From NCBI RefSeq assembly GCF_024112395.2, contig NZ_CP078013.2, forward strand, positions 5,208,001 through 5,272,000: DNA of 64,000 nt, written 5' to 3'. How positions within the stretch are numbered: the stretch's first letter is position 1; every line of letters starts with the position of its first letter. Below, piece after piece: positions 1 to 64,000 of the stretch. Both the position numbers and the translations under genes were made by a program. The notes under the pieces were generated by a model that saw nothing but the letters and a program-made list of their open reading frames with translations, did not search any database and was not told where the DNA came from. Origin of the DNA: Pseudomonas pergaminensis. GTDB taxonomy: Bacteria; Pseudomonadota; Gammaproteobacteria; Pseudomonadales; Pseudomonadaceae.

Positions 1-600
1 GTGCTGGTGGTGCATGACCTGGCCTATGCCGACATCGTCTACGACGGCTGGAAGGCCCCGTCGATCATGCAGGTGCCCGGTGCCAAGGACATCGCGGTGG
101 AGTTTTTCACCCTGTCCAAGAGCTACAACATGGCCGGCTGGCGCATCGGCTTCATGGTCGGCAACCCGGAACTGGTCAACGCCCTGGCGCGGATCAAGAG
201 CTACCACGACTACGGCACCTTCACCCCGCTGCAGGTGGCAGCCATTGCGGCGCTCGAAGGCGACCAGCAATGCGTGAAAGACATCGCCGAGCAGTACCGC
301 CAACGCCGCAATGTGCTGGTCAAGGGCCTGCATGAACTGGGCTGGATGGTGGAAAATCCGAAGGCGTCGATGTACGTCTGGGCGAAGATTCCCGAGCAGT
401 ATGCCGCCCTGGGTTCGCTGGAATTTGCCAAGAAGTTGCTGCTGGAGGCGAAGGTGTGTGTGTCGCCGGGCATCGGCTTTGGCGAGTATGGCGATGATCA
501 CGTGCGCTTTGCGCTGATCGAGAACCAGGACCGGATTCGCCAGGCGGTGCGCGGGATTCGCGGGATGTTCCGGGCGGATGGGCTGGTCACCAAAGCCTGA
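1..600 (+). CDS. alaC: Alanine-type PLP aminotransferase, 3' part (5' end outside the window)
   Basis: This is the C-terminal 199 residues of a fold-type I, class I/II aminotransferase; the reading frame is open at base 1, so the true start lies upstream. The PLP-binding lysine sits in [16 protein letters not shown] near residue 40, followed by the large-domain elements and the C-terminal domain with the substrate-binding arginine region ([10 protein letters not shown]). The closest family by recognition is the AlaC/YfdZ glutamate-pyruvate aminotransferase, which makes alanine from pyruvate with glutamate as amino donor in the cytosol. Related aspartate or methionine aminotransferases cannot be excluded from a fragment. 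A REP pair follows the stop codon, and the next gene is convergent. Confidence 0.75.
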
Positions 601-629
601 CGCAATCCACCTGTAGAAAGGTGATCAAA

Positions 630-721
630 AATGTGGGAGCTGGCTTGCCTGCGATAGCATCACCTCGGTGTATCTGCTACACCGAGGTGTCTGCATCGCA
701 GGCAAGCCAGCTCCCACATTT
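630..721. repeat. REP pair (REPIN), TGTGGGAGCTGGC type
   Basis: Two inverted REP arms (TGTGGGAGCTGGCTTGCCTG and its complement) flank a central hairpin, CACCTCGGTGTA/TACACCGAGGTG. The element lies between two convergent 3' ends, the usual position for this Pseudomonas repeat family. Confidence 0.9.
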
Positions 722-755
722 GATCGGGTTACCACATGGGTAACGGTGGTGCGGC

Positions 756-2108
756 TTAGACCACCAACGACAACAACATGATGAAGATCAGGGCCACGAT
801 AGACAGGATGGTTTCCATCGCCGTCCAGGTCTTGAACGTCTCGGCCACGGTCATGTTGAAGTACTGCTTCACCAGCCAGAACCCGGCATCGTTGACGTGA
901 GACAGGATCAACGAACCCGCCCCCGTCGCCAACACCAACAGCTCACGGTTAACCCCCGGAATCATCCCCACCACCGGCACCACGATGCCCGCGCCAGTAA
1001 TGGTGGCCACAGTGGCCGAACCGGTTGCCACACGAATCACCGCCGCCACCAGCCACGCCAGCAGGATCGGGTTGATCTGTGCATTCACCGCCATGTGGCC
1101 GATCACATCACCCACGCCGCTGGTCACCAGCATCTGCTTGAAGCCACCACCGGCACCGATGATCAGGATGATCGCAGCGGTCGGCGCCAGGCTGGCGTCG
1201 AGCAACTTGAGGATCTGCTTGGAATGGATGCCCTGGCGATGGCCAAAGGTGTACAGCGACAGCAGCAACGCCAGCAACAGCGCGGTGATCGGGTGACCGA
1301 TCATGTCCATCCAGTTGCGCACCACGTTGCCTTCGGCAAACGCGATGTCGGCGAAGGTTTTCAGCAGCATCAGGAACACCGGCAGCAGCACGGTGACCAG
1401 GGTGATGCCGAAGCTCGGCAGGTCTTTGTTCTCAGGTTCGCGGGCCAGTTGATCGACCAGTTCTTGGGACGGGTTGCCCGGGATGTACTTGGCGATGAAC
1501 GTACCGAAGATCGGGCCGGCGATGATGGCGGTCGGCAAAGCGACGATCAGGCCGTACAGGATGGTCTTGCCGATGTCGGCGCCAAACACGCCGATGGCCA
1601 GCAACGGGCCGGGGTGCGGTGGCACCAGGCCGTGTACCGCCGACAGGCCGGCCAGCAGCGGGATGCCGATCTTGATCAGCGACACACCCGTACGGCGCGC
1701 GACGATGAACACCAGCGGGATCAACAGCACAAAGCCGATCTCGAAGAACAGCGGGATGCCCACCAGGAACGCGGCGAACATCATGGCCCACTGGACCTTC
1801 TCTTTGCCAAAGGCGCGGATCAGGGTCTGGGCGATCTGGTCGGCACCGCCGGATTCGGCCATCATCTTGCCGAGCATCGTGCCCAGCGCAAGGATAATGC
1901 CGACAAAGCCGAGCACCCCGCCGAAACCGTCCTGGAACGCCTTGATGATCTTGTCCACGGGCATGCCCGAAGTCAGGCCGAGGAAGCCGGCCGCGATGAT
2001 CAGCGCAATGAACGGGTGCACCTTGAACTTGGTGATCAGAACGATCAACCCGATGATGGTAACGACTGCGTCAAGCAGTAGGTAGGACTCGTGGGACATG
2101 CCAAACAT
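756..2108 (-). CDS. gntP: Gluconate permease, GntP family
   Basis: A 450-residue, very hydrophobic protein with the layout of GntP-family gluconate:H+ symporters (inner membrane, about 12-14 helices). Typical family stretches are GLVPPHPGPLLAIGVFGADI and the C-terminal TITGAGIVVPV and SHVNDAGFW segments. The start at 2108 is favoured by GGAGAG seven bases upstream. It lies downstream of gntK on the same strand, with 84 bp between them that hold a GntR-like operator and an A/C-rich Hfq/Crc-type motif. It is therefore probably induced by gluconate through GntR and repressed by preferred carbon sources. Gluconate is the expected substrate because of gntK and gntR; other hexonates remain possible. 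Confidence 0.9.
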   Translation of the reverse strand: MFGMSHESYLLLDAVVTIIGLIVLITKFKVHPFIALIIAAGFLGLTSGMPVDKIIKAFQDGFGGVLGFVGIILALGTMLGKMMAESGGADQIAQTLIRAFGKEKVQWAMMFAAFLVGIPLFFEIGFVLLIPLVFIVARRTGVSLIKIGIPLLAGLSAVHGLVPPHPGPLLAIGVFGADIGKTILYGLIVALPTAIIAGPIFGTFIAKYIPGNPSQELVDQLAREPENKDLPSFGITLVTVLLPVFLMLLKTFADIAFAEGNVVRNWMDMIGHPITALLLALLLSLYTFGHRQGIHSKQILKLLDASLAPTAAIILIIGAGGGFKQMLVTSGVGDVIGHMAVNAQINPILLAWLVAAVIRVATGSATVATITGAGIVVPVVGMIPGVNRELLVLATGAGSLILSHVNDAGFWLVKQYFNMTVAETFKTWTAMETILSIVALIFIMLLSLVV

Positions 2109-2123
2109 GGGGGGTCTCTCCTG

Positions 2124-2138
2124 TTTGTTGTTGTTATT
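2124..2138 (-). promoter_or_regulatory. Hfq/Crc-type CA motif in gntP leader
   Basis: On the minus strand the leader reads AATAACAACAACAAACAGGA just before the Shine-Dalgarno. It contains overlapping AANAANAA matches, the motif bound by Hfq/Crc in pseudomonads for catabolite repression at translation. Confidence 0.6.
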
Positions 2139-2165
2139 AAAGCGGGTGTTGAATTTCCTGCCGGG

Positions 2166-2177
2166 GATAGCGCTATC
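2166..2177. promoter_or_regulatory. Candidate GntR operator upstream of gntP
   Basis: Perfect 12-bp palindrome GATAGCGCTATC. The same core recurs at 2745 and 2907. The minus strand reads AAAAGATAGCGCT, like the AAG-N-TAGCGCT core I recall for the Pseudomonas GntR site. Confidence 0.65.
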
Positions 2178-2192
2178 TTTTCCGGCAAAAAA

Positions 2193-2726
2193 TTATTTGG
2201 ATGGTTCAAAACCGTGTTGCAGCCACCAGGCGTTGGTCTGCTCGGCCAGTTCCTCGACGCTGTCATCACTGGCGTTGAGGGCCAGGGTCAGCGGCTCGCC
2301 CTTGGGCGATTCAAGGGTGGCGAACTGGCTGTCTATGAGGCTTGCCGGCATGAAATGGCCGGGGCGATGGGACACCCGGTCGGCAGCCACGGCGCGGGTC
2401 AGCTCCAGAAACACGAAACCCAGGCCCGGCGCAGCTTCGCGCAGGTGGTCGCGGTATTTCTTCTTGAGGGCTGAACAGGTCAGTACGGGGTGCTCGCCCG
2501 CTTTGAGCGAACGGCGCAGTTCATCGCACAGGATGTCGAGCCAGCCGGCGCGGTCGTCGTCGTTGAGGGGGTGTCCAGCGCTCATCTTTTCGATGTTGGC
2601 GGCGGGGTGAAAGCTGTCGCCTTCGATGGCAGTCGCACCGTTCAGACGGCACAGGGCCTCGCTGACGCTGGACTTGCCACAGCCGGAAACACCCATGATG
2701 ACCAGGGCGGTAACAGGTTGACTCAT
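2193..2726 (-). CDS. gntK: Gluconokinase
   Basis: A 177-residue P-loop kinase that phosphorylates gluconate to 6-phosphogluconate, feeding the Entner-Doudoroff pathway in the cytosol. The Walker A motif GVSGCGKSS is at residues 12-20. It is followed by EGDSFHPAANIEKMSAGHPL, the gluconate-binding segment typical of GntK, and by CSALKKKYRD and RPGHFMPASLIDSQFATLE. The start at 2726 (MSQPVTALV) gives the normal family length; a longer open frame to 2855 would run over the operator and adds no family sequence. The gene diverges from gntR, and an operator lies 19 bp upstream of its start codon, so direct repression by GntR is likely. Confidence 0.93.
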   Translation of the reverse strand: MSQPVTALVIMGVSGCGKSSVSEALCRLNGATAIEGDSFHPAANIEKMSAGHPLNDDDRAGWLDILCDELRRSLKAGEHPVLTCSALKKKYRDHLREAAPGLGFVFLELTRAVAADRVSHRPGHFMPASLIDSQFATLESPKGEPLTLALNASDDSVEELAEQTNAWWLQHGFEPSK

Positions 2727-2744
2727 GAAACACCTCAGGACGCA

Positions 2745-2756
2745 GATAGCGCTACC
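2745..2756. promoter_or_regulatory. Candidate GntR operator upstream of gntK
   Basis: GATAGCGCTACC, matching the gntP operator in 11 of 12 bases and placed 19 bp upstream of the gntK start, where a bound repressor would block transcription. Confidence 0.65.
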
Positions 2757-2906
2757 TTTGCACGCTGTAAGGCTAGTGCAAAAACAGGCTTTTCCCGCGC
2801 CGTCTTGTCTTTTTTTGGGAGTGACGCGTGCATCCTCTCCAAGCGGCTTACTCAAATTCAGACCGGATCAGGCAACCCGTTATTCAAGAATTTGCAGCCC
2901 TCTGGA

Positions 2907-2918
2907 GACAGCGCTACC
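2907..2918. promoter_or_regulatory. Candidate GntR operator upstream of gntR (autoregulation)
   Basis: GACAGCGCTACC. The minus strand reads ACTAAGGTAGCGCT, which fits AC-N-AAG-N-TAGCGCT exactly. It lies 35 bp before the gntR start codon and suggests autoregulation. Confidence 0.65.
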
Positions 2919-2952
2919 TTAGTGCCTCGATTTTTGTTTGGCAAGCTGCCTG

Positions 2953-3981
2953 ATGACCTCCAAGAACGATAAAAAATTGCGCACCACGGGTCGCCCGACC
3001 CTCAACGAAGTCGCCCGCCTGGCGGGCGTCAGCCCGATTACCGCCTCCCGGGCCCTGCGCGGTATCAGCACCGTCGCCACCGAACTGGTGGAAAAGGTGC
3101 AGCAGGCCGCCGCCGAACTGAACTACGTGGTCAACCCCGCCGCCCGCGCCCTGGCCTCGGCCCAGAGCCATTCGGTCGTGGTGTTGGTACCGTCGCTGTC
3201 CAACCTGCTGTTTATCGAAACCCTCGAAGCCATCCACCAGGTGCTGCGGCCCAAGGGCTTCGAAGTGCTGATCGGCAACTCCCACTATTCCCGTGACGAA
3301 GAAGAAAACCTGCTGCGCAACTACATGGCCTACCAGCCACGGGGGTTGTTGCTGACCGGGTTTGATCGCACCGAAAGCGCCCGACGGATGGTCGAGGCCA
3401 GCCATGTGCCTTGCGTGTACATGATGGATTTGGACCCGAACGCCGGCGTGAACTGCGTAGGGTTCTCGCAATTGGCGGCGGGCGAGACGGCGGCGGCGCA
3501 CCTGCTGTCCCGTGGGCGCAAGCGCCTGGCGTACATTGGCGCGCAGTTGGACCAACGCACGCTGCTGCGGGGTGAAGGTTTCCGCCGCGCACTGCAACAG
3601 GCCGGTATGTATGACCCGGCGCTGGAACTGCTGACACCGCGCCCCTCCTCCGTGGGCCTGGGTGGCGAGTTGTTCTTGCAGCTGCTGGCGGCGCATCCGG
3701 ACGTGGACGCGATCTTCTTCGGCAACGACGACTTGGCCCAGGGCGCGCTGCTAGAAGCCCTGCGCCATGGCATCAAAGTGCCGGAGCGTGTGGCGGTGCT
3801 GGGGTTCAACGACTTGCCGGCGTCGTCGTTCATGGTGCCGCGCCTGAGCAGCATCAGCACCCCGCGTGAAGCGATCGGCCGGCGTGCGGCGGAGCATTTG
3901 TTGACGATCATGGCGGGCAACAAGATCGCCAAGCCGGTGGTGGATATGGGGTTTGAGTTGCAGGTGCGGGAGAGCACATGA
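2953..3981 (+). CDS. gntR: LacI-family gluconate repressor GntR
   Basis: A 342-residue LacI/GalR-type regulator. The N-terminal helix-turn-helix is PTLNEVARLAGVSPITASRALRG (about residues 15-37), with the hinge at NPAARALASAQS. A periplasmic-binding-like sugar domain follows, with LVPSLSNLLF, FFGNDDLAQGALLEA and GFNDLPASSFMVPRLSS. Gluconate or 6-phosphogluconate is the expected inducer. It diverges from gntK and gntP, with three palindromic operators between or beside them. The start at 2953 is the first ATG and leaves a normal N-terminus. Oddity: the last 15 codons (from 3934) recur downstream three times as part of a tandem array, so this C-terminal end may have been replaced by a recombination event; the encoded ending VREST is preserved in each copy. 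Confidence 0.9.
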   Translation: MTSKNDKKLRTTGRPTLNEVARLAGVSPITASRALRGISTVATELVEKVQQAAAELNYVVNPAARALASAQSHSVVVLVPSLSNLLFIETLEAIHQVLRPKGFEVLIGNSHYSRDEEENLLRNYMAYQPRGLLLTGFDRTESARRMVEASHVPCVYMMDLDPNAGVNCVGFSQLAAGETAAAHLLSRGRKRLAYIGAQLDQRTLLRGEGFRRALQQAGMYDPALELLTPRPSSVGLGGELFLQLLAAHPDVDAIFFGNDDLAQGALLEALRHGIKVPERVAVLGFNDLPASSFMVPRLSSISTPREAIGRRAAEHLLTIMAGNKIAKPVVDMGFELQVREST

Positions 3982-4065
3982 GCGTCTAGCCGGCCATAAT
4001 TTTGGAGAATTGAACGTGCTCTGATAGGCAAGGCCATGGACAACACACCCCGCGCCACTGACACA

Positions 4066-4109
4066 AAAATTGCACCTGGAAAGGCGTGCCCTCTGAGGTG
4101 CAAATTTTT
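4066..4109 (+). terminator. Possible terminator after gntR, repeated in each unit
   Basis: TTGCACCT (4070-4077) pairs with AGGTGCAA (4096-4103) across an 18-nt loop, followed by a T run. Units 2 and 3 keep the stem, but their T run is interrupted by C, so function there is doubtful. Confidence 0.5.
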
Positions 4110-4161
4110 CTGTTTAACGCTTCAAAAAAACTTTTAGCCTAGCCACTACCCCACAATAAAA

Positions 4162-4181
4162 TACTGTCAACTATGACAGTA
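4162..4181. promoter_or_regulatory. 20-bp palindrome in leader of unit 1
   Basis: TACTGTCAACTATGACAGTA, two perfect 8-bp arms around ACTA, 92 bp upstream of the start codon. It is identical in all three units and is a candidate operator. Confidence 0.55.
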
Positions 4182-4273
4182 GACAATGCCTCACTTACGA
4201 CGCGTAATAAGGACGACAGTTTAGTTAACCTATAAAACTGTGAGCACTTTAAACAAACAAAGGAGTTTCACTC

Positions 4274-4693
4274 ATGAAGTTTTATACAGGCAAAGAAGAC
4301 GCCCCCTTTTCAGAAGGGAATTTCAACATAACAAAATCGCCAGACGGTCCATTTATCACCGACCAAGTCAGAATGGATAAAGACAACAGATACCTCCATG
4401 TCTCAGGTTACAAAATACTTGACAGTGGTGAACGCGCAAGAGTATCTCTAACCTTTCTTAATAAAGAAGGAACATTCACGGGCAACTTCGGCAACCCTGA
4501 TCTACCACCATGGGGTTCCTACAATGTAGGCAACTGGGGGTACCTGGTTCGGCAAGGAGAAACAACACACACCTACCTCGAAAAGCCTGAACATGCAACC
4601 GGCAAATTTCGTTTCATCGTAAGGATCGACGGTACAGATGTTGAGTGTGAAGGCGATTTCAACGTACAAAAGCATGCAGATCCCTACCCCTAA
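4274..4693 (+). CDS. Unknown 139-residue protein, array copy 1
   Basis: Family not recognised. The protein is hydrophilic, has no signal peptide or membrane segment, and alternates short beta-like strands, suggesting a compact beta fold. It aligns without gaps to the other two copies: by hand count 99 of 139 residues match copy 3 and 86 match copy 2. Constant blocks are NITKSP-GPFI (residues 18-28), SGERA-VSL and EGTF-GNFG (51-73), PWG (79-81), TTHTYL-KPEHATGKF (97-112) and ECEG (124-127). Variable blocks lie at 2-16, 34-49, 82-95 and 113-123. AAAGGAG lies eight bases before the ATG and should give strong translation. A single cysteine is conserved. The gene is probably horizontally acquired, judging by its AT-rich composition beside gntR. 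Confidence 0.85.
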   Translation: MKFYTGKEDAPFSEGNFNITKSPDGPFITDQVRMDKDNRYLHVSGYKILDSGERARVSLTFLNKEGTFTGNFGNPDLPPWGSYNVGNWGYLVRQGETTHTYLEKPEHATGKFRFIVRIDGTDVECEGDFNVQKHADPYP

Positions 4694-4723
4694 TTCGTTT
4701 CCTTTTACAACTCACTGCTTTTT

Positions 4724-4752
4724 CCGGCTCTATATTAGAAAGTTAGAGCCGG
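4724..4752 (+). terminator. Hairpin after array gene 1
   Basis: CCGGCTCTA pairs with TAGAGCCGG over an 11-nt loop, 30 bases after the stop codon. No clear T tract follows, so it may stabilise the mRNA end rather than terminate. Confidence 0.4.
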
Positions 4753-5152
4753 ACCCTCTTCAGAGAGGCGTTAGCCCTCGCCCAGCAACCTCAGGTTCTC
4801 GCGAACCAAGAACAGTTTCAGTATCGTCGAATCAGCTGAAGGTAAAGTTAGCTGCTAAACCATAAGTTTGTTCACCCCCCCTATTGACACAATGGGCATA
4901 AACTCTCGCAAACCGTAAATCCGGTGGTGGATATGGGGTTTGAGTTGCAGGTGCGGGAGAGCACATGAGCGTCTAGCCGACGACCATAATTTTGAAGAGT
5001 TGAACGTGCTCTGATAGGCAAGGCCGTGGACAACACACCCCGCGCCACTGACACAAAAATTGCACCTTGAAAGGCGTGGCCTCTGAGGTGCAAATTCTTC
5101 TGTTTAACGCTTCAAAAAAACTTTTAGCCTAGCCATTACCCCACAATAAAAA

Positions 5153-5172
5153 TACTGTCAACTATGACAGTA
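5153..5172. promoter_or_regulatory. 20-bp palindrome in leader of unit 2
   Basis: Exact copy of TACTGTCAACTATGACAGTA, 93 bp upstream of array gene 2. Confidence 0.55.
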
Positions 5173-5265
5173 GACAACGCATCACTTACGACGCGTAATA
5201 AGGACGACAGTTTTAGTTAAACTATAAAACCGTGAGCACTTTAAACAAACAAAGGAGTTTCACTC

Positions 5266-5685
5266 ATGAAGCTTTATACAAGTAACGAAAACAACTTCTT
5301 TTCAAAAGGGAGTTTCAACATAACAAAATCGCCAAACGGTCCATTTATCGCCGACCACGTCAGAATTTATACAGACCTCGGATATCTCGCTGTCACAGGG
5401 GACACAATACTTGACAGAGGTGAACGCGCAGGAGTAAGTCTATACTTTCTTGCTATAGAAGGAACATTCATGGGCAACTTTGGCGGCCCTGATGTAACAC
5501 CATGGGGTTACTACGATATAGTTAACTGGTCGCACTCTGCTCTGCGCGGAAAAACAACACACACCTATCTCAACAAGCCTGAACATGCAACTGGCAAATT
5601 TAGTTTCATCATAAGTATCAGCGGTACAGAACATGAGTGTGAAGGCGAATTCAACGTACAAAGGCTTATGAATCCCGTCCCCTAA
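5266..5685 (+). CDS. Unknown 139-residue protein, array copy 2 (most diverged)
   Basis: Second array gene, same length and start context (AAAGGAGTTTCACTC before ATG) as copy 1. It keeps the constant blocks FNITKSP-GPFI, GERA-VSL, EGTF-GNFG, PWGYY, TTHTYL-KPEHATGKF and ECEGEFN, but differs in nearly all variable blocks; for example FLAIEG replaces FLNKEG and NWSHSALRGK replaces NWGYLVRQGE. Against copy 1, 53 codons change the amino acid and only about six differ silently (hand count). No frameshift or stop is present, so it looks functional. Family and function are unknown. Its position in the array argues for divergence after duplication or for exchange of the coding core between strains. Confidence 0.85.
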   Translation: MKLYTSNENNFFSKGSFNITKSPNGPFIADHVRIYTDLGYLAVTGDTILDRGERAGVSLYFLAIEGTFMGNFGGPDVTPWGYYDIVNWSHSALRGKTTHTYLNKPEHATGKFSFIISISGTEHECEGEFNVQRLMNPVP

Positions 5686-5713
5686 TTCACTCCCTTTTAC
5701 AACTCACTGCTTT

Positions 5714-5742
5714 CCGGCTCTATATTAGAAAGTTAGAGCCGG
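5714..5742 (+). terminator. Hairpin after array gene 2
   Basis: Same CCGGCTCTA/TAGAGCCGG hairpin as after gene 1, with no clear T tract. Confidence 0.4.
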
Positions 5743-6142
5743 ACCCTCTTCAGAGAGGCGTTAGCCCTCGCCCAGCAACCTCAGGATCTCGCGAACCAAG
5801 AACAGTTTCAGTATCGTCGAATCAGCTGAAGGTAAAGTTAGCTGCTAAACCATAAGTTTGTTCATACCCCCCCTATTGACACAATGGGCATAAAACTCTC
5901 GCAAACCGTAAATCCGGTGGTGGATATGGGGTTTGAGTTGCAGGTGCGGGAGAGCACATGAGCGTCTAGCCGGCCATAATTTTGGAGAATTGAACGTGCT
6001 CTGATAGGCAAGGCCATGGACAACACAACCCGCGCCACTGACACAAAAATTGCACCTGGAAAGGCGTGACCTCTGAGGTGCAAATTCTTCTGTTTAACGC
6101 TTCAAAAAAACTTTTAGCATAGCCATTACCCCACAATAAAAA

Positions 6143-6162
6143 TACTGTCAACTATGACAGTA
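6143..6162. promoter_or_regulatory. 20-bp palindrome in leader of unit 3
   Basis: Exact copy of TACTGTCAACTATGACAGTA, 93 bp upstream of array gene 3. A second inverted repeat, ACAGTTTTA/TAAAACTGT, lies at 6197-6223, nearer the start codon. Confidence 0.55.
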
Positions 6163-6255
6163 GACAATGCCTCACTTACGACGCCTAATAAGGACGACAG
6201 TTTTAGTTAAACTATAAAACTGTGAGCACTTTAAACAAACAACGGAGTTTCACTC

Positions 6256-6675
6256 ATGATTTTTCATAAAGACAACGAAGACGGCCCCTTTTCAACAGGG
6301 AGTATCAACGTAACAAAATCGCCAATCGGCCCATTTATCGCCGACCAAGTCAGAATGTATAACGAGAGAAGATATCTCTCTATCTCAGGTTACAAAGTAC
6401 TTGACAGTGGTGAACGCGCAAGAGTATCTCTAACCTTTCTTAATGAAGAAGGAACATTCACGGGCAACTTCGGCAACCCTGATCTACCGCCATGGGGTTA
6501 CTACGGACTAGGCGACTGGTCCTGGACTGCTCTGCGCGGAGAAACAACACACACCTACCTAGAAAAGCCTGAACATGTAACCGGCAAATTTAGTTTCATC
6601 GCAAGGATCCACGGTGCAGATGCTGAATGTGAAGGCGAATTCAACATACAACAGCATTCAGATCCCTACCCCTAA
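6256..6675 (+). CDS. Unknown 139-residue protein, array copy 3
   Basis: Third array gene. It matches copy 1 at 99 of 139 positions; 40 codons differ in amino acid and only five differ silently (codons 25, 40, 78, 102 and 124), while the leaders of the same two units differ by about 3 percent. That pattern points to selection for amino-acid change rather than drift. The central scaffold, from SGERARVSLTFLN to NPDLPPWG, is almost identical to copy 1. The N-terminus (IFHKDNEDG), the region GLGDWSWTALRG and the C-terminal loops are distinct. The Shine-Dalgarno is ACGGAG instead of AAGGAG. It is cytoplasmic by lack of a signal sequence. Function unknown. Confidence 0.85.
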   Translation: MIFHKDNEDGPFSTGSINVTKSPIGPFIADQVRMYNERRYLSISGYKVLDSGERARVSLTFLNEEGTFTGNFGNPDLPPWGYYGLGDWSWTALRGETTHTYLEKPEHVTGKFSFIARIHGADAECEGEFNIQQHSDPYP

Positions 6676-6703
6676 TTCACTCCCTTTTACAACTCACTGC
6701 TTT

Positions 6704-6731
6704 CCGGCTCTATATTATAAGTTAGAGCCGG
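6704..6731 (+). terminator. Hairpin after array gene 3
   Basis: CCGGCTCTA/TAGAGCCGG again, with a one-base shorter loop. Confidence 0.4.
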
Positions 6732-7033
6732 ACCCTCTTCAGAGAGGCGTTAGCCCTCGCCCAGCAACCTCAGGATCTCGCGAACCAAGAATAGTTTCAG
6801 TATCGTCGAATCAGCTGAAGGTAAAGTTAGCTGCTAAACCATAAGTTTGTTCATCCCCACTATTGACACAATGGGCATAAAACTCTCGCAAACCGTAAAG
6901 CCGGTAGTGGACATAGGGTTTGAGTTGCAGGTGCGGGAGAGCACGTAGGACGCCTGTAGGGCGCGACTGACATTGCGGTAAGCGCCTTGCCCGTTTGCCT
7001 ACGCTTACGTCAGAATCCGCCGGCTTGTGCGCC

Positions 7034-7116
7034 GAGGTGGGGGGGCTCTAAGGTTTGCCGGTCGCTGAATGTCTCGGTGATCGGGTTTAGTAGCCCACTT
7101 TTGGACCTCCTAAACC
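7034..7116 (+). ncRNA. C4-like structured leader or antisense RNA
   Basis: The leader resembles phage P1/P7 C4 and P4 CI-type RNAs by recognition. GGGCTCTAA (7044-7052) can pair with TTAGTAGCCC (7088-7095) with one mismatch; an inner CCGGTC/GATCGG stem encloses GCTGAATGTCTCGGT; and GAGGT (7034-7038) can pair with ACCTC (7105-7109). GGTTTAG (7084-7090) is also the exact complement of CTAAACC (7110-7116), which sits directly against the AGGAG ribosome site of the next gene. This is the layout expected of a self-derived antisense switch. The structure was not computed. Confidence 0.5.
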
Positions 7117-7128
7117 AGGAGCACTGCT

Positions 7129-7368
7129 TTGATCAAACAAATCGAAAATCCGCCAAGCACGCTGTTCACCGTCATCCCCGATATCCCGATCGAAACCCTG
7201 CTGATCAATAGCTACGAAACCGTGTGTTCCGTCAGTACCCTGTTGCTCGACCTGTCCGACGACCTCACCGGCAAGCAACGCGATGTCGCGCTGGCCATTC
7301 ACCAACTCAGTGAGCTGAGCGTGCTGTTGGTGGGCAAGGCGATGGACCAGCACACGCCACGCTGTTAA
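7129..7368 (+). CDS. DUF6124/DUF3077-like small protein
   Basis: A 79-residue protein with TTG start; AGGAG lies seven bases upstream and no ATG or GTG gives a better fit. Its core, TLFTVIPDIPIETLLINSYETVCSV, matches my memory of the Pseudomonas-restricted DUF6124 family, which begins TMFVVNPDVDTETLLANAYE. The rest is helical, with ALAIHQLSELSVLLVGKAMD. The copy is shorter than usual because the N-terminal tail is missing. Function is unknown for the family. It follows a C4-like leader that could sequester its ribosome site, and lies just beyond the triplicated array. The compact size and repeat-rich surroundings suggest an accessory gene. Confidence 0.7.
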   Translation: MIKQIENPPSTLFTVIPDIPIETLLINSYETVCSVSTLLLDLSDDLTGKQRDVALAIHQLSELSVLLVGKAMDQHTPRC

Positions 7369-7386
7369 GGCCCTACTCGGTCAAAA

Positions 7387-7475
7387 TGTGGGAGCGGGCT
7401 TGCTCGCGAATGAGGTCTGTCAGCACCAAATAAGCTGGCTGGTCTACCGCATTCGCGAGCAAGCCCGCTCCCACA
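7387..7475. repeat. REP pair, TGTGGGAGCGGGC type
   Basis: Inverted REP arms, each carrying GGAGCGGGCTTGCTCGCGAAT, enclose a central stem-loop region. It lies between the DUF6124-like gene and a glutathione S-transferase gene. Confidence 0.9.
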
Positions 7476-7558
7476 GTTTTTACTGTGCCCACTTGGAAAT
7501 ATCGCCGTAGCCTCCTGCCCCTGCTAGATTGGCTGCTCTCCACCGCCAGGGAAGCACC

Positions 7559-8191
7559 ATGGGACACTCACTGAAAATCTTGGGCCGCACGTCCTCTATC
7601 AACGTGCGCAAAGTACTCTGGACCTGCCAGGCACTGGGCATCGACTACCAGCGCGAAGACTGGGGCATCGGCTTCAAGCCCACCCAGTCCGCCGAATTCC
7701 TGGCCTTGAACCCCAACGCCCAGATCCCCGTGCTGATTGACGACCACGGCGTGCTGTGGGAGTCCAACACCATTTGTCGCTACCTCGTAAACCTGTACCA
7801 GCGTCATGACCTGCTGCCCGCCGAGCCGGCACCCCGTGCCCGGGTCGAGCAATGGATTGACTGGCAAGCCATCGAACTCAACCGCGCCTGGGGCGACGCC
7901 TTCACCGCCCTTGTGCGCAACAACCCGGACGGCCTGGACGCAACGCAGATTGCCGCCGCCGTGCAGCGCTGGAATGACAGCATGGGCATTCTCGAACAAC
8001 AGCTGGCAAAGACAGGTGCCTACGTGGCCGGCGACGAATTCACCCTCGCCGATATCCTTATCGGCCTCTCGGTGCACCGCTGGCAGATGACGCCCATGGA
8101 GCGCCCGCCCTACCCCGCCGTTGCGGCGTACTATCAACGCCTCGGCCAACACGCCGGGTTCAAGACCTTCGCCCTCGACGGCCATCACTAA
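7559..8191 (+). CDS. Glutathione S-transferase family protein
   Basis: A 210-residue GST with an N-terminal thioredoxin-like domain (LKILGRTSSINVRKVLWTCQALG, then NPNAQIPVLIDDHGVLWESNTICRYL with the cis-Pro and the glutathione-binding ES pair) and an all-helical C-terminal domain containing DEFTLADI. The catalytic site probably uses Ser in RTSSINV. It should conjugate or reduce substrates with glutathione in the cytosol; the substrate is unknown. The ATG at 7559 with AGGGAAG upstream is preferred over a longer frame to 7529. The next gene starts 15 bp downstream, so the two are likely co-transcribed with an SDR oxidoreductase and possibly an MFS carrier. Confidence 0.9.
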   Translation: MGHSLKILGRTSSINVRKVLWTCQALGIDYQREDWGIGFKPTQSAEFLALNPNAQIPVLIDDHGVLWESNTICRYLVNLYQRHDLLPAEPAPRARVEQWIDWQAIELNRAWGDAFTALVRNNPDGLDATQIAAAVQRWNDSMGILEQQLAKTGAYVAGDEFTLADILIGLSVHRWQMTPMERPPYPAVAAYYQRLGQHAGFKTFALDGHH

Positions 8192-8206
8192 CCACAAGGG
8201 CTACAC

Positions 8207-8944
8207 GTGAAAGGACTCAACGTACTGCTCACCGGCGCCTGCGGCAGAATCGGCAAGACGTTTTTCGAGGCCTCGCAAGACCGCTACCGCTTCACCCTCA
8301 CCGACCGCGTCACGCCGGACTTCGACCTGGGCGAGCACCGCTTCGTCCACGCCGACCTCAGCGATCGATCCAGCCTGGCGGCATTGCTCGAAGGCATCGA
8401 CGTGATCGTGCACCTGTCGGGCATCCCCCACGCCAGCGCGTCATTCGAAGAACTGCTGCCCAACAACATCCTCGCCACCACCTACCTGTTCGAAGCTGCC
8501 GTGGCCGCTGGCGTGAAACGCCTGGTGTTCGCCAGCAGCGCGCAAACTATCGAAGGGTACCCGGTGGACCGCCAAATCACGCCTGGCATGCCCGTGATGC
8601 CCGCCAACCTGTATGGCGTGAGCAAATGCTACGGCGAGGCGCTGTGCGGCTACTACGCGGCAAAAACGCTGTTGTCGACCATTGCCCTGCGTATCGGCGC
8701 CTTCGAATTCCGCGAAACCCACGACCTCAACAACGCCCGCGACCTCAGCGCCTGGCTCAGCCCGCGTGATGCGGTGCAGTTGCTGCAACGCTCGGTAGAA
8801 GCCGAGGGCGTCAAGCACCTGATCGCCCATGGCATTTCCAACAACCGCTTCAAACGCCTGGACCTCAGCGAAACCACGCGGGTGCTGGGCTACCAACCGG
8901 TGGACGACGCATTCCAGACGTTCGACATACCCATCACCTTCTGA
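8207..8944 (+). CDS. NAD-dependent epimerase/dehydratase-family oxidoreductase, uronate-dehydrogenase-like
   Basis: A 245-residue extended-type SDR with GTG start. The Rossmann nucleotide motif is LLTGACGRIGK (residues 7-17), the NAD-binding segment is VHLSGIPH, and the active site has SS (FASSAQTIEGY) and YGVSK (Tyr and Lys three residues apart). The order ASS...LYGVSKCYGEALCGYYA closely follows bacterial uronate dehydrogenases, which oxidise galacturonate or glucuronate to the aldarolactone, but this protein may use another sugar acid. It sits 15 bp after a GST gene and is followed by a sugar- or acid-type MFS transporter, which fits a small uptake and oxidation unit. No regulator is adjacent. 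Confidence 0.8.
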   Translation: MKGLNVLLTGACGRIGKTFFEASQDRYRFTLTDRVTPDFDLGEHRFVHADLSDRSSLAALLEGIDVIVHLSGIPHASASFEELLPNNILATTYLFEAAVAAGVKRLVFASSAQTIEGYPVDRQITPGMPVMPANLYGVSKCYGEALCGYYAAKTLLSTIALRIGAFEFRETHDLNNARDLSAWLSPRDAVQLLQRSVEAEGVKHLIAHGISNNRFKRLDLSETTRVLGYQPVDDAFQTFDIPITF

Positions 8945-9082
8945 GCGCGCGCCATAAAACCCTGAAACATAACGCCGGCGCGCAATAAATCAGCGAATCG
9001 GCGTGTCAACGGGCGCAACTTCACACGCGCAGATTTCCGTTAGCACGCTAAGATTCCAGGTCACTGCCACTGGAATACGCCC

Positions 9083-10498
9083 ATGTCCACACTCAACGCC
9101 CGCGCCACCGACGGCATCGACCCCCTCCGCGCCGCCCACATCAGCGCGCGCATCGACCGCCTGCCAGCCGTCGCCACTGTGTGGCGTCTGGTGGCGCTGC
9201 TGTCGATAGGCGGTTTTTTCGAGCTGTATGACCTGTTCCAAACCGCCTACATCAGCCCCGGCCTGATCAGCGACGGGATTTTCCACACCGGCAGCCAGGG
9301 CGTGTTTGGCTTCTCGGACCAGGCCGCCTTTGCCTCGGCGACCTTCCTGGGGCTGTTCCTCGGCGCCAGCCTGCTCAGCCCCATCGCCGACCGCTTCGGG
9401 CGCCGGGCGATCTTCACCTTTGCGTTGATCTGGTACACCGTCGCCACCGTGTTAATGGGCATCCAGACCTCGGCGCTGGGCATCATTTGCATGCGCTTTT
9501 TGGTGGGCATCGGGCTGGGTATCGAACTGGTAACCATCGACGCCTACCTCTCGGAACTGGTGCCCAAGCGCATGCGCAGTTCGGCGTTTGCCTTCGCATT
9601 TTTTATCCAGTTTTTGTCGGTGCCGGCGGTGGCATTGATGTCGTGGTGGCTGGTGCCCCAGGCGCCGTTCGGCGTGTCAGGCTGGCGCTGGGTAGTGCTG
9701 AGCAGTGCGGTATTTGCGCTGTTTATCTGGCAACTGCGCAAGCGCCTGCCGGAATCCCCGCGCTGGCTGGCGCAGAAAGGCCGCTTTGAGGAAGCCGGCA
9801 CGATCATGGACAACCTGGAGGCGCGCTGCCAGAAAGATCACGGCAAACCGCTGGATGAGCCCGAGCCCGAAGCCGTCAGCGTGCAGGGCAGCGGCCGCTT
9901 TGCCGATATCTGGCAACCACCGTACCGCCGCCGCGCGTTGATGCTCATCGTGTTCCATGTGTTCCAGGCCATCGGCTTCTTTGGCTTCGGCAACTGGTTG
10001 CCCGCGTTGCTGTCAGGCCAAGGCGTGAGCGTGACCCACAGTTTGCTCTACGCCTTTATCATCACCCTCGCCTACCCCTTGGGGCCGCTGCTGTTCGTGA
10101 AGGTGGCCAACCGCTTTGAAAACAAATGGCAGATCGTCGGTTCGGCCCTGGGCGCGATGATCTTCGGCAGCCTGTTCGCCCTGCAAACCACGGCGGTGGG
10201 GCTGGTAATTTGTGGCGTGATGATCACCTTCTGCAATGCCTGGCTGAGCTTCAGCTATCACTCGTACCAGAGCGAACTGTTCCCCACCAACATCCGGGCG
10301 CGGGCGGTGGGCTTCTGCTACTCGTTCAGCCGCTTGTCCACGGTGTTCAGCAGCCTGCTGATCGGCTTTATCCTCGAACACCTGGGCACGCCGGGCGTGT
10401 TGGCGTTCATTGCCAGCAGCATGCTGATCGTGATGATCACCATCAGTTGGTTCGGGCCGCGTACGCGAAACCTGGCGTTGGAAAATATCGCCCATTGA
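9083..10498 (+). CDS. MFS transporter, sugar/organic acid type
   Basis: A 471-residue inner-membrane carrier with about 12 helices. TM1 starts near residue 30 (LVALLSIGGFFELYDLFQTAY). The A-loop signature DRFGRRAIFTFAL lies between TM2 and TM3, and RFLVGIGLGIELVTIDAYLSELVPKRMRS covers TM4 and the loop typical of the sugar-porter and metabolite:H+ symporter families. A hydrophilic central loop spans about residues 230-275. The gene lies 138 bp after the uronate-dehydrogenase-like gene on the same strand, suggesting uptake of an acidic substrate, but substrate specificity cannot be read from the sequence. Confidence 0.88.
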   Translation: MSTLNARATDGIDPLRAAHISARIDRLPAVATVWRLVALLSIGGFFELYDLFQTAYISPGLISDGIFHTGSQGVFGFSDQAAFASATFLGLFLGASLLSPIADRFGRRAIFTFALIWYTVATVLMGIQTSALGIICMRFLVGIGLGIELVTIDAYLSELVPKRMRSSAFAFAFFIQFLSVPAVALMSWWLVPQAPFGVSGWRWVVLSSAVFALFIWQLRKRLPESPRWLAQKGRFEEAGTIMDNLEARCQKDHGKPLDEPEPEAVSVQGSGRFADIWQPPYRRRALMLIVFHVFQAIGFFGFGNWLPALLSGQGVSVTHSLLYAFIITLAYPLGPLLFVKVANRFENKWQIVGSALGAMIFGSLFALQTTAVGLVICGVMITFCNAWLSFSYHSYQSELFPTNIRARAVGFCYSFSRLSTVFSSLLIGFILEHLGTPGVLAFIASSMLIVMITISWFGPRTRNLALENIAH

Positions 10499-10630
10499 CG
10501 GCAACGGTTGGCCGCCGGCGGGACAACACTTGCCGCGTCGGCCACCGCCCCCCAGTAAAACCGGGCACTTCACACCCGGCACACTATTTGCTCCACCTGT
10601 GGCACCGAACATTTCCCCAGGTGACCGATC

Positions 10631-11128
10631 ATGCTGGTTAACAACAACACCCAAGCCGTTTCGACTGTTCAACAGATCAAGCGACCCGACATGGATCCCG
10701 CCAACGCCGCCGCCAGCGCGCTGTACAGCGGTGCCCTGCAAGCCGCGCAGCAAAGCGTGACCGTGCCCGCCGCGCAGAAGGAACTGGACAAGGCCGCCGA
10801 CCGCATCGACGAAGCCTTTGCCAAGACCCGCGTGCAGCTGCAGACCAGCGCGTCGACCAGCGATGTGCCGGCGACCAGCGCCGCTTCCGGTGCACGCTCG
10901 GAGTTCACCGACTATATGAGCAAATCCCCGGCCGAGCGCATCCGTGACCAACTGCTCAAGGAGCAGGGTTTGACCGAGGCGGATTTGCAGAACATGTCGA
11001 AGGAAAAGCAGGATGCCTTCTCCAAGCAAGTGGCCGAGCGCTTGAAGCAACAGCAAGAACAGCAGGTAGCCGCCAAAACTGCTGACCCGCAGGCCCAGAC
11101 AGTCAAAGAAACCCTGGCCGCAATCTAA
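10631..11128 (+). CDS. Conserved hypothetical protein, Ala/Gln-rich
   Basis: A 165-residue, soluble, low-complexity protein with no signal peptide or membrane segment. The N-terminal 100 residues are rich in Ala, Ser and Thr. The C-terminal 60 (FTDYMSKSPAERIRDQLLKEQGLTEADLQNMSKEKQDAF) form a predicted helical domain, followed by a Lys/Gln-rich helix (ERLKQQQEQQ). No family was recognised beyond similarity to hypothetical proteins common in Pseudomonas. It stands alone between an MFS gene and a REP element. The gap before it (10499-10630) holds only a weak CCGGG/CCCGG hairpin. Confidence 0.75.
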   Translation: MLVNNNTQAVSTVQQIKRPDMDPANAAASALYSGALQAAQQSVTVPAAQKELDKAADRIDEAFAKTRVQLQTSASTSDVPATSAASGARSEFTDYMSKSPAERIRDQLLKEQGLTEADLQNMSKEKQDAFSKQVAERLKQQQEQQVAAKTADPQAQTVKETLAAI

Positions 11129-11143
11129 CAGCCCCCAAGTCAC

Positions 11144-11210
11144 TGTAGGAGCCGGCTTGCCGGCGATAGCGTTCTCAAGATCGCCATCGCCGGCAAGCCG
11201 GCTCCTACAG
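11144..11210. repeat. REP pair, TGTAGGAGCCGGC type
   Basis: Short inverted pair (TGTAGGAGCCGGCTTGCCGG and complement) between convergent genes. Confidence 0.9.
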
Positions 11211-11218
11211 GGTTTGGG

Positions 11219-12538
11219 TTATTGCAGTTGTAACGTCGAGTTGAACTGACCGATCGCATCCACTACGTGCCGTGACCCCTCCTGAATTTCCAGGATCACC
11301 TGCCCCGCTTCATTCGCCAATTCCACCCCCAGCCCCGTGCGGCTTAGGCTCGACTGCATGCTCGACACCGCGCTCAGCGACAGGTCGTGGTTTTTGCGCA
11401 CCACATCGACAATTTCCACCGTCGCCTGGCTCGTCCGTGCGGCGAGGCTGCGCACCTCGTCTGCCACCACTGCAAAACCGCGCCCGTGTTCGCCCGCCCG
11501 CGCCGCTTCAATCGCGGCGTTGAGCGCGAGCATATTGGTCTGCTCGGCGATGCTGCGGATGGTCTGCACGATGGCGCCAATGATGTCCGATTGCTTGCTG
11601 ACTGCGTCGATACTCACGGCGGCCTGGTTCAGGTCGTGGGAAATTTCTTCGATGATCTGCACGGTTTGCTGCACCACCTCCGACCCCTTGCGGGCGCAGG
11701 CGTCGTTTTGTACCGAGGTGGCATGGGCCGAGTCGGCGGCGTTACGCAGGGTGGTGACCTGGTCGGTGATGTCGCTGGCAAACTTCACCACTTTGTACAG
11801 GCGGCCATTGGTGTCGAAGATCGGGTTGTAGGAGGCTTCCAGGAACAGGGTCTTGCCGTATTTGTTTTTGCGCTCGAAGCGGTGCGAGTGGTATTCGCCA
11901 CGATTGAGCGACGCCCAGAACGCCTTGTAGGCCGGTGATTCCACTTCATTGCGGTGGCAGAACATGCTGTGGTGCTGGCCGACGATTTCATCCAAGGAAT
12001 ACTGCACGGTCTTCAGGAAGTTTTCGTTGGCGTTGATGATCTGGCCCTGCGGGGTGAACTCGATCACTGCCATGGAGCGGCCAATGGCATCGATCAGGCT
12101 CTGGTTTTCATGTTCGTGGTGGACCCGCGCCGTGATGTCCGACGCGACTTTGATCACGCTCTGCACGTGATTGTCTTTGTCCAGCACCGGCATGTAGCTG
12201 GCTTCCAGCCAGACTTCCTGGCCATGCTTGTTCAAGCGCATGAAGGTGCCACTGAGCGCCTGGCCTCGCGCCAGGTCGCGCCATAGCTTGGCGTAGGCAT
12301 CGGTGTGGGTGTAGGGCTCGTCGCAAAAGAGGCGGTGATGTTTACCGCGTATTTCCTCGACGCTATAGCCCATGGTTTTGCAGAAGTTGTCGTTGGCGTC
12401 GAGGATCACGCCACTGGGGTCGAACTCGATCATGGCCATGGAACGGCTGATAGCGGCGAGTTTGGCGTTGGATTCGGTGAGTGCGCAGGAAAAACGTTCG
12501 ATTTGTTGCAGGTCGGATTTGTGATGGCGGTTGAACAT
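11219..12538 (-). CDS. PAS-PAS methyl-accepting chemoreceptor, BdlA-like
   Basis: A 439-residue soluble chemoreceptor with two PAS domains (about residues 22-140 and 145-265) and an MCP signalling domain. Each PAS repeats [22 protein letters not shown] and a NENFLKT-type core. The signalling hairpin tip includes [47 protein letters not shown], given here only to place it near residues 355-400. No transmembrane segment is present. The architecture matches P. aeruginosa BdlA, which controls biofilm dispersion, and Aer-2-like receptors. The start at 12538 (MFNRHHKSD) gives family length; an upstream open frame adds non-family residues. It is monocistronic. Sensing of redox, oxygen or an intracellular ligand is an inference. 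Confidence 0.85.
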
Positions 12539-12705
12539 GGTCAGATCACCCTTGATTCCCGGCGCCCGTAAGGCGCATTCCATTCTTTTGTTGGCTATTG
12601 CTGGCACACCTTCATGGGGAAATAACCATCCAAATCGCTTTATATGCCAAGCGTCATCAACGGTTCCGGGTGAGCATAGACAGGGCTTGGCGCTATGCAA
12701 GGCCA

Positions 12706-13575
12706 CTAGTCAGCCAGCATTTTTAACAATGCGAGGGCCGCGGCTGACAGCGGGCGATCCGACGAGCCGACCAAGGCAAATTCGCGGTGCAGCGGCACAT
12801 CCAACGCCATCACGCGCAGGCCCTTGCGCTGGGACGGCAAGGCCATTTCCGGCACCAGTGTGACGCCGACGCCCTCACGCACCAGGCTGAAGGCACTGTT
12901 CCATTCACGCACCTCAACGCGTACATCGCGCAGGGTCAGCCCGGCGGCGGCGCCCAGGCTGCGGGCATTAGCGGTACAGCCACCAGTAGCCAGCACGAAA
13001 GGCTGCTCAAGCAATTCCTCAAGCGACACCGTGGCATCGGCGGGGCGTTGCGCCAGCGCGTGCTCCACTGGCAGCACGGCCATCCACAAGTCACGGCCCA
13101 ACACCGTCGCATTGCGCTCGGGCGTGGGGTTGAGCACCACGCCCAAGTCGATAAGGCCGGTGTCGAGCAGGGTGAGCACTTCGTTGTCAGTGACATCCAA
13201 GGTGGTGACGTCGATACCGGGATAGAGCTGCGCAAAACGCTGCAATGCGGGTGTCAGAAAGGTCGCCAGCACCATGGGGAAACTGGCGATGCGAATCGTC
13301 CCACGCAACATGGGCCTGGCTTCGTCCACGGTGCTACGAATCGCCTGCAACGCCCCAAGCATGACTCGCGCCTGCTCGATCACACTCAAGCCCAGGGCAG
13401 TGGGCAAGGTCTTGCGCGGTTCGCGGGTAAACAGCTGCGCCCCCAGCGTCGCTTCCATACCGGCCATGGCCTGGCTGGCGGCGGATTGGGTCATGCCCAC
13501 GCGCTCGGCGGCGGCGGTGATGCTGCCGTGATCGGCCACGGCCACCAGCAAGCGCCAGTGCATCAGGTTCATCAT
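12706..13575 (-). CDS. LysR-family transcriptional regulator
   Basis: A 289-residue LTTR. The winged helix-turn-helix is [36 protein letters not shown], read across residues 5-40, and a periplasmic-binding-like effector domain follows. It diverges from the glutathione S-transferase gene at 13672 with a 96-bp shared intergenic region, the standard LTTR arrangement, so it probably controls that gene and itself. AAGGA lies 11 bases before the ATG at 13575; an ATG three bases later is an alternative. The effector is unknown. Confidence 0.9.
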
Positions 13576-13671
13576 GGCAGTAGCTGTCCTTATGGCAGGG
13601 GTCTGAACGTTTAATTTTACGCACGGTGCCACGCCCGCGAGACTGGCGCAAATTCAACGGAGCTGCCCCAG

Positions 13672-14274
13672 ATGAAACTGTATTTCTTCCCCCACGCCTG
13701 TTCTCTCGCACCGCATATCGTGCTGCGCGAATTGGCGCTGCCGTTCGACCTGGTCTTGGTAAATAACCAAGCCAAGACCACCGCCGACGGCGAAGACTTC
13801 CTGCAGATCAACCCCAAGGACTACGTCGCGGCGCTGAAACTGGACAACGGCCAGGTGCTGACCGAAGCCAGCGCGATCCTGCAATACCTGGCCGACCTGA
13901 AACCCGCCGCAGGCCTGGCACCGGCTAATGGCAGCTGGGAACGCGTGCGCCTGCAGGAGTGGCTGAACTTCGTTGCCACCGAGATTCATGGCGGCTTGGC
14001 GGTGTTCTTCAACGGCGCGATCCAGGGCGAGGTGAAAGCGGCATTCCAGGCCACGCTGTTCAAGCGTTTCACGGTGCTGGTGCAGACGCTGGAGCGCCAG
14101 GATTACCTGTTGGGTGCGCAGTACTCGGTGGCAGATGCCTACCTGTTTGTGGTGCTGCGCTGGGCGGCGTTTCACGCGATTGATTTGGATAAGTGGCCGG
14201 CGCTGGCGGCGTTTCAGCAGCGGGTGGGTGAGCGGCAGGCGGTGATTGCGGCATTGGCCGCCGAGAATCCATAA
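13672..14274 (+). CDS. gstA: Glutathione S-transferase, beta-class GstA type
   Basis: A 200-residue GST. The N-terminus MKLYFFPHACSLAPHIVLRE carries Cys10 and the SLAPHI signature of bacterial beta-class enzymes, and NPKDYVAALKLDNGQVLTEASAILQYLADL gives the glutathione site with the cis-Pro position replaced as usual in this class (YVAAL). The helical domain includes LGAQYSVADAYLFVVLRWA. Beta-class enzymes use the N-terminal Cys to form a mixed disulfide with glutathione and protect against oxidants and electrophiles. It is divergent from a LysR gene that probably regulates it. Confidence 0.88.
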   Translation: MKLYFFPHACSLAPHIVLRELALPFDLVLVNNQAKTTADGEDFLQINPKDYVAALKLDNGQVLTEASAILQYLADLKPAAGLAPANGSWERVRLQEWLNFVATEIHGGLAVFFNGAIQGEVKAAFQATLFKRFTVLVQTLERQDYLLGAQYSVADAYLFVVLRWAAFHAIDLDKWPALAAFQQRVGERQAVIAALAAENP

Positions 14275-14289
14275 GGCAAACGCAGCCCC

Positions 14290-14356
14290 TGTAGGAGCCG
14301 GCTTGCCGGCAATGGCGTCCTCACGGGCCCTATCGCCGGCAAGCCGGCTCCTACAG
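14290..14356. repeat. REP pair, TGTAGGAGCCGGC type, supplying a stop codon
   Basis: Inverted arms TGTAGGAGCCGGCTTGCCGG. The right arm overlaps the last codons of the leftward ammonia-lyase-like gene; its TAG stop (14351-14353) is part of the repeat. Confidence 0.9.
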
Positions 14357-15739
14357 AGGGAATGGGGTGGATTCGAGGAAGGTGGCCAGTGCCAGTACAT
14401 CCACCGAGCCTGAGCGGTCTTCATCAAGATGAGCCACCTGGCTGCGCACGGCTTGATGGACCAGCCGCACACCTTGCCCCAGCCGCAGCGCCCCCCTTAA
14501 ATCCACCGCCTGCGCGGCGACGATCAACTCGATACTGGCCAGCCACAGCACCCGCTCGGTCAAGCGACGAGTCTTGTCGACCACCGCCATGGCCTGGCCC
14601 GCATAGTCTTCAACACGGTCCGCCACCGGCACGCTGACCGCCGGCAGCGGATTGGCCAGGTGCCCGATTTCCGCGACCAACGCCGAACTGGTGCGCTGCA
14701 ACGCCGCCATGCCGACATGACCGGGTTGGGTTATCAGGAAGCGCGGCAGATCGCTGGAAGCCGGCGACAGCAGCTTGGCAATGCGTTCAGCGCTGCACGC
14801 GGCGACACGGGTAAGCGCCAGGCCCAACCCTTCCGTGGCCAGCGCCAAGTGGGTGCTGTCGAAATTCGCCGTGGCCAATACAAGCGACGCTTCGCTGATC
14901 AACGCCGGGTTATCCGTACCGCTGCGCAGTTCCAATTCAACCAATTCATGCAGGGCGTGCAGCGCCTGCTGCGCCGCACCCTGGACCACCGTGGCACAGC
15001 GAAAGCTCAAGGGGTCTTGCAGGCGACGCGGGCTGTCGGCCAGCTCGCCGCCCGCCAGCAACTGCAACAATGCCGCCGACTGTTCGGTTTGCCCAGGTGC
15101 CGGCCGCAGGCGTGAAGCCCATGGCTGGAACGGACTGAGGTTGGCCCGGTAGCCTTCGCACGACAACGCCAACGCCGCCAGCAAAGCCTCCAAGGCCCGC
15201 TGCGCCTCAGCCACCAGCAACGCGCCCAGCCCAACACTGGCGGCATTCGCAGAGACCAGCGCCAAGCCATCTTTGCCGGTCAGCGGCACTGACAATGCGA
15301 GACTCAGGTGCGCCAGTGGCGCCAGGTCGCTCTCGCCCAACGAGCCGAGCAACGGTACATCGGGCTCGACGCCGGAATTGAGCAACGCTAGCAGTGCATC
15401 CGCCGCCCCCGGAGAAATACCCGAACGCCCCTGAGCCAATCCGGCCAGCCGCGCAACCGTGATCGCGCGCAGTTCCTGGCGATTGGCAAGGCGCCCGACC
15501 CCCACCGCACGACCCAACGGAATACTCGCCTGCACGGGCGCCACCGCCGTATCCACCGCTGCACCGAGGCCGGTATTTACCCCATAAATTGGCGTGCCTT
15601 CAACCGCCAGCTTCACCAACAACTGGTGGCCTTCTTCAATACGCTGACGGGCCTGCGCAGAGAAATCCGCCGGTACGTCCTGCCGGGCAATCGCCAGCAA
15701 ATCGGCTAGGCTCAAGCCTTCGGGATCGAAGTGAATCAC
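14351..15739 (-). CDS. HAL/PAL-family ammonia-lyase homologue without the MIO tripeptide
   Basis: A 462-residue member of the aromatic amino acid lyase fold: YGVNTGLG near residue 53, GSLGESDLAPLAHLS near 135-149, QDPLSFRCATVVQGA and ATANFDSTHLAL. In true histidine ammonia-lyases the second block reads GSVGASGDLAPLAH, where Ala-Ser-Gly cyclises to the MIO electrophile. Here the tripeptide is replaced by Glu-Ser with one residue missing, so MIO cannot form. Other usual catalytic positions also differ: SHA became GRA, YSLRC became LSFRC and NFHG became NFDS. MIO-independent relatives such as ergothionase, a trimethylamine-eliminating lyase, are known. Last gene of a four-gene leftward operon, overlapping the previous gene by GTGA with a GTG start. 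A betaine- or amine-eliminating role is a guess from the neighbouring ProX-like protein; loss of catalysis is also possible. Confidence 0.8.
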   Translation of the reverse strand: MIHFDPEGLSLADLLAIARQDVPADFSAQARQRIEEGHQLLVKLAVEGTPIYGVNTGLGAAVDTAVAPVQASIPLGRAVGVGRLANRQELRAITVARLAGLAQGRSGISPGAADALLALLNSGVEPDVPLLGSLGESDLAPLAHLSLALSVPLTGKDGLALVSANAASVGLGALLVAEAQRALEALLAALALSCEGYRANLSPFQPWASRLRPAPGQTEQSAALLQLLAGGELADSPRRLQDPLSFRCATVVQGAAQQALHALHELVELELRSGTDNPALISEASLVLATANFDSTHLALATEGLGLALTRVAACSAERIAKLLSPASSDLPRFLITQPGHVGMAALQRTSSALVAEIGHLANPLPAVSVPVADRVEDYAGQAMAVVDKTRRLTERVLWLASIELIVAAQAVDLRGALRLGQGVRLVHQAVRSQVAHLDEDRSGSVDVLALATFLESTPFPL

Positions 15740-16746
15740 GCCCAGCGCAACCGCTGGCCAATCCCCAGGCGCCCGGCTTTTTCCAGCAGCGCATGGCCCA
15801 ACGCGATATCACTGAGGCTCAGGCCGCGGTGCCAGAACAGGATGGTTTCCTCGGGGGTTTCACGGCCGCTTTTCAAGCCGGCAACGATCTGGCCCAACTC
15901 GGCGTGCAGGGTCTCGGCGCTGAGTTTGCCGGCGTCAACATGCGCGCGCAGCGAACCGAACAGGCCGCCCTTGCACTGGCCCCAATCGTCCACCACCCGC
16001 TTGCTCATGATGTCGGTGAGCGACAGCTCCACCGCGCTCATGGTGCCGTAGGGCACCACAAAGGCACCGGGCTTGATCCACTCGGTGCGCAGCAAGGGCT
16101 CGGGCTGATCCAGGCGCGAGGCTTCGACCACGATGTCGGCGCCACGCACGGCGGACTCCCAATCCTCGGTGACGATCACCGGTTTGCCCAGGTCCTGGCG
16201 CAAGCGTTGGGCGAAGGCTTCGCGGCTTTCACTGCGACGTGAGTGCACGCGGATTTCGTCGAAGTCGAACAGGTGGTCGAGCAGGCGCACGTTCCAGTAC
16301 GCCGTGCCACGCGCGCCGATGTGCGCCAGCACTTTGCTGTCGGGCCGGGCCAGGTATTTGGCGCCGATGGCAGTGATGGCGCCGGTGCGCATATCAGTGA
16401 TCGCCGAGGCGTCGAGGATGGCCTTGGGAATGCCGGTGGCCGGGTCCAGCAGGTTGAGGATCGCCAATTCCGAGGGCAAACCCTTGCGGTAGTTGTCGAC
16501 AAAGTCCCCCACCACTTTGACACCGGCATAGCCGATATCGCCACCCAACACGCCGCGCAATACGTTGAAGTGACCGTTGATCCCGCCGCCGGGAATCAGG
16601 TGGGTACGCGGCTCGATCACCGCCTCGCCACGCCCCTGGATCGCCAGGCTCGCTTCGATGGCGCTGAGGATTTCGTCATTGGTAAGCCCCAATTCGTCGA
16701 TATCGAGGCCGTTGAGAAAATCGATGTAGATCGGTTGCATGGTCAT
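15736..16746 (-). CDS. Ornithine cyclodeaminase/mu-crystallin family protein
   Basis: A 336-residue OCD-like protein. N-terminal substrate residues include IEPRTHLIPGGG and GVKVVGDFVDN (the active-site Lys region), then SAITDMRTGAITAIGAKYLARPDS with the Arg of the family signature. The Rossmann part is unusual, with HIGARGTAYWNVRLLDHLF where GxGxQA is the norm. The family includes ornithine cyclodeaminase, alanine dehydrogenase-like and imine-reducing enzymes, all NAD(P)-dependent. The changed dinucleotide loop makes the exact reaction uncertain. It overlaps both operon neighbours by four bases, ATGA upstream and GTGA downstream, so it is translationally coupled with the binding-protein and lyase-like genes. 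Confidence 0.85.
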   Translation of the reverse strand: MTMQPIYIDFLNGLDIDELGLTNDEILSAIEASLAIQGRGEAVIEPRTHLIPGGGINGHFNVLRGVLGGDIGYAGVKVVGDFVDNYRKGLPSELAILNLLDPATGIPKAILDASAITDMRTGAITAIGAKYLARPDSKVLAHIGARGTAYWNVRLLDHLFDFDEIRVHSRRSESREAFAQRLRQDLGKPVIVTEDWESAVRGADIVVEASRLDQPEPLLRTEWIKPGAFVVPYGTMSAVELSLTDIMSKRVVDDWGQCKGGLFGSLRAHVDAGKLSAETLHAELGQIVAGLKSGRETPEETILFWHRGLSLSDIALGHALLEKAGRLGIGQRLRWA

Positions 16747-17669
16747 GGCGCCTTGAAGACAGCTTGCTGTACATCGACCTTTTTCGGGATCAGGCCGTTG
16801 GCAAAGAACAGGTCGGCGGTGTGTTGCTGGGTGGCGATGTCGGCGGCTTGCAGCGGACGAATCGGCGTGGAGGAACGGTGTTCGAAGTAGCTTTTGACCA
16901 CCACCGGTGGCAGGCCCAGGGTCTTGGCCATCAGCGCGATGCTCTCGTCAGGCTGGTCCAGGGACAGACGCTGCGCCTTGGCCAATGTCTGGATGATCGC
17001 GCCAATGGACTGCGGATACTGCTTGGCAAACGGGCTGCTGACCACGAAGAAACTGCCCGCCGGGTTGAGGCCCTGGCCATCGCCCAGCACGCGGGCGGAA
17101 CCGTCGACCACGGCCGCGGAGTAGTACGGGTCCCACACCACCCACGCGTCGACTTTGCCTTGCTCAAAAGCGGCACGCCCGTCGGATGGCGACAGGTACA
17201 CCACATTCACGTCTTTCCATTGCAAACCGGCGCGCAGCAGGCTTTTAAGGAACAGGTTGTGGGCGCTGGAGCCCTTGAGCAGCGCCACGCGCTTGCCCTT
17301 GAGTTCCGCCACGCTCTGTACGCGGCTGGCTTTTGGCACCAACACCGCTTCGGTCTTGCCCTCGTTGGGTTCTACGGCGAAATACTGCAAGTCGATACCA
17401 GCGGCCTGGGCGAAGATCGGCGGGATATCACCGATATTGCCGATGTCCAGGCTGCCGCCGTTCAGCGCTTCGATCAGCGGCGGGCCGCCGAGGAATTCGA
17501 TCCACTGCACCTGGGTGCCGGGCAACGCTTCCTCGAAGAGTTTGTGCTCACGGGCCAATACCATGCTCACCGAGCTTTTCTGGTAACCGATGCGTAACGT
17601 GGCAGGTTCGGCCGCCAGCACCTGACCGGCGACCAGCGAAAGTACCGCAGCAGCGAAGATTTTAAGCAT
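16743..17669 (-). CDS. SsuA/TauA-like periplasmic binding protein
   Basis: A 308-residue ABC-type solute-binding protein with signal peptide MLKIFAAAVLSLVAGQVLAA (cleavage near residue 20). Family features of the aliphatic sulfonate/nitrate group are present: LRIGYQKSS, GGPPLIEALNGGSLDIGNIGDIPP and VDAWVVWDPYYSAA. It is expected to bind a sulfonate-like or other small anionic compound in the periplasm. The start at 17669 overlaps the previous stop (TGATG); an in-frame extension to 17714 would destroy the signal peptide. No ATPase or permease gene lies in the operon, so it must use a transporter encoded elsewhere or serve another function. Confidence 0.88.
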   Translation of the reverse strand: MLKIFAAAVLSLVAGQVLAAEPATLRIGYQKSSVSMVLAREHKLFEEALPGTQVQWIEFLGGPPLIEALNGGSLDIGNIGDIPPIFAQAAGIDLQYFAVEPNEGKTEAVLVPKASRVQSVAELKGKRVALLKGSSAHNLFLKSLLRAGLQWKDVNVVYLSPSDGRAAFEQGKVDAWVVWDPYYSAAVVDGSARVLGDGQGLNPAGSFFVVSSPFAKQYPQSIGAIIQTLAKAQRLSLDQPDESIALMAKTLGLPPVVVKSYFEHRSSTPIRPLQAADIATQQHTADLFFANGLIPKKVDVQQAVFKAP

Positions 17670-18682
17670 CAGAGCGCTCCCTTCAGCTTGGCCGCCACAT
17701 CGACCGGCACCCATTGCTCCCAGACGTCTGGGTGGTCCTTGAGGAACGCTTCAGCGACCTGGCGCGGCGGTGTACGTTTCTCGCTCATTTCGCCGAGGAT
17801 GCCATTGAGCAGATCAATCGGCAGGTCGACCTTTTCAAACACGCTGACCAGTTGCGGGTACTGCGCCTTGAACGGTGCCGACACACCAATCGCCAGCCGC
17901 GCCGGCATCGAGCGGGTACCGATGGGGTTGGGGTTTTTCGCGTCCGACAGGGTCTTCCAGGCTTCGGCGTTGAAGGGCGGTTCTTCCAGCTTGACCAGCT
18001 TGAACCGGCCGAGCAGCGGCGTCGGCGACCAATAGTAGAACAGCACCGGCTTGCCACGACGGATCGACGACGCCACTTCGGCATCCAACGCCGCGCCGGA
18101 GCCGGTGCGGAAGTTGACGAAGCTGTCGGTGAGTTTGTACGCCTTTAGCTTCTGGCTGTTGACGATCTCCGACGTCCAGCCCGTTGGGCTGTTGAGGAAG
18201 CGTCCACGGCTCGGGTCTTCGGGGTCGCGGAACACGTCCTTGTAGCGCGGCAGGTCGGCCACCGACTTCAAGTCCGGCGCCAGGGGTTTGATACCGCGCG
18301 CGGCATCGCCCTTGATCACGAACTCCGGCACCCACCAGCCTTCGGTGGCGCCTTTGACCGTGTCGCCCAGGCCAAACACTTTGCCTTCGTTTTCCGCCTT
18401 GACCCATGCCGGACTGCGCCCAGCCCACTCTTCACCGATCACCTGGATATCGTCCTTGGCCAGGGCGGCTTCCAGGCTCACGGTGCTGCCGGGCAAGGTG
18501 TCGGTGGGCAGGCCGTAGCCTTTCTCGACAATCACGCGCAGTACCTCGGTGATCAAGCTGCCGCTTTCCCAGGTGATGTCACCGAAGTGGATGGGCTTGA
18601 CGGTTTCGGCGGCGGTTGTGGGTTGCGCTAAAACGGCCAGTACCAGCAGTGAGCCACCGAGCAGTGTTTTAAGTCTTTTCAT
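17669..18682 (-). CDS. ProX/OpuAC-like quaternary-amine binding protein
   Basis: A 337-residue binding protein with signal peptide MKRLKTLLGGSLLVLAVLAQ, cleaved near AETVK. The OpuAC domain is recognisable in IHFGDITWESGSLITEVLRVIVEKGYG, then VIGEEWAGRSPAW, TEGWWVPEFVIKGD and FYYWSPTPLLGRF. Such proteins bind glycine betaine, choline, carnitine or related compounds through aromatic cages, here suggested by several Trp and Tyr residues. It is the first gene of the operon with the SsuA-like, OCD-like and lyase-like genes. No permease or ATPase is adjacent. The promoter should lie between it and the TonB receptor gene, where a REP pair occupies most of the 160 bp. Confidence 0.88.
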   Translation of the reverse strand: MKRLKTLLGGSLLVLAVLAQPTTAAETVKPIHFGDITWESGSLITEVLRVIVEKGYGLPTDTLPGSTVSLEAALAKDDIQVIGEEWAGRSPAWVKAENEGKVFGLGDTVKGATEGWWVPEFVIKGDAARGIKPLAPDLKSVADLPRYKDVFRDPEDPSRGRFLNSPTGWTSEIVNSQKLKAYKLTDSFVNFRTGSGAALDAEVASSIRRGKPVLFYYWSPTPLLGRFKLVKLEEPPFNAEAWKTLSDAKNPNPIGTRSMPARLAIGVSAPFKAQYPQLVSVFEKVDLPIDLLNGILGEMSEKRTPPRQVAEAFLKDHPDVWEQWVPVDVAAKLKGAL

Positions 18683-18727
18683 GCAGAACCTCGTGGTGAA
18701 TCATTTTCTAGAACACAGAAGATCCGG

Positions 18728-18816
18728 TGTGGGAGCGGGCTTGCTCGCGAATGCGGTGGGTCAGCGATGCATGAGCTGGCTGACCCACCGTATTCGCGGG
18801 CAAGCCCGCTCCCACA
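18728..18816. repeat. REP pair, TGTGGGAGCGGGC type
   Basis: Inverted REP arms with GGGCTTGCTCGCGAAT cores, between the TonB receptor gene and the ProX-like gene, both leftward. Confidence 0.9.
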
Positions 18817-18842
18817 GTCGATCTCTGCGGATTCAAGATCGG

Positions 18843-21479
18843 TTAAAAGTCATAACTGAGCCGCGTGTAATAAAACGCCCCTTCCGGCGCCGACGGCGAC
18901 AGGTAGCTGTATTGCTGGCCTGGGGTCTGGCGCAGGCGGGTGTTGAAGTCATCGGGTTTGCTGTCGAACAGGTTGTTGGCGCCGACCGACAACCGCAGTT
19001 GCTTGGTGAACGCGTAGTTCACGTCCAGGTCGGTGTTCCATTGCGCCGCGAAGGTCTGGTCGTACTGGGCGTTGGCTTCGCTGGCGGCGTATTTGCGGTA
19101 TTCGCCGTAGCGGGTTTCGCTGAGGGCAATGGTCCAGGCACCAATGCGGTGGGTGGCGCCCAGTACCAGCTTGTCTTCGGGGTAGCCGTGTTCCAGGAAG
19201 CCACGGGCTTCGCGGGTGAGGATGTCGAAGCCGTTGGGGTTTTCGTGGACCTTCTCGATCGTGGTGCGAGCCTTGGTGTAGCCGGCCGACAGGCTCAACG
19301 CGCCGTACTGCGCCAGGTCCAGGTTGTACTTGCCGACGATGTCGACGCCACGGGTGCGGGTGTTGGCGGCGTTGGTCATGAACTGCGCCCAGGTGTACTG
19401 GCCAAACCCGGCTTGCTGCAGGATCTGCTCGGCGCGCGGCCCGGAAATGCCGCCGCTGTAGAGCAGGCGATCACGGATCGAGATCTGGTAGGCGTCGATG
19501 GTCAGCGAGGCGTTTTCAATCGGGCGCAGCACCAGGCCCAGGGAGTAGTTGGTGGATTTTTCCGGTTTGAGCGGCTCGGCGCCCAAGGCGCGGGCGGCCG
19601 GGTTGTCGGCGGGCAGCATGCGCGTCAGCACCGGGTTGCCGTTGATGTCGACGTTGGTGGTGGTGGTCCACGACGTGCCGATCTGGCCCAGGGTCGGCGC
19701 ACGGAAGGAATTGTTCACCGTGGCGCGCAAGCCCACCTGCGGCGTGAAGTCATAGCGCGCCGACAGCTTGCCGGTGGTGGCCGATCCAAAGTCCGAATAG
19801 TGCTCGGTACGCCCGGCCAGGCCGACCTGGAATTTGTCAGTGAGCTGGTGCTCAAGACCGACGTAAACGCCACCGACATCACGCTTGTAGGTGCCGGCGT
19901 CGTCTGGCGTGAGACCGGAGGCTTGCACCGCGCCGACCTGTACACCATTGATGCCACCAAAGGAGTAGGACTCGTAGTCGCCCTCCTCCAGCCGATACTG
20001 CTCATGCCGGTAGGCAATGCCCGCCGAGACGGTCAGCGGATGGCTTGACCAGTTGACGTCCAAATCCTTGGCGTAATCCAGGCCGATGTTGGTCTGGTCG
20101 TTGATCAGGGTGGCCACGTCGAATTTGGTCGGGCTGTTCAGGCCGTAGCTCGGGTTGACCGTGTTGAAGGCCAGCTCATCGTGCTTGTCGCGACCGTAGG
20201 TGGCACTGAGGTCGAAGCGCCCGAGGGTGTCGTCTTCATAGCGGGTGCCGACGGTGAGCGCGCCATCCTCATAGCGGTAGCGATATTTGGGAATGGTGCC
20301 GTTGGGGTAGATGCCCTGCACGTTGTTCGGGTTATTCGCCAACAGCGGTGGCGTGTTGTTCACCGACTTGTCCTGGCCGAAGGTGGCGAAACTGTAGAGG
20401 CGCCACTGGTCGCTCAGGCCGATTTCGGCGTTGGCCGCCAGGTTGAATTTATCGCGCCCTGCACCGCCCCAACGTGGGTCTTGCAACTGGCCGTCGGCGA
20501 TGTATTTATCGCCAATGTCGGTGGGTTTGTTGTTGAGGGTGTTGAAGCTCAGGGTGAGAAAGCCATCCCCCGGCAAACCCAGGCCGTACCAGCCGTCGGT
20601 GGTTTTGCTGAAGCCATCGCCCTGGGCATATTTGCCCAGTTGAGTGTTGACCTGGCCGCCGCTGTCACGCTCCTTGAGCACGATGTTGACCACGCCCGCC
20701 ACCGCATCCGAGCCGTATTGCGCCGAGGCTCCGTCGCGCAGCACTTCGACGTGGTCGATGCTGCTGATGGGGATCATGTCCAGGTCCACCGGCTGCGCGC
20801 CAATGAACGGCACGCCACCGGAGATGTTCACCACCGCCGAGGCATGGCGGCGCTTGCCGTTGATCAGCACCAACGTCTGGTCCGGCGCCAGGCCACGCAG
20901 GGACGCGCCCTTGGGGTTCTGGCCACGGGTGGCGCTCTGGTTCTGCGGAAAGTTGAACGACGGCAGCAGTTGGAACAGCGCCTGGTTGAGGCTGGTGGCG
21001 CCGGTTTGCTTGAGTTCTTCAGCGTTGATGACGTCTACCGGGGCCGCACTGGTCAGGGCCGTGGCGTCACTGCGCCGGGTGCCGATGGCGACCACGCGGT
21101 CCAGGGTCGGCGCTTGCGCTGCGCTGGTTTGTGCCTTGACATTGCTGGTCGCGTTTTTGCTCGCGCCTTCCTTGATGATGAACGCACCGTCCGGACTGAC
21201 CTGGACCTGCAGGCCGGTGCCCTTGAGCGCGGCGTCCACTGCCTGTTGCGCCGACAGCGAACCGTCCACGCTGGCCGAGGAATAGTTACCCAGTTGCGGG
21301 GTGAACGAGATCACCTGGCCACTTTGCCGACTGATGTTGAGCAGCACTTCATCCAGCGGCCCAGGGGCGATGTGATAGACCTGGCGTGCTTCTTCGGCAC
21401 CGGCGGCAAACGAGAAAAACAGACTGGCCAACGGCACCAGGGCAAAGGTTCGAAGCGGCACACGGTTGAACTGATTCAC
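18843..21479 (-). CDS. TonB-dependent transducer with STN signalling domain
   Basis: An 878-residue outer-membrane receptor with GTG start; GGGGGGAG lies six bases upstream. Signal peptide VNQFNRVPLRTFALVPLASL..., cleaved near AAGAEEA. The STN domain (about residues 30-110: YHIAPGPLDEVLLNISRQSGQ) talks to the FecR-type anti-sigma factor. The plug starts near LDRVVAIGTRRSDA and contains LRGLAPDQTLVLINGKRRHAS and VEVLRDGASAQYGSDAVAGVVNIVL. A 22-strand barrel ends with YTRLSYDF, with the required C-terminal Phe. The plug style is that of receptors for non-classical ligands more than of siderophore receptors, but the ligand is unknown. It is preceded by fecI-fecR and by a candidate ECF promoter at 21554-21576. 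Confidence 0.9.
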   Translation of the reverse strand: MNQFNRVPLRTFALVPLASLFFSFAAGAEEARQVYHIAPGPLDEVLLNISRQSGQVISFTPQLGNYSSASVDGSLSAQQAVDAALKGTGLQVQVSPDGAFIIKEGASKNATSNVKAQTSAAQAPTLDRVVAIGTRRSDATALTSAAPVDVINAEELKQTGATSLNQALFQLLPSFNFPQNQSATRGQNPKGASLRGLAPDQTLVLINGKRRHASAVVNISGGVPFIGAQPVDLDMIPISSIDHVEVLRDGASAQYGSDAVAGVVNIVLKERDSGGQVNTQLGKYAQGDGFSKTTDGWYGLGLPGDGFLTLSFNTLNNKPTDIGDKYIADGQLQDPRWGGAGRDKFNLAANAEIGLSDQWRLYSFATFGQDKSVNNTPPLLANNPNNVQGIYPNGTIPKYRYRYEDGALTVGTRYEDDTLGRFDLSATYGRDKHDELAFNTVNPSYGLNSPTKFDVATLINDQTNIGLDYAKDLDVNWSSHPLTVSAGIAYRHEQYRLEEGDYESYSFGGINGVQVGAVQASGLTPDDAGTYKRDVGGVYVGLEHQLTDKFQVGLAGRTEHYSDFGSATTGKLSARYDFTPQVGLRATVNNSFRAPTLGQIGTSWTTTTNVDINGNPVLTRMLPADNPAARALGAEPLKPEKSTNYSLGLVLRPIENASLTIDAYQISIRDRLLYSGGISGPRAEQILQQAGFGQYTWAQFMTNAANTRTRGVDIVGKYNLDLAQYGALSLSAGYTKARTTIEKVHENPNGFDILTREARGFLEHGYPEDKLVLGATHRIGAWTIALSETRYGEYRKYAASEANAQYDQTFAAQWNTDLDVNYAFTKQLRLSVGANNLFDSKPDDFNTRLRQTPGQQYSYLSPSAPEGAFYYTRLSYDF

Positions 21480-21553
21480 TTTGGCTCCCCCCAAGGAAAC
21501 ACGAGAACGCTGCTCCCCGCAGCGCTTACGGGAGTGATGTGGGCCAGCGGGGG

Positions 21554-21576
21554 GAAAACTTGCAGATCGTTTGGTT
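21554..21576 (-). promoter_or_regulatory. Candidate ECF-sigma promoter for the TonB transducer gene
   Basis: Minus strand reads AACCAAACGATCTGCAAG followed by TTTTC. The same 18 bases recur at 25061-25078 upstream of the desaturase gene. An AAC-containing -35 and a short spacer suit an ECF sigma factor, and the cognate candidate is encoded at 22662-23171. Confidence 0.6.
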
Positions 21577-21616
21577 ATGTCCTTAGAACCCACATAGGCA
21601 TAGCCTCCTCGCTTTA

Positions 21617-21703
21617 TGTGGGAGCTGGCTTGCCTGCGATGACGTCGGCTCGGTTGGACTGACAGACCGAGCCGCCCGCATCGCAGGCAAGCCAGCTCCC
21701 ACA
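21617..21703. repeat. REP pair, TGTGGGAGCTGGC type
   Basis: Inverted arms (GGAGCTGGCTTGCCTGCGAT and complement) between fecR and the receptor gene. Confidence 0.9.
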
Positions 21704-21720
21704 GGGACCGAGTGAATCGG

Positions 21721-22665
21721 CTATGCCGCACTGACAGTCACCCACAAACCGGTGCGACGGGTGATGTGGATCGGCAAGGTGCGCGCCAGGGTGTCGAGGA
21801 TTTGCCGGGGGTTGTCCAGGCGGTAGAGGCCGGTGACGCGCAGGCCGGCCACGGACGGGTCCAGGCGCAGCACGCCGTTGTGGTAGGGCCGCAGCGCGTC
21901 GATGACTTCAGCCAGCGGCCGGTCGCGCACTTGCAGGAAGCCATCGACCCAGGCCGTGGCACCGGAGGCACTGGCCTGTACCGGGCCGAACCCGGCACGG
22001 TCGTAATGCACCTCATGGCCGGCGGCGAGTTGCAGGCGCTCGCCGTTCTGGCCATCGATGTCCACCGCGCCGTTGAGGGCGACGACCTGGCCCTGCCCTT
22101 CCCGCTCGCGCACCAGGAAACGGTTGCCGTAGGCGCGCAGGCGGGCCTGCTCGGTCTGGATCAGGAATGGCCGGATGCGGTCGCTGGCGACCTTGGCCAG
22201 TAACTCGCCTTCGCGCAGGCGCACCAGGCGCCGTTGCGGGTCGAACTGAATATCGGCCGCGCTTTGCGCGTTGAGCAACAACTCGCTGCCATCGTCCAGC
22301 GTCACCGTGCGGCGCTCCCCGGTGCCAGTGCGGATATCTGCCGTGAGTTCCGTCAATGGCAAGCCCAGCGGTTTGGCCAGCAAGGCTGCGCCGACGGCCA
22401 CACCGGCACCGGCCAACGCGACCTGCAACACCTGGCGTCGACTGGACGGCGCCTCCAGCGCCTGCTGCAACACCTGGCCACTCACGCCTTGCGCCTGGGG
22501 TACCTGGAACACACCCAGGCGGGTTTCCAACTGTCGGCACAGGGCGTCATGCCGTGGGTCGGCGGCGCGCCACTGTTCATACTGCTGCCAGTCGCCCGCC
22601 GTGGCCTGGCCGGAACGCAACAGCACGTACCAGCGCGTGGCGCTGTCGATCAGTTCGTCGTTCAT
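21721..22665 (-). CDS. FecR-type anti-sigma factor
   Basis: A 314-residue inner-membrane anti-sigma regulator. The N-terminal cytoplasmic part contains WQQYEQWRAADPRHDALCRQLE (the DUF4880-like sigma-binding region), then one transmembrane helix (about residues 85-105), and the periplasmic FecR domain (TADIRTGTGERRTVTLDDGSELLLN, then EREGQGQVVALNGAVDI and LAAGHEV). A C-terminal DUF4974-like secretin/TonB short domain ends it. It should transmit ligand occupancy of the TonB transducer to the FecI-type sigma factor. The start at 22665 overlaps the sigma stop codon (ATGA), supporting translational coupling; a longer frame to 22686 is less likely. Confidence 0.9.
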   Translation of the reverse strand: MNDELIDSATRWYVLLRSGQATAGDWQQYEQWRAADPRHDALCRQLETRLGVFQVPQAQGVSGQVLQQALEAPSSRRQVLQVALAGAGVAVGAALLAKPLGLPLTELTADIRTGTGERRTVTLDDGSELLLNAQSAADIQFDPQRRLVRLREGELLAKVASDRIRPFLIQTEQARLRAYGNRFLVREREGQGQVVALNGAVDIDGQNGERLQLAAGHEVHYDRAGFGPVQASASGATAWVDGFLQVRDRPLAEVIDALRPYHNGVLRLDPSVAGLRVTGLYRLDNPRQILDTLARTLPIHITRRTGLWVTVSAA

Positions 22666-23171
22666 TCCAGGCACAGCCGCAGGCAACGGTTGAAGGCGCG
22701 GGTCATGTAGTCGCTGACCGAACGCTGGGAAATCCCCAGCTCGGCAGCGATTTGCGGGTAGGTCAGGCCATTGAGCTGGGACAGCAAAAAGGTCGCCTTG
22801 ACCTTGGCTGGCAAACCGTCGAGCAGCTGGTCGATGGCTTGCAGCGCCTCCAGCATTTGCGCCAGTTCTTCCGGCGACGGTGCGCTGCTGGTCTCGTCGT
22901 TGTCGAGCGCATCAAGGTAGGCGCGCTCCAGATCACGGCGGCGCCACAGTTGATACATCAGGCGCTGGGCAATCGTGGTGAGCAGCGCCCGGGGCTGGCG
23001 GATGGGCACGACACCCGGCGCACTCAGGAGCTGGACAAAGGTATCGGCAGCGATGTCTTCGGCGTGCGCGCGGGAATCGAGATGGCGGTGTAAACGGCTG
23101 CACAGCCAGTCGTAATGACTGCGGAACAATCCGCCCACGTAATCGCTGTGAGAAGTGTCGGCGCCGGACAT
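22662..23171 (-). CDS. FecI-type ECF sigma factor
   Basis: A 169-residue ECF sigma factor. Region 2 is near residues 10-75 (YVGGLFRSHYDWLCSRLHRHLDSRAHAEDIAADTFVQLL) and region 4 near 110-165 (LPAKVKATFLLSQLNGLTYPQIAAELGISQRSVSDYMTRAF), with no extra domain. The order sigma, FecR, STN-type receptor is the classic cell-surface signalling set. It probably recognises the 18-nt motif placed upstream of the receptor gene and of the desaturase operon. Iron-type members are usually repressed by Fur; the AT-rich stretch at 23230-23280 could hold a Fur or other site, but no box was identified with confidence. Confidence 0.92.
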   Translation of the reverse strand: MSGADTSHSDYVGGLFRSHYDWLCSRLHRHLDSRAHAEDIAADTFVQLLSAPGVVPIRQPRALLTTIAQRLMYQLWRRRDLERAYLDALDNDETSSAPSPEELAQMLEALQAIDQLLDGLPAKVKATFLLSQLNGLTYPQIAAELGISQRSVSDYMTRAFNRCLRLCLE

Positions 23172-23279
23172 AGTGGCTCCATCTGAGTAGGTTGCGCGTT
23201 ATGTCCGGTGTTCCGGTGGAGCGATCCTAGCAAGGCTGCTTATTCTTTAATAATATTTAAAAGGTATTTTTATATAACC

Positions 23280-24077
23280 TTATTGAAGTATCGGGAAGCC
23301 GGCGTTGATGGCCTGTCGTTGGTAGTCCAGGAGCACTTCGTAGTCGTCTTCGCTGGCGGGTAGCACGGCCTGCAGGCCCAGCGTCTCGGCGACTTGCGGC
23401 AAGTCCTGCAACGCCTGATTCATGGCTTGGCGGAGTTGAATGACCTGTTCATCGCTCAAGCCCAATGGGCCGATATAGGGCAAGGTCGGGCTCGGTGCGC
23501 TAAGGCTGACGATGCGCAGCCCCGCCACTTCCTGCGGCGCGAAACGGGCCAGGTAGGCGTAGGTGACGCTGTCGATGGCGGCAAGGTCGGCGCGATTTTC
23601 GCGCAGCCAGCGCAGGCTCTCGCGGTGGGCGCCGCTGATGCCGACGCTGGCGAAGAAACGCCCGTCGCGCTGCAAAGGGGCCAGGCGCTCGCGCAGCAGG
23701 TTCATGCCGCTGTTGGAGTCGTGGCCGTTGATCACCCCTCGGCTGTTGTAGAAGTCCGCCAGGGTTTGATGCGGGTTGTTGTCGCGGGTCAGCAGCACGC
23801 TGCAATGTTCTCCATCGCTGCTGTGGGGCAGCTCATAGCGCGGGCGACCGATCACGCGGACCTGGCCGCGCAATTGGGTTATCAGCGGATAGCCGCAAGT
23901 TTGAGTCAGCAGTAACTCAGGTGCGCGCCACAGGGCGTGCAGGTCGAGGTGATCGGCGTTGAGGCGGCGCAGCCCAAGGTGTTCGAGGATGCGCGTCAGC
24001 CATTGCTGGTTGGCCTGCTGGATCGGCTCGGGCGCGACATACATCAGCAGCTCGGCGTAGTGGTCACTCATGGTCAT
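23280..24077 (-). CDS. PhnD-like phosphate/phosphonate-binding-fold protein without signal peptide
   Basis: A 265-residue protein with the two-lobe PhnD fold: GYPLITQLRGQVRVIGRP, then NSRGVINGHDSNSGMNLLRERLAPL and SGAHRESLRWLRENRADLAAIDSVTYAYLA, the last being the typical PhnD-like hinge motif. PhnD proteins normally bind phosphonates in the periplasm, but this one starts MTMSDHYAELLMYV and has no export signal, so it probably acts in the cytoplasm. It begins three bases after the desaturase stop codon and must be co-transcribed with it. An ATG six bases later (24071) is an equally plausible start. Ligand unknown. Confidence 0.8.
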   Translation of the reverse strand: MTMSDHYAELLMYVAPEPIQQANQQWLTRILEHLGLRRLNADHLDLHALWRAPELLLTQTCGYPLITQLRGQVRVIGRPRYELPHSSDGEHCSVLLTRDNNPHQTLADFYNSRGVINGHDSNSGMNLLRERLAPLQRDGRFFASVGISGAHRESLRWLRENRADLAAIDSVTYAYLARFAPQEVAGLRIVSLSAPSPTLPYIGPLGLSDEQVIQLRQAMNQALQDLPQVAETLGLQAVLPASEDDYEVLLDYQRQAINAGFPILQ

Positions 24078-24080
24078 CTC

Positions 24081-25010
24081 TCACGCAAAAGGGTGCCGGG
24101 GGCTGTCGATGGCCTTGAGGCCGTGGCGGCTGATCAACTGGCCGTAGCCTTGCACCAGGAAGCCACCGCTGCGCGCCACCCATTGCTCACGTCGAGCGCG
24201 GTAGACCGTCGGCAGCAAGTACCAGGGCAGTTTCGGCAAGTCGTGGTGCACCAGGTGCAGGTTGTTGTTGAGGAACAGCCAGGTCCACGGCCAGGACGCT
24301 TCGTTGAGCACGGTGCGTTGCTCCGGCTGCGGGTGCGGGCGGTGTTCATAGTAGGAACGGATCGAGGCCAGGGACAAGGCCGGCACGCTGACCAGCAGCA
24401 GGTAATGCCACACCGACAGCGCACTGTAGTGGGCGATGAAACCCAGCATCAGCACAGTGACGGCGCCGTGGACCAGCCACATCGGCCACACCTGGGGCAG
24501 GCGTTGCAACTCATGGCGGGCCAAACGGCCAATGGCCAAGGGCGCCGCCAGCAGGAAGCGGCCGAGCACGGTCTTGGTCAGCCAATGCACGCCACGCTCG
24601 AACAGCGAGCTGGTGTCCCATTGCTGCTGGTTGAGGTAGCGGCTTTCCGGGTCGATGCCCGGCAGGGTCAAGTCTTCGTCGTTGTGGTGCAGCAGGTGGC
24701 TGTCGCGGTACAGCGTGTAGGGGTACCACACGGCGAAGGGGGCGTAGCCGAGGATTTTATTCAGCAGCGGCGAACGGGTGGGATGGCCATGCAGCAGCTC
24801 ATGTTGCACCGACAGCCACAGCGTCACGAGCGGGATCAGCAACAGGCTGCTCAACCACGAGCCCAGCCAGTGGCTGGCGAGGATCACGGCGAACCAGCCG
24901 GTGTACACGCCGATCAACAACAGCCAGGTCGGCCATTCGGTTCTGGCGGTGAAGGTGGTGGCCAGGGCTTCGATTTCCCGGCGTTGGGTCGGATCAAGGT
25001 AGTTGGCCAT
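24081..25010 (-). CDS. Membrane fatty acid desaturase/hydroxylase family
   Basis: A 309-residue di-iron membrane protein. The three histidine boxes are HELLHGH (about residues 71-77), HLLHHND (about 104-110) and HLVHHD (about 253-258). Hydrophobic segments lie at about 28-65 and 160-210. The family inserts double bonds, hydroxyls or keto groups into lipid or isoprenoid chains, using O2 and electrons from a reductase. The start at 25010 (MANYLDPTQRREI) matches the usual N-terminus; an in-frame extension to 25046 would lie closer to the candidate promoter at 25055-25078. Association with a FecI-regulated locus is unusual; the substrate is unknown. Confidence 0.88.
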   Translation of the reverse strand: MANYLDPTQRREIEALATTFTARTEWPTWLLLIGVYTGWFAVILASHWLGSWLSSLLLIPLVTLWLSVQHELLHGHPTRSPLLNKILGYAPFAVWYPYTLYRDSHLLHHNDEDLTLPGIDPESRYLNQQQWDTSSLFERGVHWLTKTVLGRFLLAAPLAIGRLARHELQRLPQVWPMWLVHGAVTVLMLGFIAHYSALSVWHYLLLVSVPALSLASIRSYYEHRPHPQPEQRTVLNEASWPWTWLFLNNNLHLVHHDLPKLPWYLLPTVYRARREQWVARSGGFLVQGYGQLISRHGLKAIDSPRHPFA

Positions 25011-25054
25011 CGGCAGCTCAGAGCAGGTGTTTCCTGCTCTGTGCAATGAGGCGC

Positions 25055-25078
25055 GAAAATCTTGCAGATCGTTTGGTT
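25055..25078 (-). promoter_or_regulatory. Candidate ECF-sigma promoter for the desaturase operon
   Basis: AACCAAACGATCTGCAAG plus ATTTTC on the minus strand, identical over 18 bases to the motif upstream of the TonB transducer gene. It lies 45 bp before the desaturase start. Confidence 0.6.
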
Positions 25079-25091
25079 CTAAGCTTGTAAC

Positions 25092-25208
25092 TCAGTGACC
25101 GAACAGGCCTGTCTCGGTTTTCTTGGCTTTCTTGTCGGCGCGTTTTTCATCCGCGGTCTTTGCCGGTTTTTTCTTCGCGGCTTTCTTTGAATCCATACCT
25201 TTGGCCAT
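25092..25208 (-). CDS. Small lysine-rich protein, 38 residues
   Basis: A short gene reading MAKGMDSKKAAKKKPAKTAD and ending TETGLFGH, with GGAG twelve bases before the ATG. It is strongly basic and lysine/alanine-rich, resembling histone-like tails and a small protein often annotated in Pseudomonas. A nucleic-acid-binding role is only a guess. It is divergent from the acetyltransferase gene and lies upstream of the desaturase promoter on the same strand. Confidence 0.7.
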   Translation of the reverse strand: MAKGMDSKKAAKKKPAKTADEKRADKKAKKTETGLFGH

Positions 25209-25312
25209 GATGCATGCTCCACTTACAGGGGATGTAGCACTGGGTATACCACCTATTGCCCGGCAGAAGGCGCTTATAATGCCCGGCCCTTGATAACGCT
25301 TGCCTGAACACC

Positions 25313-25750
25313 ATGCCCGAATTGCACATCGAACCCTTGGCAGAGCCGCTGTGGCCGCTGCTGAACAAGTTTTACCGCAGCCACAATTCCCCGATGAAGG
25401 CGCTCAAGGGCGGGCGTTTGTGGGTGGCGCGCGACGCTGAGATTGTCGCCGGGTTGTGCCTCACGCCGGTGGTTGGCGGGCAGTTCCTGACCGGGGTGTT
25501 CGTTGACCCCGCCTATCGCGGCCACGGGTTGGCGGCGCGGTTGATCGAGGCGGCGGTTGCCGATGTCGACGGCACCCTGTGGTTGTTGTGTCACCCGGAC
25601 CTGGAAGGGTTGTATCAACGCATGGGCTTCACTCAGGACACCGTGCTGCCGCAATCCCTCAGCGAACGCTTGGTACGCTACAAGCGCAACAAACCCATGA
25701 TCGCGATGGGCTTAGATCGTTTGGTGAGGTCGACCGCAGATAATGTGTGA
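25313..25750 (+). CDS. GNAT-family N-acetyltransferase
   Basis: A 145-residue GNAT protein. Motif A, the acetyl-CoA pyrophosphate loop, is VFVDPAYRGHGLAARLIEAAV (about residues 62-82), preceded by LWVARDAEIVAGLCLTPV and followed by LWLLCHPDLEGLYQRMGF, the typical GFx ending. It transfers an acetyl group from acetyl-CoA to an unknown amine. The length is normal for the family. It is monocistronic, 59 bp before an exported methyltransferase-like gene. Confidence 0.88.
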   Translation: MPELHIEPLAEPLWPLLNKFYRSHNSPMKALKGGRLWVARDAEIVAGLCLTPVVGGQFLTGVFVDPAYRGHGLAARLIEAAVADVDGTLWLLCHPDLEGLYQRMGFTQDTVLPQSLSERLVRYKRNKPMIAMGLDRLVRSTADNV

Positions 25751-25809
25751 TCAGCGCCTGCAGGGCCCATGCTAGCCTCAGCGGCACAGTGGCCCTTTAC
25801 AGGATGATC

Positions 25810-26628
25810 ATGAAAACGACGCTTGCAGCTCTCTCCCTCACCGCCCTGCTCGTCCCGGTCTTGAGCCAGGCAGCCGACGCAGCCATCACCGCCGAGCAGT
25901 ACCAGAGCGTACTCGCCGGTAGTTGGCGCGACCCTGCCAACAGCGCCCGCGACGGTTATCGCCATCCGCAACAGACGCTGGAATTCTTTGGCCTGGGCGC
26001 CAAGCAGACGGTGATCGAGATCACCCCCGGTGGCGGCTGGTATAGCGAAGTGCTGGCGCCTCTGCTCAAGGATCATGGGCACTACATCGCCGCGGTGCAG
26101 GCGGCGAGCAGCAGCGCCTATGCGCGCACGTCCGAAGAGAACCTGAAAAAGAAATTCGTGGCTGATCCGGCTCGGTACGGTAAGGCTGAAGTCATCGAGT
26201 TCGACCCCAAAGCCCCGGTGTTCGGCAAACCCGCGTCGGCGGATGCAGTGCTGACGTTCCGCAATGTGCATAACTGGGTCGAGGCAGGTACTGCGCCGGC
26301 CACGTTCAGCGCGTTCTACAAAGTACTGAAACCGGGCGGCGTGCTGGGCGTGGAAGATCACCGGGCCAAGGATGGGGCGGATCTGCAGGCGATCAAGAAC
26401 AGCGGTTACCTGACCACCGCGCAGGTGGTGAAGCTGGCGTCCGATGCCGGGTTCAAGCTGGCGGGACAGAGCGAGGTGAATGCCAACCCGAAGGACACCA
26501 AGAACTACCCGGCTGGCGTGTGGACGTTGCCGCCGACGCTGAGATTGGGCGAGCAGGATAAGGCGAAGTATGTGGCGATTGGCGAGTCGGACCGGATGAC
26601 GTTGCGGTTCATTAAACCGACCCGATAA
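25810..26628 (+). CDS. Exported class I methyltransferase-like protein
   Basis: A 272-residue protein with a clear Sec signal peptide (MKTTLAALSLTALLVPVLSQ, cleavage after AADA). A Rossmann-like methyltransferase core follows: TVIEITPGGGWYSEVLAPLL (motif I), YKVLKPGGVLGVEDHRA (motif IV region), and YLTTAQVVKLASDAGFKL. The start at 25810 has AGGA five bases upstream. Export is odd because SAM is cytoplasmic; proteins of this type occur in many Proteobacteria without a proven reaction. The SAM-binding glycine motif is EITPGGG rather than ExGxGxG, so catalysis is uncertain. Confidence 0.82.
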   Translation: MKTTLAALSLTALLVPVLSQAADAAITAEQYQSVLAGSWRDPANSARDGYRHPQQTLEFFGLGAKQTVIEITPGGGWYSEVLAPLLKDHGHYIAAVQAASSSAYARTSEENLKKKFVADPARYGKAEVIEFDPKAPVFGKPASADAVLTFRNVHNWVEAGTAPATFSAFYKVLKPGGVLGVEDHRAKDGADLQAIKNSGYLTTAQVVKLASDAGFKLAGQSEVNANPKDTKNYPAGVWTLPPTLRLGEQDKAKYVAIGESDRMTLRFIKPTR

Positions 26629-26652
26629 CAATTATTGAAGTATCGCTTTTCT

Positions 26653-26783
26653 GTGGTGAGCGGGCTTGTCCCGCGCTGGGCTGCGAAGCAGACCCAAACC
26701 TTTCACCGCAGTGCGCCTGACGCGCCGCGGTGGCTTGGATAGGGCCGCTTCGCAGCCCAGCGCGGGGCAAGCCCGCTCACCAC
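26653..26783. repeat. REP pair, GTGGTGAGCGGGC type
   Basis: Longer REP family: GTGGTGAGCGGGCTTGTCCC and its complement enclose GCTGGGCTGCGAAGC/GCTTCGCAGCCCAGC. A related copy is at 41168-41301. Confidence 0.9.
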
Positions 26784-26830
26784 AACAAGCCCGATCACCA
26801 CAACGAGCAGCCTCACATTCAGATGCAGGA

Positions 26831-27370
26831 TCAATCGTCGGCAGTGGGATCCAAGTCCGGGAACATCACTTCGATAAAGCCGAACTTGCTGAAGTCGGTG
26901 ATCCGCGACGGGTACAACCGGCCGATCAGGTGATCGCATTCATGCTGCACCACCCGCGCATGGAAACCATCGGCAAAGCGCACGATGGGCTCACCCTTGG
27001 GATCAAAGCCTTCGTAGCGAATCTGCTGGTAACGGTCCACCGCGCCACGCAGGCCGGGTACGGACAGGCAACCTTCGTAGCCCTCTTCCAGCACCGGGCT
27101 CAGCGGAGTGATCAGCGGGTTGATCAGGATCGTCTGCGGCACGGGCGGCGCGTCCGGGTAGCGTTCGCTGGCTTCGAAACCGAAGATCACCAATTGCAGG
27201 TCGACACCGATCTGCGGCGCGGCCAGGCCGACTCCGCCCACGTGTTCCATGGTCTGGAACATGTCATCGATCAATTGCCACAGTTCGGGGCTGTCGAACA
27301 TTTCCGGCGGAACCGGAGGCGCGATACGCAGCAGGCGCTCGTCGCCCATTTTCAGGATTTCACGGATCAT
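26831..27370 (-). CDS. def: Peptide deformylase
   Basis: A 179-residue metalloenzyme that removes the N-formyl group from nascent proteins at the ribosome exit. All three signature motifs are present: GVGLAAPQ (residues 46-53), EGCLSVP (near 98-104, with the metal-ligand Cys) and QHECDHL (near 139-145, with two His ligands and the catalytic Glu). It is the longer Pseudomonas form, a second paralogue type (PA2019/Def2-like) rather than the def next to fmt. It starts three bases after the yihY stop codon, so it is co-transcribed with that upstream gene. Confidence 0.93.
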
Positions 27371-27373
27371 CGA

Positions 27374-28324
27374 TCAGACTTCATCAGTAGTGGGCTTGGA
27401 GTGGTCCCGGCCAAGGCCTGAGACATGCTGTTTTTCATCGGTATGGCCAGGCTCTTCGAACTCTTTTTCGCCCGGGTCCTTGCCCTCGGCGGACATGTGT
27501 TCGATCACCGCGTTCATCTCCGCCCCAAGCAACAGCACGGCAGCGGAAATATAGAAATACAAGAGCAGCACGATGATCGCGCCGATACTGCCATACATGG
27601 CGTTGTAGTCGGCAAAGGTTTTGACGTAGTAGCCAAAGCCCAGGGAGGCAACGATCCACACCACCACCGCCAGCACCGAGCCAGGGGTGATAAAGCGGAA
27701 TTTCTGCTCGACGTCCGGCATCACGTAGTACATGAGGGCCACGGCGAACATCAGCAAAATCACGATCAACGGCCAGCGCAAAATGGTCCACAAGGTGACC
27801 ACGAATTCCTGCATGCCGATCTGCCCGGCCAGCCATTCCATCACCTGCGGCCCGAGCACCATCAGCGCGGCGGCGGCCAGCAGCATGCCGGCGATGCCAA
27901 CGGTGTAGAAAATCGACAGTGGGAAGCGCTTCCAGATGGGACGGCCTTCAACCACGTCGTAGGCCGCGTTCATCGCGCTCATCATCAAGCGCACACCGGC
28001 CGACGCTGTCCACAGCGCGATCACGATACCCACCGACAGCAGGCCACCCTTGGATTGCTGCAACTGGTCGATCACCGGGTTGACCTGCTCCAGGGCCTGG
28101 GGCGGCAACACCAGTTCCGATTGCATGCGCAGCCACGTGAAGAAGTCCGGCAGGTGCAGGAAACCGATCAGGGCAATCAGGAACAGCAGGAAGGGGAACA
28201 GCGAGAACAGCATCTGGTAGGCCAGTGCCGAAGCATAGGTAGGCATTTCGTCATCGACGAATTCCTTGACGGTGCGCACCAGCACTTTGTGCAGCTTGAG
28301 ACCATCGAGAACCGGAAAAATCAT
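27374..28324 (-). CDS. YihY/BrkB-family inner membrane protein
   Basis: A 316-residue protein with six predicted helices. ALAYQMLFSLFPFLLFLIALIGFL lies near residue 32, RLMMSAMNAAYDVVEGRPIWKR near 110, and GFGYYVKTFADYNAMYGSIGAIIVLLLYFYISAAVLLLGAEMNA near 235-280 is the strongest family signature. A hydrophilic tail of about 35 residues ends the protein. Once called ribonuclease BN by mistake, the family has no agreed function; transport has been suggested. It is transcribed leftward into def. Confidence 0.9.
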   Translation of the reverse strand: MIFPVLDGLKLHKVLVRTVKEFVDDEMPTYASALAYQMLFSLFPFLLFLIALIGFLHLPDFFTWLRMQSELVLPPQALEQVNPVIDQLQQSKGGLLSVGIVIALWTASAGVRLMMSAMNAAYDVVEGRPIWKRFPLSIFYTVGIAGMLLAAAALMVLGPQVMEWLAGQIGMQEFVVTLWTILRWPLIVILLMFAVALMYYVMPDVEQKFRFITPGSVLAVVVWIVASLGFGYYVKTFADYNAMYGSIGAIIVLLLYFYISAAVLLLGAEMNAVIEHMSAEGKDPGEKEFEEPGHTDEKQHVSGLGRDHSKPTTDEV

Positions 28325-28445
28325 AGCGTCTCCTTTCGCCGCAAAAAGGTTGAGTTCGTGGGCGACTCAGGGGCCGTTTTCTACATCAAGGTAGCCTATT
28401 TGGCGACCTCGAAACAATTTCGAAACTTTAACCGCATCAGGTGAC

Positions 28446-28472
28446 ACAAAAACGGCCATCCGTGGATGGCCG
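28446..28472 (-). terminator. Rho-independent terminator after the CsbD gene
   Basis: Stem CGGCCATCC/GGATGGCCG followed on the minus strand by a TTTTTG run. Confidence 0.8.
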
Positions 28473-28493
28473 CTTGGTTGCGCACTGGCAGTC

Positions 28494-28679
28494 TTACTTG
28501 GTCGCTTTTTTTACCGCGTCCTTGGTGTCGCCAACTGCTTTCTGCACTTCGCCTTTCTTTTCCTGGACCACACCTTCAGCGCGCAGTTTGTCGTTGCCGG
28601 TGACTTTACCGACACCTTGCTTGATATTGCCGACCGCCTCGTTTGCCAAGCCTTTAGCCTTGTCAGATGTGCTGCTCAT
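28494..28679 (-). CDS. CsbD-family stress protein
   Basis: A 61-residue hydrophilic protein, [20 protein letters not shown] at the N-terminus, then [35 protein letters not shown]. This is the CsbD repeat pattern (G-x-K-x-G-x-x-T-G-x-x-x-L). Members are induced in stationary phase or general stress; molecular function is unknown. The start at 28679 has GGAG eleven bases upstream. It is monocistronic with its own terminator. Confidence 0.9.
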
Positions 28680-28880
28680 GGTATTTCTCCGAAAGAACAA
28701 TCAAGGGTTTTGGGTCATTACGTAAAGATTGACCCGAGGCCGTTCAGCAGAGTTTCAATTATTTTTGCCCACGCATTTCATCGCCGGCCGCAGGTTTGGC
28801 TTTATGTTTTGCCGCCAACCCCTGAGAATGCCCGGCACATTCAGGCTCAAACGCTGAATAACAGATCCCGTAGGAAGGTT

Positions 28881-29258
28881 ATGAAACTCAATAAAGCACA
28901 GGCCATCGCCCGCCGAAACACCGAACTGGGCGGTGCCGTACTCGGCGTCAACAACTGCCATTTCACCGACCTGGACCGCAAGCGCAACATCTGGTGGTTT
29001 GACCTGCCGGTGGGCCGTATTGCCGTGGGCCAGTACGAGTGGATCCACCTGTTGATGCACAACGCCGAGACCGACCAGTTGCTGCACTTGAAGGTGCCAA
29101 CCGTGTTCCTGCGCGAGAAGCTCGAAGGCCTGGTGGTCCGCAATGCGGGCAAGCGCAAGCCGGAGATTACGCTGGAGCTGAGTGCGGACAAGGATTCGTT
29201 CTTGAAGGATGTGCGCCCGGCGGGTGCTGGCGTGGGATTCGCGCAGTTCGCCCTATAA
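28881..29258 (+). CDS. Conserved hypothetical protein
   Basis: A 125-residue soluble protein with AGGAAGG directly before the ATG. It has several beta-strand-like stretches (NIWWFDLPVGRIAVGQYEWIHLLMH) and a basic segment, RNAGKRKPEITLELS. No domain or motif was recognised; similar proteins seem common in Pseudomonas. It is divergent from the CsbD gene, with a REP pair downstream. Confidence 0.75.
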   Translation: MKLNKAQAIARRNTELGGAVLGVNNCHFTDLDRKRNIWWFDLPVGRIAVGQYEWIHLLMHNAETDQLLHLKVPTVFLREKLEGLVVRNAGKRKPEITLELSADKDSFLKDVRPAGAGVGFAQFAL

Positions 29259-29274
29259 AAAACGCGGTTCAAAA

Positions 29275-29361
29275 TGTGGGAGGGGGCTTGGCCCCGATGA
29301 CGGTGTGTCAGCTACAGATTGCTGACTGATACACCGCCATCGGGGCAAGCCCCCTCCCACA
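29275..29361. repeat. REP pair, TGTGGGAGGGGGC type
   Basis: Inverted arms (TGTGGGAGGGGGCTTGGCCC and near complement) between convergent genes. Confidence 0.88.
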
Positions 29362-29372
29362 TTGGTATAGCG

Positions 29373-31064
29373 TTACTTTTTAAGACCGAGCTTCTTCAAC
29401 TCTTCGTCGCGCAACTCACGGCGCAGGATCTTGCCCACATTGGTGGTCGGCAATGCATCACGGAATTCCACGGCCTTGGGCACCTTGTAGGCCGTGACGT
29501 TGGCGCGCATGTGCTCCATCACCTGGTCCTTGGTCAGGGTCGCGCCCGGCTTGACCACGATAAACAGCTTGATGTGTTCCCCGGACTTCTCGTCCGGCAC
29601 ACCGATGGCCGCGCACTGCAGCACGCCCGGCAGGCCTGCCAGCACGTCTTCCAGCTCGTTCGGGTACACGTTGAAGCCCGAGACCAGGATCATGTCTTTC
29701 TTACGGTCGACAATGCGCATGTAGCCGTCGGGCTGGATGATCGCGATGTCACCGGTCTTGAGCCAGCCTTCGCTGTCGAGCATTTCGTCGGTGGCGTCCT
29801 GGCGCTGCCAATAGCCTTTCATCACCTGCGGGCCCTTGACGCACAGTTCGCCGGTTTCGCCCAGCGCCAGTTCGGTGCCGTCGTCGGCAATGACTTTGCA
29901 CACGGTGGACGGTACCGGGATGCCGATGGTACCGATCTGGATATGCTGGATCGGGTTCACAGTGGCCACCGGGCTGGTCTCGGTCATGCCGTAGCCTTCG
30001 CAGATGCCGCAACCGGTCACGGCCTTCCAGCGCTCAGCGGCGGCCAGTTGCAGGGCCATGCCGCCGGACAGGGTGACTTTCAGCGCGGAGAAGTCCAGCT
30101 TGCGGAATGCCTCGTTGTTGCACAGCGCCACGAACAGGGTGTTCAGGCCGACAAAGCCGCTGAACTTCCACTTCGACAGTTCCTTGACCATCGCCGGCAG
30201 GTCGCGCGGGTTGCTGATCAGGATGTTGTGGTTGCCGATCAGCATCATCGCCATGCAATGAAAGGTGAACGCATAGATGTGGTACAGCGGCAGCGGCGTG
30301 ATCAGGATCTCGCAACCTTCATTGAGGTTGGAGCCCATGAGCGCCTTGCATTGCAGCATGTTGGCGACCAGGTTGCGGTGGGTGAGCATGGCGCCCTTCG
30401 CCACGCCAGTGGTGCCGCCGGTGTATTGCAGCACCGCCACATCATTGCTGGCCGGGCTCGCGTCGCTGACCGGTTGACCATGCCCCTTGGCCAGCACGTC
30501 GTTGAACTTGATCGCCTTGGGCAAGTGATACGCCGGGACCATTTTCTTCACGTACTTGATGACGCTGTTGATCAGCAGACGCTTGAGCGGCGGCAACAGG
30601 TCGGCGACTTCGGTGACGATCACGTGCTTGACGGCGGTCTTGGGCACGACCTTTTCCGCCAGGTGCGCCATGTTGGCCAGGCACACCAGCGCCTTGGCGC
30701 CGGAGTCGTTGAATTGGTGTTCCATTTCCCGCGCGGTGTACAGCGGGTTGGTATTGACCACGATCAGGCCGGCACGGATGGCACCGAACACAGCGACCGG
30801 GTACTGGAGGACGTTGGGCAGTTGCACGGCGATGCGATCGCCAGGCTGCAGGTCGGTATGTTGTTGCAGGTAGGCGGCGAAGGCGCCGGACAATTCGTAC
30901 AGCTCACCGTAGGTGATGGTCTTGCCCAGGTTGCTGAAAGCCGGTTTGTTGGCGAAGCGCTGGCAGGACTGCTTCAGTACCGCCTGAATATTTGGATACT
31001 CGTCTGGATTGATTTCTGCAGCAATCCCGGCGGGGTACTTATCCTTCCAAAAGTCTTCGTTCAT
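29373..31064 (-). CDS. fadD1: Long-chain fatty-acid-CoA ligase FadD1
   Basis: A 563-residue adenylate-forming enzyme that activates long-chain fatty acids with ATP and CoA for beta-oxidation. Motifs: YTGGTTGVAKGAMLTH (AMP-binding P-loop, about residue 213), EGYGMTETSPV, TGDIAIIQPDGYMRIVDRKKDMI (ATP and hinge region), and the C-terminal catalytic Lys in TNVGKILRRELRD. The start at 31064 has GAGGAG upstream. It lies downstream of a second ligase with 399 bp between them, the order known for fadD1/fadD2 in P. aeruginosa. Its N-terminus MNEDFWKDKYPAGIAAEINP supports the FadD1 assignment. It probably has its own promoter. Confidence 0.93.
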   Translation of the reverse strand: MNEDFWKDKYPAGIAAEINPDEYPNIQAVLKQSCQRFANKPAFSNLGKTITYGELYELSGAFAAYLQQHTDLQPGDRIAVQLPNVLQYPVAVFGAIRAGLIVVNTNPLYTAREMEHQFNDSGAKALVCLANMAHLAEKVVPKTAVKHVIVTEVADLLPPLKRLLINSVIKYVKKMVPAYHLPKAIKFNDVLAKGHGQPVSDASPASNDVAVLQYTGGTTGVAKGAMLTHRNLVANMLQCKALMGSNLNEGCEILITPLPLYHIYAFTFHCMAMMLIGNHNILISNPRDLPAMVKELSKWKFSGFVGLNTLFVALCNNEAFRKLDFSALKVTLSGGMALQLAAAERWKAVTGCGICEGYGMTETSPVATVNPIQHIQIGTIGIPVPSTVCKVIADDGTELALGETGELCVKGPQVMKGYWQRQDATDEMLDSEGWLKTGDIAIIQPDGYMRIVDRKKDMILVSGFNVYPNELEDVLAGLPGVLQCAAIGVPDEKSGEHIKLFIVVKPGATLTKDQVMEHMRANVTAYKVPKAVEFRDALPTTNVGKILRRELRDEELKKLGLKK

Positions 31065-31348
31065 GGAAGCCCACTCCTCAGCGACGTCAGCGACGCGAAT
31101 TCATCATCGCATTTGATGCGATTATTATTGGTGTATGTTTTTTTAGGTGAATCTGGCGCTTTCAAGCAGGCCGAGACGTCACAAAGCGCGCCGAGAGTAG
31201 CAGCTTTGCCAAGGGCCGCCTAGAGCCAAAGGAGGGCCCTGCGGTCATAATCACGACTGTCCTACAATAATTGGTCACGCTTTAAACATTGCTGAAATAT
31301 GCCCTGGAAAGGCTCTGGAATGGGGTATTCAGGCCAACACAAGGCAAA
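31065..31348. other. Intergenic region between the two fadD genes
   Basis: No gene seen. It holds the leader of fadD1 with a 17-bp palindrome (31106-31122), an AT-rich stretch ending in a T run near 31135-31145, and otherwise nothing recognised. A REP pair follows. Confidence 0.6.
31106..31122. promoter_or_regulatory. Palindrome in fadD1 leader
   Basis: ATCGCATTTGATGCGAT, two perfect 7-bp arms around TTG, 42 bp upstream of the fadD1 start. It is a possible operator of unknown owner; it does not match the PsrA box GAAAC-N4-GTTTC. Confidence 0.35.
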
Positions 31349-31438
31349 TGTGGGAGCGGGCTTGCTCGCGAATGCAGAGTGTCAGTCAACAGATAGGCTG
31401 GCTGATACACCCCATTCGCGAGCAAGCCCGCTCCCACA
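31349..31438. repeat. REP pair, TGTGGGAGCGGGC type
   Basis: Inverted arms with GGGCTTGCTCGCGAATG cores, between fadD2 and fadD1. Confidence 0.9.
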
Positions 31439-31463
31439 TTTTTGATTGCATTTCAATTCACGG

Positions 31464-33152
31464 TCAGGCGATGTCGCGCAGCTCCCGGCGCAAGATCTTG
31501 CCCACGGGCGTCATCGGCAAAGACTCGCGCAACACGATATGTTTGGGCACCTTGTACCCGGTGAAGTTGGTCTTGCAGTACGCCTTCAACTCCTCAAGAC
31601 TCACCCCTTGCGCACGCGCCACCACAAACAGCTTCACCGCCTCCCCGGTGCGATCATCCGGCACGCCGATCACCGCGCAATTGGCCACGGCCGGGTGGGC
31701 CATCACCACGTCTTCGATCTCGTTGGGGTATACGTTGAAGCCCGAAACAATGATCAGGTCTTTCTTGCGGTCGACAATGCGCACAAAACCATCGTCATCG
31801 ATCACCGCGATGTCGCCTGTCTTGAGCCAGCCCTCGGCGTCCAGCGCTTCGGCCGTGGCGGCCGGTTGCTGCCAGTAGCCCTTCATCACCTGCGGGCCCT
31901 TGATGCACAGCTCGCCGCGCTCGCCCAACGGCAGCTCGGCGCCATGGTCATCAATCACCTTCATCGCCGTCGCCGGTACGGGAATGCCCACGGTGCCCAA
32001 GCGAGATTTGTTGCCGTAGGGGTTGGTGCTGGCCACTGGCGAGGTTTCCGTCAGGCCGTAGCCTTCGCCAATCGCGCAGCCGGTGATCTGCTCCCAACGC
32101 TCGGCCGTGGCCTTGATCAGCGCGGTGCCGCCGGAGTTGGTGAGCTTGAGGTGGGAGAAGTCCAGGGACTTGAAGTCCGGGTGGTCCATCAAGGCCACGA
32201 ACAGCGTGTTAAGCCCCAGCAGCCCGGTAAAACGCCACTTCTTCAGCTCCTTGATAAAGCCGCCGATGTCCCGTGGGTTGGTGATCAGTACGTTGTGGTT
32301 GCCGGACACCATCATGCACATGCAATTCGCGGTGAAGGCATAGATGTGGTACAGCGGCAGTGGCGCGATCATCACCTCCTGCCCTTCCTTGATCAGCGGG
32401 TGGCCGTCATCGCCGGTCTGGGACATGCATGCACGCACCTGCTGCATGTTCGCCACCAGGTTGCCGTGGGTGAGCATCGCACCCTTGGCCAAGCCGGTGG
32501 TGCCGCCGGTGTATTGCAGCACGGCAATATCGTCCAAGGTCACCGGGTGACGCGTGACGCCCAGGCCCGCACCCATGTGCAAGGCACGCTTGAACGACAC
32601 GGCGCGCGGCAGGCTGTAGGCCGGGACCATCTTTTTGACTTTGTCGACCAGGGTGTTGACCAGCCAGCCTTTGGCGGCAGGCATGAAGTCACCCATCTTG
32701 GCTTCGATCAGGTAGTCGATCTCGGTGTCGCTGCACACCTCCTGCACCCGCGAACCAAACAGGTTGAGGTAGACCAACGCACGCACGCCGGCGTCCTTGA
32801 ACTGGTGGCGCATTTCGCGCGGGGTGTACAGCGGGTTGGTGTTGACCACGATCAACCCGGCGCGCAAGGCACCGAACACGGCAATCGGGTAATGCAGCAC
32901 ATTGGGCATCTGCACGGCGATGCGGTCGCCGGGCTTGAGGTCGGTGTGCTGTTGCAGGTAGCCGGCGAAGGCCGCGCTTTGGCGCTCCAGCTCGGCATAG
33001 GTGAGGGTGATGCCCATGTTGCTGAATGCCGGACGGTCGGCAAAGGCCTTGCAGGAACGTTCGAAGACTTCGATCACCGACTTGTAGGCAGAGAGGTCGA
33101 TGTCATTGGGAACGCCCGCCGCGCGTTTGTCATTCCAGAAATCAGGTTGCAT
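31464..33152 (-). CDS. fadD2: Long-chain fatty-acid-CoA ligase FadD2
   Basis: A 562-residue paralogue of the downstream ligase with the same motifs: YTGGTTGLAKGAMLTHGN, EGYGLTETSPVAS, TGDIAVIDDDGFVRIVDRKKDLI and the C-terminal TPVGKILRRELRD with the catalytic Lys. It differs in its acyl-binding middle part, which suggests a shifted chain-length range; in P. aeruginosa FadD2 differs from FadD1 in substrate preference. It is divergent from the alpha/beta hydrolase gene, with 222 bp between them, and belongs to the conserved block fadD1-fadD2/hydrolase-phaJ1. Confidence 0.92.
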   Translation of the reverse strand: MQPDFWNDKRAAGVPNDIDLSAYKSVIEVFERSCKAFADRPAFSNMGITLTYAELERQSAAFAGYLQQHTDLKPGDRIAVQMPNVLHYPIAVFGALRAGLIVVNTNPLYTPREMRHQFKDAGVRALVYLNLFGSRVQEVCSDTEIDYLIEAKMGDFMPAAKGWLVNTLVDKVKKMVPAYSLPRAVSFKRALHMGAGLGVTRHPVTLDDIAVLQYTGGTTGLAKGAMLTHGNLVANMQQVRACMSQTGDDGHPLIKEGQEVMIAPLPLYHIYAFTANCMCMMVSGNHNVLITNPRDIGGFIKELKKWRFTGLLGLNTLFVALMDHPDFKSLDFSHLKLTNSGGTALIKATAERWEQITGCAIGEGYGLTETSPVASTNPYGNKSRLGTVGIPVPATAMKVIDDHGAELPLGERGELCIKGPQVMKGYWQQPAATAEALDAEGWLKTGDIAVIDDDGFVRIVDRKKDLIIVSGFNVYPNEIEDVVMAHPAVANCAVIGVPDDRTGEAVKLFVVARAQGVSLEELKAYCKTNFTGYKVPKHIVLRESLPMTPVGKILRRELRDIA

Positions 33153-33374
33153 TATTCTTGTCCTCTTACCTGAGTGTGTCCGGCCGCTGCAGGTGTAAAA
33201 CCTCTACACCGATAAAAAGCGGAGCTTTGGGGACGTTAGCAGCTATGGCCAAACAGGCAAATACGGGAAAGAGCGTCATTAATTGCGTGAATCTTCCTAC
33301 AAGGCCTTGCGCTGATCAGACGCTTCCCGTGGGATGAGCTATACACTGCAACGACCCTGAGCAAAGGAAGCGCC

Positions 33375-34319
33375 ATGAACCACAGCACCTTCTGGCTGAC
33401 CGCGAATGACCGCAGCCGCCTGTACGTCAATCAATGGATGCCCGACGGCCCGCCCAAGGCCCTGGTGATGCTGTCCCATGGCATGGCCGAGCACAGCGGG
33501 CGTTATGCACGCCTGGCCGAAGCCTTGTGCGGCGCCGGCTACGGCCTGTACGCCCCGGACCAGCGTGGCCACGGCCGTACCGCCGACGAAGGCACCCTGG
33601 GCCTGTACGCCGAGAAGGACGGTTGGAATAAGGTGGTGGGCGACCTGGCGAGCCTCAACCAGCATATCGGCCAGCAACAGCCGGGGCTGCCGATCATTCT
33701 GCTGGGCCATAGCATGGGCAGCTATATCGCCCAGGCGTACTTGCTGCACCACAGCGCCAGCCTCAATGGCGCGATGCTCAGCGGTTCGAATTTCCAGCCG
33801 GTGGCCCTGTATCGCGCCGCACGGGTGATCGCCCGGGCCGAGCGCCTGCGCCAGGGCTTGCGTGGCCGCAGTGCGCTGATCGAATTCTTGTCGTTTGGAT
33901 CGTTCAACAAAGCGTTTAAACCCAATCGCACTGCTTTTGACTGGCTCAGCCGCGATCCAGTGGAAGTCGACAAGTACATCAACGACCCGCTGTGCGGGTT
34001 CCGTTGCACCAACCAACTGTGGATCGACATGCTCGGCGGCTTGCAGCAAATCAGCAAAGCGTCCAATCTCGCGCAGATCGACCCAGGCCTGCCGATCCTG
34101 GTCATGGGCGGTGAATGTGATCCGGTCAGTGAGGGCAAGCGTCTCAAAAGCTTGGCCCACGCGCTGCGTGAAGCCGGATGCCAGCACGTGCAATTGACGA
34201 TTTACCCGCAGGCGCGCCACGAAGTGTTCAACGAGACCAACCGTGACGAGATCACAGGGGATGTGCTGGCGTGGCTGGATCAGGCCCTGACCTTGCGCCG
34301 GCCGGCCCGCTGCGAATAA
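33375..34319 (+). CDS. Alpha/beta hydrolase, monoacylglycerol lipase-like
   Basis: A 314-residue serine hydrolase. The oxyanion region is MLSHGMAEHSGRYARLAEAL, the nucleophile elbow is LLGHSMGSYIAQ (Ser near residue 114), the acid is in GGECDPVSEGKR and the catalytic His in YPQARHEVFNE. RGHGRTADEGTLGLYAEKDGWNKVV is typical of the lysophospholipase/monoacylglycerol lipase family (serine aminopeptidase S33 fold). It should release fatty acids from monoglycerides or lysolipids in the cytosol, supplying the divergent FadD ligases. phaJ1 follows after 69 bp. Confidence 0.9.
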   Translation: MNHSTFWLTANDRSRLYVNQWMPDGPPKALVMLSHGMAEHSGRYARLAEALCGAGYGLYAPDQRGHGRTADEGTLGLYAEKDGWNKVVGDLASLNQHIGQQQPGLPIILLGHSMGSYIAQAYLLHHSASLNGAMLSGSNFQPVALYRAARVIARAERLRQGLRGRSALIEFLSFGSFNKAFKPNRTAFDWLSRDPVEVDKYINDPLCGFRCTNQLWIDMLGGLQQISKASNLAQIDPGLPILVMGGECDPVSEGKRLKSLAHALREAGCQHVQLTIYPQARHEVFNETNRDEITGDVLAWLDQALTLRRPARCE

Positions 34320-34388
34320 CTTTTCTTTTAAAATCAGCCAGTTAAAATCGGCCGATAATGACCGTTTAGCCACAGGATGCACCTTTAG

Positions 34389-34859
34389 ATGACCCAGGTA
34401 ACCAACACCCCGTACGAAGCCCTCGAAGTCGGCCAGACCGCCAGCTACAGCAAGTTGGTGGAAGAACGCGATATCCAGCTGTTCGCCGCGATGTCCGGTG
34501 ACCACAACCCGGTGCACCTGGATGCCGAGTACGCCAAGGCGACCATGTTCAAGGAGCGTATCGCCCATGGCATGTTCAGCGGCGCCCTGATCAGTGCGGC
34601 AGTGGCCTGCGAGCTCCCTGGGCCGGGCACAATCTATATCGGCCAGCAGATGAGCTTCCAGAAGCCGGTCAAGATTGGCGACACCCTGACCGTGCGCCTG
34701 GAAATCCTCGAAAAGCTGCCGAAATTCCGCGTGCGCATCGCCACCCGTGTGTTCAACCAGCGCGATGAGCTGGTTGTGGACGGCGAAGCAGAGATCCTCG
34801 CGCCACGTAAGCAGCAGGTCGTGACGTTGACCGAGCTGCCGCCGATCAGCATTGGTTGA
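34389..34859 (+). CDS. phaJ1: (R)-specific enoyl-CoA hydratase PhaJ1
   Basis: A 156-residue single hot-dog MaoC-like hydratase. The catalytic hydratase-2 motif is FAAMSGDHNPVHLD (residues 32-45, with the Asp/His pair), followed by FKERIAHGMFSGALISA. Length and termini (ending LTELPPISIG) match P. aeruginosa PhaJ1 as I recall it. The enzyme converts trans-2-enoyl-CoA from beta-oxidation into (R)-3-hydroxyacyl-CoA, a precursor for polyhydroxyalkanoates. Its place beside the fadD genes and the lipase-like gene fits fatty acid use. Confidence 0.9.
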   Translation: MTQVTNTPYEALEVGQTASYSKLVEERDIQLFAAMSGDHNPVHLDAEYAKATMFKERIAHGMFSGALISAAVACELPGPGTIYIGQQMSFQKPVKIGDTLTVRLEILEKLPKFRVRIATRVFNQRDELVVDGEAEILAPRKQQVVTLTELPPISIG

Positions 34860-34871
34860 TCGTCGCGCATA

Positions 34872-34900
34872 AAAAAGCCCCGCATCTGCGGGGCTTTTTC
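34872..34900. terminator. Bidirectional terminator
   Basis: AAAAAGCCCCGC-ATCT-GCGGGGCTTTTT serves phaJ1 on the plus strand and the DUF2383 gene on the minus strand. Confidence 0.9.
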
Positions 34901-34914
34901 TATTCAGCTACGAC

Positions 34915-35382
34915 TCAAGACTGAGCGCGAGCCTGGTTACGCAGGGCTTTCACCTGGTCATGGTTGCGTTGAACGCCACTGAACTGACGTTCAACCAGGT
35001 CACGAATGCCCTGCAGGTTGTGTTTATTGATCTTCTCGATCGCTTCCTTGTAAGCCTTCAGGGCATGGTCTTCACCGCGCTCGGCTTCGTTCAGCACAGC
35101 CTCTTCATCCTTGCCGGTGAGCATCGACTTCACGTCGACCCAACCACGGTGCAGGGCACCAGCAACGCTGCCGGAATGTTCCGGATCACCGCCCAAGGCA
35201 CGTACGGCGGTTTTCAATTCAGCGGCGGCGGTGGCGCAGTCAGCGGAACGCTTGGCAAACAGGGCTTTGAGTTCTGGGTGCTTGATGTCTTCAGCGCACT
35301 CCTTGAAACCCTTTTGGCCGTCGATGCTGGTCTCGATCAGGTCGTTCAGTACGGAGATCGATTCTTTATTGATGTCAGTCAT
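34915..35382 (-). CDS. DUF2383/PA2169-family ferritin-like four-helix protein
   Basis: A 155-residue helical protein, starting MTDINKESISVLNDLIETSIDGQKGF, with FAKRSADCATAAAELKTAVRALGGDPEHSGSVAGALHRGWVDVKSMLTGKDEEAVLNEAERGED as its core, read over residues 42-105. This is the PA2169/DUF2383 pattern of a four-helix bundle with Glu and His residues that could bind metal. Members are often stress- or c-di-GMP-responsive, but the role is unknown. It shares a terminator with phaJ1. Upstream (35383-35587) is an AT-rich region without a gene, probably its promoter area. Confidence 0.9.
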   Translation of the reverse strand: MTDINKESISVLNDLIETSIDGQKGFKECAEDIKHPELKALFAKRSADCATAAAELKTAVRALGGDPEHSGSVAGALHRGWVDVKSMLTGKDEEAVLNEAERGEDHALKAYKEAIEKINKHNLQGIRDLVERQFSGVQRNHDQVKALRNQARAQS

Positions 35383-35587
35383 TTTTCAATTCCTTGTACG
35401 GGTTAGAAGGTTGTCTTAGTGTTTGCAGCGCCCGTGCCAAGTTCTCAAAAATATAATTAATCTTATATTTCAATAACTTACGATAATTTGAACCATCTGT
35501 ATGTACGTTATTTGCATGATCTGTCATTTGGCCTTCATGCAGAATGCCTGTATTTTCCAAGCTCTCGATACAAGCACCTGAGCCCTC

Positions 35588-35824
35588 ATGAATCCCGAAA
35601 AACTCGAATTGCTGATAACCCGCGAAATGCCCTTCGGCAAATACAAGGGACGGATCATCGCCGACCTGCCCGGCCCCTACCTGAACTGGTTTGCCCGCGA
35701 AGGTTTCCCCCATGGCGAGCTCGGTGGTCTGCTGGCCCTGATGCAGGAAATCGACAGCAACGGCTTGTCTGAATTGTTAGAACCGCTACGCGCAAAACAC
35801 GGCAAACCCGCCCCTCGTCATTAA
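35588..35824 (+). CDS. DUF3820-family protein
   Basis: A 78-residue protein with the DUF3820 signature MPFGKYKGRIIADLPGPYLNWFAREGFP, in which FGKYKG and LP-YL-WF are conserved in the family (also called YpeB-like or putative quorum-sensing-regulated in some annotations). The fold resembles small single-strand DNA or nuclease-associated domains, but function is unproven. Eleven bases separate it from the next gene, so the two are likely co-transcribed. Confidence 0.88.
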   Translation: MNPEKLELLITREMPFGKYKGRIIADLPGPYLNWFAREGFPHGELGGLLALMQEIDSNGLSELLEPLRAKHGKPAPRH

Positions 35825-35835
35825 GAGCCCAGCCC

Positions 35836-37017
35836 ATGCCACGGAATGCAGACAACGAGCTTCACTGGTACACCGTCGCCCAGCGTTACGCGCTGGAGCC
35901 CGGCCCGATCAACCTGGAAAACGGTTACTTCGGCCGCATGAGCCAAGCAGTACAGGCGCAGTACCTGGAACACGTTGCGTTTATCAACCGTAGCAATTCG
36001 TTGCATGTGCGCCAGCAATTCGAGCGTGGCGAAAACGACGCGATCCGCTGCCAACTGGCCGGGCTGATCGACGCCGACCCCGCCGCAGTGGCCTTCACCC
36101 GCAATGCCACCGAAGCCCTGCAATCGCTGATCCGCAACTACAACCGCCTGCAACCGGGCGATCAGGTGCTGATCAGCGACCTGGAGTACGACACCGTTAA
36201 AGGCGCCATGCGCTGGCTGGCGGGCTATCGCGGCGTGGAAGTCATCGAACTGTCCCACACGCACCCGGCGAGTTTCGACAGCCTGGTTCAGACGTATCGC
36301 GATGCATTCGTGCAGTACCCACGCTTGAAACTAATGGCACTGACCCACGTCACCCACCGCACCGGGCTGGTCATGCCGGTGGCCGCGATTGCCCAGGCTG
36401 CGCGCGAGCACGGCATCGACATAATCCTCGACGGCGCCCATGCCCTGGGCCAGATCGAATTCAACCTGGCCGAATTGGGGATCCAGTTTGCCGGTTTCAA
36501 CCTGCACAAATGGATTGGCGCCCCGCTGACGTTGGGCTTTCTGTACATCGCCCCGGAACGTCTGGCAGACATTGATCCGGACATGGGAGAGTTCCACTAC
36601 CCCGCCACCGACGTTCGCGCACGTACGCCCTACAGCACGCCGAATTTTCCGGCACTGATGACCTTGCCCCTAGTGCTTGAAGAACATCTGCAACTGGGCG
36701 GCGCGGCGGCCAAGGGCGCGCGAGTGAATTACTTGCGGGACTTGTGGGTCAGCCAGGTACGGGCCCTGCCTGGGATCGAAGTGCTGACGCCGGACGATCC
36801 GCGCCTTTATTGCGGAATTACGGCGTTCAAGTTTATAGGGCGCGATCAGCAGGTGATGACGGAGCGTTTGCTCAAGGACTACAACTTGTTCACCACGACG
36901 CGCGAAGGAGCGTCGTTTGGTACCTGTATCCGGGTGACGCCGGGGTTGGTGACGTCAGCAACGGATATCAATGCCTTGGTTAAAGCCATTACCGAACTGA
37001 ACACCCATACCTTGTAG
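35836..37017 (+). CDS. Class V aminotransferase-fold PLP enzyme, isopenicillin-N-epimerase-like
   Basis: A 393-residue fold-type I PLP enzyme. NLENGYFGRMS at the N-terminus and FTRNATEALQSLIRNY (phosphate loop) are followed by LTHVTHRTGLVMPV, IDIILDGAHALGQIEFNLAELG (the PLP-stacking Asp), and FAGFNLHKWIGAPLTLGFLY with the Schiff-base Lys in HKW. The pattern is that of CefD/isopenicillin N epimerase-like and selenocysteine lyase-like proteins. The substrate is unknown. The TAG stop (37015-37017) lies inside the left arm of a REP element. Confidence 0.85.
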   Translation: MPRNADNELHWYTVAQRYALEPGPINLENGYFGRMSQAVQAQYLEHVAFINRSNSLHVRQQFERGENDAIRCQLAGLIDADPAAVAFTRNATEALQSLIRNYNRLQPGDQVLISDLEYDTVKGAMRWLAGYRGVEVIELSHTHPASFDSLVQTYRDAFVQYPRLKLMALTHVTHRTGLVMPVAAIAQAAREHGIDIILDGAHALGQIEFNLAELGIQFAGFNLHKWIGAPLTLGFLYIAPERLADIDPDMGEFHYPATDVRARTPYSTPNFPALMTLPLVLEEHLQLGGAAAKGARVNYLRDLWVSQVRALPGIEVLTPDDPRLYCGITAFKFIGRDQQVMTERLLKDYNLFTTTREGASFGTCIRVTPGLVTSATDINALVKAITELNTHTL

Positions 37018-37098
37018 GAGCCCGGCTTGCCGGCGATCAGGCCCGCAAGACTTGCACCTACCTCGATGGCGCCATCGCCGGCAAGCCGGGCTCCTACA
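37013..37098. repeat. REP pair, TGTAGGAGCCCGGC type, supplying a stop codon
   Basis: Inverted arms TGTAGGAGCCCGGCTTGCCG. The leftmost TAG terminates the preceding gene. Confidence 0.9.
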
Positions 37099-37123
37099 GG
37101 TTGTAGTGCACTTTTCAGCGGGC

Positions 37124-37156
37124 AAAAAAAAGCGGTACACCGACCAAGTGCACCGC
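37124..37156 (-). terminator. Terminator of the zwf-pgl-eda operon
   Basis: On the minus strand GCGGTGCAC pairs with GTGTACCGC (one mismatch) and is followed by eight T. Confidence 0.8.
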
Positions 37157-37200
37157 AAAAATGCCGTTAAGCACAGCAACAACGATTCAGTAAAAGTAGA

Positions 37201-37887
37201 TCAATCCAGCAGTGCCAGCGCCTGCGCAGTGACTTCCTGGATGCGGGCCCAGTCGCCGTTCTTGACCCATTCCGGGTCGAGCATCCAGCTACCGCCCACG
37301 CACATCACGTTTTTCAACGCCATGTAGTTTTTGATGTTGGCCGGGCCCACGCCACCGGTCGGGCAGAACTTCACCTCGCCGAACGGGCCGCCGAGGGCCT
37401 TGATTGCAGCCACGCCACCGCTGACTTCGGCCGGGAACAGCTTGAAGCGGCGGTAGCCCAGGCCATAGCCTTCCATGATGCCCGAGGCATTGCTGATGCC
37501 TGGCAGCAGTGGGATGGGGCTGTGCACCGAGGCTTCCAGCAGGTCGCGGGTAATGCCAGGGGTGACGATAAATTGCGAGCCAGCCACTTCGGCCGCTTCA
37601 AGCATGTGGCGGTCGAGCACGGTGCCGGCACCGGTGCACAGTTCAGGCCGTTGCTCGCGCAGTACCTGAATGGCCTTGAGGCCGAACTCGGAACGCAGGG
37701 TCACTTCCAATGCGGTCAAACCACCGGCTGCCAGGGCATCGGCCAGCGGCAGGATGTCCTGTTCGCGGGCGATGGTGATCACCGGCAGGATCCGCGCCTT
37801 GGCGCAGAGACTGTCGATCAGGGCAACTTTATCCGCCATGGACACGGTCGGTTGAGGGCTTTTCATAGCGGCTGATCCTTGGCTCAT
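37201..37887 (-). CDS. eda: 2-keto-3-deoxy-6-phosphogluconate aldolase
   Basis: A 228-residue KDPG aldolase, the last Entner-Doudoroff step, cleaving KDPG to pyruvate and glyceraldehyde-3-phosphate. The general-base Glu is in LTALEVTLRS, the Schiff-base Lys in YRRFKLFPAEVSGG, and the phosphate loop in CPTGGVGPANIKNYM. The start at 37887 overlaps the pgl stop (ATGA); an ATG at 37866 is an alternative. Last gene of the zwf-pgl-eda operon, repressed by HexR in pseudomonads and induced by KDPG. Confidence 0.95.
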   Translation of the reverse strand: MSQGSAAMKSPQPTVSMADKVALIDSLCAKARILPVITIAREQDILPLADALAAGGLTALEVTLRSEFGLKAIQVLREQRPELCTGAGTVLDRHMLEAAEVAGSQFIVTPGITRDLLEASVHSPIPLLPGISNASGIMEGYGLGYRRFKLFPAEVSGGVAAIKALGGPFGEVKFCPTGGVGPANIKNYMALKNVMCVGGSWMLDPEWVKNGDWARIQEVTAQALALLD

Positions 37888-38597
37888 GGGCACCAGTAAA
37901 TCTCTAAAGTAGGTTGCAAAAACGCGCGGATCGGCATGGCAGCAACATCGTCACTGGCCAGCGCGGCGCTCAAGGTGGTCAATTTCGAACTGCCGGAAAT
38001 CGACAGCACGGTGTAGTTCGCCGTGGCCAGCAATGCGCGACTCATGGTCAGGCGCTGGTGGGGCACGGTCGGCGCCAGCATCGGCCAGCAACGGCGGGTA
38101 CCGTCGGCCTGCAGGGCCTGGCTCAGGTTCGGACTGTTGGGAAACAGCGATGCGGTGTGGCCGTCATCCCCCATGCCCAGAACCAGCACATCAATGGCTG
38201 GCAATTCGGCCAGCAGGCGGTCAGCCTGCTCGGCAGCGTCTTCGAGGTTGGCGGCAGCGCTGTACAGGCTCAAGAACCTGGCCTTGGCCGCCGGGCCTTG
38301 CAGCAGGTGCTGCTTCAACAAGCCTGCATTGCTGTCGGCGTGTTCCACCGGCACCCAACGCTCGTCGGCCAGGGTGATGGTGACCTTGGACCAATCCAGG
38401 CCCTGCTTGGCCAGGTGCTGGAAAAACGCCACTGGGCTACGGCCACCGGATACCACCAGGGTCGCTTCGCCACGGGCACTGATGGCCGTGCGCAACTGCT
38501 CGGCCACGTCATTGGCCAGCCCTTCCGCCAACAGCACCGGGGTGCGGTACTCATGGGGAGTGACGCCCTGGGGCAGTTTCAATTCAGATATCGCCAT
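37884..38597 (-). CDS. pgl: 6-phosphogluconolactonase
   Basis: A 237-residue DevB-type lactonase that hydrolyses 6-phosphoglucono-delta-lactone to 6-phosphogluconate. Motifs: [17 protein letters not shown] (phosphate site), [17 protein letters not shown] and [21 protein letters not shown], which is the family signature. The start at 38597 overlaps the end of zwf by 14 bases and has GGGAGG eight bases upstream, inside zwf, indicating translational coupling. Confidence 0.95.
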
Positions 38598-40050
38598 ACC
38601 ACGACCTCCCATCCCGCGTGATCAGTGCAATCGAGCTCATCGGCCCCCAGGAACCCGCCGCGTACGGCTTGGGCGCATCACCGGATTTTTTCCACCCGGC
38701 GATCAACTGGTCACACCACTTCCACGCGGCTTCGATTTCATCTTTGCGAACAAACAGGTTCTGATTGCCGCGCATTACTTCCAACAACAAGCGCTCGTAG
38801 GCATCCGGGATCCGGGCGCTGCGATAGGTGTCGGAAAAATTCAGTTGCAGCGGACCGCTGCGCAGTTGCATGCCCTTGTCCAGGCCCTGCTCCTTGGTCA
38901 TCACGCGCAAGGAAATACCTTCGTCCGGCTGCAGGCGGATGATCAGTTTGTTGCTGATCTGCAGGCGCTGCTCGGGAGCGAAGATGTAGTGGGACGGTTC
39001 CTTGAAGTGAATGACGATCTGCGACAGCTTCTGCGGCATGCGCTTGCCGGTGCGCAGGTAGAACGGCACCCCGGCCCAACGCCAGTTACGGATATCGGCA
39101 CGCAGGGCGACGAAGGTCTCGGTGTCGCTCTGGGTGTTGGAATTTTCTTCCTCCAGGTACCCCGGCACAGGCTTGCCGGCGCTGTAGCCAGCGATGTACT
39201 GGCCGCGCACCACTTGGGTGGTCAGGCCGTCCGGGCTGATCGGCGCGAGGGCCTTGAGCACCTTGACCTTCTCGTCGCGGATGCTGTCGGCGGACAGGTC
39301 GGCCGGCGGGTCCATGGCGATCAGGCACAGCAGCTGCAGCAAGTGGTTCTGGATCATGTCGCGCAGCTGGCCGGCCTTGTCGAAATAGCCCCAACGGCCT
39401 TCGATACCGACCTGCTCGGCCACGGTGATTTCCACGTGGGAGATGTAGTTCTGGTTCCACTGGGTTTCGAACAGGCTGTTGGCGAAACGCAGGGCGATCA
39501 GGTTCTGGACGGTCTCTTTACCCAGGTAGTGGTCGATGCGGTAGGTGCGGTTCTCCGGAAAGAACTGCGCCACGGCGTCGTTGACCTTGCGCGAGGACTC
39601 CAGGTCCGAACCGATGGGCTTTTCCAGCACCACGCGGGTATTTTCTGCCAGGCCGACCTTGGACAGGTTCTCGCAAATCGCGCCGTACACCGCCGCCGGG
39701 GTGGCGAAGTAGGCGATCAAGCGTTGTTCGGTGCCGGCGATTTCCGCCAGGGCCACGTAGTCATCGGCTTTCATGAAGTCGACGTGAACATAGGTCAGCC
39801 GCGCCAGGAAACGCTGGGCGATGGTTTCGTCCAGTTCCTTGCCGACGTATTTACGCAATTCTTTTTCAATGTGCGCCAGGTGCTGTTGCTCGGAACCGGC
39901 TTCACGGGCCAGGGCCAGGATGCGCGTGTCGTCGTGCAGGAGCGCGGCGCCATCGAGTTGATAGAGGGCAGGAAATAACTTGCGCAGCGCCAGATCACCC
40001 AAGGCGCCAAACAGGGCAAAGGTGCAGGGTTCTACGGTTATCGAAGGCAT
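38584..40050 (-). CDS. zwf: Glucose-6-phosphate 1-dehydrogenase
   Basis: A 488-residue enzyme that oxidises glucose-6-phosphate to the lactone with NAD(P)+. The coenzyme motif is [19 protein letters not shown] (near residue 12), [11 protein letters not shown] comes near 145, and the active-site signature [13 protein letters not shown] is near 172-184. First gene of the operon with pgl and eda; in fluorescent pseudomonads it feeds the Entner-Doudoroff pathway from phosphorylated glucose. A HexR-type operator lies about 70 bp upstream. Confidence 0.96.
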
Positions 40051-40115
40051 GATGTTTGTTCTTTTATCAAGTTAAGCTACAAATACCTTTTTTCAAGGCA
40101 TCACTCAAGGAAAAA

Positions 40116-40131
40116 TGTAGTAATAACCACA
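40116..40131. promoter_or_regulatory. Candidate HexR operator between zwf and hexR
   Basis: TGTAGTAATAACCACA, an imperfect palindrome TGTNGTNA/TNACNACA in the 210-bp divergent region. HexR sites in this group are of TTGT-N7/8-ACAA or TGTAGT...ACTACA form; the minus strand here reads TTGTGGTTATTACTACA. Confidence 0.55.
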
Positions 40132-40260
40132 ACATTTTCCCGAAATACGCATTCCGAGTGGTGGTGTTCAGCTACCCTCAGTAGGATAGGCCACCGCAAA
40201 AGACCACTCATCGATTGGTTGCCACCTTTTATTTGCATCGTCGCCCGAAGGAAAGACTGA

Positions 40261-41130
40261 ATGGACCGCGTGCGAAATCTTCTGGAACAGATCCGGAACC
40301 GCCTCGAAGAATTGAACAAGGCCGAGAAAAAAGTCGCCGAGGTCATCCTGCTCAACCCGCAGCAGGCGACCCGCTTCTCTATCGCCGCCCTGGCCCAGGC
40401 CGCCTCGGTCAGTGAACCGACGGTCAACCGTTTTTGCCGTTCGTTCGGTGTCAGCGGTTACCCTGAACTGAAATTGCAGCTGGCGCAAAGCCTGGCCAGT
40501 GGCGCGGCATATGTCAGCCGCGCCGTGGAGGCCGATGATAACCCTGAGGCCTACACCCAGAAGATCTTTGGCAGTGCCATCGCGTCCCTCGACAGCGCCT
40601 GCCAGGCCCTGGACCCGAACTTGATCAGCAAGGCCGTGGACCTGTTGATCCAAGCGCGGCAGATCCACTTCTTTGGCCTCGGTGCTTCGGCCCCGGTGGC
40701 AATGGATGCGCTGCACAAATTCTTCCGCTTCAACCTGGCGGTGACCGCGCACGCGGACGTGCTGATGCAACGCATGATCGCCTCGGTGGCGCACACCGGT
40801 GAACTGTTCGTGATTATTTCCTACACCGGGCGTACCCGTGAATTGGTGGAAGTGGCGCGTATCGCGCGGGAGAACGGCGCTTCAGTGCTGGGCGTGACTG
40901 CCGAGAACTCGCCGCTGGCCAAGGCCAGTACCGTGAGCCTGAATATTCCGCTGCCGGAAGACACCGATATCTACATGCCGATGACCTCGCGGATTATCCA
41001 ACTGACGGTGCTGGATGTGCTGGCAACCGGCATGACCCTGCGGCGCGGGGTGGATTTCCAGCCGCATCTGCGCAAGATCAAAGAGAGCTTGAATGACAGC
41101 CGGTATCCGGTGGGGGATGAGTTCAACTAA
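40261..41130 (+). CDS. hexR: HexR, RpiR-family repressor of glucose metabolism
   Basis: A 289-residue regulator. The N-terminal RpiR-type helix-turn-helix is near residues 35-60 ([25 protein letters not shown]) and the C-terminal SIS sugar-phosphate domain near 125-260 ([53 protein letters not shown]). In Pseudomonas it binds KDPG, which releases repression of zwf-pgl-eda and other glucose genes. It is divergent from zwf, the classical arrangement. Confidence 0.95.
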
Positions 41131-41167
41131 GCCTGCAACACCACTGCCGGTGAGAGGGAGTTTGTAT

Positions 41168-41301
41168 GTGGTGAGCGGGCTTGCCCCGCGCTGGGTGGCG
41201 AAGCCGCCCTGAAAAACGGGCCCCTCGGTACATCAGGTACATACACAGCGCCTGTAATGGGGCTGCTTCGCAGCCCAGCGCGGGGCAAGCCCGCTCACCA
41301 C
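41168..41301. repeat. REP pair, GTGGTGAGCGGGC type
   Basis: GTGGTGAGCGGGCTTGCCCC arms around GCTGGG...CCCAGC, related to 26653-26783. It lies between convergent hexR and the mutarotase gene. Confidence 0.9.
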
Positions 41302-41334
41302 AACAAGCCCGCCCACAACAACCGCAATGCCACG

Positions 41335-42180
41335 CTAAACCCCCGCTCTTGCCTGCAGACTGAGATGCGCCCTCTCCCCCGGCGCCAGGCTCGCCCCCGC
41401 CATCGCCGACTCCACACACACAAACCCCGACGCCTCGTTGAAGCTCACGCCCAACAGCGGCCGGCTGCCTGGGTGCCACACCACTGTGTCGGCGCTGTCG
41501 CCGGTGTCGATGCACAGTTCACGCTGCCAGGCGTGGTCCTTGAGCTGCAATTCACCCTCGTGCTGGAACACCCGCTGGCATCCGCCCTCCACCCTTAGCT
41601 CGCCTTCCTGTTGGCAAACCTGGCGATTGAGCTGGTCGTAACCCTGGGCACCGTCAAGTCCAGACAGCGCTATCTCATCGACGTGACCAATACGCCAGTA
41701 AGCATGCAAAGCGTGGCTCAACTGGCACGGCAGCTCATCCTGATGCTCGGTGCTCAGGCGCAGTTCCAGGGTTTCGCCCAGGTGCGCGTGCAGGTCGACC
41801 TGCCAGTCACACAGTTGCAATTGCCAGTGCAGGCGGACGCCGTCGTCGTCGGTGCTGCTGTCGAGCAGTTTCCAGTCAATCAGCCGCGCCCAGCCATGGG
41901 AAGGCCAGGCATTTTCGCTCGGGTGACGGCCATACCACGGCCAGCACACCGGCACGCCACCTCGGATGGCGCCGACTTGCGGCCACTTGGCTGCACACCA
42001 CAACCAAGGCTTTTGACCGGTAGGCTGAAAGTGCAGCAATTGCGCGCCCTGGCGACTGAACACCGCCTGGCACAGCGGATGGTCGATCACCAACACATCG
42101 CGCATCTGAAAGCGCTCCCAGGCGAACACCGGTCGCTCGCGCAGGGATTTGAAAAAGCGTTGCAGCGGTTGCTCATGCAT
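41335..42180 (-). CDS. D-hexose-6-phosphate mutarotase (YeaD-like aldose 1-epimerase)
   Basis: A 281-residue galactose-mutarotase-fold protein. IRGGVPVCWPWYGRHPSENAWPSHGWAR near residues 75-102 is the hallmark of YeaD/YMR099c-type glucose-6-phosphate 1-epimerases, with later HALHAYWRIGHVDEIALSGLDG and VVWHPGSRP. It should interconvert alpha and beta glucose-6-phosphate ahead of Zwf, which uses the beta anomer. The start at 42180 (MHEQPLQ) has AGGA upstream; a longer frame to 42291 is made of REP sequence. It is placed between hexR and oprB, in keeping with its metabolic role. Confidence 0.88.
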   Translation of the reverse strand: MHEQPLQRFFKSLRERPVFAWERFQMRDVLVIDHPLCQAVFSRQGAQLLHFQPTGQKPWLWCAAKWPQVGAIRGGVPVCWPWYGRHPSENAWPSHGWARLIDWKLLDSSTDDDGVRLHWQLQLCDWQVDLHAHLGETLELRLSTEHQDELPCQLSHALHAYWRIGHVDEIALSGLDGAQGYDQLNRQVCQQEGELRVEGGCQRVFQHEGELQLKDHAWQRELCIDTGDSADTVVWHPGSRPLLGVSFNEASGFVCVESAMAGASLAPGERAHLSLQARAGV

Positions 42181-42201
42181 GTGCCCGGTCCTGAAATTCT
42201 T

Positions 42202-42288
42202 TGTAGGCGCTGGCTTGCCTGCGATGCAGGCAACTCGGTGCTTCAGATAAACCAAAGTGATGCCATCGCAGTCAAGCCAGCTCCCACA
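42202..42288. repeat. REP pair, mixed arms
   Basis: TGTAGGCGCTGGCTTGCCTG on the left pairs imperfectly with the right arm, CAAGCCAGCTCCCACA. Confidence 0.85.
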
Positions 42289-42317
42289 CAAAAAAGCGGG
42301 TAGCCATGGCTACCCGC
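42289..42317 (-). terminator. Rho-independent terminator after oprB
   Basis: Perfect inverted repeat GCGGGTAGCC/GGCTACCCGC (42296-42317), followed by a T run on the minus strand. Confidence 0.85.
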
Positions 42318-42355
42318 AAAATGCGCACAGAGAGGAGGAGCTTATCGCAACAGCG

Positions 42356-43702
42356 TTAGAACGTAGACTGGATTTTCAGGCCGGCTACCAACGCGTTGTC
42401 GACTTTGTCCACGCCGCCAGGCTGGACGACGTATTGCAGGTTAGGACGCACGGTCAGCCAGTTGGTCACCTTGATGCCGTAGTTGAGTTCGACGTTGTAC
42501 TCGGTCTCGCGAATCGGCGTGTACAGCGGGTTGTCATAGTCGCTCACGCCATTGGCGGCGTTGAGCAGTTCAGAGTTTTTCTTCACGTCATCATTCACGT
42601 GCAGGCGAGCCACGCCAATACCGATGTCGTCTTTTGGACGCGCGTCGAATGGGCCTTTGTACACCAGCATGATCGACTGGTAGTTGTCGACCAGGTTGGT
42701 TTCCTTGTCGTGGAAGGTGGCGTTGGCTGCGATGTTCAGGCCGCGGGAAGCGTCGCCGTTATGCGTGGTGAGTTGCTGTTGGGCAACGAACCAGTAGCCT
42801 TTCTTGCTGCTGCGGGTACGGTAAGCCGCGCCAGTGGTAGCCGCATCGTTGCCGTTGATGTCTTCACGGACGTCAGAGGCATCAGCCGCGCTCTTGTAGT
42901 AACCCACACGGTATTCGCCCGGCAGGCTGTTGACCTTCGGCGACCAGACCAATTCCACCGGAATCACGGTGCCCTTGGTGCCGCTGCCGCTGAGTTTGAA
43001 GCCGTTGCCGTGCTCCAGCTGCGAAGGGTTCTGGTTGTACGCACCGATCTGCGCGTACAGCTCTGGCGTGATGTTGTACTTCACGCGGATCGCGGCCTGG
43101 CTAACGGGCCAGTTGTACCAGGTGTTGACGTAGTTACCCACTTGCGAGCCGCAGAACGACAGGTTCTGGAAGTCGCATGGGAAGGTGTTGAAGTCTTCGC
43201 CTTCGCCGAAGTAACCGAGTTTCACGTCCAGCTTGTTGTCGAACATCTGGTGCTGAATCCAGAACTGGGTCAGACGCACCATATGGCCACGACCGTAGAC
43301 CTCTTGAGACGAGCTCAAGGTGCCGGCACGCGGGTCGCCGATACGGTCGTTGGAGATGTTTTGGCCATTACGGTTGGTCAACTGGATCTTGGCCTGGGTG
43401 TTATCCCAGCCCCACAGCTTTTGCAGGTCCAGTGCCACACCGAGACCGAACTGGTCAGAGTAGCGACCGGTCTTGTCGTCGTTGTAGCCGCCATGGGCGT
43501 TGTAGCCCATCTCCCCAACGTAGTCAGCCTTGATGTCGATACCTTGCTCGATCAGCTTGGTACGCTCGCCACCCCAATCGCCCGTCATCCACTTGGAACT
43601 GGAGCTGAATGCATCGTCTGCCATCGCATTGGCGGACAATACCAGGGCTGCTGCAGCTGACAGTTGGCAGATCAGCCGAGTGTTGTTGTGTTGCTTTTTC
43701 AT
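42356..43702 (-). CDS. oprB: Carbohydrate-selective porin OprB
   Basis: A 448-residue outer-membrane porin with signal peptide ending ALVLSANAMA. It carries the OprB pattern: WMTGDWGGERTKLIEQGIDIKADYVGEMGYN at the mature N-terminus, the disulfide pair in FPCDFQNLSFCGSQVG, and a C-terminal beta strand ending in IQSTF with the terminal Phe needed for membrane insertion. It lets glucose and related sugars cross the outer membrane. It is downstream of gtsABCD on the same strand, separated by a REP pair and its own leader with a CA-rich Crc-type motif. Confidence 0.94.
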   Translation of the reverse strand: MKKQHNNTRLICQLSAAAALVLSANAMADDAFSSSSKWMTGDWGGERTKLIEQGIDIKADYVGEMGYNAHGGYNDDKTGRYSDQFGLGVALDLQKLWGWDNTQAKIQLTNRNGQNISNDRIGDPRAGTLSSSQEVYGRGHMVRLTQFWIQHQMFDNKLDVKLGYFGEGEDFNTFPCDFQNLSFCGSQVGNYVNTWYNWPVSQAAIRVKYNITPELYAQIGAYNQNPSQLEHGNGFKLSGSGTKGTVIPVELVWSPKVNSLPGEYRVGYYKSAADASDVREDINGNDAATTGAAYRTRSSKKGYWFVAQQQLTTHNGDASRGLNIAANATFHDKETNLVDNYQSIMLVYKGPFDARPKDDIGIGVARLHVNDDVKKNSELLNAANGVSDYDNPLYTPIRETEYNVELNYGIKVTNWLTVRPNLQYVVQPGGVDKVDNALVAGLKIQSTF

Positions 43703-43718
43703 CCCTACATCCTCGTCT

Positions 43719-43726
43719 TTATTGTT
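43719..43726 (-). promoter_or_regulatory. Hfq/Crc-type motif in oprB leader
   Basis: AACAATAA on the minus strand, just upstream of the GAGGA ribosome site. Confidence 0.45.
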
Positions 43727-43735
43727 ATTAAACTG

Positions 43736-43769
43736 TTTTTATCTAACGCGGTTTACTTTTTTTATCTAA
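43736..43769 (-). promoter_or_regulatory. Direct repeats upstream of oprB
   Basis: TTTTTATCTAA occurs at 43736 and again at 43759, 23 bp apart (TTAGATAAAAA on the coding strand). Two-turn spacing suits an OmpR-type regulator such as GltR, but the link is a guess. Confidence 0.3.
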
Positions 43770-43789
43770 AACAACAACTTATCTGCTTC

Positions 43790-43878
43790 TGTGGGAGCCG
43801 GGCTTGCCCGCGATGCAGGCAACTCGGTCCTTCAGTTACAACGCAGTGATGCCATCGCGGGCAAGCCCGGCTCCCACA
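43790..43878. repeat. REP pair, TGTGGGAGCCGGGC type, overlapping the gtsD end
   Basis: Inverted arms TGTGGGAGCCGGGCTTGCCC. The right arm and part of the loop encode the last residues of the ATPase and its TAA stop (43836-43838). Confidence 0.9.
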
Positions 43879-44999
43879 GGGACAGGCTGTGACTGCACAG
43901 TGCCCAGTCGCTCGCCGGTGTTGGCGTCGAACAGCAGTACCTTGGAAGGATCGAATTGCAGGGTCAGGGTCTCGCCCACCTGCGGAGCCACGTCGGGTGC
44001 CAGGCGGCAGCAGACCTTGGTGTCATTGAGCTGCACGAACACCAGGGTGTCCGGGCCAGTCGGCTCGGTCACCTGGACTTCGGCACGAATGCTTGAGGCA
44101 CTGTTGGCCTCGCCCACCGCCAGCATGATTTGCTCCGGACGCAAGCCGAGGATCACGTCGCGGTCTTCCAGGCCGGCGTCTGTGGTGTTCAGCGCCAGCT
44201 CGCAACGGGCCTGGCCGCTGTCGAGCAGGGCCACCAGGCGACCGTCCTTGCGTTGCAGGCGCAGGGGCACGAAGTTCATCGGTGGCGAACCAATGAAGCT
44301 CGCCACGAACTGGTTGGCCGGGTTGTTGTAGATCTCTTTTGGGGTGCCGAACTGCTGGATGATGCCGTCCTTCATCACCGCTACCTTGTCGCCCAGGGTC
44401 ATCGCTTCGATCTGGTCGTGGGTCACGTAGACCGTGGTGGTCTTGAGGCGCTGGTGCATCAGTTTCATTTCGGTGCGCATCTCGACGCGCAGCTTGGCGT
44501 CGAGGTTGGACAGCGGTTCGTCGAACAGGTAGATCTTCGGCCGACGCGCCAGGGCACGGCCCATGGCCACGCGCTGTTGCTGGCCGCCGGAGAGCTGGCC
44601 CGGCTTGCGATTGAGCAGGTGTTCGATCTGCAGCAGCTTGGCCACGCGTGCCACTTCGGCGTCGATATCGGCCTGGGGCATCTTGCGGATCTTGAGGCCG
44701 AACTCGATGTTCTCGCGCACGCTCATGGTCGGGTACAGCGCGTAGGACTGGAACACCATGGCGATGTCACGGTCCTTGGGGCTCATGCCACTCACGTCCT
44801 GGTCGCCGATCATGATCGCGCCGCCGGTGATGGTCTCAAGGCCGGCGATGCAGTTCATCAGCGTGGATTTACCGCACCCCGAAGGGCCGACCAGGATCAG
44901 GAATTCGCCTTCCTTGATCGACAGATCGATGTTCTTCAAGGTGTCGGGCAGGCCGGCGCCATAGGTCTTGTTTACATTGCGAAGTTCAAGCGTAGCCAT
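43836..44999 (-). CDS. gtsD: Glucose ABC transporter ATPase
   Basis: A 387-residue MalK/UgpC-type ATPase. Walker A GPSGCGKS (residues 39-46), Q-loop FQSYALYP, signature LSGGQQQR, Walker [13 protein letters not shown] and H-loop VYVTHD are all intact; the C-terminal TOBE/OB regulatory domain runs from about residue 240. It energises glucose uptake with GtsB and GtsC. Oddity: the final residues [14 protein letters not shown] and the stop are read from a REP element, so the natural C-terminus has been extended or replaced by repeat sequence without loss of any motif. It follows gtsC by two bases. Confidence 0.94.
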
Positions 45000-45001
45000 G
45001 A

Positions 45002-45847
45002 TTACCCCTTGACCGCGCCGGCCGTGAGGCCGCGCACGAAATACTTGCCTGCGATCACATAGACCAGCAGGGTCGGCAGCCCGGCGATCATCGCCGCCGC
45101 CATATCCACGTTATATTCCTTGGCCCCGGTGCTGGTGTTGACCAGGTTGTTCAGCGCCACCGTGATGGGCTGGGAGTCGCCACTGGAGAACACCACACCG
45201 AACAGGAAGTCGTTCCAGATCTGGGTGAACTGCCAGATCAGGCAGACCATGATGATCGGGGTCGACATCGGCAGAATGATCTGACGGAAGATGGTGAAGA
45301 ATCCCGCACCGTCCAAACGCGCGGCCTTGATCAGCGCATCCGGAATGCTCACGTAGTAGTTACGGAAGAACAGCGTGGTAAACGCCAGCCCGTAGACCAC
45401 GTGCACAAACACCAGGCCGGTGGTGGTGCTGGCCAGGCCCATCTTGCCGAGGGTGAACGACGCCGGCAGCAGCACGGTCTGGAACGGCAGGAAGCAGCCA
45501 AACAACAGCAGGCCGAAAAACAGCTGCGAGCCTTTGAAGCGCCAGAACGACAGCACATAACCGTTCAATGCACCGATGGCGGTGGAGATCAGTACGGCTG
45601 GAACGGTGATCTTGATCGAGTTCCAGAAGTAGCCATCCACGGTGGCCCAGGCCTTGACCCAGCCGATGCCGGAGACCACGGTCGGCCAGCTCAGCAGGTT
45701 GCCGGTGCTGATGTCTTCCGGGGTCTTGAAGCTGGTCAGCAGCATCACCACCAGCGGCACCAGGTACAGCAGCACGGCAAGGATCAGCACCGCGTAGATC
45801 GCGATGCGACTCAGGCTGATAGGTGATTTGGAGGCGAGACTAGTCAT
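45002..45847 (-). CDS. gtsC: Glucose ABC transporter permease
   Basis: A 281-residue MalG-type permease with six helices. The EAA loop is in VSIPDALIKAARLDGAGFFTIFRQIILPMSTPII (about residues 165-198). It contacts the ATPase and forms the channel with GtsB. It overlaps gtsB by eight bases and is followed by gtsD after two bases, all in one operon. Confidence 0.93.
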   Translation of the reverse strand: MTSLASKSPISLSRIAIYAVLILAVLLYLVPLVVMLLTSFKTPEDISTGNLLSWPTVVSGIGWVKAWATVDGYFWNSIKITVPAVLISTAIGALNGYVLSFWRFKGSQLFFGLLLFGCFLPFQTVLLPASFTLGKMGLASTTTGLVFVHVVYGLAFTTLFFRNYYVSIPDALIKAARLDGAGFFTIFRQIILPMSTPIIMVCLIWQFTQIWNDFLFGVVFSSGDSQPITVALNNLVNTSTGAKEYNVDMAAAMIAGLPTLLVYVIAGKYFVRGLTAGAVKG

Positions 45848-46748
45848 TACGTTTGGTCCTCAGCTCGGAATAGAGGTAAGGCACGATGATAGCGAGGATC
45901 GCACCGAGCATCAGGATGGCACTGGCCGAACCCATGCCCATCTGGCCACGGCTGAAGGTGAACGAGTACATGAACATCGCCGGCAGGTCGGACGAGTAGC
46001 CGGGGCCGCCAGCCGTCATCGCCGCCACCAGGTCGAAGCTCTTGATCGCAATGTGCGCCAGGATCATCACCGCACTGAAGAACACCGGACGCAGGCTTGG
46101 CAGCACCACGCTCCAGTAAATGCGCGGCAGACTCGCACCGTCGATCTGCGCGGCACGCACGATCGATTGATCGACACCGCGCAGGCCCGCGAGGAACATC
46201 GCCATGATGAAGCCGGAGGCTTGCCAGACAGCGGCGATCACCAGGCAGTAGACCACGCGGTCCGGGTCGATCAGCCAGTCGAGACGGAAGCCTTCCCAGC
46301 CCCAATCACGCAGGAGTTTGTCCAGGCCCATGCCCGGGTTGAGCAGCCATTTCCAGGCGGTACCGGTGACGATCATCGAGAGCGCCATCGGGTACAGATA
46401 AATGGTGCGGATAAAGCCTTCGCGGCGGATCTTCTGGTCGAGGAAGATCGCCAGGGTCACGCCAATCACTAGCGTGATGCCGATGAACATCCCGCCAAAC
46501 ACGGCCAGGTTCTTGCTCGCTACCCACCAGCGGTCGTTGTCGAACAACCGCGCGTATTGCGCAAGGCCCGCCCATTTGTAGCTTGGCAGGAACGTGGAAT
46601 TGGTGAACGAGAGTACAAACGTCCACAGGATGTAGCCGTAGAAGCCCACCAACACGATGAACATGCTGGGCGCCAGCACCAGTTTGGGTAGCCAGCGCTG
46701 CAGTGCATCGAACGGCGAGGCTTTGCTGAACACAGCAACAGAACTCAT
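45840..46748 (-). CDS. gtsB: Glucose ABC transporter permease
   Basis: A 302-residue MalF-type permease with six helices. The EAA loop is in LRGVDQSIVRAAQIDGASLPRIYWSVVLPSLRPVF (about residues 195-230). The start at 46748 (MSSVAVFSKASPFDALQ) fits the family. A longer open frame to 46892 translates the REP pair and is rejected. No strong Shine-Dalgarno was seen. The REP pair and about 180 bp separate it from gtsA, which may lower permease expression relative to the binding protein. Confidence 0.92.
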   Translation of the reverse strand: MSSVAVFSKASPFDALQRWLPKLVLAPSMFIVLVGFYGYILWTFVLSFTNSTFLPSYKWAGLAQYARLFDNDRWWVASKNLAVFGGMFIGITLVIGVTLAIFLDQKIRREGFIRTIYLYPMALSMIVTGTAWKWLLNPGMGLDKLLRDWGWEGFRLDWLIDPDRVVYCLVIAAVWQASGFIMAMFLAGLRGVDQSIVRAAQIDGASLPRIYWSVVLPSLRPVFFSAVMILAHIAIKSFDLVAAMTAGGPGYSSDLPAMFMYSFTFSRGQMGMGSASAILMLGAILAIIVPYLYSELRTKRND

Positions 46749-46806
46749 GGGAAAATCCAATACAGGGAAAAAGGACCAGCCAATAAACCTTGTGACGCTG
46801 GCTTTG

Positions 46807-46893
46807 TGTGGGAGCGGGCTTGCTCGCGAAGCAGGCGGCGCGGTGTAACCGTTACACCGCGGTGATGCCTTCGCGAGCAAGCCCGCTCCCACA
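46807..46893. repeat. REP pair, TGTGGGAGCGGGC type, inside the gts operon
   Basis: Inverted arms (GGAGCGGGCTTGCTCGCGAA and complement) around a GGTGTAACCGTTACACC hairpin. It lies between gtsA and gtsB, where such structures often stabilise the upstream message. Confidence 0.9.
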
Positions 46894-46928
46894 CAAGCCC
46901 GGCTCCTACAAAAAGCCGTTACCAGACG

Positions 46929-48215
46929 TTACTTGGCCGATTTGATCGCAGCGCCAAGTTTCTTGGCGGTGTCGGCCGGGTCGGCTTTCGGGTCGTTGAT
47001 GTAGTTGGTCACGACATCAAAGAACGCACCTTGCACTGCCAGCGTGGTCGCCATGTTGTGCGCCATGCTTGGCTGCAGGCCGCCGGTCTTGGCGTCTGCC
47101 AGGAAGTCCTTGGCAGCGGTCTGGGCGCAGGAGTCGAAGCCGTAGGAGTCCATTTTGTTCAGCATGTCGTTACGCACAGGGATCGAGCCCTTGTTGATGC
47201 TGAACACTTTCTGGAAGTTTTCACCCAGCACGACTTTGGCGATGTCCTGCTGACCCGCAGCAGTGCCTTTGTCTTTCTGCTTGAACACCGCCAGGGAGTC
47301 GATGTTGTAGGTGAAGGCTTTGTCGGTGCCCGGGAAAGCTACACACTCGTAGTCTTTGCCGGCGACTTTCTTGGCAGCGGTCCATTCGGACTTGGCCCAG
47401 TCACCCATGATCTGCATGCCGGCCTTGCCATTGATGACCTTGCCCGCTTCGAGGTTCCAGTCCTGGCCTTTGCCGTCGACGTCCATGTAGGTCGCGACTT
47501 TCTTCAGCTCGGTCAGGGCCTTGACCATTTCCGGACCGGTCAGTGCGCCGTTATCCAGGTCGACCAGGGCTTTCTTGTAGCCGTCGGCACCCATCACCGA
47601 CAACACCACCGCTTCAAACACAGTGCTGTCCTGCCAAGGCTGGCCACCGTGGGCGAGCGGAATGAAGCCTGCGGCTTTCAGCTTGTCGCCGGCTGCGTAG
47701 AATTCTTCGAGGGTGGTCGGGTTCTTGGTGATACCGGCTTTCTTGAAGACTTCCGGGTTGATCCACAGCCAGTTCACGCGGTGGATGTTGACCGGTACGG
47801 CGACGTAGTCACCGTCGTACTTCACGGTATCGGAGACTTTCTTGTCGAGCAGGGAGTCCCACTTCTCTTCTTTGGCGACGTCTTTGAGCACGTCGGTGTC
47901 GAGCAGGCCAGTGGACGCCCATTCCTGAATGTCGGGGCCTTTGATCTGGGCAACACCTGGCGGGTTACCGGCGACCGCGCGGCTTTTCAGCACGGTCATG
48001 GCGGTGGCGCCACCGCCACCTGCGACGGCGCCGTCTTTCCAGACGAAGCCATCTTTCTCAACTTGGGCCTTCAGGACATCTACAGCCGCCTTCTCACCAC
48101 CCGAGGTCCACCAATGCACAACTTCAACCGTCCCTTTCGAGTCGGCGGCAAATGCACTGAGGGGAAACAACGAGGCAATGGAAATAGCAACGGCGAGGCG
48201 ATTAATCGCGTTCAT
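46929..48215 (-). CDS. gtsA: Glucose ABC transporter periplasmic binding protein
   Basis: A 428-residue family 1 sugar-binding protein with signal peptide [20 protein letters not shown], cleaved after AFA. Motifs: [64 protein letters not shown] and [17 protein letters not shown], the typical group with the ligand-binding Trp residues. It captures glucose for GtsBCD. The leader carries AACAACAAGAAAAGG, a CA motif at the ribosome site, and a 20-bp palindrome lies about 100 bp upstream inside the end of the isomerase gene. Confidence 0.94.
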
Positions 48216-48227
48216 CTGAGTACCTTT

Positions 48228-48237
48228 TCTTGTTGTT
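48228..48237 (-). promoter_or_regulatory. Hfq/Crc-type CA motif in gtsA leader
   Basis: AACAACAAGAA on the minus strand overlaps the ribosome site AAAAGG of gtsA, so Hfq/Crc binding would block translation. Confidence 0.55.
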
Positions 48238-48316
48238 ATGCATGCAAGTCTAAGGCTTGCGCTGCACGGAGTTTAAACATGGATTTTTGAGGCGCAGGTA
48301 ACAAAGGGATGCACAA

Positions 48317-48336
48317 ATGTCACCAGCTGGTGACAT
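48317..48336. promoter_or_regulatory. 20-bp palindrome upstream of gtsA, inside the isomerase gene end
   Basis: ATGTCACCAGCTGGTGACAT, perfectly symmetric. It also encodes the last codons (Val-Thr-Ser-Trp-stop) of the upstream isomerase. A near copy lies at 49658-49683. Confidence 0.65.
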
Positions 48337-49579
48337 AACGCCCAACCCCGATGGCACTGCACATGCTGGGTGCCAAGGGCAGTGCAGGCAGCACCACCGC
48401 TTGCCAGGCATGGTACAGGTCCGGCTTGCCGCCCCAGATGTTGCTGCTCGGTTGATTGTGCGGGCTGAGTTCGTGGTGCCAACTGCCGTGGGTGCGGTCG
48501 ATAAAGTGGGTTTCGCAAAACTCCCAGAACCGCCGGTACCAGGTCTCGTAGTGCAACTCGCCGGTGCGCTTGAGCAAGGCCTGGGCAGCGGCGCTGGCTT
48601 CGGCATGGGTCCAGTGCAGGCGCTCGCGCACGACCGGGCGGTGGTTCCAGTCCAGGGTGTAGACGATGCCGGGGGCACCATCCACGGACCAGGCGTATTC
48701 ACAAGCGCTGGCGAACAAGCCCTTGGCGTCGCCCACCAGCCACTCGGGCGTCGCCAGCCCGGCTTGCAGGCGCGCAGCTTCCAGGTGCAGCAGCAGTCGC
48801 GCCCATTCGAAGCCGTGGCCGGGAGTGATGCCGTACGGGCGAAAGCCGTCGGCGGGGTTGTCTTCGTTGTAGCCGAGCAAGGGTTGCCAATGAACGTCGA
48901 AATGCTCGATCACCATGAACTGGTTGCCGGCGGCATGGGTGTGGATCACACGCTCGACGATACGCAGCGCGCGGTCCAGCCAGCGGGTGTCACCCGTTAC
49001 ATCGGCCAGGGCAAGAAAGGCTTCGGTGGCATGCATGTTGCTGTTGGCGCCGCGATAAGCCTCGACGCCGCTCCAGTCCTGGGCAAAGGACTCGAGCATC
49101 ACGCCCTCCTCTTCGCTCCAGAAAAACTGGTCGATGATATGGATGGCGTCATTGAGCAGGTTTTGCGCACCAGGAGCGCCGGCTACCACCGCAGAGCTGG
49201 CGGCCAAGGCAACGAAGGCGTGCAGGTAGGCAGCTTTGCCACGGTTGCCATCGAGGGCGTGGGGTGCGGCGAACCAACCACCGTGCTCACTGTCACGCAA
49301 TGGGCCACTCAGGGCGGCCACACCGTGCGCTACCAGGTCGGCATACCCCGGCAAGCCCAAGGCATGCGCCATGGCGAAGCTGTGGGTCATGCGGGCGGTG
49401 TTCATGGTTTCGGCGTGGGCGTCGGCGGGCAACTGGCCTTTATCGTCCAGGTTGCCAAAGCCATCGGGCAGTCGAGAAGCCTTGGCAAATGCCAGCAGGC
49501 GCTGGCCTTCGGCGGCGAGCCAGGCGTGATGGGCAGGCGCGTTCAGCCAACTGCTGGCAGGCAGTGGTTGCGTGGTCAT
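48320..49579 (-). CDS. AGE-family sugar epimerase/isomerase, mannose isomerase-like
   Basis: A 419-residue alpha6/alpha6-barrel protein of the N-acylglucosamine 2-epimerase superfamily. Typical segments: MTHSFAMAHALGLPGY, HGGWFAAPHA, AYLHAFVALAASSAVVAG, NSNMHATEAFLALADVTGDTRWLDRA, GITPGHGFEWARLLLHLEAA and GGKPDLYHAWQAVVLP. Catalytic His residues lie in PGHGFEWAR and DLYHAWQ. The group that lies beside glucose or mannose transport genes includes D-mannose isomerases (YihS/ManI-like), which give fructose. It is upstream of gtsABCD on the same strand; palindromes precede both it and gtsA, suggesting shared control. Confidence 0.88.
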   Translation of the reverse strand: MTTQPLPASSWLNAPAHHAWLAAEGQRLLAFAKASRLPDGFGNLDDKGQLPADAHAETMNTARMTHSFAMAHALGLPGYADLVAHGVAALSGPLRDSEHGGWFAAPHALDGNRGKAAYLHAFVALAASSAVVAGAPGAQNLLNDAIHIIDQFFWSEEEGVMLESFAQDWSGVEAYRGANSNMHATEAFLALADVTGDTRWLDRALRIVERVIHTHAAGNQFMVIEHFDVHWQPLLGYNEDNPADGFRPYGITPGHGFEWARLLLHLEAARLQAGLATPEWLVGDAKGLFASACEYAWSVDGAPGIVYTLDWNHRPVVRERLHWTHAEASAAAQALLKRTGELHYETWYRRFWEFCETHFIDRTHGSWHHELSPHNQPSSNIWGGKPDLYHAWQAVVLPALPLAPSMCSAIGVGRYVTSW

Positions 49580-49657
49580 GGGTGGCCCTTATTATTTTTT
49601 GTGGGATGACCGGAGTCTAAACAAGGGCGAGGTGGGGGCAAGTAACGAAGGGGATGG

Positions 49658-49683
49658 GAAATGTCACCAGATGGTGACATTTC
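49658..49683. promoter_or_regulatory. 26-bp palindrome upstream of the isomerase gene
   Basis: Arms GAAATGTCACCA and TGGTGACATTTC around a GA centre, about 80 bp before the isomerase start. It shares TGTCACCA/TGGTGACA with the site upstream of gtsA. Confidence 0.65.
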
Positions 49684-49694
49684 TGTCAGCGCCC

Positions 49695-50540
49695 TTATTG
49701 GCCGAGTGGGGTGATCTTCGCCGGCGCGTTGAGCTGTTGGTTGAGGGTCTGCACCTGGCTCTGCAACGTGGTGATGTTGCGCGTGGTCTGGATGCGGAAC
49801 ACGTCAAACTCTTTGTTGGTAGGCGCATCACTGTTGGCCGGCTGGTTGTCCTGGGCGCTCTTGAGTACCACAAGGTCCTGCTCGATACGGGCAATGGCCG
49901 CGCTCGGGTTGCCCTGTTTCTTCAAGGCGGCCACGTCAGCGGTCAGTTCCTTGATCTCGGTATCGCGCTTGCCGGCATCACCTTGCGCCGCCTTGAGGGT
50001 CGCCACGGCATCGGTCAACGCCTGGACCTGGCCTTGCAATTTGCTGTTGGCGTTGGACAGCTCAGTGGTACTGGCGGTCATCTGAGCCAGGCGCTTGTCC
50101 AGCTCGGTGGCCTGGCCGGCCACGCCGATTTGCTGCTTGCCCTGCTCCAGCAATTGGCTTTCGAGTTGCTTGATCTGCAATTTCAACGCTTCGCTGCCAT
50201 TGTTGACGCTGGCTTCACTGGCCACCACCTTGCCGGAAATATCCTGCAGGCGCCCCGCCGCTTCTTCGCTGATGCGCGCAAAGCTTTCCTGGGTGGCAAC
50301 CAACTGCTGGCCCATCAGGGAAATCTGCTGGAAGCTCCACCAGGCCAGGCCCGCAAAGGCGATCAGCAGCGCGCCGATCAAGGCCCACAATGGGCCGGTG
50401 CTGGCGCTCTTGACCTTGACCAACTTGGTTGTGCGCGAACGCACCGAGGTGGCGGGAGAAGGTTCGAAATCATCGTCATCCCCGACATCCGCCCGCAGGC
50501 TGGGAACGTTGTCGAAGTCGTCTTTAGCATCATTACGCAT
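49695..50540 (-). CDS. Single-pass membrane protein with long coiled coil
   Basis: A 281-residue protein with an acidic cytoplasmic N-terminus (DADVGDDDDFE region), one helix near residues 50-72 (PLWALIGALLIAFAGLAWWSF), and about 190 residues of heptad-like coiled coil rich in Ala, Gln, Leu and Lys. It is common in Pseudomonas but unnamed; the shape resembles scaffold or envelope-spanning proteins. No enzymatic motif. It is leftward, ending just upstream of the isomerase palindrome, so any read-through would enter the sugar genes. Confidence 0.8.
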   Translation of the reverse strand: MRNDAKDDFDNVPSLRADVGDDDDFEPSPATSVRSRTTKLVKVKSASTGPLWALIGALLIAFAGLAWWSFQQISLMGQQLVATQESFARISEEAAGRLQDISGKVVASEASVNNGSEALKLQIKQLESQLLEQGKQQIGVAGQATELDKRLAQMTASTTELSNANSKLQGQVQALTDAVATLKAAQGDAGKRDTEIKELTADVAALKKQGNPSAAIARIEQDLVVLKSAQDNQPANSDAPTNKEFDVFRIQTTRNITTLQSQVQTLNQQLNAPAKITPLGQ

Positions 50541-50654
50541 GAATCAACCCTGAATCGGTGAAGGGGCGAGCGACGGGAGTATAAACCGCGTTCCCGGCGC
50601 ACTGATCGACCTGGAATGCCAAATTCGGTTCCCGAAGTGTTGCCTCTTGTGTGC

Positions 50655-51653
50655 TTACTTGAACCCCGGATCCTGGGCTTTCCACCAACTGCAGAACTCG
50701 TCGAGGGCGGTCCACAGGCTGACTTTAGGCTCGTAGTCCAGATAATGCCTGGCACGGCTGATGTCGAGGGTGAAATCTTTGTTCATAACCTGCATGCCCA
50801 GGCGCGACAACGCCGGTTCCGGGCGGCCGGGCCACATCGCGCAAAAGGCTTCGTTGACCGCCGCCACGCTGTAGGACAAACCGTAGGACCGATACCGCGT
50901 CACCTGCGGCAGCTCCATCTGGCGCATCACGTAGTTGACCACGTCCCACACCGGCACAGGCGTACCGTTGCTGATGTTGTAGGCCTTGCCCAGCGCCGAG
51001 CCCGTGGCGAGCAGGCTGCTGAGCAGCGCTTCGTTGAGGTTGTGCACGCTGGTGAAATCGACTTTGTTCAGGCCGTCGCCAACAATGGCCAGGCGGTTCT
51101 TGCGTTGCATTTTCAGCAGGCGCGGGAAGATGCTCATGTCGCCGGCGCCAGTCACGAAGCGCGGGCGCAGGGCCAACACTTCGAGGCCGAACTCCTGGGC
51201 ACCAAACACCTTCTGCTCGGCCAGGTACTTGGTGGCGGCATAGGGATGCTTGAAACGCTTGGGTACTTGTTCTTCGGTCAGGCCCAGGTGGTCGCGGCCG
51301 TCAAAATAGATCGACGGCGACGACAGGTGCACCAACCGGCCGACACGCTCCTTGAGGCAGGCTTCCACAACGTTCTCGGTCACCAGCACGTTGCCTTGAT
51401 GAAAGTCCTGGTACTTGCCCCATAGCCCGACGGCGCCGGCGCAATGCACCACGGCCTCGACATCGCGGCACAGGTCGCGCACCAGGTCAGCGTCATTCAA
51501 ATCACCCTGGATAAACTCGGCGCCGCGCCTGACCAGATGCTCCACACCTTCGGCACGTCGCCCGTTGACCCGCACGTCCAGGCCCTGCTCCAAGGCGAAA
51601 CGCGCAAAGCGTCCACCAATGAAGCCGCTTGCGCCGGTGACCAGAATCTTCAT
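50655..51653 (-). CDS. NAD-dependent epimerase / 3-beta-HSD-like SDR
   Basis: A 332-residue extended SDR. NAD motif LVTGASGFIGGRFARFAL (residues 4-21), AVVHCAGAVGLWG, active-site Ser in LVHLSSPSIYFDG, and YAATKYLAEQ with the Tyr/Lys pair. The pattern is that of 3-beta-hydroxysteroid dehydrogenase/OleD-like enzymes acting on hydroxy-ketone or beta-hydroxy acid groups; the substrate is unknown. It lies on the minus strand between the coiled-coil gene and argP. Confidence 0.85.
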   Translation of the reverse strand: MKILVTGASGFIGGRFARFALEQGLDVRVNGRRAEGVEHLVRRGAEFIQGDLNDADLVRDLCRDVEAVVHCAGAVGLWGKYQDFHQGNVLVTENVVEACLKERVGRLVHLSSPSIYFDGRDHLGLTEEQVPKRFKHPYAATKYLAEQKVFGAQEFGLEVLALRPRFVTGAGDMSIFPRLLKMQRKNRLAIVGDGLNKVDFTSVHNLNEALLSSLLATGSALGKAYNISNGTPVPVWDVVNYVMRQMELPQVTRYRSYGLSYSVAAVNEAFCAMWPGRPEPALSRLGMQVMNKDFTLDISRARHYLDYEPKVSLWTALDEFCSWWKAQDPGFK

Positions 51654-51705
51654 GTATTACCCCGTGTTCTTTCGTTTTTCATCGCTGTTGCCTTGACGCA
51701 CGCCA

Positions 51706-52599
51706 TCACTCCAACGGCACCAACCATTGGCCACACGCCTGGGCCAGGTGGTCGGTCAACAAGCCCAGCAATTGCCCGCCACTGCGCCAATGATGCCAGT
51801 ACAACGGTACATCGATGGGCTTATCTGGCAATAACTCGACCAATATGCCCTTTTCCAGTTGGTCGCGTACCTGCAATTCCGGCACCAGCCCCCAGCCAAG
51901 GCCGGCTTCGGTCAGGCGGATAAAGCCTTCGGACGATGGGCATAAATGGTGCTCGAAACCGCCGTCCACCCCGAGTGAAGCCAGGTAGCGGTGTTGCAGG
52001 AAATCGTCCGGGCCGAACACCAAAGCCGGCGTGCGCGCCAGTTGATCGGCGCGCACGCCATCCGGGAAGTGCCGGGCGATAAAGGCCGGGCTGGCCAGCG
52101 CGCGATAGCGCATGGCACCCAGCAACAGGCTGCGCGCGCCCGCCACCGGGCGCTCGCTGGCGCAGATACAGGCGGCTACCTCGCCGGCACGCATGCGTTT
52201 GAGGCCCACGGTCTGGTCCTCGACGACCAGATCCAGCAGCAGATGCTGCTCGGCGCAAAAGTCGCTGACGGCCTCGGCCCACCAGGTGGCGAGGCTGTCG
52301 GCGTTCAACGCGATGCGCAGGCGTTCGGGCATGCCCTCCTCGTCCAGCGCGGGCACCTGGCTTTGCAGGTCACGTTCCAGCAAGCGCACCTGCTGCACAT
52401 GGTTGAGCAGACGACGGCCAATATCGGTGGGCGTCGGCGGCGTGGCCCGCACCAATACCGGTTGGCCGATGCGCGCTTCCAACAGCTTGATGCGCTGGGA
52501 GATCGCCGACTGCGACAACCCCAGCACTTGAGCGGCGCGCTCGAAGCCCGCCTGTTCCACCACCGCCGCCAGGGCCGAGAGCAATTTATAGTCGAACAT
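51706..52599 (-). CDS. argP: LysR-family regulator ArgP (IciA)
   Basis: A 297-residue LTTR with the ArgP N-terminus MFDYKLLSALAAVVEQAGFERAAQVLGLSQSAISQRIKLLEARIGQPVLVR (read across residues 1-51) and an effector domain. ArgP responds to lysine and arginine and activates the exporter gene argO. Here the argO-like gene is on the opposite strand, beyond one small ACT-domain gene, the conserved arrangement. The start at 52599 fits the family; the extension to 52725 adds non-family sequence. Confidence 0.9.
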   Translation of the reverse strand: MFDYKLLSALAAVVEQAGFERAAQVLGLSQSAISQRIKLLEARIGQPVLVRATPPTPTDIGRRLLNHVQQVRLLERDLQSQVPALDEEGMPERLRIALNADSLATWWAEAVSDFCAEQHLLLDLVVEDQTVGLKRMRAGEVAACICASERPVAGARSLLLGAMRYRALASPAFIARHFPDGVRADQLARTPALVFGPDDFLQHRYLASLGVDGGFEHHLCPSSEGFIRLTEAGLGWGLVPELQVRDQLEKGILVELLPDKPIDVPLYWHHWRSGGQLLGLLTDHLAQACGQWLVPLE

Positions 52600-52700
52600 C
52601 AGTTTCTCTAATGAGCGATCAGCAATATTGGTTTTTCTTATACAGCCTGCACCCTGAGAATAGCCAGCATCGCTTCTCTCTTTATTAAAGGAACCTCCCC

Positions 52701-53102
52701 ATGGCTGGCGAAACCGCCCTGGCAACCCTGCTACACAGCATGAGCCCCCACCTTAATGAAGGTGACTACGTGTTCTGCACCCTGCCCGATCACCAGATCC
52801 CGGCCGGGTGCGAGGTGATCGGCAGCTTCCGCGAGCAGGAAGGCCTGACCTTGATCGTCGAACGCCAGCAGGCGCAACAGGCCGGGCTGGCCTTTGACTA
52901 CGTCGCCGCGTGGATCACTTTGAATGTGCACTCGGCCCTGGAAGCCGTGGGCCTGACCGCCGCCTTCGCCAGCGCGCTGGGCAAGGCCGGCATCAGTTGC
53001 AACGTGATTGCCGGCTACTACCACGATCACCTGTTCGTCGGCCGTGCCGATGCCGAGCGGGCCATGCAGGTGTTGCAACAACTGGCAGCGAACGCGGAGT
53101 AA
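52701..53102 (+). CDS. ACT-domain protein
   Basis: A 133-residue protein with two small ACT-like halves (LNEGDYVFCTLPDHQIPAGCEVIGSFREQEGLTLIV and WITLNVHSALEAVGLTAAFASALGKAGISCNVIAGYYHDHLFV). The family (ACT_3/ACT_7, DUF2241-like) probably senses an amino acid. It lies between argP and argO and ends five bases before argO, so it is co-transcribed with the exporter and may modulate its expression or activity. Confidence 0.85.
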   Translation: MAGETALATLLHSMSPHLNEGDYVFCTLPDHQIPAGCEVIGSFREQEGLTLIVERQQAQQAGLAFDYVAAWITLNVHSALEAVGLTAAFASALGKAGISCNVIAGYYHDHLFVGRADAERAMQVLQQLAANAE

Positions 53103-53107
53103 CCCCT

Positions 53108-53707
53108 ATGTGGCAGAGTTATGTGAACGGGCTGCTGGTCGCCCTGGGCTTGATCATGGCCATCGGCACCCAGAATGCCTTTGTCCTCGCGCAAAGCCTG
53201 CGCCGTGAACATCATTTACCCGTGGCGGCGCTGTGCGTGGTGTGTGATGCCCTGCTGGTGGCCGCCGGGGTGTTTGGCCTGGCGACGGTGCTGGCGCAAA
53301 GCCCGATACTGCTGGCGGTTGCGCGCTGGGGCGGTGCGGCGTTCCTGATCTGGTACGGCGCTTGTGCGCTGCGCCGGGCCTGTTCGAAACAGAGCCTGGA
53401 CCAGGCAGACCATCTAAAGGTGCGCTCGCTGCGCGCGGTCATGCTGAGCGCGTTGGCCGTCACATTGCTCAACCCCCACGTTTATCTGGACACCGTGCTG
53501 CTGATTGGCTCCCTCGGTGCCCAGCAGACCGAGCCGGGCGCCTATGTGGCCGGTGCGGCCAGCGCTTCACTGCTGTGGTTCTCAACCCTGGCACTCGGTG
53601 CGGCGTGGCTGGCACCCTGGCTGGCACGCCCCGCCACGTGGCGCCTGCTGGACCTATTGGTGGCAGTGATGATGTTCAGCGTGGCCTATCAATTGATCAG
53701 TGCCTGA
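53108..53707 (+). CDS. argO: LysE/ArgO-family amino acid exporter
   Basis: A 199-residue inner-membrane exporter with about six helices. LGLIMAIGTQNAFVLAQSLRREH near residues 14-36 is the LysE signature, and LSALAVTLLNPHVYLDTVLLIGSLG near 120-145 the second conserved block. It exports basic amino acids such as arginine or lysine. argP is divergent, with the ACT gene in between. The ATG at 53108 follows the upstream stop by five bases. Confidence 0.9.
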   Translation: MWQSYVNGLLVALGLIMAIGTQNAFVLAQSLRREHHLPVAALCVVCDALLVAAGVFGLATVLAQSPILLAVARWGGAAFLIWYGACALRRACSKQSLDQADHLKVRSLRAVMLSALAVTLLNPHVYLDTVLLIGSLGAQQTEPGAYVAGAASASLLWFSTLALGAAWLAPWLARPATWRLLDLLVAVMMFSVAYQLISA

Positions 53708-53885
53708 GGAATATTCCAAAACGCTCTGGAACCTCTATCCCACACAGTTGTTGCGTGGTTTTGCCGCACCCCCGGTGCTATGATCCGGACCCTGCGCCGC
53801 AAAGAGTACAAACTCCCCGGCGCTTGTTTGGCCGCCCGTGATCGGCCTTGCGCTCACCGCAACTGACCTGATTAGGAGAATCATC

Positions 53886-54482
53886 ATGGCTTTCGAATTG
53901 CCGCCGCTGCCCTACGCACACGATGCCCTGCAGCCGCACATTTCCAAGGAAACCTTGGAATACCACCACGACAAGCACCACAACACCTATGTCGTGAACC
54001 TGAACAACCTGGTGCCAGGCACCGAGTTCGAAGGCAAGACCCTGGAAGAGATCGTCAAATCCTCTTCGGGCGGTATCTTCAACAACGCCGCTCAGGTCTG
54101 GAACCACACCTTCTACTGGAACTGCCTGGCGCCAAACGCCGGCGGCCAACCGACCGGCGCACTGGCTGAAGCCATCAACGCTTCGTTCGGTTCGTTCGAC
54201 AAGTTCAAGGAAGAGTTCACCAAGACGTCCGTCGGCACCTTCGGTTCCGGTTGGGGCTGGCTGGTGAAAAAGGCTGACGGCTCCCTGGCCCTGGCCAGCA
54301 CCATCGGCGCCGGCAACCCGCTGACCAGCGGCGACACCCCGCTGCTGACCTGCGACGTGTGGGAACACGCCTACTACATCGACTACCGCAACGTGCGTCC
54401 AAAGTATGTGGAAGCGTTCTGGAACCTGGTCAACTGGAAGTTCGTGGCTGAGCAGTTCGAAGGCAAGACCTTCACTGCCTAA
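53886..54482 (+). CDS. sodB: Iron superoxide dismutase
   Basis: A 198-residue Fe-SOD converting superoxide to peroxide and oxygen in the cytosol. Metal ligands: His in [15 protein letters not shown] (near 27), His in NHTFYWNCL (near 74), and Asp and His in [14 protein letters not shown] (signature DVWEHAYY). AGGAG lies seven bases before the ATG. In pseudomonads sodB is repressed under iron limitation by the PrrF sRNAs; pairing was not computed here. A strong terminator follows. The order sodB then bifA matches P. aeruginosa. Confidence 0.96.
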
Positions 54483-54502
54483 GCACTGCTTGCAGTAAAA
54501 AG

Positions 54503-54527
54503 AGCCCGGCATTCGCCGGGCTTTTTT
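54503..54527 (+). terminator. Rho-independent terminator of sodB
   Basis: AGCCCGGC-ATTC-GCCGGGCT followed by TTTTT. Confidence 0.92.
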
Positions 54528-54610
54528 GTGGGTGATGGAACCGAGCCACGTGACGTCGCCACCCAGATAGGGAGAGGAATTCGCCACTCACCCCTGTCGG
54601 AGAAATAACC

Positions 54611-54835
54611 ATGACTATTGGAGCACTCGCAGCACTGCCCATCGTTGGCGACCTCGCCAAGGCCGCTGGAGAGATCACCAAAGCGATCACCCCGCTCATC
54701 CAGCCCTTCGCGGATGCCGCCGCGAAGAAGCTATTTGCCGAAGAAGACAGCAACGATCAGAGCGAGCAGAAGAAAATCGAGTTCGCAAAGTCCATCGATA
54801 CAAAGATTTCCTATGAGCTGTCTAAGTCCGCATAA
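54611..54835 (+). CDS. Small hypothetical protein, 74 residues
   Basis: GGAG ten bases before the ATG supports translation. The first half is amphipathic and Ala/Leu/Ile-rich (MTIGALAALPIVGDLAKAAG), followed by a short hydrophobic helix (ITPLIQPFADAAAKKLF) and a charged C-terminal helix (SEQKKIEFAKSIDTKISYELSKSA). No family recognised; it is not part of the sodB transcript because a terminator intervenes. Membrane association is possible from the amphipathic start. The 210 bp after it hold a GGCGGA/TCCGCC hairpin and no gene. Confidence 0.6.
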   Translation: MTIGALAALPIVGDLAKAAGEITKAITPLIQPFADAAAKKLFAEEDSNDQSEQKKIEFAKSIDTKISYELSKSA

Positions 54836-55045
54836 CCGTCTGCCCCCTCATGTAACCTAAGTACCTGTTGTTTTTTGGGCAGGCGGATGCCAATCCGCCC
54901 TGCCTATCGCAGGGCCTGCTCCTTTTAGACCGCCCCTGTCCGCATCAAACCTGCCCCTGCCCCAATGTTCCTTTGACTGCCATGCCCAGATTGCCAATAC
55001 TCATGGCATATTGAAGGCCACCCGCATGAGACAAGGAATGCCCCT

Positions 55046-57097
55046 TTGAAGCTGGAACTCAAGAACAGCTTGTCGGTGAAGTTGCTACGGGTTGTGTTGC
55101 TGTCGGCATTGATCGTGGGCGTGGCGCTGAGCGTGGCGCAGATCGTTTTCGATGCCTATAAGACGCGACAGGCTGTGGCCGGCGATGCGCAGCGCATTCT
55201 CGACATGTTTCGCGACCCCTCGACCCAGGCCGTCTATAGCCTCGACCGCGAGATGGGCATGCAAGTCATTGAGGGCCTGTTCCAGGACGACGCCGTGCGC
55301 ATGGCGTCCATCGGCCACCCCAACGAGACCATGCTGGCGGAGAAAAGCCGTGCCTTGCAGCAAGCCCCCAGCCGCTGGTTGACCGACCTGATTCTTGGCC
55401 AGGAACGCACCTTCACTACTGCCTTGGTGGGTAAAGGCCCTTACAGCGAGTACTACGGCGACCTGAGTATCACCCTCGACACCGCCACGTACGGCCAGGG
55501 TTTTATCGTCAATTCAGTGATCATTTTTATTTCCGGGGTGCTGCGCGCCCTGGCCATGGGCCTGGTGCTGTACCTGGTCTATCACTGGCTGCTGACCAAG
55601 CCGCTGTCACGGATTATCGAGCACCTTACCTCGATCAACCCCGACAGGCCCAGCGAGCACAAGATCCCTCAGATCAAGGGTCACGAACGCAACGAGTTGG
55701 GGCTGTGGATCAATACCGCCAACCAATTGCTCGAATCCATCGAACGTAATACCCACCTGCGCCACGAGGCAGAAAGCAGCCTGCTGCGCATGGCCCAGTA
55801 TGACTTCCTGACCGGATTGCCGAACCGCCAGAAACTGCAGGAGCAACTGGACAAGATCCTCATCGACGCCGGTCGTCGGCAGCGACGCGTGGCCGTGCTG
55901 TGCGTGGGGCTGGATGACTTCAAAAGCGTCAACGAGCAGTTCACCTACCAGGCTGGCGACAAACTGCTGCTGGCCCTGGCCGACCGCCTGCGCGCCCACA
56001 GCGGCCGCCTTGGCGCACTGGCCCGGCTGGGCGGCGATCAGTTCGCCTTGGTACAGGCCGATATCGAGCAGCCCTACGAGGCCGCCGAGCTGGCGCAAAG
56101 TATCCTCGATGACCTGGAGGCGGAGTTCCCCCTCGACCATGAAGGCATCCGCCTGCGCGCCACTATCGGCATCACCCTGTTCCCGGAAGACGGCGACAGC
56201 ACCGAAAAGCTGCTGCAAAAAGCCGAACAGACCATGACCCTGGCCAAGACCCGGTCGCGCAACCGCTATCAGTTCTATATCGCCAGCGTCGACAGCGAAA
56301 TGCGCCGCCGCCGCGAGCTGGAGAAAGACCTGCGCGACGCCCTCGCCCGCGATCAATTCCACCTGGTGTACCAACCGCAGATCAGCTACCGCGACCACCA
56401 CGTGGTCGGCGTGGAAGCGCTCATCCGTTGGCAGCACCCGGAACATGGCTTGGTGCCGCCGGACCTGTTTATCCCGCTGGCCGAGCAGAATGGCACCATC
56501 ATTGCGATTGGCGAATGGGTGCTGGACCAGGCTTGCCGGCAACTGCGCGAATGGCACGACTTGGGCTTCACCGAGTTGCGCATGGCCGTCAACCTGTCCA
56601 CCGTGCAGTTGCATCACACCGAGTTGCCACGGGTGGTCAACAACCTGATGCAGATCTACCGCCTACCGCCGCGCAGCCTGGAACTGGAAGTCACCGAGAC
56701 CGGCCTGATGGAAGACATCAGCACCGCCGCCCAGCACTTGCTGAGCCTGCGCCGTTCCGGTGCGTTGATTGCCATCGATGACTTCGGCACCGGCTACTCA
56801 TCCCTCAGTTACCTGAAAAGCCTGCCCCTGGACAAGATCAAGATCGACAAGAGTTTCGTCCAGGACCTGCTGGACGATGACGACGATGCCACCATCGTGC
56901 GCGCGATCATCCAACTGGGCAAAAGCCTGGGCATGCAGGTGATCGCCGAAGGTGTGGAAACCGCTGAACAGGAGGCCTACATCATCTCCGAAGGCTGCCA
57001 TGAAGGTCAGGGCTATCACTACAGCAAACCCTTGCCGGCTCGGGAGCTGGCGGCGTTTTTGAAGCAGTCCGAGCGGAATAACGCAGCGATTCTCTGA
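55046..57097 (+). CDS. bifA: c-di-GMP phosphodiesterase BifA (degenerate GGDEF plus EAL)
   Basis: A 683-residue inner-membrane protein with TTG start; AAGGA lies nine bases upstream. TM helices near residues 12-32 and 155-180 flank a periplasmic sensor loop; a HAMP-like linker follows. The GGDEF domain (about 265-420) reads RLGGDQFALV, so its active-site Glu is Gln and it is probably not a cyclase. The EAL domain (about 435-670) is intact: VEALIRWQH, VTETGLMED, DDFGTGYSSLSYLKSL, KIDKSFV, AEGVETAEQE. It lowers c-di-GMP and so promotes motility over biofilm. GGDQF, the length and the sodB neighbour match P. aeruginosa BifA. Confidence 0.92.
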   Translation: MKLELKNSLSVKLLRVVLLSALIVGVALSVAQIVFDAYKTRQAVAGDAQRILDMFRDPSTQAVYSLDREMGMQVIEGLFQDDAVRMASIGHPNETMLAEKSRALQQAPSRWLTDLILGQERTFTTALVGKGPYSEYYGDLSITLDTATYGQGFIVNSVIIFISGVLRALAMGLVLYLVYHWLLTKPLSRIIEHLTSINPDRPSEHKIPQIKGHERNELGLWINTANQLLESIERNTHLRHEAESSLLRMAQYDFLTGLPNRQKLQEQLDKILIDAGRRQRRVAVLCVGLDDFKSVNEQFTYQAGDKLLLALADRLRAHSGRLGALARLGGDQFALVQADIEQPYEAAELAQSILDDLEAEFPLDHEGIRLRATIGITLFPEDGDSTEKLLQKAEQTMTLAKTRSRNRYQFYIASVDSEMRRRRELEKDLRDALARDQFHLVYQPQISYRDHHVVGVEALIRWQHPEHGLVPPDLFIPLAEQNGTIIAIGEWVLDQACRQLREWHDLGFTELRMAVNLSTVQLHHTELPRVVNNLMQIYRLPPRSLELEVTETGLMEDISTAAQHLLSLRRSGALIAIDDFGTGYSSLSYLKSLPLDKIKIDKSFVQDLLDDDDDATIVRAIIQLGKSLGMQVIAEGVETAEQEAYIISEGCHEGQGYHYSKPLPARELAAFLKQSERNNAAIL

Positions 57098-57224
57098 CAC
57101 CGCAAACCGATACTGAATATTTCCCGCGTATAACCCTTTACACAAAATGCAAATCTTTCGCATTATGTCGCAGTTTTTGCGCTCCCCCGCGCGCCCTATC
57201 AACAACCGAAGCAGGATGTTCGCC

Positions 57225-58568
57225 ATGATTCGTATGCCCCTGGCCACCGCCAGTCTGCTGGCCATTGCCATTTCTCTCGCCGGTTGCGGCGAAGGTAAAG
57301 ACAAGGCCGCAGCGCCCCAGGCGCCGACCCCGGCCGCCAGCACTACCGCTCCAGCGGCTGCCACCCCTGCCGGCCAGGTCGACGAAGCGGCCGCCAAGGC
57401 CGTGGTCGCGCATTACGCGGACATGGTGTTTGCGGTCTACAGCGATGCCGAGTCCACCGCGAAAACCCTGCAAACCGCGATCGACGCGTTCCTCGCCAAG
57501 CCGAACGACGAAACCCTGAAAGCCGCGCGCACTGCCTGGATCGCTGCCCGCGTCCCGTACCTGCAGAGCGAAGTGTTCCGCTTCGGCAACACCATCATCG
57601 ACGACTGGGAAGGCCAGGTGAACGCATGGCCGCTGGACGAAGGCCTGATCGACTACGTCGACAAGTCCTACGAACACGCCCTGGGTAACCCAGGCGCCAC
57701 CGCCAACATCATCGCCAACACCGAGATCCAGGTCGGCGAAGACAAGGTCGACGTGAAGGACATCACCCCGGAAAAACTCGCCAGCCTCAATGAGCTGGGC
57801 GGTTCCGAGGCCAACGTCGCCACCGGTTACCACGCCATCGAATTCCTGCTGTGGGGCCAGGACCTGAACGGCACCGGCCCGGGCGCCGGCAACCGTCCAG
57901 CGTCGGACTACCTGACCGGCGACGGCGCCACGGGCGGCCACAACGAGCGTCGCCGTGCGTACCTGAGCGCCGTGACCCAACTGTTGGTCAGCGACCTGGA
58001 AGAAATGGTCGGCAACTGGAAACCCAACGTCGAAGACAACTACCGCGCCACCCTCGAGGCAGAACCTGCCACCGACGGCCTGCGCAAAATGCTGTTCGGC
58101 ATGGGCAGCCTGTCCCTGGGCGAGCTGGCCGGTGAACGCATGAAGGTTTCCCTGGAAGCCAACTCGCCGGAAGACGAACAAGACTGCTTCAGCGACAACA
58201 CCCACTACTCGCACTTCTACGACGCCAAGGGCATCCGCAACGTCTACCTGGGCGAGTACACCCGCGTCGATGGCACCAAGCTGACCGGCGCCAGCCTGTC
58301 GTCCTTGGTGGCCAAGGCCGACCCGGCTGCCGATACCGCATTGAAAGCGGACCTGGCGGCGACTGAAGCGAAGATCCAAGTCATGGTTGACCACGCCAAC
58401 AAGGGTGAGCACTACGACCAACTGATCGCTGCCGGCAACGATGCGGGCAACCAGATCGTACGCGACGCCATCGCCGCACTGGTCAAGCAGACCGGTTCGA
58501 TCGAAGCGGCCGCAGGCAAGCTGGGCATCAGCGACCTGAACCCGGATAACGCTGATCACGAGTTCTGA
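57225..58568 (+). CDS. Imelysin-family (M75) periplasmic lipoprotein, IcmP-like
   Basis: A 447-residue lipoprotein. The lipobox ISLAGC puts the modified Cys at residue 21, followed by an Ala/Pro-rich linker of about 35 residues. The imelysin helical core runs from about residue 60, with VATGYHAIEFLLWGQDLN holding the GxHxxE motif that defines the family. Imelysins occur in iron-uptake loci and bind an unknown ligand; the peptidase activity once claimed for IcmP is not general. The start at 57225 has AGG nine bases upstream; earlier ATGs at 57216 or 57147 are weaker. An M75 gene near sodB and bifA is also known in P. aeruginosa. Confidence 0.9.
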   Translation: MIRMPLATASLLAIAISLAGCGEGKDKAAAPQAPTPAASTTAPAAATPAGQVDEAAAKAVVAHYADMVFAVYSDAESTAKTLQTAIDAFLAKPNDETLKAARTAWIAARVPYLQSEVFRFGNTIIDDWEGQVNAWPLDEGLIDYVDKSYEHALGNPGATANIIANTEIQVGEDKVDVKDITPEKLASLNELGGSEANVATGYHAIEFLLWGQDLNGTGPGAGNRPASDYLTGDGATGGHNERRRAYLSAVTQLLVSDLEEMVGNWKPNVEDNYRATLEAEPATDGLRKMLFGMGSLSLGELAGERMKVSLEANSPEDEQDCFSDNTHYSHFYDAKGIRNVYLGEYTRVDGTKLTGASLSSLVAKADPAADTALKADLAATEAKIQVMVDHANKGEHYDQLIAAGNDAGNQIVRDAIAALVKQTGSIEAAAGKLGISDLNPDNADHEF

Positions 58569-58582
58569 TCAGTACGGTGTTG

Positions 58583-58612
58583 AAAAAGGCGGCCTTCGGG
58601 TCGCCTTTTTTA
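58583..58612 (+). terminator. Rho-independent terminator of the imelysin gene
   Basis: AAAAAGGCGGCC-TTCG-GGTCGCCTTTTTT. Confidence 0.88.
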
Positions 58613-58640
58613 TACCGCGTATCTGGCCACGCCGCTCCCC

Positions 58641-58665
58641 TGTGGGAGCTGGCAAGCCAGCCACA
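58641..58665. repeat. Collapsed REP remnant
   Basis: TGTGGGAGCTGGC runs directly into AAGCCAGCcacat, a REP pair with almost all of its middle deleted. Confidence 0.6.
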
Positions 58666-58676
58666 TGGGAACGGGA

Positions 58677-58965
58677 TCGACAGCAAAAACCCGGTCGGCT
58701 TTAAGGCCGCCGCGCTTTGCTTTTGATCTTAGGCGCCCCGTCAAACACGCTGGCCGGAATTCGACAGGGATTTGGGGGGTAAACCGGCAGGGATGCCGGT
58801 TTAGCCGCCCCGCGCCATGGATGGCGCGTGGCGGCGGCCCCCCAAATACCTGTCGGATTACGGGCACACCGAGCCTAGGCGAGGTGCCGAGTGTTGGGGC
58901 AAGAGCGTTTTGCTTACTTTTGCGCTTTTCAAAAGTGAGCCGCCGTAAGGGCGGAACCATTAGCA
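58677..58965. repeat. Large structured intergenic element
   Basis: GC-rich non-coding block with nested hairpins, including AAACCGGCA/TGCCGGTTT, CGCGCCAT/ATGGCGCG and an outer GATTTGGGGGG/CCCCCCAAAT stem around them. It ends with GTGAGCCGCCGTAAGGGCGG. I recognise this as a long Pseudomonas intergenic repeat seen many times per genome (perhaps of the R178/R200 class described in P. fluorescens); the class name is uncertain. Open frames through it have no family and are rejected. Confidence 0.6.
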
Positions 58966-59012
58966 GCCGTTACCTAAATAACGGATATGTACCTGGTCTG
59001 ATCCAATATCCT

Positions 59013-59347
59013 GGTCGGCTGTCAGGCCGCTTTCGCAGGCAAGCCAGCTCCCACATTTGGATCGCGGGGCAACAGTTGGAGAGTGGTCGGTTGTCAGGCC
59101 GCCTTCGCAGGCAAGCCAGCTCCCACATTTGGATCGTGGGGGGACAGTTAGATTGTGGTCGGCTGTCAGGCCGCCTTCGCAGGCAAGCCAGCTCCCACAT
59201 TTGGATCGTGGGGCAGCAGTTAGAGAGTGGTCGGCTGTTAGGCCGTCTTCGCAGGCAAGCCAGCTCCCACATTTTTGAATTGCGGGGTGACAGTTAGATT
59301 GTGGTCGGCTGTTAGGCCGCCTTCGCGGGCAAGCCTGCTCCCACATT
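59013..59347. repeat. Tandem 72-bp repeat, nearly five copies, built from REP half-sites
   Basis: Units start at 59013, 59085, 59157, 59229 and 59303 (the fourth is 74 bp). Each reads GGTCGGCTGTCAGGCCGCC, then TTCGCAGGCAAGCCAGCTCC and CACATTTGGATCG plus about 22 less conserved bases. Each unit contains one REP arm, all in the same orientation, unlike the inverted pairs elsewhere in this window. The stretch 58613-59432 has no credible gene. Confidence 0.92.
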
Positions 59348-59432
59348 TGAACCGTGTCGCCGCGGACGCTCCGGTTTACAAGACCTGCACCGCAGGTAGA
59401 ATGGCGCCACCCTCAACACCCGAGCTCACTTC

Positions 59433-60887
59433 ATGGCGTTGCCGACCTTACGTATCATCGGTTTCATCATCGGCATCTTCCTGATCACTCTCGCGATCGC
59501 CATGGTCGTGCCTATGGCCACCCTGGTGATCTTCGAACGCACCAGCGACCTGCCCTCGTTCCTGTGGGCCAGCATGATCACCTTCCTCGCGGGCCTGGCC
59601 CTGGTGATTCCCGGCCGTCCCGAGCATGTGCACCTGCGCCCGCGGGACATGTACCTGCTGACCGTGACAAGCTGGGTGGTGGTGTGCATCTTCGCCGCGC
59701 TGCCATTCCTGCTGACCCAGCACATCAGCTACACCGACTCGTTCTTCGAAAGCATGTCCGGCATCACCGCCACCGGTTCCACGGTGTTGAGTGGCCTGGA
59801 CACCATGTCGCCGGGCATCCTGATGTGGCGTTCGCTGCTGCACTGGCTGGGGGGCATTGGCTTTATCGGCATGGCGGTGGCGATCCTGCCACTGCTGCGT
59901 ATCGGTGGCATGCGCCTGTTCCAGACCGAATCCTCCGACCGCTCGGAAAAGGTCATGCCCCGCTCCCACATGGTGGCGCGGCTGATCGTGGCGGCCTACG
60001 TGGGGATTACCATCCTCGGCAGCCTGGCGTTCTGGTGGGCCGGCATGGGCCTGTTCGATGCGATCAACCACGCGATGTCGGCGATCTCCACCGGCGGGTT
60101 CTCTACTTCGGATGAATCCCTGGCGCACTGGAAACAGCCCGCCGTGCACTGGGTGGCGGTGGTGGTGATGATCCTCGGCAGCCTGCCGTTCACCCTGTAT
60201 GTGGCCACGTTGCGCGGCAATCGTCGGGCGCTGATCAAGGATCAGCAGGTGCAAGGCCTGCTCGGTCTGTTGCTGGTGACCTGGCTGGTACTCGGCACCT
60301 GGTACTGGTGGACCACCAACCTGCACTGGCTGGACGCCCTGCGCCATGTGGCGCTGAACGTCACATCGGTGGTGACCACCACAGGTTTTGCATTGGGCGA
60401 CTACAGCCTGTGGGGCAACTTCTCACTGATGCTGTTCTTCTACCTGGGCTTTATCGGTGGCTGTTCGGGTTCAACGGCGGGCGGCATCAAGATCTTCCGG
60501 TTCCAGGTCGCCTATATCCTGCTCAAGGCCAACTTGAACCAGCTGATTCACCCGCGCGCGGTGATCAAGCAGAAGTACAACGGTCACCGTCTCGATGAAG
60601 AAATCGTGCGTTCGATCCTGACGTTTTCGTTTTTCTTCGCCATCACCATTTGCGCCATCGCCCTGGCCCTGTCGCTGCTGGGCCTGGACTGGATGACCGC
60701 CTTGACCGGCGCCGCCAGCACCGTGTCCGGTGTCGGCCCCGGATTGGGGGAAACCATCGGCCCGGCGGGCAACTTCGCCAGCCTGCCGGATGCGGCCAAA
60801 TGGATTCTGTCGCTCGGCATGCTGCTGGGCCGACTGGAGATCATCACAGTCTTTGTGCTGTGCATTCCGGCGTTTTGGCGTCACTGA
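59433..60887 (+). CDS. trkH: TrkH-family potassium uptake protein
   Basis: A 484-residue K+ transporter of the Trk/Ktr superfamily, with four pseudo-repeats each carrying a selectivity-filter turn: SGITATGSTVL near 108, STGGFSTSD near 217, TTTGFALGDY near 315 and SGVGPGLG near 430. LHWLGGIGFIGMAVAILPLL and GCSGSTAGGIKIFR are typical. It imports potassium with cytosolic TrkA, encoded elsewhere. Its 3' end overlaps the convergent AraC gene by 44 bases. Confidence 0.94.
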   Translation: MALPTLRIIGFIIGIFLITLAIAMVVPMATLVIFERTSDLPSFLWASMITFLAGLALVIPGRPEHVHLRPRDMYLLTVTSWVVVCIFAALPFLLTQHISYTDSFFESMSGITATGSTVLSGLDTMSPGILMWRSLLHWLGGIGFIGMAVAILPLLRIGGMRLFQTESSDRSEKVMPRSHMVARLIVAAYVGITILGSLAFWWAGMGLFDAINHAMSAISTGGFSTSDESLAHWKQPAVHWVAVVVMILGSLPFTLYVATLRGNRRALIKDQQVQGLLGLLLVTWLVLGTWYWWTTNLHWLDALRHVALNVTSVVTTTGFALGDYSLWGNFSLMLFFYLGFIGGCSGSTAGGIKIFRFQVAYILLKANLNQLIHPRAVIKQKYNGHRLDEEIVRSILTFSFFFAITICAIALALSLLGLDWMTALTGAASTVSGVGPGLGETIGPAGNFASLPDAAKWILSLGMLLGRLEIITVFVLCIPAFWRH

Positions 60888-61902
60888 CAGCCGGCGCTTC
60901 CAGCAACCGCGCCCGGTATTCGCCGGGCGTGGCATCGAACCAACGACGAAACGCGCGAAAGAAGTTACTCGGGTCGGCAAAGCCCAGCAGGTAGGCGATC
61001 TCCAGCAGCGTCATGCTCGGCTGCGCCAGGTACTGCTCGGCCAGTTCACGGCGGGTGTCGTCGAGCAAGGTCTGGAAGCTAGTGCCCTCTTCCTGCAGAC
61101 GCCGTTGCAAGGTGCGCTGGGACAGGTGCAACGTCTGGGCCACCACCTCACGCTTGGGCTCGCCCTGGGGCAGCAGGCGACACAACACTTGGCGCGCCTT
61201 GTGGGTCACGCGGCTTTCCGAGAAACGCGCCAGGTATTCACCGGCAAACCGATCATGCAGCAGGGCCATGGCCTCATTGGCCGTGGGCAATGGCGCGTCC
61301 ATGTCCGCCTGTTCGAAAATCAGCGCGTCATAGGGCGCGTTGAATTCCAGCGGCGCATGGAAGGCTTGTTTATAGGGCGCCAGGTCCGCCGGTTGCTCAC
61401 CTTGCAACACCACCTTGCGCGGCTGCAGGGTACGGCCGGTCAGCCAGCCACACAGGGCCAGAGCGCTGGCCAGCGAGGCTTCGGCACTTTGGCGGGTGGG
61501 GGGCAGATGATCACCGTGCACCGTCAGAATCAGCGCATAACCTTCGGGGACCAATCGGAAACTCAGGTCGGCACTTTCGGCGATGATCCGCTGGTAGCGC
61601 ACCAGGCGCATAAAGCCTTCGGCGAGGGTATTGCTGGACATCAGCGCGTAGCCGGCCACATGGAACGACGCCGGGCGCACCACTTTGCCCATGTTCAGGC
61701 CGATCGCCGGGTTGCCCGACACCTCCACCGCCCGTTGCCATAGACGGGTCATGGAGTCTTGCGGGAACCGCGCATCAGGGTCATTCAGGGCGGCGTAGTC
61801 GAGGCCGAGTTGCTTGAACAAGGCGCGGCAATCCAGGCCGTCCATTTCCAATGCCTTGACTATCCCCATCGCCCAGCTTGCAGAAGTTGTTCGTTCGCTC
61901 AT
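60844..61902 (-). CDS. AraC-family transcriptional regulator
   Basis: A 352-residue regulator. The N-terminal 200 residues have the Arabinose_bd/OruR-like domain (FPQDSMTRLWQRAVEVSGNPAIGLNMGKVVRPASFHVAGYALMSS region). The C-terminal AraC DNA-binding domain is near residues 245-330, with VAQTLHLSQRTLQRRLQEEGTSFQ and LLEIAYLLGFADPSNFFRAFRRWFDATPGEYR. The effector is unknown. It converges on and overlaps trkH by 44 bases; the divergent partner is the Mpo1-like gene, 160 bp away. Confidence 0.9.
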   Translation of the reverse strand: MSERTTSASWAMGIVKALEMDGLDCRALFKQLGLDYAALNDPDARFPQDSMTRLWQRAVEVSGNPAIGLNMGKVVRPASFHVAGYALMSSNTLAEGFMRLVRYQRIIAESADLSFRLVPEGYALILTVHGDHLPPTRQSAEASLASALALCGWLTGRTLQPRKVVLQGEQPADLAPYKQAFHAPLEFNAPYDALIFEQADMDAPLPTANEAMALLHDRFAGEYLARFSESRVTHKARQVLCRLLPQGEPKREVVAQTLHLSQRTLQRRLQEEGTSFQTLLDDTRRELAEQYLAQPSMTLLEIAYLLGFADPSNFFRAFRRWFDATPGEYRARLLEAPAVSDAKTPECTAQRL

Positions 61903-62062
61903 GGCGTCTTCTTAAAAAAGCAGGCTCAAACGGCAGCCAGGAAGCCAAGGATACTAAAGTGGCATCTATTGTCACTGGCTGTTACCACTGATCACTCTAG
62001 ACTCAAATAAGCTCCCCGCCGAACATCTGTTGGGCGGCATAACAATCAAAGGGCCGTTCACC

Positions 62063-62374
62063 GTGGAAAACGTCAAGCGATTCAATAGCTTTGCTGAGTT
62101 CTACCCCTATTACCTGGCCGAGCACGCCAACAGCACTTGCCGGCGCCTGCATTTTATCGGCACCACGCTGGTGATCGGCATTTTGGCCTATGCCATCGGC
62201 AGAGGTTCGCTTCTCCTGTTGATCGCCTTGCCGATTGCCGGTTACAGCTTTGCCTGGATCGGCCACTTCTTCTTCGAAAAGAACCGCCCAGCGACCTTTC
62301 AACACCCGTTCTACAGCCTGTTGGGGGATTTCGTGATGTACCGCGACATGATCCTGGGCAAGGTACCCTTCTAG
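62063..62374 (+). CDS. Mpo1-like (DUF962) membrane protein
   Basis: A 103-residue protein with GTG start and AAGGG upstream. FAEFYPYYLAEHANSTCRRLHFIGTTLVIGI holds the conserved YL-EH and CRRLHFIGT of the DUF962/Mpo1 family, and FAWIGHFFFEKNRPATFQHPFYSLLGDFVMYRDM the second His motif. Two central helices. Yeast Mpo1 is a 2-hydroxy fatty acid dioxygenase using the conserved histidines; the bacterial role is inferred only. Confidence 0.88.
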   Translation: MENVKRFNSFAEFYPYYLAEHANSTCRRLHFIGTTLVIGILAYAIGRGSLLLLIALPIAGYSFAWIGHFFFEKNRPATFQHPFYSLLGDFVMYRDMILGKVPF

Positions 62375-62521
62375 CCAAACGACCGTTTAAACGATGAAAG
62401 TTCATCCATCTGCCGACATAAAAATCTTTTTGTCATTTGCAGTGCTGTATCCTGCCAAGGCTTTTTGAGAGCGCGGAATCACCTGCGATTGAAAAAACAG
62501 ACCTTGCGAGGAGCGACGACG

Positions 62522-62650
62522 ATGCACGAGATACCTAATCTCCCCTTCCCAAGCCTGCACCCTACAGAGCAGCCAACACCGCAGCAGGCCAGCGACAAAC
62601 AGCCTGAGGCCAAAGAAGCCAAACCAGTCGACAGCGAAAGCCAGGACTGA
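62522..62650 (+). CDS. Small hypothetical protein, 42 residues
   Basis: MHEIPNLPFPSLHPTEQPTP followed by a charged tail, KQPEAKEAKPVDSESQD. GAGGAG lies eight bases before the ATG, a strong ribosome site that supports translation. It is proline- and glutamate-rich and likely disordered. No family recognised. Confidence 0.55.
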   Translation: MHEIPNLPFPSLHPTEQPTPQQASDKQPEAKEAKPVDSESQD

Positions 62651-62724
62651 CGCCGTACCAGACCGTGTGGAAAGCGCAACTTTGAGCGCTTTCCACACTG
62701 CCTGAATCCATCGAGACGCCCACC

Positions 62725-62907
62725 ATGACCGATACCCTCCCCGACAACCCGGACGCTGCCGTACTCGACGCTACCCTGCAGATGGTCGAGGTGTGGAACC
62801 GCCTTGGCCCAGACAAACAAGCCGCTCTGCTCAAGCGCTTCGGCACCCAGGAAAATGCCTTGGCCGCCCTGGTGACCACCCGGTTGCTCGCCCCCACACA
62901 GCCCTGA
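62725..62907 (+). CDS. Small hypothetical protein, 60 residues
   Basis: An acidic N-terminus (MTDTLPDNPDAAVLDATLQM) is followed by an amphipathic helix (VEVWNRLGPDKQAALLKRFGTQENALAALVTTRLL). No recognised domain; similar short proteins occur in Pseudomonas. Codon use resembles its neighbours. No strong Shine-Dalgarno was seen, so confidence is moderate. Confidence 0.55.
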   Translation: MTDTLPDNPDAAVLDATLQMVEVWNRLGPDKQAALLKRFGTQENALAALVTTRLLAPTQP

Positions 62908-63013
62908 TGCGCTGTTGATCGACCGTTTTTTTAGTTTTAGCCGCACGGCCCGGCCAAAGCGCCGGTATCATTAGCAGCCTATCTTTACCTGCTGCGACAG
63001 TGGACCTCTCCCC

Positions 63014-64000
63014 ATGCCAGATACCCAGCGCCCCATGGCGGTCACGCTGCAAGTTGTTTCCATCGTGTTGTTCACCTTCATCGGCTACCTGAATATCGGC
63101 ATTCCCCTGGCCGTGTTGCCGGGCTATGTCCACAGTGAGCTGGGCTACGGCGCGGTCATTGCCGGCCTGGTGATCAGCGTGCAATACCTGGCCACCCTGC
63201 TGAGCCGCCCCTATGCGGGCAAAATCATCGATAACCTGGGCAGCAAGCGCGCCGTGCTGATCGGTTTGGTCGGGTGTGGCCTGAGCGGTGTGTTCATGCT
63301 GTTCGCGGCGTGGTTCTCGAGCCTGCCCGCGTTGAGCTTGGGTAGCCTGCTGATCGGCCGCCTGGTGCTGGGCAGCGCCGAAAGCCTGGTGGGCTCGGGC
63401 GCCATCGGTTGGGGCATCGGCCGGGTCGGTGCGGCGAATACCGCCAAGGTCATCTCCTGGAACGGCATCGCCAGCTATGGCGCGCTGGCCGTCGGCGCAC
63501 CGTTGGGCGTATTGCTGGTGAGAAATTTCGGGCTGTGGAGCATGGGCGTCAGCATCATCCTGCTGGCGGTCGTCGGCCTGCTGCTGGCGTGGAACAAGGT
63601 CGCCGCGCCGATTGTTGCCGGTGTGCGCCTGCCCTTCATGAATGTGCTGGGCCGGGTACTGCCCCACGGTTGCGCACTGGCGCTGGGGTCCATTGGCTTT
63701 GGCACCATCGCCACGTTCATTACCCTGTACTACACCACCCAGCATTGGGACAACGCGGTGTGGGCCCTAAGCCTGTTCGGCGCCAGTTTTATCGGTGCGC
63801 GGCTGCTGTTCGGTAATCTGATCAACCGTATCGGCGGGTTTCGCGTGGCGATTGCCTGCCTGTCGGTGGAGATCCTCGGCCTGCTGTTGCTGTGGCTGGC
63901 ACCGGACGCAAACTTGGCCCTGGCCGGTGCGGCGTTGAGCGGGTTCGGCTTTTCCCTGGTGTTTCCGGCCCTGGGCGTCGAAGCCGTCAACTTGGTGCCA
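63014..64000 (+). CDS. MFS efflux transporter, 5' part (cut by window end)
   Basis: The first 329 residues of an MFS carrier; the frame is open at base 64000. Ten or so helices are visible. [58 protein letters not shown] begins the protein, with the A-loop motif in [16 protein letters not shown]. The style ([15 protein letters not shown]) is that of YfcJ/YhhS-like arabinose- or drug-efflux proteins. Substrate unknown. Confidence 0.85.

Follow-up and report, generated by a model that had tools for sequence, protein, structure and literature searches.

The array described here lies at 3934-6944 of the 64-kb stretch of Pseudomonas DNA that was analysed (the window), within a cluster of gntR, DUF6124, glutathione S-transferase (gst), dehydrogenase and transporter genes. 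A sequence-only reading of this DNA had proposed three direct repeats of about 990 bp with one 139-residue gene apiece, and this layout is confirmed, with genes at 4274-4693, 5266-5685 and 6256-6675 whose starts are spaced by 992 and 990 bp. No other frame longer than 76 amino acids occurs inside a unit, and the GC content of the array genes is 44-46% versus 60% for the window. The features are as follows.

2938..3981, plus strand: gntR, LacI-type regulator (NCBIfam NF052440 HTH-type regulator GntR, 533 bits versus a cut-off of 400)
3934..3981, plus strand: gntR 3'-end copy 1, the present end of the gene (repeat analysis)
4070..4109, no strand: terminator-like inverted repeat followed by a T run in the unit 1 leader (read from the sequence; core 4086-4101)
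4162..4181, no strand: palindrome TACTGTCA-N4-TGACAGTA, putative operator of copy 1 (sequence)
4274..4693, plus strand: copy 1, 139 codons (open reading frame; AlphaFold2 pLDDT 88.0, pTM 0.82)
4921..4968, plus strand: gntR 3'-end copy 2, unit 1/2 boundary (repeat analysis)
4997..5054, plus strand: 3'-end remnant of a DUF6124 gene, in the unit 2 leader (78% match, E 2.4e-4, to G237 C2:72465-72524)
5153..5172, no strand: palindrome of copy 2 (sequence)
5266..5685, plus strand: copy 2, 139 codons (open reading frame)
5914..5961, plus strand: gntR 3'-end copy 3, unit 2/3 boundary (repeat analysis)
6143..6162, no strand: palindrome of copy 3 (sequence)
6256..6675, plus strand: copy 3, 139 codons (open reading frame)
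6900..6948, plus strand: displaced original gntR 3' end, right insertion boundary (6898-7096 forms a single alignment to a gntR end plus intergenic DNA)
7129..7368, plus strand: resident DUF6124 gene (PF19619, E 1.1e-26)
7559..8191, plus strand: glutathione S-transferase gene, right neighbour (PF02798, E 3.3e-15)

The 3' end of gntR is a member of repeat family D5, and copies of about 47 bp bound the array and recur at each unit boundary (3934, 4921, 5914 and 6900). On the right side, 6898-7096 aligns in one piece to the gntR end and adjoining intergenic DNA of genomes G004 (89%) and G031 (87%). The array is inserted at the gntR 3' end, between copies of that end. The DUF6124 remnant at 4997..5054 has equivalents in units 1 and 3, and its match in G237 overlaps, by coordinates, the end of the DUF6124 gene there (L058 1875-2105). 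The incoming unit would have carried, from a related cluster, the 3' end of a foreign gntR together with part of DUF6124, would have integrated by recombination in the gntR end and would later have been duplicated. Neither the unit boundary formed by the gntR end nor the palindrome upstream of each gene had been noticed in the sequence-only reading. In G059, G121, G338 and G349, the gntR-to-transporter cluster likewise contains relatives of the array genes, but in different slots.

The three genes differ from one another mainly by amino acid replacements. Of 417 bases, copies 1 and 3 differ at 58 (40 replacement codons and 5 silent ones), copies 1 and 2 at 79 (53 and 6) and copies 2 and 3 at 89 (54 and 9); the earlier codon counts for the first two pairs, and the 58 base differences, proved exact. 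Nei-Gojobori estimates of dN/dS were 0.174/0.087 = 2.0 (copies 1-3), 0.251/0.111 = 2.27 (copies 1-2) and 0.273/0.177 = 1.54 (copies 2-3), with 95% ranges of omega of 1.05-5.04, 1.22-5.3 and 0.93-2.93, respectively. The ratio is thus above 1 in all three pairs and clearly so in two, with copies 2-3 borderline because of the range of omega. The share of codon bootstraps with dN no larger than dS was 0.016 (1-3), 0.0016 (1-2) and 0.0496 (2-3), and a neutral simulation with kappa 2 gave p values of 0.009, 0.001 and 0.015 for the same pairs. The 298-nt leaders, for which about 10 differences had been claimed, show mismatches at 8, 12 and 13 positions, with a further 4, 10 and 6 columns of gaps, over the three copy pairs. 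Divergence between copies is 2.4-3.8% in the 5' flank and 1.8-4.0% in the 3' flank versus 13.8-21.2% in the gene. Functional constraint on the leader may also lower flank divergence.

At silent sites, the genes diverge 2.7-5-fold more than the flanks do (Fisher p 0.016 for copies 1-3, 0.0037 for 1-2 and 2e-5 for 2-3) and, therefore, exchange of older alleles acts besides selection; swapping of diverged cores into conserved frames is probably needed too. A short tract at codons 91-94, spanning six variable sites, looks converted between copies 2 and 3 (p 0.0017, uncorrected for three pairs), and a tract between copies 1 and 3 has p 0.096. One metagenome protein reads as a chimera of copies 3 and 1. 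Its source is a single 1107-bp metagenome contig, where assembly error is possible. Copies would, on this evidence, exchange blocks with one another.

AlphaFold2 gives a confident all-beta model (pLDDT 88), and the protein is probably barrel-shaped. Mapping the variable residues, a step the sequence-only reading had suggested, shows them to be concentrated at one inferred pole: among the three copies, pole B has 25 variable positions of 39, the middle 12 of 31 and pole A 15 of 51, where the poles are set from the strand order of the predicted model alone and not from coordinates. Concentration of per-site entropy at the pole over seven sequences, leaving aside P0001, P0002 and P0004 as near-duplicates or chimera, was matched in 0 of 10,000 permutations and 1 of 120 circular shifts. 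In the predicted fold, this one-pole variability fits a binding surface. The nearest known barrels would be lipocalins and the small barrels of surface proteins (LpqH, the TbpB barrel, NHBA and fHbp). Matches in the PDB are weak: a search by sequence profile returned four chance-level matches (best E 0.19), and searching viral structures with the model gave none below E 0.001. By eye, the N-terminus of the copies has no signal peptide and we therefore assume action inside the cell or non-classical release.

The genes had been described as belonging to no known family and, in agreement with this, the three copies gave no match at E up to 1 in Pfam, NCBIfam or PHROGs. Distant relatives share 18-32% identity and often lie within the same cluster, the presence of the family is scattered among species, and decayed relatives occur in G349; matches in G049, G485, G409, G464, G462 and G425 (E 0.005-0.04) were left out of this set. 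Scans of genome contigs and a viral-contig scan yielded no confirmed relative. Comparison of the window family (A3) with the genes in the slots of other species (A4) gave an hhalign probability of 94.7 (E 6.3e-8), which suggests one superfamily, and a second model has a strand order like that of the copy 1 model. Of six such genes from other species, which profile comparison relates to the window family, five match DUF6252 (PF19765; best E 4e-7), with slot gene L077 reaching 22.9 bits, below the curated cut-off of 27.2 bits. By contrast, the window copies have no match to it at E up to 1 and one of 18 family members matches at E 0.031. We found no mention of DUF6252 in the literature searched. 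The amino acids of these slot genes change far faster than those of gntR. A dN/dS above 1 was not found among them: the three closest pairs gave 0.86, 0.27 and 0.28, with dS saturated (infinite) in 9 of 15 pairs and the remaining 6 giving 0.27-0.86. Thus, the proposal of diversifying selection or exchange of a variable core is supported in both its parts by dN/dS, pole clustering and the silent-site excess in the array, but its dN/dS signal does not extend to the slot genes of other species.

Each copy is preceded by a 20-bp palindrome, 92-93 bp upstream of its start codon. The form ACTGTCA-N4-TGACAGT is also upstream of all six relatives read in other genomes, four exactly and two with one mismatch. 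Of 71 genomes of the genus, 43 contain it, versus 0 of 44 others, largely before short genes; the reversed pattern used as a control had one match, in G399 outside the genus. The assignment of downstream genes rests on 61 of 85 sites kept, with frames chosen by a simple start-site score and some surely wrong. The palindrome also precedes genes of other kinds; the Pfam search took in only 20 proteins from palindrome sites or relatives. Of 34 gntR-end loci, 7 contain it, with no more than one mismatch, in the 1.5 kb that follow gntR; the 29 loci L055-L083 are best matches and not a random draw, with only two candidates scored per genome. In six of these seven it stands 81-86 bp before a gene of 137-146 amino acids, and in the seventh before a decayed gene.

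The consensus of the LuxR or las-rhl box is a CT-N12-AG dyad. The core CTGTCA-N4-TGACAG has this form, stands upstream of genes in LuxR-bearing genomes, and the dyad is present before all three copies and all six relatives in other genomes. A PF03472 match was found in 40 of 40 genus genomes with the palindrome versus 11 of 25 without it among G000-G064 (Fisher 7e-8), an association confounded by relatedness and genome size. The isolate analysed here has two PF03472 regulator genes. The most likely reader of the palindrome would be a LuxR-type regulator. We considered a role as RNA hairpin or terminator and rejected it: the minus-strand T run of the window copies is missing at G059, and in the common variant CCTGTCA-N4-TGACAGT the outer pair is lost with no compensating change. 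We therefore prefer a DNA site. LfsT of P. aeruginosa was also rejected as the reader; its motif, in the part of the article consulted, has the differing form AACN(0-9)GTT (PMC9769523). The titles and abstract openings returned by our literature search contained no report concerning this site, and none is described in the part of an article on LuxR solos that was available (PMC8546723). With a putative LuxR-type reader, expression would respond to cell density or to plant signals.

The best explanation of these data, which we hold with middling confidence, is that the array encodes a recognition protein that is diversifying and belongs to a putative LuxR-type regulon, on a cassette that was inserted at gntR, exchanged and selected. 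Each unit would be a self-contained cassette of a leader with the palindromic site, a gene for an all-beta protein and terminator-like repeats. Selection would favour new residues at one pole of the barrel and the protein would therefore bind a changing partner, such as a molecule of a rival or phage, a toxin or a surface partner.

Orphan immunity genes and antigen genes are known to form tandem arrays elsewhere, and these too combine diverged tandem paralogues with conserved flanks. It is conceivable, if unlikely, that this is an orphan immunity array whose copies protect against varied contact-delivered or diffusible toxins of rivals, more copies covering more toxins. The single variable face, the short protein with no visible signal peptide, the scattered species presence and the decay of G349 copies, as in birth-and-death families, would all suit it. 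However, a Pfam search of 12 neighbours (window 1-14,300; one without a family) recognised no partner gene such as an adjacent toxin or a receptor and no secretion gene, and none of the family members found is named as an immunity or antigen protein. With the PADLOC defence models, copy 1 had no match and, of 18 family members, a single one matched weakly (E 0.026), and the same palindrome precedes genes of other kinds.

We consider it quite improbable that the array is a silenced, AT-rich foreign gene in neutral drift or decay, with old alleles shuffled and no diversifying selection. The low GC content, a dS above flank divergence that suggests import of old alleles, the decay in G349 and the slot genes with no dN/dS above 1 are consistent with this, but dN/dS of 1.5-2.3 against an expected 1 (p 0.001-0.015 in the neutral simulation), three intact frames of exactly 139 codons and the clustering of variable residues at one pole argue against it. 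To a similarly small degree, the gntR 3' end may be the attachment site of a site-specific mobile cassette on which a recombinase acts in trans; the array would then have arisen by serial insertion and not duplication. Islands are known to enter the 3' ends of genes and to duplicate the end and, as in such elements, direct repeats of the target gene end flank the array on both sides, with the end duplicated at each boundary and the original displaced to the far side. Against this, no recombinase was found in the unit or among the 12 neighbours scanned, a second gntR end was present in 0 of 36 loci of other genomes (2.6-11 kb each), and 47 bp of homology may suffice for ordinary recombination. 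The least likely alternative is a lipocalin-like binder of a small ligand, for example a plant sugar acid or signal, with specificity retuned by the pole residues: several of the top weak Foldseek matches are lipocalins (best E 0.041, TM 0.33) and the neighbours include a GntP permease, an Epimerase-family protein and a sugar transporter, but no Foldseek match fell below E 0.001, the surroundings of the relatives in G016 and G005 (11 kb) contained no cluster gene, and small ligands would seldom push dN/dS above 1.

When amino acids diverge more than silent sites and flanks alike, this suggests an arms race or recognition system, as in the diversifying recognition protein that we favour. Because these proteins, which gave no match in the curated family databases searched, combine a confidently predicted fold with one variable face and an upstream palindrome that they have in common, a direct search for partner and regulator is possible. 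Should the palindrome be a lux box, unexplained short genes of Pseudomonas would be tied to cell-density or plant signalling. More broadly, and as a tentative proposal that we regard as rather doubtful, the genus may hold a LuxR-type-controlled repertoire of short, fast-diversifying beta proteins for recognition between strains or against attackers, in which the gntR cluster would be a hotspot of cassette insertion, amplification and shuffling and this array would have been caught making new specificities.

The three-copy array at the 3' end of gntR is real, with more behind it than the sequence-only reading could see. That reading had described three units whose genes carry many replacement changes and few silent ones, and both the units and the counts were real on recount. 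The features concerned, on the forward strand of the window, are as follows.

3934-6944, array of three units of ~990 bp, each with one 139-codon gene
4162-4181, palindrome ACTGTCA-N4-TGACAGT before copy 1
4274-4693, copy 1
5153-5172, the same palindrome before copy 2
5266-5685, copy 2
6143-6162, the same palindrome before copy 3
6256-6675, copy 3

The genes differ between copies by 13.8-21.2% and the flanks by 1.8-4.0%. Diversifying selection had been proposed from this pattern, and dN exceeded dS in all three copy pairs, with a firm excess for copies 1 and 2 and copies 1 and 3 and a borderline one for copies 2 and 3. Selection is most likely accompanied by exchange. A fresh duplication followed by selection alone leaves silent sites near the level of the flanks, unless the flanks are themselves constrained. 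The silent sites of the copies are 8-16% different, which is higher than the flanks (2.8-3.2% pooled), so the frames of the copies most likely received older alleles by exchange. Copies 2 and 3 have a short tract in common (p 0.0017, uncorrected), a tract between copies 1 and 3 was without significance (p 0.096), and one metagenome protein reads as a chimera of copies 3 and 1. The tract common to copies 2 and 3 and the chimeric protein point the same way, toward allele exchange; the latter may reflect an assembly error.

The array sits in a cluster with the order gntR, DUF6124, gst, dehydrogenase and transporter, and we also compared it with the corresponding region of other genomes. Window positions 6898-7096 align in one piece to the gntR end and following intergenic DNA of two genomes (G004 and G031) in which no copy of the gene was found 3' of gntR. 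Because this alignment is unbroken, the original gntR end was displaced to 6900 by the array, and the present gntR gene terminates in the first copy of a ~47-bp gntR tail. A second gntR end was found in none of the 36 loci scanned in other genomes. After the gntR tail the units read TGAGCG, like G235 and G349, whereas G004 and G031 have TAGGA instead, and each unit leader contains a remnant resembling a DUF6124 3' end. From the TGAGCG and this remnant we infer that the unit derives from a like cluster in which the gene lay 3' of DUF6124, the position occupied by the slot genes (a second gene set in other species) of G308 and G168. The GC content of the three copies is 44-46% against 60% for the window, making them AT-rich genes. 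Two other features lie beyond the array: a DUF6124 gene (7129-7368), whose counterpart 3' of gntR in relatives either has 37 to 90% identity or went undetected, and a REP-like inverted repeat (7387-7476) with matches near gntR of other genomes.

The close family of the copies is rare. A database search with copy 1 alone returned seven proteins, including two labelled as the window's own kind, and a profile search of protein databases gave 18 family members, all named ones being Pseudomonas hypotheticals. With the window's own genome counted in each case, copy 1 had matches in 3 of 398 whole genomes of the genus and the profile in 11 of 293 relatives, the latter including weak matches (five outside the genus and G049 inside it). 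Distant relatives are 18-32% identical to copy 1, and gntR is 93-99% identical across the four clusters containing such a relative. The gntR cluster of G349 has two relatives (L022 3887-4299 and 5376-5807) that look decayed, with an in-frame stop in one and no usable start in the frame of the other. In G016 (L017 4620-4870), a DUF6124/DUF3077-like stretch, recognised by eye, again lies just 5' of a family member, here one that is not in the gntR cluster.

All three copies have TACTGTCAACTATGACAGTA at 92-93 bp 5' of the start codon. The palindrome was present in all six other genomes with relatives that we read (G005, G016, G059, G121, G338 and G349); four carry it exactly and two with a single mismatch. 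Exact copies number seven in the window's genome and up to 16 in relatives. It occurred in 43 of 71 genomes of the genus and 0 of 44 others; a reversed-pattern control gave no matches in the genus and one outside. Among 85 distinct sites gathered with at most one mismatch, 61 had a suitably positioned reading frame whose start lay 30-153 bp 3' of the palindrome, and 53 of these frames were 66-180 codons long. A Pfam scan of 20 proteins from palindrome sites or relatives gave one match over the cut-off (SET domain), and no paper listed in literature searches on the motif dealt with it by title or opening of the abstract. The palindrome, also present at other loci (L084-L096 and L126-L165), is a genus-wide site before many short genes and marks a putative regulon. 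Its dyad matches the LuxR-box pattern, CT-N12-AG. Among Pseudomonas genomes G000-G064, PF03472, used to detect LuxR-type regulators, matched in 40/40 with the palindrome compared with 11/25 without it, which is an association only.

Six genomes have slot genes, placed either 3' of DUF6124 or in the stretch from gntR to gst. They are profile-related to the window family, and the predicted model of one has a strand order like that of the window protein. Between G121 and G320, dN was 0.13 for the slot gene, 0.003 for gntR and 0.12 for gst, itself a variable gene. Slot-gene amino acids change fast, with a dN/dS of 0.86 for this pair, that is, not above 1. Silent divergence was lower in the slot gene (0.138) than in gntR (0.220) or gst (0.351), again suggesting exchange.

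Our favoured reading, to which we give about an even chance, is that the copies encode a recognition protein that diversifies, belongs to a putative LuxR-type regulon and is renewed through inserted and exchanged cassettes.
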